Of a DNA stretch of 34,019 nt, positions 1-34,019 are shown piece by piece. A program made the position numbers and the translations under genes. Each line of letters opens with the position of its first letter. Positions within the stretch are counted from its first letter, which is position 1. The stretch covers positions 1-34,019 of the forward strand of contig JAUVXE010000019.1 in NCBI GenBank assembly GCA_030603745.1, in the 5' to 3' direction. The stretch is from Coriobacteriia bacterium (GTDB taxonomy: Bacteria > Actinomycetota > Coriobacteriia > Anaerosomatales > SLCP01). The notes under the pieces are model-generated. The model was not told where the DNA came from. It was given only the letters and a program-made list of their open reading frames with translations, and made no database searches.

Positions 1-2
1 CC

Positions 3-2021
3 GCGCCGGGGGGGCGGCGGGGGGCGGCACCCGTGGGGGCGGCCGCCGCAGGGCCGCCCGCGGCGGCCCTGCCCGATCCCGCGGACGTGCCGGTGCAGCT
101 CGCCACGCTCTCGGCGGCGCCGCCCGAGGGCCCGCGGTGGCTGCACGAGATCAAGTACGACGGCTACCGCCTGCGGATCGCGCTCGCCGGCGGCGCCGCG
201 CGCGTGCTCACGAGGGGCGGCGAGGAGTGGAGCGACCGCTTCCCGGCGCTCGCGGCCGCGGCTGCCGCGCTCCCGGCCCGCGACGCGCTCCTCGACGGCG
301 AGGTGGTCGTGTTCGGCGGCAAGGGTCTCCCCGACTTCGGCGCGTTGCAGGAGGCGCTCTCGACAGGCGACACCGCCGGTGTGGTCTATCTCGCCTTCGA
401 CCTCCTCCACCTCGACGGACGCGACCTGCGCGGCGAGCCGCTCATCGAGCGCAAGCGCGTCCTGCGCGAGCTGCTCGACGAGGCGCCCGCGGGCTCCCCG
501 GTCCGGTTCGCCCCGCACGTCGAGGGCCGGGGGGCTGACTTCCTCGCGGCCGCCTGCACGCTGGACCTCGAGGGCGCGGTCTCGAAGCGCGCCGACGCCC
601 CGTACCGGCCCGGACGTGGCCCGGAGTGGCGCAAGACGCGGTGCGCGCGGCGCCAGGAGTTCGTGGTGGTCGGCGCGACCGAGCCCAAAGGCTCGCGCAC
701 CGGGTTCGGGGCGCTCCTCCTCGGCGTGTACGACGATACCGGCTCGCTGCGCTACGCGGGCCGTGTGGGCTCGGGGTTCGATGAGCGGCAGCTGCGCGAG
801 ATCGCCGCGCGCCTTGACGAGCGCGCGGCCGACGCCCCACCGATTCCCGAGGCCGAGGTACCCGCCATCGCCGGGCGTGAGCTTCGGTGGGTGCGCCCCG
901 AGCTCGTGGTCGAGGTCGAGTTCGCCGAGTGGACCGCCTCCGGGGTGCTCCGCCAGCCGCGCTTCGTGGGCCTGCGCGAGGACCGCGACCCGCGGAGCGT
1001 CCGCCGGGAGGAAGCCGCCGCGACCGATCCCGGCCCCGGCGTCGGCGCCTGGGCGGACGGCGACCCCCGCGGGGAGGTCGCTGTCCCTGACATTGTCCCC
1101 GACGCCGTCGCGCCCGCCCGCCTCACCCGCCCCGACAAGGAGCTCTTCCCCGCGGGCGAGGGTCCCGGCGGCGCGGGCATCACCAAGGCCGACCTCGTCG
1201 CCTACTACCGCACGGTCGCGCCCGCGATGCTGCCCCACCTCGCCGGTCGCCCGCTCTCGGTGGTCCGCTGCCCGCACGGGCGCGCCGGCGAGTGCTTCTT
1301 CCAGAAGCACCCCGACACCCGGGGGTTCCCCGCGCAGCTGCACCCGTTCGAGCTCATCGAGCGGACCGGCGACCCGGCGACCTACTTCTACCTCACCGAC
1401 GCCGAGGGCCTCGCGGCGCTCGTCCAGCTCGGCGTGCTCGAGATCCACGCGTGGAACAGCCTGGCCGAGGAGCCCGGCGTCCCCGACCGCATCGTCTTCG
1501 ACCTCGACCCCGGTCCGGACGTGACGCCCGAGGAGGTGCGCGGCGGCGCGTTCTCCGTGCGAGAGCTCCTGACCGCGCTCGGCATGACGGCGTTCGTGAA
1601 GACGACCGGCGGGGCGGGGCTGCACGTGATCACCCCGCTCGTGCCCGACCCGGCCGTCGGCTACGAGACGGTGCGGGCGTTCGCGCGGGGCGTCGTCGAG
1701 CACCTCGCCGCAAGCGCACCGGACCGTTTCACGGCACGCATGGCCAAGTCCGCGCGCCCCGGCCGCATCTTCCTCGACTACCTGCGCAACGCCCACGGCG
1801 CGACCGCGATCTCCGCCTACTCGACCCGGGCCCGGCCGGGGGCTCCGGTCGCGGTCCCCCTGACCTGGGACGAGCTCGCCGAGGAGTCCGCCCCGCGCGC
1901 GTTCGACATCCGCACCGTGCCCGAGCGCTTGGAACGCCTCGGCGGGGAGGACCCGTGGGAGGGCTACGAGGAGGCCCGCGTCCCGCTCCCGCGGACACCG
2001 GAGGTCGGCCCGGGAGGGTGA
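3..2021 (+). CDS. ligD: ATP-dependent DNA ligase LigD, ligase and polymerase modules (5' end outside window)
   Basis: LigD is the multifunctional enzyme of bacterial non-homologous end joining and normally works with Ku at double-strand breaks. Numbering from an in-frame GTG at 33, the ligase module opens with the adenylation motif KYDGYR, whose nucleophile is Lys41. A linker rich in Asp, Pro and Gly follows near residues 325-365. The archaeo-eukaryotic primase-type polymerase module comes next, with LTRPDKELFP, the catalytic-type DLDPGPD and KTTGGAGLHVITPL. The frame has no stop back to the left edge, and the residues before the ligase are Gly/Ala/Pro-rich like an interdomain linker. I infer a phosphoesterase module upstream, giving the Pseudomonas-like order PE-LIG-POL rather than the mycobacterial POL-PE-LIG. 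A two-domain protein starting at 33 is the alternative. The gene converges on the 2029-2259 gene. No ku gene is visible here. Confidence 0.93.
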   Translation, partial: APGGRRGAAPVGAAAAGPPAAALPDPADVPVQLATLSAAPPEGPRWLHEIKYDGYRLRIALAGGAARVLTRGGEEWSDRFPALAAAAAALPARDALLDGEVVVFGGKGLPDFGALQEALSTGDTAGVVYLAFDLLHLDGRDLRGEPLIERKRVLRELLDEAPAGSPVRFAPHVEGRGADFLAAACTLDLEGAVSKRADAPYRPGRGPEWRKTRCARRQEFVVVGATEPKGSRTGFGALLLGVYDDTGSLRYAGRVGSGFDERQLREIAARLDERAADAPPIPEAEVPAIAGRELRWVRPELVVEVEFAEWTASGVLRQPRFVGLREDRDPRSVRREEAAATDPGPGVGAWADGDPRGEVAVPDIVPDAVAPARLTRPDKELFPAGEGPGGAGITKADLVAYYRTVAPAMLPHLAGRPLSVVRCPHGRAGECFFQKHPDTRGFPAQLHPFELIERTGDPATYFYLTDAEGLAALVQLGVLEIHAWNSLAEEPGVPDRIVFDLDPGPDVTPEEVRGGAFSVRELLTALGMTAFVKTTGGAGLHVITPLVPDPAVGYETVRAFARGVVEHLAASAPDRFTARMAKSARPGRIFLDYLRNAHGATAISAYSTRARPGAPVAVPLTWDELAEESAPRAFDIRTVPERLERLGGEDPWEGYEEARVPLPRTPEVGPGG

Positions 2022-2028
2022 GCGCCGC

Positions 2029-2259
2029 CTAGCAGAGCTCCCGCACGCGCCTGGCGGCCGCCTCGGCCATCTCCTGCCCCACCACGAGCCGGAGCGCCTC
2101 GACGAGGTTGTCGGCGATCGCGGGGAGGTCGTCGCGCTCGATGGTCAGGGTCGTCTTGCCGATGCGCTTCGCCTCGACGTCGACCGACACCGTTGCGAGC
2201 ACGGTGCCGATGACCGGTCGCAGGACCTCCTCGATGCGTGTCGCGAGCAGCTCAGCCAT
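2029..2259 (-). CDS. Small hypothetical protein (76 aa)
   Basis: I do not recognise this family. The 76-residue product looks soluble and largely helical, with acidic and basic residues alternating (for example MAELLATRIEEVLRPVIG and a C-terminal AEAAARRVRELC). There is no signal peptide, membrane segment or metal motif, and one Cys, at the C-terminus. Its ATG lies inside the last codons of the upstream membrane-protein gene (8-nt overlap), so the two are probably translationally coupled and may act together. The coding call rests on this overlap and on the plausible composition. The reading frame ends 7 nt after the convergent ligD stop. Confidence 0.6.
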   Translation of the reverse strand: MAELLATRIEEVLRPVIGTVLATVSVDVEAKRIGKTTLTIERDDLPAIADNLVEALRLVVGQEMAEAAARRVRELC

Positions 2260-2728
2260 CGGTCCGGTCGCCGCCCGCGGTCGTCTCTCCGTCGCCGGGC
2301 GCCGTCACCGGGCCGTCGCCGGGCGCGGCCCCGGCGGGAGCCGATATCCCATCCGGCACGACGTCGCCCACGTGCGCACGCGCCACGGCCGCCTCGCCGC
2401 TGAGCACCGCGAGGTAGCGCTGCATCGCGCGCCGTACGCGCACGAGGTAGACGCCGAGCAGCACCATCGACACGCCCACGAGCGCGTCGGCGAACAGGCG
2501 CGCCTCGGCGGGATCGATGCCGAGGTCGACGAGCCCGACCACCCGGCCCACGAGCACCGAGGCCGAGAGCAGCAGGATGCCGCCGGTCACGTAGACCATG
2601 TGCTCGGCGAAGACCGCCCCTGCGGCCACGCGGCGCAAGGCGGTCACCTGCACGAGCAACACCGCCGCGGCGAGGAGGGCGAAGATGCCCATGCCGGTCG
2701 AGAGCCAGGTCGGGATCGCGAACTCCAT
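2252..2728 (-). CDS. Small membrane protein with three predicted TM segments, unknown function
   Basis: This is a 158-residue protein starting MEFAIPTWLSTGMG. The ATG at 2728 was chosen over a longer upstream frame because GGAG sits 7 nt before it and the upstream residues are Arg/Pro/Gly-rich like noncoding GC-rich DNA. Hydrophobic segments lie at about residues 11-30 (FALLAAAVLLVQV), 40-60 (VYVTGGILLLSASVLVG) and 75-98 (ALVGVSMVLLGVYLV). A cytoplasmic-looking basic stretch (RVRRAMQRYL) and a Gly/Ala/Asp/Pro-rich disordered tail follow. It overlaps the 2029-2259 gene by 8 nt. I do not recognise the family. A role in the membrane is all that can be inferred. Confidence 0.65.
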   Translation of the reverse strand: MEFAIPTWLSTGMGIFALLAAAVLLVQVTALRRVAAGAVFAEHMVYVTGGILLLSASVLVGRVVGLVDLGIDPAEARLFADALVGVSMVLLGVYLVRVRRAMQRYLAVLSGEAAVARAHVGDVVPDGISAPAGAAPGDGPVTAPGDGETTAGGDRTDG

Positions 2729-2860
2729 CGGTCGTCTCCATCGATCGGACGCAGGCACGCGCGCCTGCGCGGCGGTTCGGGTCGGGCCGGGGCGTCTCAG
2801 GCCGCGGCCACCCGTGGAACCTTCAGGATATCCACTTCGGCCGGATCGCACCGCCCCGCG

Positions 2861-2874
2861 GTGACGCGCGTCAC
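2861..2874. promoter_or_regulatory. Perfect 14-bp palindrome
   Basis: GTGACGCGCGTCAC is a perfect palindrome between the DUF2207 gene and the minus-strand membrane-protein gene that starts at 2728. It lies about 130 bp upstream of that start and touches the hairpin at 2874-2901. It could be an operator or the basal part of a terminator. GC-rich DNA produces short palindromes by chance, so this is tentative. Confidence 0.3.
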
Positions 2875-2901
2875 ACGTCCGCGCCTCATCCGCCGGACGT
2901 G
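2874..2901 (-). terminator. Hairpin just past the DUF2207 stop codon
   Basis: CACGTCCG at 2874-2881 pairs perfectly with CGGACGTG at 2894-2901 across a 12-nt loop. It begins 23 nt past the DUF2207 stop in the direction of transcription. There is no T-tract, so it would be a non-canonical terminator or a 3'-end stabiliser. Confidence 0.4.
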
Positions 2902-2923
2902 ACCGCCGGGTGTTCCCGCGGCG

Positions 2924-4849
2924 CTACCCGGCCCCGCCGCCTCCTCCGCCTCCTCCGCCGCCCCCGCCGCCGGAGAAGCCGCCTCCGCCGCCCGAGCTCG
3001 ACGACATCTGGCTCGACGCGATCGAGCTCGCCGAGGAGAACCCGCCCGCGAGATCGGAGAAGCTCGCGGGCGAACCGCCCCCGGACGAGTACGCCCAGCC
3101 GTAGGCGGCCACGAACGCCGAGTCGCGGACGACCTCGGGCACCCGCTGGCTCATCTGCTCGATGACCTGCTTGGAGATGCCGAAGACCGTGGCCATGACG
3201 AGGAACTCCTCCCACAGCGTCACGTGCATCGGCGGGGCCTCGTGCAGCCGCGAGAAGTCGCGCAGGTAGTTGCGGAGCGCGCGGTACTTCGCGTGGAGGT
3301 CGTTGGCCTCGGGCGAGCGCCGCGGCATCACGATCGCGAGCACCACGCAGGTCACAGCGACCACCACCGCGAGGCCGATGAGCGCCCACACGCCCGACCA
3401 CGCCGCGAGCGCCACGGTCCCGCCGGCCGCGACCACGCCGAGGACGACCACGATCACCTGACCCGCGGCCCCGGTCTTCTCGAAGTACTGGCGACGTTCC
3501 GCCTCGGCCTTGACCGAGTCGTGCCACGCCTTCATCTGGCGCGAGAACGTCTCGGCGTTCGCCTTGGCGTACGCCTTGAGGTCCTCGAGCGTGAGCGCGT
3601 CCTGCCCGGCGCCCACGGTCTGGAACCAGAAACGCACGAGCTCGCGATCGAGCGGGCCGAGGTCGTTGTAGCGCGAGCGGTCGAGACGCATCTCGAGCGT
3701 GTCCACCTGTTTCGTGCCGATGAACCGGTCGCGCTCGACCTGCGTGCGCCGGACCTCGATGACGCCGCGGTTGATGAGCGACATCACGGTCGCGGCCACC
3801 TCGGCGTCGCCCGTGGTTCCCATCCGCCAGATCGAACCCACGAGCGCGGGGTGCAGGTCCCCCGGCACCTCGCGGTAGTACTTCCCGGTGAACGAGGGCG
3901 CGTGCTCCCGGCCCCACCGCACGAAGAGGAAACCGGAGACGGCGAGCGCGAGCAGGCAGAGCCCGACGCCGCCGGCCCACGCGATCGCGACCGCCAGGCG
4001 TGCCCGCTCGCGCGCCCGGTTCGCCTCCTCGGCGAGGCGGCCCTCCTCAGCGAGGATGGCGGGCAAGCGCTCCCCGCCCTGCGAGAGCGCCTGCGAGAGC
4101 CACTCGGCGGGGAACGCGATGCGGCCCTCGACGAACGTGCCCGGCGGCAGATCGGCGACCGTCATGACCACGTCCCCGCCGACCACGCCCGCCGAGGAGC
4201 CCGGGTCCTCGTTGACGCGCACGCTCCCCGTGAGCGGGCCGTGCGCCCACGCCCGGACGTTCTCGCCGGCCACGATCGGCGCTCCGCCTCCGGGCAGCGC
4301 CACGCCCACCGCCACGTCGCGGGCCCCGACCTCCCACCGGTCACCCACGAACTGCCAGTAGAGCTCGGCGGTGTCGTCCCAGCGCACCGCGGCCCCCTCG
4401 ACCACGTAGCGCAGCGTGATCTCGCGGCTCTCGTCGGTGGCTCGGAAGAACGCGTAGACCTCCGTGGCGTTCGCCCACTCCTTGACCCAGTAGTGGGCGG
4501 GCGGGCGCTCGCCTTCGTCGCGGGCCGTGGGCGAGGTGGTCAGCGCATAGGGACCCTCGGGACCCTCCACGCCGAGGACCTCGAGCCCGTCGGCCCCGCC
4601 GGTGTCGAGCTCCCAGTACACGAACGTGTAGGAGCCGTCGAAGGTGAAGGTGCGCCGCTCGACGACCTCCATCGAGCCGTCCGGACGGACCTCGGCGCTG
4701 ATGCGCACCGGGCCCATCGAGTAGGAGCGGGCCTCGGCCGCCGCCGGGGCGAGAAACCCGGCGAGCAGGAGCACGCCGAGCGCGAGCGCGCCCACCGCGA
4801 ACGTCATCCGGCTCCGGGTCTGCCCGGTCCGCGCGCGCGTCTCGCTCAC
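2924..4849 (-). CDS. DUF2207-type predicted membrane protein
   Basis: This 641-residue protein matches the DUF2207 layout; the family function is unknown. Residues about 15-38 form a signal peptide or first membrane segment ([21 protein letters not shown]). An extracytoplasmic beta-rich domain follows ([20 protein letters not shown], then [20 protein letters not shown]). A second membrane segment lies at about 284-311, a cytoplasmic region at 312-460, and a membrane pair at about 463-484 and 487-508. A cytoplasmic helical region and a Ser/Gly-rich tail that is nearly pure Gly from about 618 complete the protein. The chosen start is the GTG at 4849, which overlaps the tadA stop as GTGA and has a purine-rich site (agggggcgggag) before it. 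An ATG at 4807 would trim 14 residues. It is probably translated by coupling to tadA, although the functions look unrelated. Confidence 0.85.
2927..2990. repeat. GC-rich triplet tract encoding a poly-Gly tail
   Basis: The last codons of the DUF2207 gene form a simple-sequence tract of GGC/GGA/GGG codons (CCTCCGCC-type repeats on the plus strand). It encodes a tail of almost pure glycine. Such tracts are prone to slippage, so tail length may vary between strains. Gly-rich tails are common in DUF2207 proteins. Confidence 0.55.
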
Positions 4850-5313
4850 TCCCGCCCCCTCAGTCGCCGGAAGAACGCGGTCAGGATCTCGCCGCACGCC
4901 TCGGCGAGTATGCCGCGGGTGACCTCGAACCGATGGTTGAGCCGGGCGTCGCAGGAGAGGTCGTAGAGGGAGCCCACCGCGCCCGCCTTCGGGTCGTCGG
5001 CGCCGTAGACGAGCCGGGCGATGCGGGACTGGTGCATGAGGCCGGCGCACATCGGGCACGGCTCGAGCGTGACGTAGACGGTGCAGTCGGAGAGCCGCCA
5101 GCGGCCGAGCTTGCGCGCCGTCTCGCGGATCGCGATGAACTCGGCGTGCGCCGAGGGGTCGGCGTCGGTCTCGCGCCGGTTGTGTCCGCGCGCGACGACC
5201 GCGCCGTCGCACACCACCACCGCGCCGATCGGCACCTCGCCGATCGACTCGGCGTAGCGCGCTTCCTCCAGCGCCAGGGCCATGTAGGTCTCGTCGGCGT
5301 CCATAGCACGCAT
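4846..5313 (-). CDS. tadA: tRNA-specific adenosine-34 deaminase TadA
   Basis: TadA deaminates the wobble adenosine of tRNA-Arg(ACG) to inosine so one tRNA can read several CGN codons. The 155-residue product is full length for the family. It shows the cytidine/adenosine deaminase zinc site: H56-A-E58 in [11 protein letters not shown] (Glu58 is the proton shuttle) and PCPMC with Cys86 and Cys89. The start at 5313 was chosen because GGAAAG lies 6 nt upstream. ATGs at 5304 and 5283 are alternatives, and the longer upstream frame runs antisense through a tRNA gene and is not real. Its substrate, tRNA-Arg(ACG), is encoded at 8676-8752. It overlaps the DUF2207 start by 4 nt and diverges from tRNA-Ser(TGA) with only 19 nt between them. 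Confidence 0.93.
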
Positions 5314-5321
5314 GCTACACT
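5313..5321 (+). promoter_or_regulatory. Extended -10 promoter for tRNA-Ser(TGA)
   Basis: TGcTACACT reads as an extended -10 element (TG-n-TACACT) ending 11 nt before the mature tRNA 5' end. No good -35 is visible, as is usual for extended -10 promoters. It overlaps the divergent tadA start codon and leader, so expression of the two genes may interfere. Confidence 0.5.
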
Positions 5322-5332
5322 TTCCAGCGCGC

Positions 5333-5420
5333 GGAGGGGTGGCAGAGTGGTTGATCGCACTGGTCTTGAAAACCAGCGAGCCGCAAGGCTCCGAGGGTTC
5401 GAATCCCTCCCCCTCCGCCA
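5333..5420 (+). tRNA. tRNA-Ser(TGA)
   Basis: This is an 88-nt type II tRNA. The acceptor GGAGGGG pairs with CCCCTCC, followed by discriminator G and an encoded CCA. The anticodon arm is CTGGT-CTTGAAA-ACCAG with anticodon TGA. A long variable arm (GAGCCGCAAGGCTC) and the T arm GAGGGTTCGAATCCCTC follow. The long variable arm and discriminator G are serine identity features. It reads UCA and, by wobble, other UCN codons. Confidence 0.97.
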
Positions 5421-5435
5421 CTCACGTCCAGCGCC

Positions 5436-8420
5436 TCATGCCTGATCGGGCACCGTGAGCGTGAACGTCGCACCGCCGCCCCACTCGCTTCGGACCGAGA
5501 CGTCCCCGCCGAGCATCCGCGCGTATTCGCGCGAGATCGACAGGCCGAGGCCGGTCCCCGGCGGCTTGGCCTCCGACCCGTGCTGGTCCACCTGCGCGAA
5601 GGGCTCGAAGATCCGCTCGAGCGACTCCGCGGGGATGCCCGGGCCGGTGTCGGCGATACTGAAGGCGAGCGCCCCGCCATCCTTGCGCTCGAGCCTCGCC
5701 TCGATGCCTCCCGCGTCCGTGAACTTGATCGCGTTGCCGAGCAGGTTCAGCAGTATCTGGCGCACCTTGCCCTTGTCGGTCGTCACCTCGGCAGGTGTGG
5801 CCGGCAGCACCGACTCCAGCGCGAGCCCCTTCTCCGCCATGAGCGGCGCGAGCTGGGCGGTGACCTCCGCGAGCACCTCCCTCGCGTCGAAGGGCTCGGT
5901 GATCACCTCGACGCCGCCCGCCTCCACCTTGGACAGGTCGAGCACGTCGTCGATCAGCGACAGGAGGTGCCTCCCGCTCCGGCTGATCATGCCGATCTGC
6001 GTCTCCTGCTCCTCGGTGAGGGGGCCCGCGAGCCCCTGGCCGAGGAGCCCCGAGAACCCGATGATCGAGTTCAGTGGCGTGCGCAGCTCGTGACTCATGC
6101 TCGCGAGGAACGCGCTCTTGGCGGCGGTCGCCTCGGCGAGCTCCGCGTTCGCCCTGGCGAGCTCGCGGGTCCTCTCCTCGACGAGCTCCTCGAGGTGGTT
6201 GCGGTGCCGGTCGAGCTCGATCTCGGCGAGCTTGTGGTCGGTGACATCGCTCGCGGTCCCGAACCACTCGACGACCTCTCCGTCGGAGTCGAGGATCGGG
6301 ATGGCGCGGGAGTGCGTCCAGCCGATCGTCCCGTCCGCGCGCGCGACCCGGTGCTCGAGGTCGTACACCGACCCCATCTCGATCGCCGCGGATATCGCGG
6401 CCTGGACGCGCGGACGCTCGTCCGGAGGGATGTACTCTGCCAGCCACTCGGTGTTGGGCTCCGCGGTCTCGGACAGAAAGCCGCCGCTCTGCAGCTGCTG
6501 CATCGTGCGCCAGTCCGGGCTCATCCGGTAGATGACATCGGAGCTCGCGGTCACAAGGGCGCGGAACCGCTCCTCGCTCTCGCGCAGCGCCCGCTGCGCC
6601 GCGATGCGCTCGGTGATGTCGCGAACGAACACGAGGGCCCCGTCCACGCCGTCGAGCGTGATCGGCACGCCGGCGGTCTCCGCGTGAACCGTCGAGCCGT
6701 CGAGCCGCACGAACGCGACATCGGTGGCCGCCTGGGTCGCGTGGTCCTCATTGATCGCCCGCATCCTGCCCCGGGCGGCTTCCCGGGAGTCCGGATGGAC
6801 GCGCTCGAGTATCTCCCTGCCGAGGAGTTCCTCGGCGGACGATGCCGCCAGCAGGCGGCACATCGCGTCGTTGACGTAGGAGAAGCGGCCTGTGGTCTGC
6901 ACGAAGATCGCATCGGGCGCGCCCTCCACGAGCGAGCGGAAGCGGGCCTCGCTCGCCGCGAGGGCGTCGCTCGCGGCCCGCTCGTCGGTCTGGTCGCGGA
7001 ACACGAGCACCACGCCGGTGATCGCGCCGGCGTCGTCGTGGATGGGCGCGGCGCTGTCGGCGATCGGCCGCTCGCTGCCGTCCCGCGCGATGAGCGCGGT
7101 GTGGTTGGCGAGCCCGACCACGACGTTGTCGCGCAGCACCGTCTCGACGGGGCTTGAAACAGGCAGCCGTGTGGCCTCGTTGATGATCACGAACACCTGG
7201 CCGAGCGGCCTGCCGCGCGCCTCGTCGAGCGGCCAGCCGGTCAGTTCCTCGGCGATGGGGTTCATGAACTCCACGCGGGCGTCCGCGTCAGTCGAGATGA
7301 CCGCGTCCCCGATGCTGCGCATCGTGGCGACCAGGCGTTTCTGCGCCTCCCGCTCGGCCTGCTCGACCGCGAGGCGCGACGCGAGGTGCTCGGCGCGCAG
7401 CTGGTGCCGCACGAGGACGAGGCCGAGGCCGACGAGCACCACCAGGGCGAGGGTCATGCCCGCGATGAGCCGGAGCCGGACGATGAGCGCGGAGAACGCC
7501 TCGGATCGGTCGACCTCGACACTCATGACCCACGGCGAGTCCTCGATGCCGACGAGGTACGCGAGCACCGGTTCGCCCCGGTAGTCGACGGCCTCCACGA
7601 TGCCGGTCTCGCCGCGCGCGGCCCGGACGACACTCACGTCCTGCCGCTCGAGCGGGATCCGCAGACTGAGCGCGGCGTCCTCGGCGAAGCGGACGTCGTT
7701 GAGGACGAGCATGTCGTCGCCGTCGCGCTGCGCGAGCACGACCTCCCCGGTCTCGGTGGGGACCGGCCACTGCAGGAGCGCCGGGTAGAGGGAGTCCTCG
7801 GCGTACGCCCGCAGCACGATCGCCGCGACCGGATCGCCCGCCTCTCCGGCCTGCCGGTAGATGGGCGTGACCACGTCGAGATAGGCGTCCGCGGGAGGAC
7901 CCGGATCGAGCTCGGTGATGACCGCCCGATCCTCGGCGAGCGCGGTGTCGAGCGCCGCGACGGTGCGGGGTTGCACCGACACCCCGTCGTCACCCGACGC
8001 GGAGAGCAGCACCGCCCCGGTGGGATCGAGCAAGATGACGTCGCGATACCGTTCCCCGAACCGCAGGGATCGGAGCAAACCTTCAAGTTCGCTCGTGTGC
8101 TCGGCCGTGGGCTCGGCAAGGTAGCGGTTCACGAAGAGGGTGATGCTCGGGGACTGGCTCATGCGCTGGCCGTCGAAGACCTTGTCCGCCCGCCAGCCGG
8201 CGAGTTCGTCGGCCTTGAGCAGGGCTATCGCGGCGAGCTCGTCCTCGGCCTGGGTCTTGAGCCCGACGTACTGGTCGCGGTAGGCGAACACCCCCACGGC
8301 GATGATGACGAGTATCGCCGCGACGGCGGCGGGCAGCAGCCAGCGAGGCGCGTGGAACTCGATACTGCCCGTTGAGGTCTGCACCGTCCTCGCTCTCCCC
8401 GAGATGGCCGAGAAACGCAC
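5436..8420 (-). CDS. Membrane sensor histidine kinase with extracellular sensor and three PAS domains
   Basis: This 994-residue hybrid-less sensor kinase starts at the ATG at 8420 (GAAGG 6 nt upstream). A membrane segment (WLLPAAVAAILVIIAVGVFA) is followed by an extracytoplasmic sensor of roughly 260 residues that looks like a Cache/PAS-like ligand domain. A second membrane segment (LIAGMTLALVVLVGLGLVLV) precedes three PAS domains, marked by MRSIGDAVISTDADARVEFM, LVEGAPDAIFVQTTGRFSYV and LVTASSDVIYRMSPDW, and then a coiled coil. The HisKA domain has phospho-acceptor His777 in SHELRTPLNS. The ATPase domain carries the N box LLNLLGNAIKF, G1 IADTGPGIP and G2 GTGLGLS. No receiver or output domain and no response regulator gene lies nearby, so it is an orphan kinase. 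It sits between two serine tRNAs. The ligand is unknown. Confidence 0.93.
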   Translation of the reverse strand: MRFSAISGRARTVQTSTGSIEFHAPRWLLPAAVAAILVIIAVGVFAYRDQYVGLKTQAEDELAAIALLKADELAGWRADKVFDGQRMSQSPSITLFVNRYLAEPTAEHTSELEGLLRSLRFGERYRDVILLDPTGAVLLSASGDDGVSVQPRTVAALDTALAEDRAVITELDPGPPADAYLDVVTPIYRQAGEAGDPVAAIVLRAYAEDSLYPALLQWPVPTETGEVVLAQRDGDDMLVLNDVRFAEDAALSLRIPLERQDVSVVRAARGETGIVEAVDYRGEPVLAYLVGIEDSPWVMSVEVDRSEAFSALIVRLRLIAGMTLALVVLVGLGLVLVRHQLRAEHLASRLAVEQAEREAQKRLVATMRSIGDAVISTDADARVEFMNPIAEELTGWPLDEARGRPLGQVFVIINEATRLPVSSPVETVLRDNVVVGLANHTALIARDGSERPIADSAAPIHDDAGAITGVVLVFRDQTDERAASDALAASEARFRSLVEGAPDAIFVQTTGRFSYVNDAMCRLLAASSAEELLGREILERVHPDSREAARGRMRAINEDHATQAATDVAFVRLDGSTVHAETAGVPITLDGVDGALVFVRDITERIAAQRALRESEERFRALVTASSDVIYRMSPDWRTMQQLQSGGFLSETAEPNTEWLAEYIPPDERPRVQAAISAAIEMGSVYDLEHRVARADGTIGWTHSRAIPILDSDGEVVEWFGTASDVTDHKLAEIELDRHRNHLEELVEERTRELARANAELAEATAAKSAFLASMSHELRTPLNSIIGFSGLLGQGLAGPLTEEQETQIGMISRSGRHLLSLIDDVLDLSKVEAGGVEVITEPFDAREVLAEVTAQLAPLMAEKGLALESVLPATPAEVTTDKGKVRQILLNLLGNAIKFTDAGGIEARLERKDGGALAFSIADTGPGIPAESLERIFEPFAQVDQHGSEAKPPGTGLGLSISREYARMLGGDVSVRSEWGGGATFTLTVPDQA

Positions 8421-8477
8421 CGTGACCTTCGCTTCGAACGATACCAGAATCGCGCCATACCGCCACGGCGCGCGACT

Positions 8478-8486
8478 TGCTACAAT
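8478..8486 (+). promoter_or_regulatory. Extended -10 promoter for tRNA-Ser(GCT)
   Basis: TGcTACAAT is an extended -10 match 41 nt before the mature tRNA. A start near 8493 would give a short 5' leader for RNase P. The tRNA-Arg(ACG) downstream may be cotranscribed. Confidence 0.5.
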
Positions 8487-8527
8487 GATGCGCGCCGCGC
8501 GGCCGTCCCGGCTCGCGCGAGCATCGC

Positions 8528-8622
8528 GGAGAGTTGGCCGAGTCGGCTGAAGGCGCTCGCCTGCTAAGCGAGTATGGGGTTATAAAGCCCCATCGAGGGT
8601 TCGAATCCCTCACTCTCCGCCA
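8528..8622 (+). tRNA. tRNA-Ser(GCT)
   Basis: This is a 95-nt type II tRNA. The acceptor GGAGAGT pairs with ACTCTCC, followed by discriminator G and encoded CCA. The anticodon arm is CTCGC-CTGCTAA-GCGAG with anticodon GCT, which reads AGC and AGU. The long variable arm (TATGGGGTTATAAAGCCCCAT) is typical of serine. The T arm shares an 18-nt stretch with tRNA-Ser(TGA). Confidence 0.97.
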
Positions 8623-8675
8623 TTTGACAACCCGCCTGCATCCTGGCAGGATTGCCTAGCCCGTTTGCGGGCCGC

Positions 8676-8752
8676 GCGCCCTTAGCTCAGCCGGATAGAG
8701 CGTCTGACTACGAATCAGAAGGTCGGGAGTTCGAATCTCTCAGGGCGCACCA
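8676..8752 (+). tRNA. tRNA-Arg(ACG)
   Basis: This 77-nt tRNA has acceptor GCGCCCT paired with AGGGCGC, discriminator A and encoded CCA. The anticodon arm is TCTGA-CTACGAA-TCAGA with anticodon ACG. The wobble A is normally converted to inosine by TadA, whose gene is at 4846-5313. It lies 53 nt after tRNA-Ser(GCT), probably in the same transcript. Confidence 0.97.
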
Positions 8753-8763
8753 CTCGATCTCGA

Positions 8764-8790
8764 CGAAGCCCCGCCCCGTGCGGGGCTTCG
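8764..8790 (+). terminator. Terminator-like hairpin after tRNA-Arg
   Basis: CGAAGCCCCG at 8764-8773 pairs perfectly with CGGGGCTTCG at 8781-8790 over a 7-nt loop, 11 nt past the tRNA 3' end. The stem has ten base pairs and is GC-rich. The downstream TGCGTTATCC is only weakly T-rich, so termination may be inefficient. Confidence 0.6.
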
Positions 8791-8829
8791 TGCGTTATCC
8801 CGACGGGCGCCTGCCCGACCCGCCTGCGC

Positions 8830-8835
8830 TACACT
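8830..8835 (+). promoter_or_regulatory. -10 element for the LOG/SLOG gene
   Basis: TACACT lies 21 nt before the ATG at 8857, in the same form as other -10 elements in this window. The implied start near 8842 leaves a short leader that contains the GGAGG ribosome-binding site at 8845-8849. No clear -35 is seen. Confidence 0.4.
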
Positions 8836-8856
8836 CGTGGCAGGGAGGATGAGCGC

Positions 8857-9342
8857 ATGCGGACCATCATCGGAGTGATGGGCGGGGGCGTGGCGGAGCC
8901 GGCCGTGTCGGCGCTCGCCCGCGACATCGGTCGTCGCATCGCCGAGGAGGGCTGGGTGCTGCTGACCGGAGGGCGCGACTGCGGCGTGATGGCGGCGGCG
9001 TCGGCCGGGGCCGCGGCAGCGGGCGGACTCGTGGTGGGCGTGCTCCCGGGAGACGACCTCGCGAGGGTGGCTCCCGGCGTGGACATCGCGATCCCCACCG
9101 GGATGGGCGACGCCCGCAACGTCATCAACGTACTCGCGAGCCGGGTGGTCCTCGCGCTGCCGGGCGGCGCGGGCACGGTCTCGGAGGTCGCCCACGCGCT
9201 CAAAGCCTGCCGCCCGGTGGTCGCCGTCGGCTGGGATCCGGGCGAGGCCCTCCGCACCGCTGGCGGCGCGCGGCTCGTGACCGCGGCCACCGCCGCCGAG
9301 GCGATCGCCGCCACCAGGGCGTTCCTCGGAAGCGAGGGTTGA
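8857..9342 (+). CDS. LOG/SLOG-family nucleotide-binding protein (TIGR00725-like)
   Basis: This 161-residue Rossmann-like protein belongs to the LOG/SLOG superfamily. It has an N-terminal IIGVMGGG loop, GWVLLTGGRDCGVM at residues 32-45, GDARNVINVLASR at 84-96 and the phosphate-binding LPGGAGTVSEV at 101-111. Members include cytokinin-type phosphoribohydrolases and DprA-like or nucleotide-sensing proteins; many short ones have no assigned function. The motif suggests binding or hydrolysis of a nucleotide or nucleoside 5'-monophosphate, but the substrate cannot be read from sequence. GGAGG lies 8 nt before the ATG. A tRNA terminator lies upstream and the convergent dehydrogenase fusion downstream. 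Confidence 0.85.
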   Translation: MRTIIGVMGGGVAEPAVSALARDIGRRIAEEGWVLLTGGRDCGVMAAASAGAAAAGGLVVGVLPGDDLARVAPGVDIAIPTGMGDARNVINVLASRVVLALPGGAGTVSEVAHALKACRPVVAVGWDPGEALRTAGGARLVTAATAAEAIAATRAFLGSEG

Positions 9343-9377
9343 CGGTCCTCACCGTGCGGGGCTCGACCCGCTCGCGC

Positions 9378-11723
9378 TCACACCGCGTGCCCGCCGAAGC
9401 GGTTCCGCATCGCGCTCAGCAGCCGCCCCGCGTAGCTCGGGTCGCGCTCGGAATCCTTGCGGAACTCGAGCGCACCCCGGATCACCCGCGCCTCGAGTCC
9501 GAGCTCCTCGGCGGTCTGGACGGTCCATGCGCCCTCGCCGGTGTGCCCGACGACCCCGCTCACGCCCGCCAGGTCCTCGCCGAAGAGGTCGAACGCCTCC
9601 CCGAGCCAGCCCACGAGCCGCGACTCGATCACGCTCCCGTGCTGGTAGACGTCGGTCACTTTCGCGAGGTCGAGATCGAACTCGCCCTCGCGCATGATCT
9701 GGAAGCCCTCGGCGATGGCCTGCATCATGCCGTACTCGATGCCGTTGTGGACCATCTTCACGAAGTGCCCTGCGCCGTGCCCCTCGAAGAAGCGGTAGCC
9801 GCCGGGCAGCGCGACGTCGGCGAAGAGGTGCTCGAGTCCGGCGAAGTCCTCCTCCCGCCCGCCGATCATGAGGCACGCGCCGTGACGGGCGCCGGCCGGT
9901 CCCCCGCTCGTCCCGCAGTCCATGAAGCGGATGCCGCGCGCGGCGAGCCGCCCGGCCCGGTCGGCGGCGTCCCGGTAGTACGAGTTGCCGCCGTCGATCA
10001 CGACGTCGCCCGGCTCGAGGACCTCGGCCAGCCCGCCCTCGCCAAAGAGCATCGCCTCGACCGGGCGGCCGGCGGGGACCATGAGCCACACGACCCGCGG
10101 CGGCTCGAGCGCGGCCGCCAGCGACGCGAGGGAGTCCGCCGCGACGAGTCCGTGCGGCTCGAGCTCGGCGAGCTTCTCCGCCGAGCGGTTGTAGCCGACC
10201 ACCTCCCACCCGTGGTCGAGGAGGTTGCGCGCGAGCCCGGCCCCCATCTTGCCGAGGCCCACCACGCCCGCCTGCCCGCGGTGGGCGGGGCGTGCCACCA
10301 CCTCGGCGGCACGCTCCACCACCGCGGGCGAATCGGGCTCGTAGCGCTCGAGCGGCACCGCGTCCGCCGCCCACGCGCGCGTGACCGGATCGATGAACTC
10401 CCACATCGCGGCGACCTCGTCGGTGGAGACGAACAGCGTCTGGTCGCCGTCGATCGCGTCGAGCAGGAGCTTCGCGTACTCCTCGACGTACTGCGCCTTC
10501 TCGGCCTTCTCGTAGAGGAAGAAGTCGAAGGTCCGCCGTTCGACCTCGGCGGTGAAGCCCGGCTTCTTGGCCCAGAACACGATCTCGATGGACTCGGTGG
10601 GCTCGAGGCGGAAGACGACCTCGTTCTGGAAGTGTCCGCCCCGCTCGCACAGGCACGGGTGCGGGTGGCGGAACCGCACCACGATCTCCTTTCGCGCCGG
10701 GCCGAGGCGCTTGCCCGCCTCGATGGTCACCGGCACGCCGCTCCAGCGCCGCCCGGTCATCTCGAACCGCAGCCGGAAGTAGGTCTCCGTGTCCGAGCCG
10801 GGCTCGACCCCCTCGATCTCGGCGTAGCCGTCGTGCTGCGCGCGGAAGCTCGCGTGCGCGACCTCGCTCTCGGTCGGTGGCCGCAACGACCGCAGCAGCT
10901 CGGCACGCGCCTGCCGGATCGCGGCGGGACCGCGCGCGGCCGGCTGCTCCATCGTGATGAGCGCGAGCATCTGCAGCAGGTGGTTCTGGCCCACGTCACG
11001 CAGCGCCCCCACGCCGTCGTAGAAGCGGCCGCGCTTCTCCACCCCGATCGACTCGAGCAGCGAGATGTCGATCGACTCGATGGCGTCTCTGCCCCAACCC
11101 GCCTCGAAGAGGTTGTTGGTGAACCGGAAGTTCATGATGCCCTGCAGCATCTCCTTGGCGAGGTAGTGGTCGATCCGGTAGATCTGCTCCTCCCGGAACA
11201 GCCCGCCGAGGAGCTCGTCGAGCTCGCGCGAGGTGCCCGCGTCGTTGCCGAACGGCTTCTCCACGAGCACCCGGGTCCACCCCTCGAGCTCGCTGCACGG
11301 CTCGGTCAGGCCGCTTCCCGCGAGGCGCTCGAGGATCGTGCGGTAGTGCTCGGGAGGTACCGCAAGGTAGAAGAGCTTGCTCGCGCACGCGCCCCACGCA
11401 TCGTCGATCCCCCGCAGGTGCGAGGCGAGCGCGTCGTAGCCCTCCTCCTCGGCGAAGGTGCCGCGCACGTAGGTGAAGCGGGCACAGAACTCCTCGCACT
11501 CCTCGGCGGGGGTGTCGGGATAGGCGGCGAGCAGCATCTCGCGGACCCGGTCGCGGAGATCGTCGTCGCTCCAGTCGCGCCGCGAGAAGCCCACCACGGC
11601 ATAGCGCTCGGGCAACTCTCCTTTGCCGCGCAGGTAGAAGAGCGCGGGCACGATCTTGCGGGCCATGAGGTCTCCGGTGGCGCCGAAGACGGTGAGCACG
11701 GTCGGCGTGCGCTGATCGGTCAT
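9378..11723 (-). CDS. Fused glucose-6-phosphate dehydrogenase / 6-phosphogluconate dehydrogenase
   Basis: One uninterrupted frame of 781 residues carries the two oxidative enzymes of the pentose phosphate pathway. Residues 1 to about 475 are glucose-6-phosphate dehydrogenase: FGATGDLMARK at 13-23, VEKPFG at 154-159, RIDHYLAKE at 183-191 (the usual Gly of HYLGKE is Ala189) and catalytic His248 in QNHLLQ. A linker of about 25-30 residues follows. Residues 489-781 are a short-form 6-phosphogluconate dehydrogenase of about 292 residues: GLGKMG at 489-494, GYNRSAEK after the second strand, GGNSYYRD, the SGGPAG region and KMVHNGIEYG with the catalytic Lys and Asn. NRS resembles NADP-preferring Gnd of E. 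coli, so NADP use is inferred. The ATG at 11723 is preferred over a GTG at 11732 that is too close to the G-rich site. No lactonase gene is nearby. Confidence 0.93.
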   Translation of the reverse strand: MTDQRTPTVLTVFGATGDLMARKIVPALFYLRGKGELPERYAVVGFSRRDWSDDDLRDRVREMLLAAYPDTPAEECEEFCARFTYVRGTFAEEEGYDALASHLRGIDDAWGACASKLFYLAVPPEHYRTILERLAGSGLTEPCSELEGWTRVLVEKPFGNDAGTSRELDELLGGLFREEQIYRIDHYLAKEMLQGIMNFRFTNNLFEAGWGRDAIESIDISLLESIGVEKRGRFYDGVGALRDVGQNHLLQMLALITMEQPAARGPAAIRQARAELLRSLRPPTESEVAHASFRAQHDGYAEIEGVEPGSDTETYFRLRFEMTGRRWSGVPVTIEAGKRLGPARKEIVVRFRHPHPCLCERGGHFQNEVVFRLEPTESIEIVFWAKKPGFTAEVERRTFDFFLYEKAEKAQYVEEYAKLLLDAIDGDQTLFVSTDEVAAMWEFIDPVTRAWAADAVPLERYEPDSPAVVERAAEVVARPAHRGQAGVVGLGKMGAGLARNLLDHGWEVVGYNRSAEKLAELEPHGLVAADSLASLAAALEPPRVVWLMVPAGRPVEAMLFGEGGLAEVLEPGDVVIDGGNSYYRDAADRAGRLAARGIRFMDCGTSGGPAGARHGACLMIGGREEDFAGLEHLFADVALPGGYRFFEGHGAGHFVKMVHNGIEYGMMQAIAEGFQIMREGEFDLDLAKVTDVYQHGSVIESRLVGWLGEAFDLFGEDLAGVSGVVGHTGEGAWTVQTAEELGLEARVIRGALEFRKDSERDPSYAGRLLSAMRNRFGGHAV

Positions 11724-11777
11724 GGACGGCACCCCCGGGAGTCACGCGCGGGAACGGGCGGAGCGCCACAGGCTCCT

Positions 11778-11802
11778 CGGCAGGTGTATTCCCGGCCTGC
11801 CG
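11778..11802 (-). promoter_or_regulatory. Hairpin between serS and the dehydrogenase fusion
   Basis: CGGCAGG at 11778-11784 pairs with CCTGCCG at 11796-11802 over an 11-nt loop. On the minus strand it lies past the serS stop and before the fusion start, so it may terminate serS or lie in the fusion leader. A weak -10-like TACACC overlaps it on the minus strand. There is no T-tract. The rest of 11724-11857 shows nothing I can name. Confidence 0.35.
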
Positions 11803-11857
11803 CCTGCGGACGCGCGCCCCGGTCGAGCGGGTCAGGCGGCCACGCGGAGCGTGCGGG

Positions 11858-13138
11858 TCATGCGGGGCCGATCTCGCTCACGCCGCCGAGATAGGGCCGG
11901 AGCACCTCGGGCACCTCGACGCTCCCGTCGCGCCGCTGGTAGTTCTCGAGGACGGCCACCAGGCAGCGGCCCACCGCCACACCGGAGCCGTTGAGCGTGT
12001 GCACGAGCCGCGAGCCCTTGAACGCGCCCGGGTCGCGGTACTTGATCGCCGCGCGGCGCGCCTGGAAGTCGGTGCAGTTACTGCAGCTCGAGATCTCCTT
12101 GTAGTCGCCGTAGCTCGGCAGCCAGACCTCGATGTCGTAGGTCTTGGCGGCGGCGAATCCCATGTCGCCGGTGCAGAGCGTGACGGTCCGATAGGGCAGG
12201 CCGAGAAGCTCGAGGACCTGCTCGGCGTCGCGCACCATCTCCTCGAGGGCCTCGAAGCTGTGCTCGGGAGCGGCGAACTTCACGAGCTCGACCTTGTCGA
12301 ACTGGTGGACGCGTATCATCCCTCGGGTGTCGCGGCCGGCCGCGCCCGCCTCCTCGCGGAAGCACGGCGTGTAGGCGGTGTAGTGGAGCGGGAGTCCCGC
12401 GGCCTCGAGCACCTCGTCGCGATGGAGGTTCGTGAGTTGCACCTCGGCGGTGGGGATGAGGTAGAGACCCTCGTCCGTCCGGAAGAGATCGTCTTCGAAC
12501 TTGGGCAGCTGGCCGGTGCCGGTCAGCGTCTCGGCGTTGGCGAGCGCGGGCACCGACCACTCCGTGTAGCCGTGCCCCGCGTGCGTGTCGAGCATGAAGT
12601 TGATGAGCGCGCGGTTGAGCCGGGCACCCCACCCGCCGAGGACAACGAACCGCGACTTCGCAAGCTTCACGCCCCGCTCGAAGTCGATCGCGCCGAGCGC
12701 GGGGCCGAGGTCCCAGTGCGCGGCCGGCTCGAAGTCGAACACCCTCGGCGTGCCCCACCGGCGGACCTCGACGTTGCCGCTCTCGTCGGCGCCGCACGGC
12801 ACGCTCGTGTCGGGGAGGTTGGGGGCGGTGAGCAGGAGCTCGCGCACCTCGGTGTCCACCTCGGCGGTGCGGCCCTCGAGCGCGGCGATGCGCTCGTTGA
12901 CGTCACGCACCGCGGCCTTCGCGGCCTCGGCCTCCTCGCGCCTGCCTTCCTTCATGAGCGCGCCGATCGCCTTAGAGGACTCGTTGCGGCTCGCCTGCAA
13001 CGTCTCCACCTCGGCGATCAGGGCCCGCCGTTCGGCGTCGAGCGCGAGGAACCCGTCGACGCTCCACCCAGCGCCGCGCGACTCCATCGCAGAGCGCACC
13101 GCGTCGGGGTTCTCACGGACGTACCTGGCGTCGAGCAT
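11858..13138 (-). CDS. serS: Seryl-tRNA synthetase
   Basis: This 426-residue class II synthetase charges tRNA-Ser and, for selenocysteine users, tRNA-Sec. It is full length. The N-terminal antiparallel coiled coil that grips the long variable arm spans roughly residues 25-105 (RRALIAEVETLQASRNESSK through RIAALEGRTAEVDTEV). The catalytic core has motif 2 at FREEAGAAGRDTRGMIR and motif 3 at LNGSGVAVGRCLVAVLENYQ. The start at 13138 (MLDARYVRENPD) follows GGAGGAG by about 5 nt and matches the usual family N-terminus; longer upstream frames are spurious. A -10-like TATACT lies about 50 nt upstream. Two of its substrates, tRNA-Ser(TGA) and tRNA-Ser(GCT), are in this window. Confidence 0.97.
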   Translation of the reverse strand: MLDARYVRENPDAVRSAMESRGAGWSVDGFLALDAERRALIAEVETLQASRNESSKAIGALMKEGRREEAEAAKAAVRDVNERIAALEGRTAEVDTEVRELLLTAPNLPDTSVPCGADESGNVEVRRWGTPRVFDFEPAAHWDLGPALGAIDFERGVKLAKSRFVVLGGWGARLNRALINFMLDTHAGHGYTEWSVPALANAETLTGTGQLPKFEDDLFRTDEGLYLIPTAEVQLTNLHRDEVLEAAGLPLHYTAYTPCFREEAGAAGRDTRGMIRVHQFDKVELVKFAAPEHSFEALEEMVRDAEQVLELLGLPYRTVTLCTGDMGFAAAKTYDIEVWLPSYGDYKEISSCSNCTDFQARRAAIKYRDPGAFKGSRLVHTLNGSGVAVGRCLVAVLENYQRRDGSVEVPEVLRPYLGGVSEIGPA

Positions 13139-13184
13139 CGGGCTCCTCCGGTCGTGGCCGAGGGCGTGTCGGGACTCGCGTGCG

Positions 13185-13190
13185 AGTATA
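13185..13190 (-). promoter_or_regulatory. -10 element for serS
   Basis: TATACT on the minus strand, preceded by TG three bases earlier, lies 47 nt before the serS ATG. It gives a leader of roughly 40 nt, too short for a T-box, and no T-box motif is seen. Confidence 0.4.
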
Positions 13191-13237
13191 GCGCAGCACG
13201 CGCGCGGCCCGACCGCTCGTCGGATTTCCGTGATTGG

Positions 13238-13285
13238 CATCGCACCTGCTACCGATGAGTAATCAACGGGGCCGTCCGTGGCCCC
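13238..13285 (+). promoter_or_regulatory. Two tandem hairpins in the leader of the PAS-GGDEF gene
   Basis: CATCG at 13238-13242 can pair with CGATG at 13253-13257. GGGGCC at 13268-13273 pairs with GGCCCC at 13280-13285 around a 6-nt loop. Both precede the ribosome-binding site of the diguanylate cyclase gene. They do not match the c-di-GMP riboswitch consensus that I know. They could be a regulatory leader or chance GC pairing. Confidence 0.3.
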
Positions 13286-13305
13286 TCCGCACGAAAGGCA
13301 CGACC

Positions 13306-14196
13306 ATGAGCGCTCGGCGCACTCCCCGCGACGGCTGCGTCTCAAGCGTCATCGAGGCACTCGTGGACCTCACCCGCGACGCCTGCCTCGTCATGACCCC
13401 GGACGCGACCATCATCGCCGCCAACGACGAAGCCTCCCGCCTCTACGGCTACCCTGCCGAGAGGCTCGTCGGCATGCACGTCGCCGACCTCTCGCCCCGC
13501 ACCTCCCCCGACATGCTCGCCGAGGAGATCGCCAACGCGAGCGGCGACGGCCTGCTCTTCTCCTCGGTCCACCAGCGCTCCGACGGCCACCTCTTCCCGG
13601 TGGAGGTCGCGTGGAAGCAGGGCGAGGCCTGCGGCGAGCGGCTCCTCGTCGCGCACGTCCGCGACATCACCACCCGCGTGATCGCCGAGGAGGAGGCCCG
13701 CCGCCTCGCCTTCCACGACCCGCTCACCGGGCTCGCCAACCGGCTCAAGCTCATGAAGGACCTCGACCGCGCCATCGCCGACGCCCGGCGCCACGGCGAC
13801 ATCCTCGCGGTCGCCTTCCTCGACCTCGACGACTTCAAGCCGGTCAACGACCAGCTCGGCCACGCCGCGGGCGACCAGCTGCTCGTCGACCTCGCGCGCC
13901 GGCTCCAGACCGGGCTGCGCTCCACCGACACGGTCGCCCGGATGGGCGGCGACGAGTTCGCCGTGGTCCTGCCCCGCCTCTCGGGAGCCGACGCGCTCGA
14001 GAAGACGGCGCGCAAGCTCGCGCGCATGGTCGCCGAGCCCACGACCATCGACGGCACCCTCGTCTCGGTGACCTCGAGCATCGGGATCGCCGCCTACGAG
14101 CCCGGCGACGACGCCGACTCGCTGCTGGCGAAGGCCGACGGCGCGATGTACGACGCGAAGCGCTCCGGCGTGGTCTGGGGCGTGTGGGCCGCCTGA
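13306..14196 (+). CDS. PAS-GGDEF diguanylate cyclase
   Basis: This 296-residue soluble protein is predicted to make cyclic di-GMP from two GTP. An N-terminal PAS domain (DACLVMTPDATIIAANDEAS through VAHVRDITTR) spans about residues 20-120 and would sense a small ligand or redox state. The GGDEF domain follows (HDPLTGLANRLKLMKDLD), with an intact active site GGDEF at 214-218. An inhibitory site RSTD lies at 205-208, exactly five residues before it, so product inhibition is expected. The start at 13306 follows GAAAGG by 7 nt; an upstream in-frame ATG at 13234 would run through the leader hairpins. There are no membrane segments. No EAL or HD-GYP partner is in the window. Confidence 0.93.
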   Translation: MSARRTPRDGCVSSVIEALVDLTRDACLVMTPDATIIAANDEASRLYGYPAERLVGMHVADLSPRTSPDMLAEEIANASGDGLLFSSVHQRSDGHLFPVEVAWKQGEACGERLLVAHVRDITTRVIAEEEARRLAFHDPLTGLANRLKLMKDLDRAIADARRHGDILAVAFLDLDDFKPVNDQLGHAAGDQLLVDLARRLQTGLRSTDTVARMGGDEFAVVLPRLSGADALEKTARKLARMVAEPTTIDGTLVSVTSSIGIAAYEPGDDADSLLAKADGAMYDAKRSGVVWGVWAA

Positions 14197-14225
14197 CGGC
14201 GGGTGGAAATCCCGGGCCGTGCGGG

Positions 14226-14231
14226 TACACT
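14226..14231 (+). promoter_or_regulatory. -10 element implying a nearly leaderless transcript
   Basis: TACACT ends 9 nt before the ATG at 14241. Transcription would begin within about two nucleotides of the start codon. TTCCCACAAC between them has no Shine-Dalgarno site, which fits leaderless initiation, common in actinobacteria. Confidence 0.45.
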
Positions 14232-14240
14232 TCCCACAAC

Positions 14241-15065
14241 ATGACGCCCACCCCCCACACCTACTCACTCGCGCCCGACGCCGGGCTCGTCGCGGCGTAC
14301 GCGGACTCCCCCGGCCTCGCCGTCGCCGAGATCGCCGGCAGGGACAGCGCCGCCGCGGTGATCGCCACCGCGCGCGACGAGGGCTCCGGCATCCGGGTGA
14401 TCGTCCCGACGGCGGTGGTCACCGGCACCGAGTACGGCGACCCCGGCTCTCCTCGGCGGACAGTGGACTACCTCGTGCGAATGCTCCCCGGTGTCGAATT
14501 CGCCCCGCTCGTGTGGGTCGGCGAGCCCCGCATGTGGGCGGCGCTCAACGGGCGCTTCGCGCGTGAGGTGGCCGGCCGCTTCGCCATCTCGAGCCCGTGC
14601 CTCGCGTGCCACCTCTATATGCACCTGTGCCGCATACCGCTCGCGCGCGCCCTCGGCGGCGTGCCCGTGATCGCGGGGGAACGCGAGACCCACGACGGCC
14701 GCGTGAAACTCAGCCAGACCGCGCGCAGCATCGACATCTGCATCGAGGCGCTCGCCGTCGCGGGCGTCGAGCTGCTCGAGCCGCTGCGCCACGCGAGCGG
14801 CGCCGAGGTCGCGGCGCTCGTGGGCGACGGATGGGACGCGGGACCGGGCACCGGCCTGCTCGAGTGCGTCCACTCGGGCAACTACCTCGCCACCGACGGC
14901 TCGCACGCGTTCGACGAGTCCGCATACCTCGCCTACGCCGAGGGGTTCCTCCGCCCCGCCGCCCTCGCGCTCGCCGGGACGCTCGCCTCGATGGGGCCGG
15001 GCGAAGAGCTGCCGCACCCGGACTACGTGGGCATCGTCCGCGACCTCCTCGGCGAGGGGGCGTGA
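14241..15065 (+). CDS. PP-loop-like protein with a Cys cluster, function unknown
   Basis: I do not recognise this 274-residue protein as a named family. An N-terminal GLAVAEIAGRDSAAAVIATA places GRDS (33-36) where PP-loop ATPases carry SGGxDS. A C-x2-C-x6-C cluster follows (Cys120, Cys123, Cys130 in PCLACHLYMHLCR), then ARALGGVPVIAGERETHDGR. The order strand/PP-loop, Cys pair, Ala-x-x-Leu-Gly helix and a second G-rich loop resembles PP-loop sulfurtransferases such as TtuA or LarE, which bind a metal or an iron-sulfur cluster. Further Cys at 167 and 209 could be ligands. Its stop overlaps the next gene's start (TGATG), so the two are coupled. Sulfur transfer or ATP-dependent activation is inference only; another HUP-fold enzyme is possible. 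Translation is probably leaderless. Confidence 0.8.
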   Translation: MTPTPHTYSLAPDAGLVAAYADSPGLAVAEIAGRDSAAAVIATARDEGSGIRVIVPTAVVTGTEYGDPGSPRRTVDYLVRMLPGVEFAPLVWVGEPRMWAALNGRFAREVAGRFAISSPCLACHLYMHLCRIPLARALGGVPVIAGERETHDGRVKLSQTARSIDICIEALAVAGVELLEPLRHASGAEVAALVGDGWDAGPGTGLLECVHSGNYLATDGSHAFDESAYLAYAEGFLRPAALALAGTLASMGPGEELPHPDYVGIVRDLLGEGA

Positions 15066-16381
15066 TGGGCGGGGCGGCCGCACACCCGCCGGTGGTGCTG
15101 ATCGTCCTCGACGGGATGGGCGACCGTCCGTGGCCCGAGCTCGACGGCTGCACCCCGCTCGAGGCGGCGCACACGCCCACCCTCGACGCGCTCGCCGCCT
15201 CGGGCGCCACCGGCGTGCTGCACCCGCTCGGCCCCGGCCGCGCGCCCGGGACCGAGCTCTCGCACTTCGTCCTCTTCGGTTACCCCGCCGAGGAGTACCC
15301 GGGCCGCGTGGTGTTCGAGGCCGCCGGCTGCGGGCACGTGCTCTCGCCGGACGACGTGGCCCTCCGCGCGCTCTTCAGCCGCGTGCGGCGTGAGGCCGAC
15401 GGCTCGCTCACGCTCACCGAGCACTTCGCCGACATCGACGACGCCGCCTGCCGCGACCTCGCCGCGCTCATGCCGCCGGTCGAGCACGCCGGGCTCACCG
15501 TGCGCCTCGAGTGCACCGGCGACCGCCAGGGCGTGGTCACGGTCAGCGGCGGCGCGAGCACCGAGATCACGGACTGCGACCCGTTCTTCACCGGCCGGCC
15601 GATCGCCGCCATCCGCCCGCTCGCCGCCGCCCAGGACCCCGATGCCGCCACCCGCACGGCGGCCGCGCTCACGGTCTTCCTCGGCCAGGCATACCGGGCG
15701 TTTCGCGCGGCGGAACCGGCCGGCGGTGGCGAGTCGATCTTCCCGCTGCTCAAGTGGACCGGGCGGCGGCGCGACCTTCCCACGTTCACGCAGCGGACCG
15801 GCATGCGCGGCGCCACGGTCGCCTGGGGCACGCTCTTCCGGGGCATCGCGGCCGAGATCGGCCTGGAGTACCGGCCGGTCGCGACGATGTCCGATCCCCG
15901 CTCGGACATCGAGGCCAAACTCGCCGAGGCGACCCGCGCGTTCGCTGCCGGCACGGAGTTCGTCCACGTGCACACCAAGGCGCCCGACGAGGCCGGCCAC
16001 GCCAAGGACCCCTCGCGCAAGCGGGACGTCTTCGCGGCGCTCGACCGCGGGCTCGCCGGCCTGCTCGAACCGGGCGCGCTGCCTGAGGGCGCGATCCTCT
16101 GCATCACGGGAGACCACGGCACGCCGGCCGGGACCGGACTGATCCACTCGGGCGACCCGGTGCCGCTGCTGATCGCGGCGCCCGGGGTCCGCGCCGACCA
16201 CGTCACCACGTTCTCCGAGCTCGCCTGCGCGGCGGGGTCCCTCGGCCACCTGCGGGGGGAAGACCTGATGCCGCTGCTGCTCAACGCGCGGGGCACGACG
16301 CGCTACCTCGGCGCGCGCCTCGGCACGCACACCGGCCTGCACTGGCCGGAGGACTACGCGAGCTTCAGGGTGGGCGACTGA
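15065..16381 (+). CDS. Archaeal-type cofactor-independent phosphoglycerate mutase homologue (ApgM-like)
   Basis: This 438-residue protein of the alkaline phosphatase superfamily has the ApgM layout. The N-terminal metal site VVLIVLDGMGD carries Asp16. An inserted domain spans about residues 80-200. The C-terminal metal sites are HVHTKAPDEAGHAKD and ITGDHGTP. The family interconverts 3- and 2-phosphoglycerate through a phospho-enzyme on Ser in a GSD motif. Here the equivalent stretch reads PGTELSHFVLFGY, so the nucleophile would be Thr63. Thr is used by other superfamily members such as phosphopentomutase and phosphonoacetate hydrolase, and related ApgM-like proteins have been assigned other activities such as homoserine kinase. 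The substrate is therefore uncertain. GAGGGGG precedes the ATG, which overlaps the upstream stop. The 3' end overlaps the convergent PHP gene by 28 nt. Confidence 0.85.
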   Translation: MGGAAAHPPVVLIVLDGMGDRPWPELDGCTPLEAAHTPTLDALAASGATGVLHPLGPGRAPGTELSHFVLFGYPAEEYPGRVVFEAAGCGHVLSPDDVALRALFSRVRREADGSLTLTEHFADIDDAACRDLAALMPPVEHAGLTVRLECTGDRQGVVTVSGGASTEITDCDPFFTGRPIAAIRPLAAAQDPDAATRTAAALTVFLGQAYRAFRAAEPAGGGESIFPLLKWTGRRRDLPTFTQRTGMRGATVAWGTLFRGIAAEIGLEYRPVATMSDPRSDIEAKLAEATRAFAAGTEFVHVHTKAPDEAGHAKDPSRKRDVFAALDRGLAGLLEPGALPEGAILCITGDHGTPAGTGLIHSGDPVPLLIAAPGVRADHVTTFSELACAAGSLGHLRGEDLMPLLLNARGTTRYLGARLGTHTGLHWPEDYASFRVGD

Positions 16382-17094
16382 CCGCGGCACTCGCGGACCG
16401 CGCCGGAGGCGAGCGCCCGGCGCAACGCCTCGAAGGTGAGCTCCCCCATCTCGACCACCGCGTGCCGGGCGCCGATGGCGGCGCATGAGTGCGAGTCGGA
16501 GCAGCTGATGACCGCCGGGCGGCAGCCGTCGAGCCGGGAGCGTGACGCCCGCGGGTCGACGAGGTCGACCGCGGCCACGGCCGGCTCGGTCACGAGCCGC
16601 TCGAAGAGCGGGCGGTCGATGAGGCGGTAGTCGCCGAACGCCCGGTCGGCATGCGCGACCACCGCGAGGCCGCCGAGCGCGTCGATGATCCGGCACACCT
16701 CGGCGGGATCGTGCTCGATGGTGTAGAAGGGGCGCGCCTCCTCGCCGGGAAGGTCCGAGGCCACGCCGAGGATCCCGAGGAGCGCGCCGAAGCGCTGCGC
16801 GTAGGTCGACTGGTCGAAGAGGGCGACGATGTGCGCCTCGTCGTCTCGGTGGGTGATCCGAAGCTCCGCGCCGGGGACGACCAGCAGTTCGCGGCCGGTC
16901 TCGCGCGCCACCTCGCCGGCGGCCGCGATGAGTTCGCCTGCGTACTCCATGCTCAGGTGGTCGGTGGCCGCGTAGACGTCGAGGCCCGCGGCGAGCGCGC
17001 ACTCGACGATCTCACGCGCGGTCGTCTCGCTCCGCCGATGGTGGTCCGCGGAAGCCGGCGTATGGTTATGCAGATCGGCCACGAATGCGGGCAT
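16354..17094 (-). CDS. PHP-domain phosphoesterase-like protein
   Basis: This 246-residue PHP-domain protein is a likely metal-dependent phosphoesterase. The metal ligands appear in order: DLHNH (His9, His11), ATDH (Asp45, His46), GAELRITH, VVAHADR and SCSDSH. Stand-alone PHP proteins include histidinol phosphatase and nucleotide or oligoribonucleotide phosphatases; the substrate here is unknown. The ATG at 17094 (MPAFVADLHNHT) was chosen because the family begins with a strand leading straight into the HxH motif; the Shine-Dalgarno site is weak (GGGACGG). An extended -10 (TGaTACACT) lies about 40 nt upstream. The last 28 nt overlap the ApgM-like gene tail to tail. Confidence 0.88.
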   Translation of the reverse strand: MPAFVADLHNHTPASADHHRRSETTAREIVECALAAGLDVYAATDHLSMEYAGELIAAAGEVARETGRELLVVPGAELRITHRDDEAHIVALFDQSTYAQRFGALLGILGVASDLPGEEARPFYTIEHDPAEVCRIIDALGGLAVVAHADRAFGDYRLIDRPLFERLVTEPAVAAVDLVDPRASRSRLDGCRPAVISCSDSHSCAAIGARHAVVEMGELTFEALRRALASGAVRECRGQSPTLKLA

Positions 17095-17131
17095 GACGAC
17101 CGTCCCGGAACAGGGGATTCTTCGTTGATGT

Positions 17132-17140
17132 AGTGTATCA
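17132..17140 (-). promoter_or_regulatory. Extended -10 promoter for the PHP gene
   Basis: On the minus strand TGaTACACT is an extended -10 match, 38 nt before the ATG at 17094. It has the same form as the tRNA promoters in this window. Confidence 0.5.
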
Positions 17141-17241
17141 CACCGGCTTATGCTACGCATCCCCGGGCGCGCCTCGGCCAGGCCCCCTCAGGCCCCGCGC
17201 CTCTCCACACGGAATCCGCACTCGGGTGCGGGCGGTTGGGC

Positions 17242-17247
17242 TATACT
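17242..17247 (+). promoter_or_regulatory. -10 element for the one-TM protein gene
   Basis: TATACT lies 56 nt before the ATG at 17303 in otherwise GC-rich DNA. No convincing -35 is seen. The rest of 17141-17302 shows nothing else I can name. Confidence 0.4.
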
Positions 17248-17302
17248 CGACACCTGGGAGAGAACGACCGGCGCCTGACGGCGCCCCCGAGGGGAGGACG
17301 GG

Positions 17303-17725
17303 ATGGTCGGAGCCGACGAGGCCCTGCGCGACGAAGAAGAGCTCGAGCGGCGACGCCTGCGCTCCTACACCACCCTCGGCACGGTCCTGTTGGCCGTGAT
17401 CGTCATCGTCGTCGTGCTCCTCTTGTGGCGCTCCTGCGTCGCCGAGGAGGGCGGCCAGGTCGCCCGTGGCGGGGGTGGCGTCGTCGACGTGCTCCCCGAC
17501 AGCACCGCCGAGCCGGGAGACATCGCCGTGTGGCTCATGCCCGGCACGCAGATCGCCGACGTGCTCTCCCGCTACGGACTCGACGACACCCGGTTCGCCG
17601 CGTTCGGCGACGGCACGTACGTGATCTCGATCGAGGGCCGCGACGCCCAGGCGCTCGTCACGCAGATGCGCCGGGACCCCACGCTCTACGACGCGGGCTT
17701 CGTCTACACCGAGAACGGCGGCTGA
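17303..17725 (+). CDS. Single-pass membrane protein of unknown function
   Basis: This 140-residue protein has a charged cytoplasmic N-terminus (DEALRDEEELERRRLRS) and one membrane helix at about residues 25-43 (TVLLAVIVIVVVLLLW). A short Gly-rich linker and a C-terminal domain outside the membrane follow (GDIAVWLMPGTQIADVLSRY to the end). The outer domain alternates beta strands and helices and might be a small alpha/beta binding domain, but I recognise no family. GGGGAGG lies 6 nt before the ATG. It converges on pheA, 23 nt away. Confidence 0.75.
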   Translation: MVGADEALRDEEELERRRLRSYTTLGTVLLAVIVIVVVLLLWRSCVAEEGGQVARGGGGVVDVLPDSTAEPGDIAVWLMPGTQIADVLSRYGLDDTRFAAFGDGTYVISIEGRDAQALVTQMRRDPTLYDAGFVYTENGG

Positions 17726-17748
17726 GGGCCGCCCGTCCTCCCCCTGCC

Positions 17749-18573
17749 CTATCGCGCCCTCGGATAGCTGCCGAGGACCTTCACCGCGCGCAGCTTCAGC
17801 CGCAGGCACTCGAGCGCGAGCGCGACCTCCGGGTCGGCGGCGTGCCCCTCGAGGTCAACGAAGAACATGTACTCGCCGAGGAGCCGCTTGGTGGGCCGCG
17901 ACTGGATCTTGGTGAGGTTGATACCGCCATAGGCGAACTCCGAGAGGATCATGAGCAGCGTCCCCGGGCGGTCCTCGTGCATGAAGAGCGCGAGCGTGGT
18001 CTTGTCGTCCCCGGTCCGCTCCGCGATGCGCCGGCCCACCACCACGAAGCGCGTCTTGTTGTCCGGGTAGTCCTGGATGGCCTCGGCGAGGACCGCACCC
18101 CCGTGCAGCTCGGCCGCCAGACGCGTGCCCACCGCCGCCGTACCCGGCTCGGCCACCGCGCGCCGGACCGCGTCGGCGGTCGAGTTCGCGGCCGCGATCT
18201 CGCGCCCGGGCAGGTTCGCCGCGATCCACCGGCGACACTGGGCGGTGGCGTGCGGATGGCTCGCGACCACCCGCACGTCGTCGAGCGTCGCGCCGGGCTC
18301 GGCGATGAGCGCGTGACGGATGTCGAGCACCGTCTCGCGGTGGATGGTGAGGTCGTGGTCGAACGCGAGGGCGTCGAGCGTGGCGTTGACGCTCCCCTCG
18401 ACCGAGTTCTCGATCGGGACGATCCCCGCGTCGGCCTCGTCCCGGTCCACGGCGGCGAAGACCTCGTCGATCGAGGCGCACGGCATCGGCTCGACACCGG
18501 CCACGCCGAGCGAGAGCAGGGCCTCCTCGGTGAAGGTGCCCCTCGGGCCGAGGAACGCGTATCGGGTCATCAT
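17749..18573 (-). CDS. pheA: Prephenate dehydratase
   Basis: This enzyme converts prephenate to phenylpyruvate in phenylalanine synthesis. The 274-residue monofunctional form has a periplasmic-binding-like catalytic domain (YAFLGPRGTFTEEA, IVPIENSVEGSV) with the active-site NKTRF motif at 172-176. A C-terminal ACT regulatory domain starts at about 193. In the ACT domain the phenylalanine-binding motifs usually written GALV and ESRP appear as GTL and QSRP, so feedback control could differ from the textbook enzyme. No chorismate mutase domain is attached. The ATG at 18573 overlaps the stop of the upstream GGDEF gene as ATGA, with GAGAGGA before it, so expression depends on that signalling gene's transcript. 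No other aromatic-pathway gene is nearby. Confidence 0.95.
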   Translation of the reverse strand: MMTRYAFLGPRGTFTEEALLSLGVAGVEPMPCASIDEVFAAVDRDEADAGIVPIENSVEGSVNATLDALAFDHDLTIHRETVLDIRHALIAEPGATLDDVRVVASHPHATAQCRRWIAANLPGREIAAANSTADAVRRAVAEPGTAAVGTRLAAELHGGAVLAEAIQDYPDNKTRFVVVGRRIAERTGDDKTTLALFMHEDRPGTLLMILSEFAYGGINLTKIQSRPTKRLLGEYMFFVDLEGHAADPEVALALECLRLKLRAVKVLGSYPRAR

Positions 18574-20180
18574 CCGTCCTCTCGTACGTGCGGGTCCTCC
18601 CCGGCGGCGGCAGGCGCTGCAGGGCCCGCCGGGGTCTTCAGGGTCTCAGGGCTCGCCGGCGGCGCCGGGTTACGAAGCGGCTGCGGGGAGCGCACGCGGT
18701 TCTTCCCGCCGTGCTTGGCGCTGTAGAGCGCGCCGTCGGCCTGGCGCAGCAGGCTCTCGCGGTCCTGCGCGTGCGCGGGGAAGGTCGCGACGCCCACGCT
18801 CACCGTGAGGCGGGGGCCGCGGGTCCCCTCGGCGTCCTCGAACTCGTGGTGCGCGACGGCCTCGCGGATCTTCTCGGCGACCACGAACGCGCCGGCGGCG
18901 TCTGTCTCGGGCAGCACCACCGAGAACTCCTCCCCGCCGTAGCGCGCGACGAGGTCGACCTCGCGCACCCGAGAGCGGAGCAGGTCGCCGAACTCCGCGA
19001 GCGCACGGTCGCCGGCGATGTGGCCGTGGGTGTCGTTGAAGCGCTTGAAGTCGTCGGCGTCGATCATGAGCAGCGAGACGTCCTTGCGGTAGCGCCGCGC
19101 GCGCTCGATCTCCTCGTCGAGACGGTTCTGCAGGTGCCGGTAGTTGTGGAGACCCGTGAGCTCGTCGGTGATCGCGAGGCGGCGGGTGAGCTTGTAGAGC
19201 TGCGAGTTCTCCACCGCGACCACGAGTTCGCTCGAGACCGCCTGGAGCACGATGCGGTCCTCGTCCGTGAGCTCCTCGAGTGCGTCCGCGGGCGCGCAGA
19301 ACACGACCATCATGTGCTTGTGGTCGAGGACCGACATGCAGGTGAAGTGGGCATCCCCCACGTCGAGCGCGCCCACGCCTCCCGGCGGGACACGGACCGC
19401 GCTCCCGTCCAGGCCGGCCGAGGCGCTGAAGAGCGTCTCGGCCTTGGGCTTGTCGATCACGAACAGGCAGCACGACGGGATGTCGATGACCTTGCGCAGG
19501 ATCTGCAGCACGAGCGGGCCCACCCGGTCGAACTCGAGGCTCGAGTGGATCACCTCGCTGATCTGCGAGACCGCCTGCAGCTCCGAGAGGCGGCGCCTGA
19601 GCTGCTCGGCGAGGTCCTCCCGCTCGGCGGTGGAACGCTCGATCTCGAGCTGGCGGTCACGGTGGCGTGCGGCCGCGAAGGCGGCGATCGAGCCCACGTA
19701 GACGATCGCGACCGCCTTGATCGCGAAGACGAGGTAGGCGGTCCACTCCAGCACCGGGTGGGCGAACGCGTGCGCGACGAGGTAGGTCACGGCCGAGGCG
19801 GCAGCGAGCATCCAGATCTCCCGCCTCCGGATCACGTAGCTGTAGAAGACGGGGAGCGCGAGGAGCGCCGGATAGACGGGGTCCTCGAGCCCGTGCAGCC
19901 CCACGGTCAGCGCGCCGAGGGCGAGCAGATCGAACGGGATCGACCAGATGAGGACCCTCAGGAAGTCGATGTCGCGCACGCGGGCCGCGACGGCGAGCCC
20001 CACGGTGACCACGCTCACGAGCGTGGCGCCCGCGACCGTGAACCAGTTCATGACGTTGTTGGCGTCGTCCGCGCGCGCGACCGCGAGCAGCACCCACGCG
20101 GCCGCCGCGAGGGCCACCCGGCTGGCGGTGTAGACGTGCTCGCTGAGGAGGAGCCCTCGGTATGCGCGGTCAGTGTCCAT
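18570..20180 (-). CDS. Membrane GAF-GGDEF diguanylate cyclase
   Basis: This 536-residue protein has an N-terminal block of about five or six membrane helices (residues about 18-170, for example VALAAAAWVLLAV and AIKAVAIVYVGSIAAFAAA). A coiled coil follows (RQLEIERSTAEREDLAEQL), then a GAF-like domain at about 200-335 (AVSQISEVIHSSLEFDRVG). The C-terminal GGDEF domain has an intact GGEEF at 415-419 and an inhibitory site REVD at 406-409. It should make cyclic di-GMP in response to a membrane or cytosolic signal. A Pro/Ala-rich tail of about 40 residues ends the protein. Its stop overlaps the pheA start (ATGA). The ATG at 20180 has only a weak Shine-Dalgarno site. Confidence 0.92.
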   Translation of the reverse strand: MDTDRAYRGLLLSEHVYTASRVALAAAAWVLLAVARADDANNVMNWFTVAGATLVSVVTVGLAVAARVRDIDFLRVLIWSIPFDLLALGALTVGLHGLEDPVYPALLALPVFYSYVIRRREIWMLAAASAVTYLVAHAFAHPVLEWTAYLVFAIKAVAIVYVGSIAAFAAARHRDRQLEIERSTAEREDLAEQLRRRLSELQAVSQISEVIHSSLEFDRVGPLVLQILRKVIDIPSCCLFVIDKPKAETLFSASAGLDGSAVRVPPGGVGALDVGDAHFTCMSVLDHKHMMVVFCAPADALEELTDEDRIVLQAVSSELVVAVENSQLYKLTRRLAITDELTGLHNYRHLQNRLDEEIERARRYRKDVSLLMIDADDFKRFNDTHGHIAGDRALAEFGDLLRSRVREVDLVARYGGEEFSVVLPETDAAGAFVVAEKIREAVAHHEFEDAEGTRGPRLTVSVGVATFPAHAQDRESLLRQADGALYSAKHGGKNRVRSPQPLRNPAPPASPETLKTPAGPAAPAAAGEDPHVREDG

Positions 20181-20241
20181 CGGAGGATCCGAAGCCTTTC
20201 GACACCGGGCGGATCACTGCACCCGACCTCGTGGGACGCGC

Positions 20242-20247
20242 TATAGT
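20242..20247 (+). promoter_or_regulatory. -10 element for larB-larC
   Basis: TATAGT lies 70 nt upstream of the larB ATG in the 136-nt gap that separates it from the divergent GGDEF gene. No good -35 and no nickel-operator-like palindrome is apparent. Confidence 0.4.
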
Positions 20248-20316
20248 TGCCTCAGAGTATCGCGTGCCCGACCGGGTGTCACGCGCCAGAAGCCAACATC
20301 TACCAGCGAGGTCACG

Positions 20317-21102
20317 ATGCACCCCGACAACCTGCGCCACCTGCTCGAACGGGTCGCCTCCGGCGCCACGCCGGTCGACGCCGCCATCGAGGACCTGCGC
20401 TCGCTCCCCTTCGCCGACCTCGACGACATCAAGATCGACCACCACCGCGCGCTGCGCTGCGGGTTCGCCGAGGTGGTCTTCTGCGAGGGCAAGAGCCCGG
20501 GCCAGGTCCGCTCGGCCGGACGAGAGCTGCTCGAGCATGGCGAGGTGTTCCTCGGCACGCGCGCGAGTGCCTCCCACTACCAGGCGCTCGCCCAGGTCGC
20601 CTCCGACGCGCGCTACTTCGAGGCCGCGCGGCTCATCGTGGTCGACCGGCGCGAGGAGCGTCCCGCCGAGGGCCACATCGTGGTCGCGACCGGCGGTTCG
20701 GCGGACCTCCCCGTGGCCGAGGAGGCCGCCATCTCGGCCGAGGTGATGGGCAACCGGGTCACGCGCCTCTACGACGTGGGCGTCGCCGGCGTGCACCGCC
20801 TCCTCGCCTCGCAAGGCACGCTGCGCGAAGCGCGCGCCATCATCGCCGTCGCCGGGATGGAGGGCGCCCTCCCCTCGGTGCTCACGGGGCTCGTCTCGGT
20901 GCCCGTGGTCGCGGTCCCCACCTCGGTGGGGTACGGCGCGAGCTTCTCGGGCATCGCGGCGCTCCTGGCGATGCTCAACTCGTGCGCCTCCGGGCTCGCG
21001 GTCGTCAACATCGACAACGGGTTCGGGGCCGCCGCGATGGCGAGCCGCATCAACCAGCTCCCCGCCAACGTAGCCGCCGCTGACGGGTGCGAGCGGCCGT
21101 GA
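20317..21102 (+). CDS. larB: LarB, pyridinium-3,5-biscarboxylic acid mononucleotide synthase
   Basis: LarB carboxylates and hydrolyses nicotinic acid adenine dinucleotide in the first step of nickel-pincer nucleotide synthesis, the cofactor of lactate racemase LarA and related enzymes. The 261-residue protein has a helical N-terminal domain and a PurE-like C-terminal domain. The latter is marked by ATGGSADLPVAEEAAISAE, PVVAVPTSVGYGASFSG and NIDNGFGAAAMA, all typical of the family. The ATG at 20317 is preceded by GAGG at 5 nt; the upstream in-frame extension lacks family similarity and was dropped. Its stop overlaps the larC start as GTGA. larA and larE are not in the window. Confidence 0.95.
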   Translation: MHPDNLRHLLERVASGATPVDAAIEDLRSLPFADLDDIKIDHHRALRCGFAEVVFCEGKSPGQVRSAGRELLEHGEVFLGTRASASHYQALAQVASDARYFEAARLIVVDRREERPAEGHIVVATGGSADLPVAEEAAISAEVMGNRVTRLYDVGVAGVHRLLASQGTLREARAIIAVAGMEGALPSVLTGLVSVPVVAVPTSVGYGASFSGIAALLAMLNSCASGLAVVNIDNGFGAAAMASRINQLPANVAAADGCERP

Positions 21103-22322
21103 TCGGCTACCTCGACTGCGCGAGCGGCATCTCCGGCGACAAGTTCCTCGCCGCGCTCGTGGGCGCCGGGGCCTCGGCCGAGGCCGTTCGCGCCGCGGTG
21201 GCGGCGGTCGACCCCGCGTGCGAGATCGTGTTCGCCGAGGTGGTCCGCGGCGGCGTCGCGGGACTCGGGGTGACGGTCTCCTCGGCGGCTGAGCCTCCCT
21301 CGCGCACGTGGCGCGACATCCGTGCGATGATCGAGCGCGCTGAGTTGCCCGGGCCGGTCGCGCGACATGCGCTCGCGGTGTTCGAGCTGCTCGCCGAGGC
21401 CGAGGCACGCGTGCACGGCACGACCCCCGACGAGGTGCACTTCCACGAGGTGGGTGCGATCGACTCGATCGCCGACGTGGTGGGCGCGTGCGCCGCCTTC
21501 GCCGACCTCGGCGTGACGCGACTCGTCTGCTCGACCGTGGCGGTGGGCAGCGGCACGGTGCGGACCGCCCACGGAACGCTGCCCGTTCCCGCGCCGGCGA
21601 CCGCGCTCCTGCTCGAGGGCGTCCCGGTGGCCGCCGGCGAGACGACCGGCGAGGCGACCACCCCCACCGGGGCCGCGCTCGTCCGCGTGCTCGCCCACTC
21701 GTTCGGCCCGCTGCCCGCGATGGTGCCCTCGGCGATCGGCCACGGGGCCGGGACGCGCGAGACCCCCGGCATGCCCAACGTCGCCCGGCTCATCGTGGGC
21801 GACCCGCTCGACGCCCCGGCCGCGACCGGCGCGGACTCGGATGGCGGCCCTGCGCTCGAGCCGGTCACCGAGCTCGTGACCACCGTGGACCACCTCTCGG
21901 CCGAGCACCTCGCCAACGCCGCCGCTCGCCTGCTCGCCGCCGGCGCCCTCGACGTGTGGCAGGCGCCGGTCACCATGAAGAAGGGTCGCGCCGGCGTCGC
22001 GCTCACCGTGCTCGCGCACCCCGGGGCCGAGGAGCGCCTCGCCGCGCTCACCCTCGAGCTCACCGGGTCGCTCGGCGTGCGGGCACGCCGCCAGGTGCGC
22101 TACGTCGCCCCGCGCGCGTGCGCGGAGGTCGACACCTCGCTCGGCCGGGTCCGGGTGAAGGTCGCGGGCGCAGGGGCCGCGCGTCGGGTCCGCGCCGAGT
22201 ACGACGACCTCGCCGCGATCGCGTCGCGCGAGGACCTGCCGGTCGACCGCGTGGCCCGCATCGTGGAGGCCGAGGCCGAGCGGCGGCTCGACGCGGAGCC
22301 GGCCGGCCCCGCGCCCGACTAG
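21099..22322 (+). CDS. larC: LarC, nickel-insertion protein (CTP-dependent cyclometallase)
   Basis: LarC inserts nickel into the pincer nucleotide made by LarB and LarE, using CTP. The 407-residue protein begins VIGYLDCASGISGDKFLAA, matching the family N-terminus, and continues through DEVHFHEVGAIDSIADVVG and the C-terminal domain (MKKGRAGVALTVLAHPG). The GTG at 21099 forms a GTGA overlap with the larB stop; a GTG at 21087 adds only four residues. The gene is one continuous frame, unlike L. plantarum where LarC is made by ribosomal frameshifting between two frames. Its TAG directly abuts the TAG of the convergent glycosylase gene, with no intergenic base. Confidence 0.95.
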   Translation: MIGYLDCASGISGDKFLAALVGAGASAEAVRAAVAAVDPACEIVFAEVVRGGVAGLGVTVSSAAEPPSRTWRDIRAMIERAELPGPVARHALAVFELLAEAEARVHGTTPDEVHFHEVGAIDSIADVVGACAAFADLGVTRLVCSTVAVGSGTVRTAHGTLPVPAPATALLLEGVPVAAGETTGEATTPTGAALVRVLAHSFGPLPAMVPSAIGHGAGTRETPGMPNVARLIVGDPLDAPAATGADSDGGPALEPVTELVTTVDHLSAEHLANAAARLLAAGALDVWQAPVTMKKGRAGVALTVLAHPGAEERLAALTLELTGSLGVRARRQVRYVAPRACAEVDTSLGRVRVKVAGAGAARRVRAEYDDLAAIASREDLPVDRVARIVEAEAERRLDAEPAGPAPD

Positions 22323-23180
22323 CTAGCCGACACGGAACCGCCCGTTCGCCTCGCCGAGGAACCCCTCGGCGGCAAGCTCCCCGAGCGCGCGCTCCACCTC
22401 CGCGGGATCGGCGCCGAGATCCACCGCGATCTCGTCCGCGGTCGCGTCCGGCGCGTCGAGCACCGCGCGCAGCACGCGGGCGCGCAGCTGGCGGTGCGAC
22501 CCTTCGAACGGCGACTGGCGCGTGTGGTGGCGGCTGCGCCGCGAGGGGTTCGGGAGGGCGCGCTTGAGGTGCGCCCCGTAGTCGAGGAGCGCCCAGTACC
22601 AGGTACGAGGGTCCTCGCGGTCGAGCGTCGCCTCGAGGAGCGGCACGATCGCCGAGTCGGGGACGTCGGTCGCGTCGGCGAAGAACTCGTGCAGGAAGAC
22701 CGCCCGCACGTTCGTCTCGAGGTAGAGGTCGGGCAGGCCGAAGGCGAACGCGCGGATCCCGGCCGCGGTCGCGGGGCCGACCCCGGGCAGCGCGAGCAGC
22801 GCCTCGCGCGCCGAGGGGACCTCGCCCGCGTGCTCCTCGGCGATGGTGCGCGCCGCACGCTGCAGGGCGACCGCCCGGCGGTTGTAGCCGAGCCCCTGCC
22901 ACGCGCGGAGCACGGCCTCGAGCGGGGCGTCGGCGAGCGCGCGCACGTCGGGGAAGCGCCCCAGCCACTCGGCGTAGCGGGGCGCCACGCGCGCGACCTG
23001 CGTCTGCTGGAGCATGACCTCGCTCACGAGCACGGCGTACGGGTCGCGGGTCAGGCGCCAGGGAAGGTCGTGCCGGCCCTCCTCGGCGTGGAACGCGAGG
23101 ACGCGCGCCCGGAACCGGGCTCGGGCCGCGTCATCGGGTCGGCCGGAGGTCGCGGACGGCTCGAGCGGCTCCGGCGGCAT
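22323..23180 (-). CDS. MutY-like adenine glycosylase lacking the iron-sulfur cluster
   Basis: This 285-residue helix-hairpin-helix glycosylase is probably for base-excision repair, with adenine opposite oxidised guanine as the expected substrate. It has VSEVMLQQTQV with the MutY catalytic-type Glu54, and the hairpin LPGVGPATAAG at 131-141. The position usually held by catalytic Asp (DGNV or DTHV) is Glu155 in LETNV. The four-Cys 4Fe-4S loop is absent: the equivalent region reads DYGAHLKRALPNPSRRS with no Cys. The C-terminal NUDIX-like domain that recognises 8-oxoguanine is replaced by a short winged-helix-like segment (about 225-285). A related uracil or mismatch glycosylase activity is possible. 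It lies 23 nt after the DEAD-box helicase gene, probably in one operon. Confidence 0.88.
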   Translation of the reverse strand: MPPEPLEPSATSGRPDDAARARFRARVLAFHAEEGRHDLPWRLTRDPYAVLVSEVMLQQTQVARVAPRYAEWLGRFPDVRALADAPLEAVLRAWQGLGYNRRAVALQRAARTIAEEHAGEVPSAREALLALPGVGPATAAGIRAFAFGLPDLYLETNVRAVFLHEFFADATDVPDSAIVPLLEATLDREDPRTWYWALLDYGAHLKRALPNPSRRSRHHTRQSPFEGSHRQLRARVLRAVLDAPDATADEIAVDLGADPAEVERALGELAAEGFLGEANGRFRVG

Positions 23181-23203
23181 GGCGAAGACGTCTGCGGCGC
23201 CGC

Positions 23204-24439
23204 TCAGAACCGGCGGGTGCGGCCCGTGCGGCCGCCCCGGCCGCGGCGCATCACGCCGCCGCTGAACATCGAGCGCGGCGCCGCGGTCGCGGAGGTCCGG
23301 TCGGAGCGGGGCACGGCGCGGTCGAGGTAGTCGAAGCCCTCCACGTCGCGCGCCTCGAGCACCTTGCCCACGACCCGCTCGATCTGGCGGAGCGGCTCGA
23401 GCTCCTCGTGGGACAGGAGGCTGATCGCCACGCCGGAGGTCCCGGCGCGCGCGGTCCGCCCGATGCGGTGCACGTAGTCCTCCGGGCGGTCGGGCACGTC
23501 GTAGTTGATGACGTGCGTCACGCCCTCGACGTCGATGCCGCGGGCGACCACGTCGGTCGCCACGAGCAGGGAGTGCTTGCCGGACTTGAAGTCCTTGAGG
23601 GTGCGCTCGCGCTGCTTCTGCGAGCGGTCCGAGTGCATGATGTCGGCGCTGACCCCGCTCGACTGCAACGCGGCGGCCACGCGGTCGGCCCGCTGCTTGG
23701 TGCGGGTGAAGACGATCGCGCGGTACTCGTCGATCTCGGCGAGGAGCGCGACGAGCAGCTCGGTCTTCTGCGCCGAGTTCACCGGGTAGACGTACTGTTC
23801 GACCTTGTCGACCGGGAGCGACGAGGGCGCCACGTCCACCCGCACCGGGTCGTGGACCGCCACGCCGATGACCTGCAGGACGTCGTCGGTGAGCGTGGCC
23901 GAGAAGAGCATGTTCTGGCGCTGTTCGGGCACGAGGCGCAGGATCTTGCGCACGTCGGGCCAGAACCCCATGTCGAGCATCCGGTCGGCCTCGTCGAGCA
24001 CGAGCACCTCGACCCCGCTGAGGTCGATCTCCTTCTTCTGGTGCAGGTCGAGCAGTCGGCCCGGCGTCGCGACCAGTACGTCGACGCCGGCGCGGAGCGG
24101 CTTGAGTTGCTGGGCGTAGGGGACCCCGCCGTAGACCGCGACCACGCGGTGGCCGCTGTGCTTCCCGATGATCTTGGCGTCCTCCTCGATCTGGGTCGCC
24201 AGCTCGCGGGTGGGCGTGACCACGAGCGCGCGGACCTTCCCCTCGGCGGGGATGCGCTGCATGGTGGGCAGCATGAACGCGGCGGTCTTGCCCGTGCCCG
24301 TCTGCGCGCAGGCGAGCACGTCGTCGCCACGGAGCGCGACCGGGATCGCCTGCTCCTGGACGGGTGTGGGCTTCACGTACCCGAGTGCCTCGACGCCCTC
24401 GAGCAGTTCCTCGGCCAGGCCGAGCGCTGCGAACTCCAT
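23204..24439 (-). CDS. DEAD-box RNA helicase
   Basis: This 411-residue superfamily 2 RNA helicase has all core motifs: the Q motif (PTPVQEQAIP), motif I AQTGTGKT at 45-52, PTREL, TPGR, DEAD at 149-152, SAT at 180-182, then VFTRTKQRAD, ATDVVARGID and HRIGRTARAG. A short Arg/Gly-rich tail (MRRGRGGRTGRTRRF) probably adds RNA binding, as in RhlE and CshA-type enzymes active in RNA decay or ribosome assembly. The ATG at 24439 follows GAGGGAGG closely. A perfect 8-bp hairpin lies just upstream in the leader. The MutY-like gene follows 23 nt downstream. Confidence 0.95.
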   Translation of the reverse strand: MEFAALGLAEELLEGVEALGYVKPTPVQEQAIPVALRGDDVLACAQTGTGKTAAFMLPTMQRIPAEGKVRALVVTPTRELATQIEEDAKIIGKHSGHRVVAVYGGVPYAQQLKPLRAGVDVLVATPGRLLDLHQKKEIDLSGVEVLVLDEADRMLDMGFWPDVRKILRLVPEQRQNMLFSATLTDDVLQVIGVAVHDPVRVDVAPSSLPVDKVEQYVYPVNSAQKTELLVALLAEIDEYRAIVFTRTKQRADRVAAALQSSGVSADIMHSDRSQKQRERTLKDFKSGKHSLLVATDVVARGIDVEGVTHVINYDVPDRPEDYVHRIGRTARAGTSGVAISLLSHEELEPLRQIERVVGKVLEARDVEGFDYLDRAVPRSDRTSATAAPRSMFSGGVMRRGRGGRTGRTRRF

Positions 24440-24459
24440 GTGCCTCCCTCAAGATGCCG

Positions 24460-24480
24460 CCGGCCACCGGCTGGCCGGCC
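24460..24480 (-). promoter_or_regulatory. 8-bp hairpin in the DEAD-box helicase leader
   Basis: GCCGGCCA at 24460-24467 pairs perfectly with TGGCCGGC at 24473-24480 around a 5-nt loop. On the minus strand it ends 20 nt before the helicase ATG and just before the ribosome-binding site. It could regulate translation or be a self-regulated helicase target. Confidence 0.4.
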
Positions 24481-24562
24481 GAAACCGCTCATCAGACGGA
24501 CCTCACCCGCACGGCCGCCCTCACCGATGATACACGGTGCCCGCAATACGAGAGGAACCCCC

Positions 24563-26005
24563 GTGTCCCACGCGCTTCCGCTGTTCGTCGCCTACACCGT
24601 CTTCGGGCTCGTGCTCGTGGTGGTCCTCGCCGTGCACGTGCGCGTGCTCGAGCGCCGGCTACGCGCCTCCGCCGAGGCGGTCGAGGCCGCCGAGCGCACC
24701 GCCCGCGACGCGTTCGAGCTCAGCCGCTCCCAGGCACGCTACCGCGTGCTCTTCGACTCCTCGCCGCTCTCGCTGTGGGAGCAGGACTTCTCGGTCGCCA
24801 AGCGCACGCTGGACGAAGTGCGCGCGAGCGGGGTCGCCGACCTGCGCGCCCACCTCATCGAGCACCCCGCGCTCCTCGACCGCCTCCTTGCCGAGGTCCG
24901 CGTCATCGACGTGAACGCCGCCACCCTCGCCCTCTACGGAACGGCCGACAAGCGGCTCTTCGCGACCGGCATCGCGGCGCACATCCACCCCGACGCGCGC
25001 CCGGTCCTCGCCGAGGAGTTCGCGGCGCTCGCCGGCGGCGCGACCCTCTTCTGTGCCGAGCTCCCCTCCTACGCCGCCGAAGGCCGCATCATCGACCTCG
25101 AGGTCACCGTGGCGGTGGTGCCCGGCGCCGAGGAGACGCTCGACCGGGTCCTCGTGACGTGCGTGGACATCACCGAACGCAAGGCCATCGAACGCCGCCT
25201 CGCCTCACGCGGCGAGGAGCTCGAGGTGCTCGTCAGGCGGCGCACGTCGGAGCTGTGGCGCGTGAACGAGGAGCTGCTGCAGGCGGTCCGCGCGCAGGAG
25301 GAGTTCCTCTCCAACGTCCGCCACGAGATGCGCACGCCCCTGAACTCGATCATCGGCTTCACGGGGATCGTGGCGCAGGGGCTCGCGGGACCGATATCGG
25401 CCGAGGCGCAGCGCCAGCTCCAGATGGCCAACCGCTCCGGCCGCCAGCTCCTCTCGGTGGTCAACAGCGCGCTCGAGCTCAACGAGGCGCGCTCGGGCGA
25501 GATCCGCATCGCTCCCGCACCGATCGACCTCGCTCGCTTCCTCGACGAGACCTGCGAGACGATCCGCCCCCTCGCCGAGGAGGAAGGGCTCGACCTGCAC
25601 TGCGAGTGGGACGAGCTCCCCGCCGTCGAGACGGACGAGGGCCGCCTCGAGCAGATCGTGCTCGCACTGATGTCCAACGCCGTGAAGTTCACCGAGAACG
25701 GCCGGGTCTCGCTCACCGCGAGCCACGCCCCGGACCGCGTCGAGATCGTGGTCGCCGACACCGGCCCGGGCATCGACCCCTCGGCCCACGAGCGGATCTT
25801 CGAGGCGTTCCACCAACTGCAGCCCGACCGGAACGCGAAACACGGCGGCACGGGGCTCGGGCTGGCGATCGCCCGAGAGCTCACGCTCGCCCTCGGCGGG
25901 GACCTGCGCGTCGAGAGCGAGCCGGGCCGCGGGTCGCGCTTCATCGTGACCCTGCCGCTCAAGCCGGAGCCACTGACCACGGAGCCGCTCGACCGCGCCG
26001 TCTGA
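24563..26005 (+). CDS. PAS sensor histidine kinase with one N-terminal TM segment
   Basis: This 480-residue orphan kinase starts at GTG 24563, six nt after AGAGGA. One membrane helix at about residues 4-24 (LPLFVAYTVFGLVLVVVLAV) leads into a short coiled coil. One PAS domain spans about 55-200 (YRVLFDSSPLSLWEQDFS to VTCVDITERK) and is followed by a second coiled coil. HisKA has His254 in RHEMRTPLNS. The ATPase domain carries LMSNAVKF, VADTGPGID and GTGLGLA. The kinase core closely resembles that of the 5436-8420 kinase (NSIIGFxG, AQGLAGP/GQGLAGP, RSGRxLLS), suggesting paralogy. There is no extracellular sensor domain and no receiver or response regulator nearby. Confidence 0.92.
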   Translation: MSHALPLFVAYTVFGLVLVVVLAVHVRVLERRLRASAEAVEAAERTARDAFELSRSQARYRVLFDSSPLSLWEQDFSVAKRTLDEVRASGVADLRAHLIEHPALLDRLLAEVRVIDVNAATLALYGTADKRLFATGIAAHIHPDARPVLAEEFAALAGGATLFCAELPSYAAEGRIIDLEVTVAVVPGAEETLDRVLVTCVDITERKAIERRLASRGEELEVLVRRRTSELWRVNEELLQAVRAQEEFLSNVRHEMRTPLNSIIGFTGIVAQGLAGPISAEAQRQLQMANRSGRQLLSVVNSALELNEARSGEIRIAPAPIDLARFLDETCETIRPLAEEEGLDLHCEWDELPAVETDEGRLEQIVLALMSNAVKFTENGRVSLTASHAPDRVEIVVADTGPGIDPSAHERIFEAFHQLQPDRNAKHGGTGLGLAIARELTLALGGDLRVESEPGRGSRFIVTLPLKPEPLTTEPLDRAV

Positions 26006-26010
26006 CCGCG

Positions 26011-26325
26011 CTACGAGTGGACGATCACGCCCGCGACGGTCGCCCCGTTCATGCCGATCCAGACCGCGCTCGTGGCCCACAGCGCCGTCTGGCGGGTGAG
26101 CGCGCCGTACGCGGTCCACAGCACCGACATCGCGAGCGCGGCGCCCACGGTGACCAGGCTGAGGCCACCCACCGCGTGCATCCCCCAGATCTGATAGAGC
26201 TGCGGGATCGCGGTGAGCGGATTGACCATGCCGAGGCCGAAGATGGCCCGCTCCAGATGGGGCATGATCTCGTCTTTCGAACGCGGCCTGACGGCGCGCG
26301 AGAGGGTGTGGCGGAGTGCGTGCAT
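26011..26325 (-). CDS. SemiSWEET-like small transporter (PQ-loop/MtN3 family)
   Basis: This is a three-helix membrane protein of 104 residues from the ATG at 26325, or 84 from the ATG at 26265. The shorter form is closer to typical SemiSWEET length. It shows the MtN3 signature: GLGMVNPLTAIPQLYQIW with the Pro-Gln pair in helix 1, GGLSLVTVGAALAMSVLWTAYG in helix 2 and a third helix ending GATVAGVIV. SemiSWEETs dimerise and let sugars diffuse across the membrane; the substrate here is unknown. Only a weak GGAG site lies 10-12 nt before 26325. It converges on the histidine kinase gene, 5 nt away. Confidence 0.8.
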   Translation of the reverse strand: MHALRHTLSRAVRPRSKDEIMPHLERAIFGLGMVNPLTAIPQLYQIWGMHAVGGLSLVTVGAALAMSVLWTAYGALTRQTALWATSAVWIGMNGATVAGVIVHS

Positions 26326-26460
26326 CGCGGGGGGTTCTCCGAATCGCTCGTGCGTGCGTGAAACAGGTACGAGCGAGCAGTATCGGGCCGAGGAGGGCCG
26401 CGCGCAAGGGGGAGTCATCTTCCCGTTACCGTGTGCTGCGACGAACGGTATTCCCGCAGG

Positions 26461-26673
26461 TCAGCCGCTCTTGATGTAGTAGCGGCAGTGCCGCGCGTTG
26501 GGGCAGTCGGCCGGCACCTCCGCGCACGAGTGCACCCAGAAGTGGCCCTCGACGAAACACGTGCACCGCACGCGCTTCTCCTCGGCCTTGATCGTGATGT
26601 CGTGCGCGTCCTCCTCGACGAGGACCTCGCGCCACCACGTGCACTTCCCTTTGACCGGCGAGAACCCGTCCAT
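26461..26673 (-). CDS. Small Cys-rich protein (70 aa)
   Basis: This 70-residue protein starts at the ATG at 26673, seven nt after GAAGGGA. It contains six Cys (11, 37, 39, 50, 57, 63) and several His, with the core RCTCFVEGHFWVHSC and CPNARHC, a spacing that could bind zinc or an iron-sulfur cluster. It has no signal peptide or membrane segment. I do not recognise the family. A longer upstream in-frame extension runs antisense through the tRNA-Leu gene and was rejected. Confidence 0.75.
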   Translation of the reverse strand: MDGFSPVKGKCTWWREVLVEEDAHDITIKAEEKRVRCTCFVEGHFWVHSCAEVPADCPNARHCRYYIKSG

Positions 26674-26794
26674 GAGCGTCCCTTCACCCCTCCCGGGGTA
26701 AGTGTACCCGCACGCGCGCTCGGCCTCGCGCGCCGTGTCGCGCGACGGGGGCGCCGCGATGGTGTCGAGCGAACGAGCCCGGTCCCGGAAACGA

Positions 26795-26822
26795 CAGGGC
26801 CCCGGACGTCGCCGGGGCCCTG
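26795..26822 (-). terminator. Rho-independent-like terminator of tRNA-Leu
   Basis: CAGGGCCCCGG at 26795-26805 pairs perfectly with CCGGGGCCCTG at 26812-26822 around a 6-nt loop, 11 nt past the tRNA 3' end. On the minus strand it is followed by TCGTTT. This is the strongest terminator-like hairpin in the window. Confidence 0.75.
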
Positions 26823-26833
26823 CGAGGATCGGG

Positions 26834-26919
26834 TGGTGCGGGTGAGAGGAGTTGAACCTCCACGAGCCGAAGCTCACATGGACCTGAACCATGCGCGTCT
26901 GCCGTTCCGCCACACCCGC
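26834..26919 (-). tRNA. tRNA-Leu(CAG)
   Basis: This 86-nt type II tRNA lies on the minus strand. The acceptor GCGGGTG pairs with CACCCGC, followed by discriminator A and encoded CCA. The anticodon arm is CATGG-TTCAGGT-CCATG with anticodon CAG, reading CUG. A medium-long variable arm (GAGCTTCGGCTC) and discriminator A fit leucine. It has its own promoter-like sequence and terminator, so it is a solo transcript. Confidence 0.97.
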
Positions 26920-26936
26920 GTGTGTAGCAGGTAGGC

Positions 26937-26945
26937 ATGGTACCA
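26937..26945 (-). promoter_or_regulatory. Extended -10 promoter for tRNA-Leu(CAG)
   Basis: On the minus strand TGgTACCAT is an extended -10-like element ending 17 nt before the mature tRNA. A second candidate, TGcTACACA, is closer to consensus but too near the tRNA 5' end to serve. Confidence 0.4.
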
Positions 26946-27023
26946 CATGGGGCGAACAGGGGAAACGGTGGGGCCGCAAGCCGGTCACCCGGTTCCTCGA
27001 AGGCTCCCCGGTCGACCGAAGGA

Positions 27024-28334
27024 TCACTCGAGCCCCAGCATCCAGCGCCACGCCGGACTCACGTGGATCGTCCCGGCCTCGGTCTCGATGGTGTCGCGCT
27101 CGTAGAGGGTGACGATCGTCGCCTCGCGCACGCCGAGTTCACCCATCGCCGCCACCGCGCCCCTGACCTCCCGCTCCCTCGTCACGGTCGCACCGAGCGA
27201 GGCGCTGACCTGTACGATCTGTGGCGCCCCTGAGGAGTCGACCACGAAGTCGACCCCGCCTGCCGGGCTGGCGAAGTAGCTCACGGCATCGGTGTGCAGC
27301 CGCCCGTGCCGGCGGCGGAGCTCGATGTAGACCGCGTTCTCGAGCAGCGGGCCGATGTCCTCGACCAGAGGGTGGGCCACCGAGGCCGCGAGTCCCGGAT
27401 CGACCGCGTACGCCTTGCGCGGATTGACCTGCCGCGCGCGATACGAGGCGCGACGAACGCCCACCGTGTGGAGCAGTCGTGCGTCGAGCAGGTGGTCGAG
27501 GTATGCGTGCAGCGTGTCCTTGCCCACTGAGATCCCCTGCGAGCGCATCGACTTGTAGATGCTGTTGATGCTGAACTCACGCGCGAAGTCGCTGAGCAGT
27601 CTGCCTGTCAGGTGCCTGAGCGCCACAAGGTTCGCCACGTCGTGCCGCTCGACGATGTCGCGGAAGATCACCAGCTCCACGTAGTCCTGCAGCATCCTCA
27701 CGCGATCGATGTCGTTGAGGCCCTGAACGCCGGGGAACCCGCCCACGCGCAGGTAGCGATCGAACGCGGACTCCATCTCGGAGCGTCTGTCCGCGCCCAC
27801 CGGGTCGCTCGCGGGACCGCGGCCCGCGTGGCGGAGATACTCGGTGAAACCGAACGGCAGGACCTCCACCGCGGTGCTCCGGCCCCGCAGGCCCGTCGCG
27901 ATCTCGACGCTCAAGAGCTTCGCCGATGAGCCCGTCACGAACACTCGCGCGTTCTCGGTGTTCAGCACACGCAGGACGAACTGCTCCCAGCCGGGCACCG
28001 CCTGCACCTCGTCGAGGAAGAGATAGACCGTCTGCTCGTACCGCTGTGGCCCGGTTCGGAACAGGTGCTCGAGTGCCTCGTCGAGTGTCCGTGTCGTGGG
28101 AGCGCCGAGCCGGTCGTCCTCGAGGTTGACGAAGAGCATCGAACTGCGCGGGACCCCGGAGGCGAGCAGCTGCTGCATCTGCTGGAACAACAGGTAGCTC
28201 TTGCCCACCCGGCGCATGCCCACGAGCGCCGTCGCGATACCCTCCTCGCTCGGCACGCGCACGTCACGCACCGTGTGCGCCGGGAGCGGTCGCGCCGCCT
28301 GCTCGTCGAGTACGCGCTGGAGTGCCGAGTCCAC
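27024..28334 (-). CDS. DUF4143-type AAA ATPase
   Basis: This 436-residue ATP-binding protein has an N-terminal AAA-like domain with Walker A GMRRVGKS at 39-46 and Walker B YLFLDEVQ at about 104-111. A sensor-like FVTGSSAKLL, a winged-helix region (INSIYKSMRSQGISVGKDTL) and a C-terminal DUF4143 domain with a restriction-endonuclease-like look follow (ASPAGGVDFVVDSSG). These proteins are frequent, patchily distributed and of unknown function; many lie in accessory regions. The GTG at 28334 follows AAGGGGG by 6 nt. The upstream 70 bp are markedly AT-rich compared with all neighbours and hold a clear promoter. This, and the solitary context beside a tRNA-Leu, suggests acquisition by transfer. Confidence 0.9.
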   Translation of the reverse strand: MDSALQRVLDEQAARPLPAHTVRDVRVPSEEGIATALVGMRRVGKSYLLFQQMQQLLASGVPRSSMLFVNLEDDRLGAPTTRTLDEALEHLFRTGPQRYEQTVYLFLDEVQAVPGWEQFVLRVLNTENARVFVTGSSAKLLSVEIATGLRGRSTAVEVLPFGFTEYLRHAGRGPASDPVGADRRSEMESAFDRYLRVGGFPGVQGLNDIDRVRMLQDYVELVIFRDIVERHDVANLVALRHLTGRLLSDFAREFSINSIYKSMRSQGISVGKDTLHAYLDHLLDARLLHTVGVRRASYRARQVNPRKAYAVDPGLAASVAHPLVEDIGPLLENAVYIELRRRHGRLHTDAVSYFASPAGGVDFVVDSSGAPQIVQVSASLGATVTREREVRGAVAAMGELGVREATIVTLYERDTIETEAGTIHVSPAWRWMLGLE

Positions 28335-28366
28335 CGGGAACCCCCTTTTTTATCCATATGTGCAAT

Positions 28367-28388
28367 GACAAATATACCTGATTTTGTC
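28367..28388. promoter_or_regulatory. Inverted repeat overlapping the DUF4143 promoter
   Basis: GACAAA at 28367-28372 and TTTGTC at 28383-28388 form an inverted repeat with a 10-bp spacer. It overlaps the -10 box and the spacer of the promoter, where a repressor would block polymerase. It may be an operator. Confidence 0.4.
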
Positions 28389-28399
28389 CTTATACACAA
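28371..28399 (-). promoter_or_regulatory. Sigma-70-like promoter of the DUF4143 ATPase gene
   Basis: On the minus strand TTGTGT (28399-28394) and TATATT (28376-28371) are separated by exactly 17 bp. The implied start lies about 30 nt before the GTG. This is the only promoter in the window with both boxes readable, in an AT-rich island. Confidence 0.6.
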
Positions 28400-28460
28400 T
28401 GATACAGCGGATGCGCGGTCTCCAAGCCCCTTTGGAGAACCCCTCGGCCCACGGCGCCCC

Positions 28461-29093
28461 TCAGACCAGCCCGACGCGTCGCCACACGCCCGAGGCCAGC
28501 CCGAGCGCCGGCAGGTACCAGGTGAATGCCGTGATGAACTGGATCACCATGTCCCGGCGCATGAAGGTCGCGAGCGCGTCGCCGTCGTCGAGCGTCATCA
28601 CGACCACCCACGCGACCACGCCGAGGACCGCGACGAGCGCGGCCATCTGCACGAGGCCCGAGAGACTCACGCCCTCCCGCACCCGGCTCACGAACGAGTA
28701 GGCCATCGGCAGCGCAAAGAACGGGACGAGCAGCGAGAACAGGATCGTGAGCCCGCCAAAGCTCTGGGGCTCGATGAAGACGCTCAGCAGCGGGAGCGCG
28801 GTCATCATCACCACGAACACGATCACCATGCCGGTGAACGCCACGAGCGGCGCGAGCACGGCGCTCCTGACAGCCACGGTGCGGGCGCCGTCCTTCGAGT
28901 CGATGGCGAAGACGATCGCGGGTCCGAGCAGGAAGGGTGCGGCCATCAGCCCGAGATAACCCGCCGAGAAGTACTCCACGCCGAGGCGGTCGATGAGCGC
29001 GAGGATCGGGAGGAAGAGCAGCGCGGTGAAAGCGTAGGTCAGACCGTAGGTGTCCAGCAGTCGCGGGGCTGCGGTCTCTGTCTGGGTGGTCAC
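28461..29093 (-). CDS. Six-TM membrane protein, divergent from the regulator-ABC operon
   Basis: This 210-residue protein starts at GTG 29093, six nt after GAGAGGAG. There are about six membrane helices: YAFTALLFLPILALI, AGYLGLMAAPFLLGPAIVFAI, APLVAFTGMVIVFVVMM, ILFSLLVPFFALPMAYSFV, MAALVAVLGVVAWVVVM and FITAFTWYLPALGLASGVW, with short loops and no large soluble domain. I recognise no family. It diverges from the winged-helix regulator gene, and the shared 212-bp region carries inverted repeats, so the regulator may control it. It could be part of the same stress or efflux response. Confidence 0.75.
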   Translation of the reverse strand: MTTQTETAAPRLLDTYGLTYAFTALLFLPILALIDRLGVEYFSAGYLGLMAAPFLLGPAIVFAIDSKDGARTVAVRSAVLAPLVAFTGMVIVFVVMMTALPLLSVFIEPQSFGGLTILFSLLVPFFALPMAYSFVSRVREGVSLSGLVQMAALVAVLGVVAWVVVMTLDDGDALATFMRRDMVIQFITAFTWYLPALGLASGVWRRVGLV

Positions 29094-29172
29094 GCGCACT
29101 CCTCTCGAAGGACTCCGGCACCCTGCACGGTAGCCGCCCGCTCCCGGCGGTTCCATGACCTACGTCAAGCAT

Positions 29173-29188
29173 CGTGAACTCGTTCACG
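29173..29188. promoter_or_regulatory. Inverted repeat CGTGAAC-TC-GTTCACG (operator candidate)
   Basis: A perfect 7-bp inverted repeat with a 2-bp centre lies between the divergent membrane protein and regulator genes. Its TGAAC half-site recurs at 29215-29219 and 29242-29246. It is a good candidate for binding by the winged-helix regulator encoded at 29306. Confidence 0.5.
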
Positions 29189-29224
29189 CGACCGGTCGCC
29201 GCGGCGTGCGCCGCTGAACATTCG

Positions 29225-29250
29225 CAACGTTTAGAAACTCCTGAACGTTG
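29225..29250. promoter_or_regulatory. Inverted repeat CAACGTT-N12-AACGTTG (operator candidate)
   Basis: Perfect 7-bp arms at 29225-29231 and 29244-29250 flank 12 bp, ending 55 nt before the regulator ATG. The right arm overlaps a TGAAC half-site. The position fits an operator over or just downstream of the operon promoter. Confidence 0.5.
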
Positions 29251-29305
29251 GGAAGGATATCCGGAGTGTCCGGTCTGGCCGCACCCCGACCAGAAGGAGC
29301 GAGAG

Positions 29306-29776
29306 ATGGAGTCGGCCCATGAACGTGAGAAACGCCGGACCGCCATGCTCGACGCGCTGGCGCGCGTCCTCGAGCAGGTAGGGTTCCCGCACACCACGGC
29401 CCGCATCTACGCCGCGCTCACCTTGGCCGAGGGCGAGGGGCTCTCCACGAGCGAGATCGTGGAGGAGCTCGGGATCTCCAAGGCGTCGGTGAGCAACGCG
29501 ATGCACCTCCTGGTGGGCACCGAGCTCGTCCAGCGCTACCGCGTCCCGGGATCGCGCGAGACCCACTACCGGATGCTCAAGGGCGTGTGGGGCGAGATCC
29601 TCGGCAGGAAGTTCGCCGCCACCTCCTACATCCGGCAGGTGGCCGAGGACGCGATGGAGACGGTCGACTCCCCCGCCGCCCGCGAACGGCTCCGGGAGAT
29701 GCACGACGTGTACTCGTTCTTCGAACGGGAGTTCGAAGACGTGATGAAGCGGTTCAACGAAAGGAACGAACGATGA
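29306..29776 (+). CDS. GbsR/MarR-like winged-helix transcriptional regulator
   Basis: This 156-residue regulator starts at ATG 29306, preceded by GAAGGAG. After a helical N-terminus (REKRRTAMLDALARVLEQVG) comes a winged helix-turn-helix at about residues 30-90: ARIYAALTLAEGEGLSTSEI, VEELGISKASVSNAMHLL as the recognition region, and a wing at RYRVPGSRETHYRM. C-terminal helices for dimerisation follow. The pattern matches GbsR-type members of the MarR superfamily, often local repressors of efflux or osmolyte genes. Its stop overlaps the ABC ATPase start (ATGA), and inverted repeats upstream suggest autoregulation. The inducer is unknown. Confidence 0.88.
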   Translation: MESAHEREKRRTAMLDALARVLEQVGFPHTTARIYAALTLAEGEGLSTSEIVEELGISKASVSNAMHLLVGTELVQRYRVPGSRETHYRMLKGVWGEILGRKFAATSYIRQVAEDAMETVDSPAARERLREMHDVYSFFEREFEDVMKRFNERNER

Positions 29777-30633
29777 CCACGCCTGCCATCAAGGTCGAGG
29801 GACTGCACTTCTCCTACGGCGACATCGAGGCGGTCAAAGACGTCAGCTTCGAGGTGATGCCGGGGGAGATCCTCGGCTTCCTCGGCCCGAACGGCGCCGG
29901 GAAGTCCACGACCATCAAGGTGCTGACCGGCCAGATGCCGCCCAAGAGCGGGCGCGCCGAGATCCTCGGCAGGGAGACCGGGCGCGACGACCCGGAGATC
30001 CAGGCGCAGATCGGCGTCTGTTTCGAGGAGAAGAACCTCTACCTCAACATGTCGGCGCTCGAGAACCTCGACTTCTTCGCGTCGCTCTACGGGATCAGGA
30101 ACCCCGACTCGCTCGGCATCCTGCGGCGCGTGGGCCTCGCCGACCGGGCGAAGGACCGCGTGCACAGCTTCTCCAAGGGCATGCGGCAGCGCATGATGAT
30201 CTCGCGCGCCTTCATCAACGAGCCCAAGGTGCTCTTCCTCGACGAGCCGACCGACGGCCTCGACCCCACCACGGCGGCGCAGATCCGGACCACCATCAAG
30301 GAGGAGGCGGACCGGGGCGCGGCCATCCTGCTCACCACGCACGACATGAACGAGGCCGACCAGCTCTCGGACCGTGTCGCCTTCATCAACGAGGGCCGGA
30401 TCGTCGCGCTCGACACCGCCGAGAACCTCAAGCTCAAGTACGGCGAGCGCTCGGTCAAGGTACGTCTGCGCGACGGCGACGGCGTTCGCGAGGAGCGCAT
30501 CGCGCTCGACGAGCCGGGCTCCTCGGCCAGGATCGCGGAGCTCGCGGCCTCGCCCGACCTCATGACCATCCACACCGAGGAAGCGACCCTCGAAGCCATC
30601 TTCATCAAGCTGACGGGCAGGGGGCTGGAGTAG
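29773..30633 (+). CDS. ABC transporter ATP-binding protein
   Basis: This 286-residue ATPase powers an ABC-2 type exporter with the two permeases that follow. Walker A GPNGAGKST lies at 38-46, the signature SFSKGMRQR at 132-140, Walker B VLFLDEP at 153-159 and the H-loop His at 190. The Q-loop stretch reads IGVCFEEKNLY, with Glu where Gln is usual; this is seen in some NatA-like exporters. A C-terminal extension of about 70 residues (YGERSVKVRLRDGD onward) follows the core. The ATG overlaps the regulator stop and follows AAAGGAA. The substrate could be a drug, lipid or ion and cannot be read from sequence. Confidence 0.95.
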   Translation: MTTPAIKVEGLHFSYGDIEAVKDVSFEVMPGEILGFLGPNGAGKSTTIKVLTGQMPPKSGRAEILGRETGRDDPEIQAQIGVCFEEKNLYLNMSALENLDFFASLYGIRNPDSLGILRRVGLADRAKDRVHSFSKGMRQRMMISRAFINEPKVLFLDEPTDGLDPTTAAQIRTTIKEEADRGAAILLTTHDMNEADQLSDRVAFINEGRIVALDTAENLKLKYGERSVKVRLRDGDGVREERIALDEPGSSARIAELAASPDLMTIHTEEATLEAIFIKLTGRGLE

Positions 30634-31881
30634 ATGGAGCGCACCGTATCCCGGGGCGCGATCTTGCGCGCGCTCCTCAAGAAGGAGCTGATCGCGTACT
30701 CGCGCGACAAGCTCTACCTGTTCCTGACGCTGCTCACGCTCGTGTTCGTCGTCGCCATCTTCTGGATCATGCCCGACAGCGTGGACGAGACGATCACGCT
30801 CGCCGTCTCGCCTCCCGTGGAGACCATCATCGCCGAGGGGATCGAGACCTTCCGCGCCATGGGCGTGCCCGAGGAACAGCTCGCCGAGTTGCAGGAGACC
30901 GAGCTGAGCGGGGAGCAGGAGGGCGTCGAGCTCGTCGGCTTCGACGACGCCGCAGAGATGACCGCGGTCATCGAGGGCACGCTCGAGGCATGGCGCACAG
31001 ACGCCGGCGACCTCGTCCTTCGCGACGCCGCGGCCGACGATCCGAGGCCCGAGGGCGCGCGGCGGGTCGGCGTCGACATCGGCATCGGGTTTCCCCGCGA
31101 CTTCATCGCGCAGGTCGCGCGCGGGGACCGGGGAGTCACCGTGACCGTCTACTCCGACGCCGCGGTGCCGCCCGAGATCGAGAACGCGATGACGAGCTTC
31201 GTGCGCGAGGCCGCCTACCAGCTCGCCGGTCGCGACCTGCCGGTCACCATGCCCGACGAGGAGACCGTGGTGCTCGGCGTCGACCGCGCCGGCGACCAGG
31301 TCTCCTACCGCGACAAGCTCGTGCCCATGCTCGCGTTCATGATCCTGCTGATGGAGACCTTCTCGATGGCCTCGCTCATCAGTGTCGAGGTCCTGCAGCG
31401 CACCGTGACGGCCGTGCTCGTCACGCCCGCCCGGATCGGCGACGTGCTCGCGTCCAAGTCGATCTTCGGCACGGGGATGGCGCTTGCGCAGGGCGTGATC
31501 GTGCTCGGGCTCGTGGGCGCGTTCACGGCCGAGAACTGGTGGCTGCTCATCGTCGCGCTCCTGCTCGGCTCCATGATGTTCACCGGTGTGGCCATGATCG
31601 TCGGCGCGGCGGGCAAGGACTTCCTCGGCCAGCTGTTCTACGCCATGGCGTTCACCGTGCCGCTCATCCTGCCGGCGCTCTCGGTGCTGTGGCCCGGCTC
31701 GGCGGCGCTGTGGGTACAGGTGATCCCCACGTTCCCGGTGCTCGACTCGCTCGTGAACATCACGCTCTACGACGCGGGCTGGGACGAGGTGTGGCGCTCC
31801 TTCGGGTTCGCGGCCGCCTGGGTCGCGGTCCTCTACGGCGCCGGGTTGTTCACGTTGAAGCGGAAGGTGGAGTCGCTATGA
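30634..31881 (+). CDS. ABC-2 type permease, first subunit
   Basis: This 415-residue permease begins directly after the ATPase stop. One N-terminal membrane helix (LYLFLTLLTLVFVVAIFWI) is followed by a large extracytoplasmic loop of about 180 residues. Five or six C-terminal helices complete it (MLAFMILLMETFSMASLISV, ALAQGVIVLGLVGAF, WWLLIVALLLGSMMFTGVAM, MAFTVPLILPALSVLWPG, AAWVAVLYGAGLF). This is the ABC-2/NatB architecture. EVLQRTVTAVLVTPARIGDV is the usual cytoplasmic coupling segment. Its stop overlaps the second permease start as ATGA, so the pair probably forms a heterodimer. Confidence 0.93.
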   Translation: MERTVSRGAILRALLKKELIAYSRDKLYLFLTLLTLVFVVAIFWIMPDSVDETITLAVSPPVETIIAEGIETFRAMGVPEEQLAELQETELSGEQEGVELVGFDDAAEMTAVIEGTLEAWRTDAGDLVLRDAAADDPRPEGARRVGVDIGIGFPRDFIAQVARGDRGVTVTVYSDAAVPPEIENAMTSFVREAAYQLAGRDLPVTMPDEETVVLGVDRAGDQVSYRDKLVPMLAFMILLMETFSMASLISVEVLQRTVTAVLVTPARIGDVLASKSIFGTGMALAQGVIVLGLVGAFTAENWWLLIVALLLGSMMFTGVAMIVGAAGKDFLGQLFYAMAFTVPLILPALSVLWPGSAALWVQVIPTFPVLDSLVNITLYDAGWDEVWRSFGFAAAWVAVLYGAGLFTLKRKVESL

Positions 31882-32942
31882 GTCTCGCACGCATCTGGAA
31901 GGTGCTGCGCAAGGACTTCGCGATGGGTCCGCGCTCGCCGTTCTTCCTCTACGCCCTCGTGCTGCCGGTCGTGCTCACCGTGCTCTTCCAGTTCGCGTTC
32001 GGCTCGCTCTTCGAGCCCAAGCCGCGCCTCGGTATCGTGGACGCGGGCAGCTCGGAGATCACCGCCGCGATGGAGTCCGCCGAGGGGATCGAGCTCACGC
32101 TCTTCGACTCCGCCGAGGAGCTCAGGCGACAGGTCGAAGCGAACGACCTCGACGCCGGCCTCGTGCTCCCGGCCGGGTTCGACGAGGCGGTGCGCGACGG
32201 CTCGCGCCCGCCCCTCGAGTTCTACATCGGCGGGGAGAGCTACGCGTCGAACCGCATCATCCTCACGGTGACGGCGCTCGACACGATCCGCGAGGTCGAG
32301 GGCGGCTCGGCGCCGGTCACCGTCGAGGTCGTGAGCTTCGGCGAGGAGGGGCTGCCGCTCACGCTGCGCCTCGTGCCCGTGATCGTCTTCTACGCGCTCG
32401 TGCTCGCGGGCGTGGCGGTGCCGGGCTCGAGTCTCGTCGAGGAGAAGGAGAAGGGCACGCTCATGGCGATCCTCGTCTCGCCGGTCAAGGTGAGCGAGGT
32501 GCTCGCGGCCAAGTGGCTCCTCGGCCTGGTGCTGACGTTCCTGATGGCGGTCATGACGCTGCTGCTCAACGGCGCGATCGGACCGCGACCGTTCGACTCG
32601 GTGGTCGTCGTGTTCGTCGCCTCGCTGCTCACCGCGATGCTCGGCCTTCTCGTGGGCGTGATCTCGAAGGACTCGACGATGATGTTCGGCCTGATCAAGG
32701 GCGCGGGCGTGATCCTCTTCGCGCCGGTGCTGTGGTACCTCTTCCCGAACTGGCCGCAGTGGATCGCGAAGCTCTTCCCGCTCTACTGGATCATCGAGCC
32801 GATCTGGCAGGTCTCGGTGATGGGCGAGCCGCTCTCGGCGGTCTGGCTCGAGCTCGGGATCGCGCTCGCGATCGTGGCGGCGATGCTGCCGCTCATCGTG
32901 CTGCTCGCCCGGCGGATGCAGGCGCGGATGGCGGCGCGATAG
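31878..32942 (+). CDS. ABC-2 type permease, second subunit
   Basis: This 354-residue permease has the same architecture as its neighbour. An N-terminal helix (FFLYALVLPVVLTVLFQFAF) is followed by an extracytoplasmic loop of about 130 residues with Asp/Glu-rich stretches. Six C-terminal helices follow, with the coupling motif VEEKEKGTLMAILVSPVKVSE, a strong ABC-2 match. GGAAGGTGG precedes the ATG at 31878, which overlaps the upstream stop. It completes a regulator-ATPase-permease-permease operon. A short gap with TACAAT follows before the Ser/Thr kinase. Confidence 0.93.
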   Translation: MSLARIWKVLRKDFAMGPRSPFFLYALVLPVVLTVLFQFAFGSLFEPKPRLGIVDAGSSEITAAMESAEGIELTLFDSAEELRRQVEANDLDAGLVLPAGFDEAVRDGSRPPLEFYIGGESYASNRIILTVTALDTIREVEGGSAPVTVEVVSFGEEGLPLTLRLVPVIVFYALVLAGVAVPGSSLVEEKEKGTLMAILVSPVKVSEVLAAKWLLGLVLTFLMAVMTLLLNGAIGPRPFDSVVVVFVASLLTAMLGLLVGVISKDSTMMFGLIKGAGVILFAPVLWYLFPNWPQWIAKLFPLYWIIEPIWQVSVMGEPLSAVWLELGIALAIVAAMLPLIVLLARRMQARMAAR

Positions 32943-32946
32943 CCGG

Positions 32947-32952
32947 TACAAT
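32947..32952 (+). promoter_or_regulatory. -10 element for the Ser/Thr kinase gene
   Basis: TACAAT lies 33 nt before the GTG at 32985, just after the permease stop. It suggests the kinase has its own promoter in addition to any readthrough from the ABC operon. No clear -35 is seen. Confidence 0.4.
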
Positions 32953-32984
32953 AGGCGCGGTCGGCGACGCGTCAAGGGGAGGCC

Positions 32985-34019
32985 GTGGAGCAGCAACTGA
33001 TCCTCGACAGGTACCGCCCCCTCGAGCCGCTCGGCGAGGGGGGGTACGGGACGGTGGTACTCGCGTACGACACCCGCATGCAGCGGCGTGTCGCGATCAA
33101 GCGGCTCCCCTTCCCCGCCGACCGCGCCGGCCGCCCCACCGTGCCGGCCGGGCTCGCCGAGGCCCGCACGGCCGCGCTGCTCAACCATCCCGACATCGTC
33201 ACCGTTCACGAGTGGGACAGCGACGATGACGAGGCGTTCCTCATCATGGAGTACGTCGACGGCGCCTCCGTGGCCGACCTGCTCGAGGCCGCCGGCAGTC
33301 CGCTCACGCCCGACGAGTGCGCCGCGGTCCTCGGCGCGGTGGCCTCGGCGCTCGCCTGCGCCCACGACAACGGGGTGCTCCACCTCGACATCAAGCCCGC
33401 CAACGTGCTCGTGACGCGCGACGGCCGCGTGAAGGTGGCCGACTTCGGGGTCGCGGCGCTCTCCTCGGCGGCCGGACACGGCCACGGCGTGGGCGGCACG
33501 CTCGGGCACATGCCCGTCGAGCAGCTGCGCGGCGAGGAGCTCGACGAGCGCACCGACGTCTGGGCGCTCGCCGCGCTCGCCTACGAGGTGCTCGCCGACG
33601 CCAACCCCTACCACGCCGACACCATCGAAGGCGCCGTCTTCAAGGCCGAGATCATCGACCCGCCCGCCCCGAGCGAGTTCAACGACGCCCTCCCGCCCGC
33701 CATCGACGACATCCTGCTCGCGGCGCTCTCGGCCGACCCCGACGACCGCTACCCCGACGTGCGCTCCTTCGCCGACCGCCTCCTGCCGCTCCTCGGCGAC
33801 CCCGCGGCCGGCCGGGAGTCGCTCGCCGCGCTCGTCACCGACGCGTTCGGCGAGGACTCCGCCGAGGAGGCCCTCGAGCGTCTCGGCCTGTGGGACCGCC
33901 TCGCCCCCTACGCGCGCGCCGGCAGCGGCGCGGGCGCGGCCGCGGCGAGCGCGTGGCTCGTGTGGACGGGGCTGGCCCCCTTCTCGCCCGGCACGCTCGC
34001 GCAGGGAGGCGCCGCGGCG
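32985..34019 (+). CDS. Hanks-type serine/threonine protein kinase (3' end outside window)
   Basis: The first 345 residues are visible and the frame is still open at the right edge. GTG 32985 follows AAGGGG by 5 nt. The kinase domain has the Gly loop LGEGGYGTVVLAYD at about 16-29, VAIK with Lys39, the catalytic loop HLDIKPANV at 133-141, DFG at 153-155, GGTLGHMPVEQLRG in the activation segment and ERTDVWALAALAYEVL. The Arg of HRD is Leu134, making it a non-RD kinase, and the usual APE is PVE, so activation may not need loop phosphorylation. After the kinase domain come a helical region (ESLAALVTDAFGEDSAEEA) and a segment near the edge that may begin a membrane helix. Targets are unknown. Confidence 0.92.
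   Translation, partial: MEQQLILDRYRPLEPLGEGGYGTVVLAYDTRMQRRVAIKRLPFPADRAGRPTVPAGLAEARTAALLNHPDIVTVHEWDSDDDEAFLIMEYVDGASVADLLEAAGSPLTPDECAAVLGAVASALACAHDNGVLHLDIKPANVLVTRDGRVKVADFGVAALSSAAGHGHGVGGTLGHMPVEQLRGEELDERTDVWALAALAYEVLADANPYHADTIEGAVFKAEIIDPPAPSEFNDALPPAIDDILLAALSADPDDRYPDVRSFADRLLPLLGDPAAGRESLAALVTDAFGEDSAEEALERLGLWDRLAPYARAGSGAGAAAASAWLVWTGLAPFSPGTLAQGGAAA

Follow-up and report, generated by a model that had tools for sequence, protein, structure and literature searches.

A conserved gene pair of a PP-loop ATPase-like protein and a divergent ApgM-like paralogue, with recurrent selenium-gene neighbours, in mostly anaerobic bacteria

Introduction

Two overlapping genes on a contig of a Coriobacteriia bacterium raise the question of whether their products act together and, if so, in which chemistry. 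The window, by which we mean the whole analysed stretch of 34,019 nucleotides, encodes genes A and B on the plus strand (Table 1), and the two share a single base at position 15065, the stop codon of A occupying 15063-15065 and the start codon of B 15065-15067. An original prediction, made from the sequence alone, had noted this TGATG overlap as well as a GRDS motif at the PP-loop position of A. Both were borne out, the motif lying within IAGRDSAAA at residues 31-39.

Elsewhere in the window, a 784-aa open reading frame (9378-11732, minus strand) carries the N- and C-terminal domains of G6PD followed by 6-phosphogluconate dehydrogenase domains and is, judged by this domain order, an apparent G6PD-6PGD fusion. 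A search for a plasmid origin gave no match.

Table 1. Positions of the gene pair, its putative functional residues and the neighbouring partner gene in the window.
Feature	Position	Strand	Basis
Gene A, 274-aa PP-loop/HUP ATPase-like protein, predicted YcfA-like fold, no sequence family	14241..15065	+	ORF, AF2, structure match
Gene B, 438-aa divergent ApgM-like phosphotransferase/mutase, alkaline phosphatase superfamily	15065..16381	+	Pfam, TIGR00306, tree
TGATG stop/start overlap of A and B	15063..15067	+	Sequence
PP-loop variant IAGRDSAAA, A residues 31-39	14331..14357	+	Conservation among homologues
CxxC of A (C120, C123) with the invariant H124/Y126/H128 after it; first and second candidate ligands of a [4Fe-4S] cluster	14598..14609	+	
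C209 of A, candidate third [4Fe-4S] ligand	14865..14867	+	89/89 homologues
Thr63 of B, at the position of the ApgM Ser nucleophile	15251..15253	+	Alignment to 2ZKT and linked B proteins
Recurrent partner gene for a PHP-domain metallophosphoesterase, transcribed towards B	16357..17160	-	PF02811

Results and Discussion

Conservation and spread of the gene pair

Gene A was present in 33 of 61 relatives, as a single copy per genome, and 80 loci were kept when 84,980 species genomes were scanned; after removal of duplicates, 89 non-redundant A loci were available. By their record titles, the scanned loci belong to Coriobacteriia, other Actinomycetota, Desulfobacterota, Nitrospirota, Synergistota, Chloroflexota, Gemmatimonadota, Zixibacteriota, Coatesbacteria and Acetothermia, and the A-B pair spans about ten bacterial phyla, with anaerobes in the majority. 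B was located on the same strand as A and within 3.2 kb of it in 78 of the 89 non-redundant loci. Together with the homologues in the 33 relatives and the 80 scanned loci, this argues that the pairing is not due to chance. Gene order was A-B in 55 and B-A in 18 of 73 scored loci, which indicates that the link between the genes outlived rearrangement. Tree distances of the two proteins were likewise correlated (Mantel r 0.72 overall and 0.94 outside Coriobacteriia), the largest r among 500 permutations of the full set being 0.09. Across the 61 relatives, A and a B-class gene occurred together in 31 genomes and were both missing from 26, with two genomes encoding only A (B being absent from 2 of the 33 A-positive relatives) and two only the B-class gene (Fisher p 1e-12). 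The neighbourhood is thus retained both in related genomes and across phyla. No description of the pairing was found in the open-access literature, to which our search was confined, and this supports the original prediction of an undescribed pairing.

Some loci depart from the common arrangement. One relative (G035, locus L150, G035:C34:9000-17000; features at 1340-1651 and 2294-3622) encodes a B-class gene with no more than a weak A-like fragment nearby, the latter possibly a decayed copy of A. In MAGs of Coatesbacteria and Zixibacteriota (L122 2873-4368; L127 5863-7388), A is followed not by B but by an overlapping gene for a CDP-alcohol phosphatidyltransferase resembling PIP synthase, and these loci possibly represent a variant of the A/B system.

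Gene A: predicted fold and conserved cysteines

Searches with gene A against Pfam, NCBIfam and PDB sequences returned nothing better than noise, and a 26-member alignment of A matched nothing in Pfam or PDB sequences. Sequence homology to characterised PP-loop enzymes was not found in NCBIfam and PDB searches either, and specifically none to YcfA up to E=10 (phmmer and profile search of PDB chain sequences). Since a single-sequence AF2 model reached a pLDDT of only 40, it was replaced by an alignment-based model with a pLDDT of 90.7. The best structural match of this model was YcfA (Foldseek, VIA-align; Z 20.3, 2.7 A over 213 residues), followed by ThiI (Z 13.8), QueC (11.5), MnmA (about 10-11), LarE (10.0) and NcsA (9.4), and all top matches were PP-loop enzymes. 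The predicted structure thus places A in the PP-loop ATP pyrophosphatase superfamily, with the HUP fold on which the original prediction had made its case depend. As far as the open literature goes, the proposal that A is a sulfur-transfer or ATP-activating enzyme is supported as well. Across homologues the PP-loop takes the variant form IAGRDSxAA, with G33, D35 and S36 in 85 of 85 sequences that have a residue there, A38 in 89/89 and A39 in 87/89.

Conservation also singled out three cysteines in the pattern CxxC-x85-C, namely C120 (88 of 89 homologues), C123 (89/89) and C209 (89/89). The C-x2-C-x6-C cluster that had been proposed earlier is present in the window protein, but its last member, C130, is replaced by L, I, V or A in homologues and was therefore ruled out as third cluster cysteine, that place falling to C209. 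In NcsA, C142, C145 and C233 are the ligands of a [4Fe-4S] cluster (PMC10067955), LarE has the ligand pattern CXXC-C (PMC9283937), and in both enzymes the free iron of the cluster carries the sulfide (PMC10067955, PMC9283937). The distance from C123 to C209 in A is 86 residues, that from C145 to C233 in NcsA 88. The CxxC and third cysteine of A correspond to the ligand pattern of NcsA/TtuA and LarE, and by analogy C120, C123 and C209 are candidate ligands of a [4Fe-4S] cluster. In one locus (L131) the reading frame of A is split; a selenocysteine codon was considered there, and the break looks like a frameshift.

YcfA takes part in 6-thioguanine biosynthesis in Erwinia amylovora, as does TgsB in staphylococci, and the ycf/tgs genes have NUDIX, HAD and efflux proteins as partners (PMC7994395). 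According to the model, A would share with YcfA and TgsB the whole-domain fold, the PP-loop position and the build of a nucleotide-scale enzyme without RNA-binding domains. However, sequence similarity to YcfA is undetectable, structural identity is 10-18%, and the recurrent partners of A are not NUDIX, HAD and efflux proteins but the ApgM-like B, PHP and TIM-barrel proteins, SelD and YedF. With NcsA/TtuA/TtcA and LarE, A has in common the PP-loop fold, the CxxC and a third cysteine 77-88 residues further on, whereas structural similarity to NcsA and LarE is lower (Z 9-10) and A has no zinc-finger termini. A would appear to work like the PP-loop sulfur insertases, and yet by sequence it belongs to none of the YcfA, NcsA and LarE families.

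A function in tRNA thiolation, with A as a TtcA/ThiI-like enzyme and B as a metabolically unrelated operon neighbour, might be suggested by the presence of ThiI, MnmA and NcsA among the next structural neighbours and by the cysteine triad, which matches that of NcsA. We consider this improbable, since YcfA is much closer to A (Z 20 versus 14) and the YcfA-like domain accounts for all 274 residues, which leaves no room for zinc-finger termini or a THUMP domain. The two-way linkage of A and B, their correlated trees and the PHP and TIM-barrel partners would also sit badly with a lone tRNA enzyme.

Gene B: a divergent ApgM-like paralogue

The assignment of the second product to the alkaline phosphatase superfamily proved correct, B having matches to PF01676 (9e-36) and PF10143 (3e-25) and resembling ApgM. 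It shares the fold family, the two-metal core and the nucleophile position with ApgM (TIGR00306) and with the phosphonoformyl transferase PhpG (NF038358), but scores below both curated cut-offs (268.7 bits against 320 and 176.6 bits against 545, respectively) and differs from both in forming its own clade, in altered substrate-site residues and in its consistent PP-loop partner. Some linked B proteins of other phyla do exceed the TIGR00306 cut-off, e.g. that of L105 with 341 bits. The core residues D16, H67, D308, H312, D350, H351 and H361 are retained, with metal ligands and nucleophile position conserved, as are the DGxGDR and AH motifs of archaeal ApgM (2ZKT). An alignment of about 73 linked B proteins to 2ZKT showed Ser at the nucleophile position in 60 and Thr in 12, including the window protein. 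The altered nucleophile that had been emphasised earlier is therefore real in the window (Thr63) but amounts to a conservative Ser-to-Thr exchange in a minority of B proteins, the rest of which keep Ser. Differences of another kind were found at two arginines of the 2ZKT fragment: Arg142, present in 15/15 comparison ApgMs, has given way to Q, D or E in the majority of B proteins, and Arg219 to K or Q. Their conservation suggests that both are substrate residues that have been altered in B. The comparison ApgMs from Coriobacteriia themselves deviate from archaeal ApgM at several sites, and the contrast between B and ApgM is therefore limited to residues shared with 2ZKT.

One clade (support 0.87) holds all 73 A-linked B proteins that were tested and, in addition, two unlinked ones, from G035 and from G005, whose contig stops where A would be expected. 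Besides B, the window genome encodes another ApgM gene (C15, 405.8 bits) and, as a third gene of the PGM type, a partial match resembling iPGM (C14), and B is therefore unlikely to be the glycolytic enzyme. That B might nevertheless be a housekeeping phosphoglycerate mutase which lies beside A by accident would agree with its complete set of metal and nucleophile residues and its 2ZKT-like motifs. We regard this as very unlikely in view of the two other PGM-type genes, the score below the ApgM cut-off, the separate clade, the replaced arginines and the fact that the presence of B follows that of A and not glycolysis. From its sequence, B appears to be a divergent, non-housekeeping ApgM-like paralogue with altered substrate residues.

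Recurrent third partners

The gene convergent with B in the window encodes a PHP-domain protein whose homologues (PHPa) occupy the same position in most loci of Coriobacteriia and Aquicultor. Where the order is B-A, as in loci of Nitrospirota, Synergistota and others, a related PHP protein (PHPb; HHalign probability 98% against PHPa) adjoins B. With 14 members, PHP also outnumbered every other Pfam family among the 130 remaining neighbours. A TIM-barrel protein with weak similarity to CbiR (protein C) was found in the cluster at 26 loci, mostly between A and B in Desulfobacterota. These two partners, like the selenium genes described below, did not form part of the original prediction. An anti-phage system was considered and rejected, PADLOC having matched only the PHP domain, weakly, to Ppl. 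A TIGR04283 glycosyltransferase annotated as 'arsenosugar biosynthesis' was observed near B in L105 (1298-2035, minus strand) and L110 (2631-3395, minus strand).

Selenium genes in the neighbourhood

In 13 loci, which belong to Actinomycetota, Nitrospirota and Desulfobacterota and show several gene orders, SelD was encoded no more than 7 kb from A, where 0.35 would be expected, and reduction to six independent events would still give a p of about 2e-6. YedF (TIGR03527) was found near A in six loci, and other neighbours of A/B were a cysteine desulfurase (TIGR01977), a 'diclust_near_Sec' protein and transport domains of the YedE type; this whole set, SelD and YedF included, recurs in the same three phyla in several distinct gene orders. 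In one of the loci (L113 3338-4809), a futalosine hydrolase and a VitK2_biosynth gene of the menaquinone-futalosine pathway lie between A and SelD.

At the level of whole genomes, SelD scored above cut-off in 42 of 47 A-positive genomes outside Coriobacteriia, with an in-frame TGA in nearly all, the published share of sequenced bacteria with SelD being 33.7% (PMC5029168). In a further set it was present in 33 of 33 A-positive genomes, with exceptions elsewhere; five of the 47 lack a full SelD, among them G082, which encodes A and a B-class gene on a single 2.4-Mb chromosome. Within Coriobacteriia, SelD was found in 34/34 A-positive and 169/264 A-negative genomes (p 8e-7, ignoring phylogeny, by which this class-level test is confounded), and an anaerobic lifestyle may confound the co-occurrence of A and SelD in general. 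In the window, as in most Coriobacteriia, SelD is not a neighbour of A.

A and B might accordingly make a thiolated nucleotide or cofactor in which selenium plays no role, the SelD signal reflecting the tendency of strict anaerobes with formate or Wood-Ljungdahl metabolism to use selenocysteine. This alternative is a tentative one but the most serious that we considered. It is in line with the link of the fold relative YcfA to 6-thioguanine synthesis (PMC7994395), with G082, which lacks SelD in spite of having both A and a B-class gene, and with the missing SelD linkage in most Coriobacteriia, whereas the excess of SelD-linked loci and the recurrence of the whole set of selenium-related neighbours beside A/B in three phyla speak against it.

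Proposed function

Taken together, the A-B system is real, conserved and apparently undescribed, and the class of its chemistry appears fairly clear. Conservation of the pair across about ten phyla, often beside selenium genes, points to an undescribed sulfur or selenium pathway. Our preferred reading, to which we assign a probability of about 0.5, is that A is a [4Fe-4S] PP-loop chalcogen insertase and B a phosphotransferase, which together produce a thio- or seleno-metabolite tied to the selenium metabolism of anaerobes through SelD. A would probably adenylate a carbonyl or hydroxyl group of a small, probably nucleotide-like substrate, for which YcfA and the phosphate-handling partners are the only pointers, and would then insert sulfur (or selenium) carried by the free iron of a [4Fe-4S] cluster whose ligands are C120, C123 and C209, as in NcsA/TtuA and LarE. 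B, as a two-metal enzyme with a Thr or Ser phospho-intermediate, would probably move or remove a phosphate or phosphoryl-linked group on the substrate or product of A, while the PHP protein or, in other lineages, the CbiR-like TIM barrel would be the probable agents of further phosphoesterase steps. Such phosphate adjustment could take place before or after the step of A. The product would be a thio- or seleno-nucleotide or phospho-metabolite. Compared with the original prediction, the linkage, the predicted HUP fold and the apparent novelty of the pairing stood, while the identity of the cysteines and the emphasis on the nucleophile had to be revised.

A more specific possibility, which we consider doubtful and somewhat less probable than the selenium-free alternative, is that A/B, the PHP protein and the CbiR-like TIM barrel together constitute an additional SelD-dependent selenium-use trait making an undescribed seleno-cofactor or carrier. 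The PP-loop [4Fe-4S] enzyme would then take selenium from selenophosphate or selenide and add it to a nucleotide-like metabolite that is phosphorylated. Earlier work has read orphan selD genes as pointing to an unknown trait (PMC5029168). The SelD/YedF neighbourhood is a feature that A/B share with the established SelD-dependent traits (selenocysteine, selenouridine, Se-cofactor and selenoneine SenABC), but the selenium genomics papers that we consulted, that study included, do not list A, B or C as candidates.

A linked pair that extends across about ten phyla and consists of a protein without a family model and a non-housekeeping paralogue points strongly to an unknown pathway, and named genes, residues and partner proteins are now identified for its study. 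Published bacterial uses of selenium are few, and the A/B neighbourhood gives a concrete and testable link to this element.
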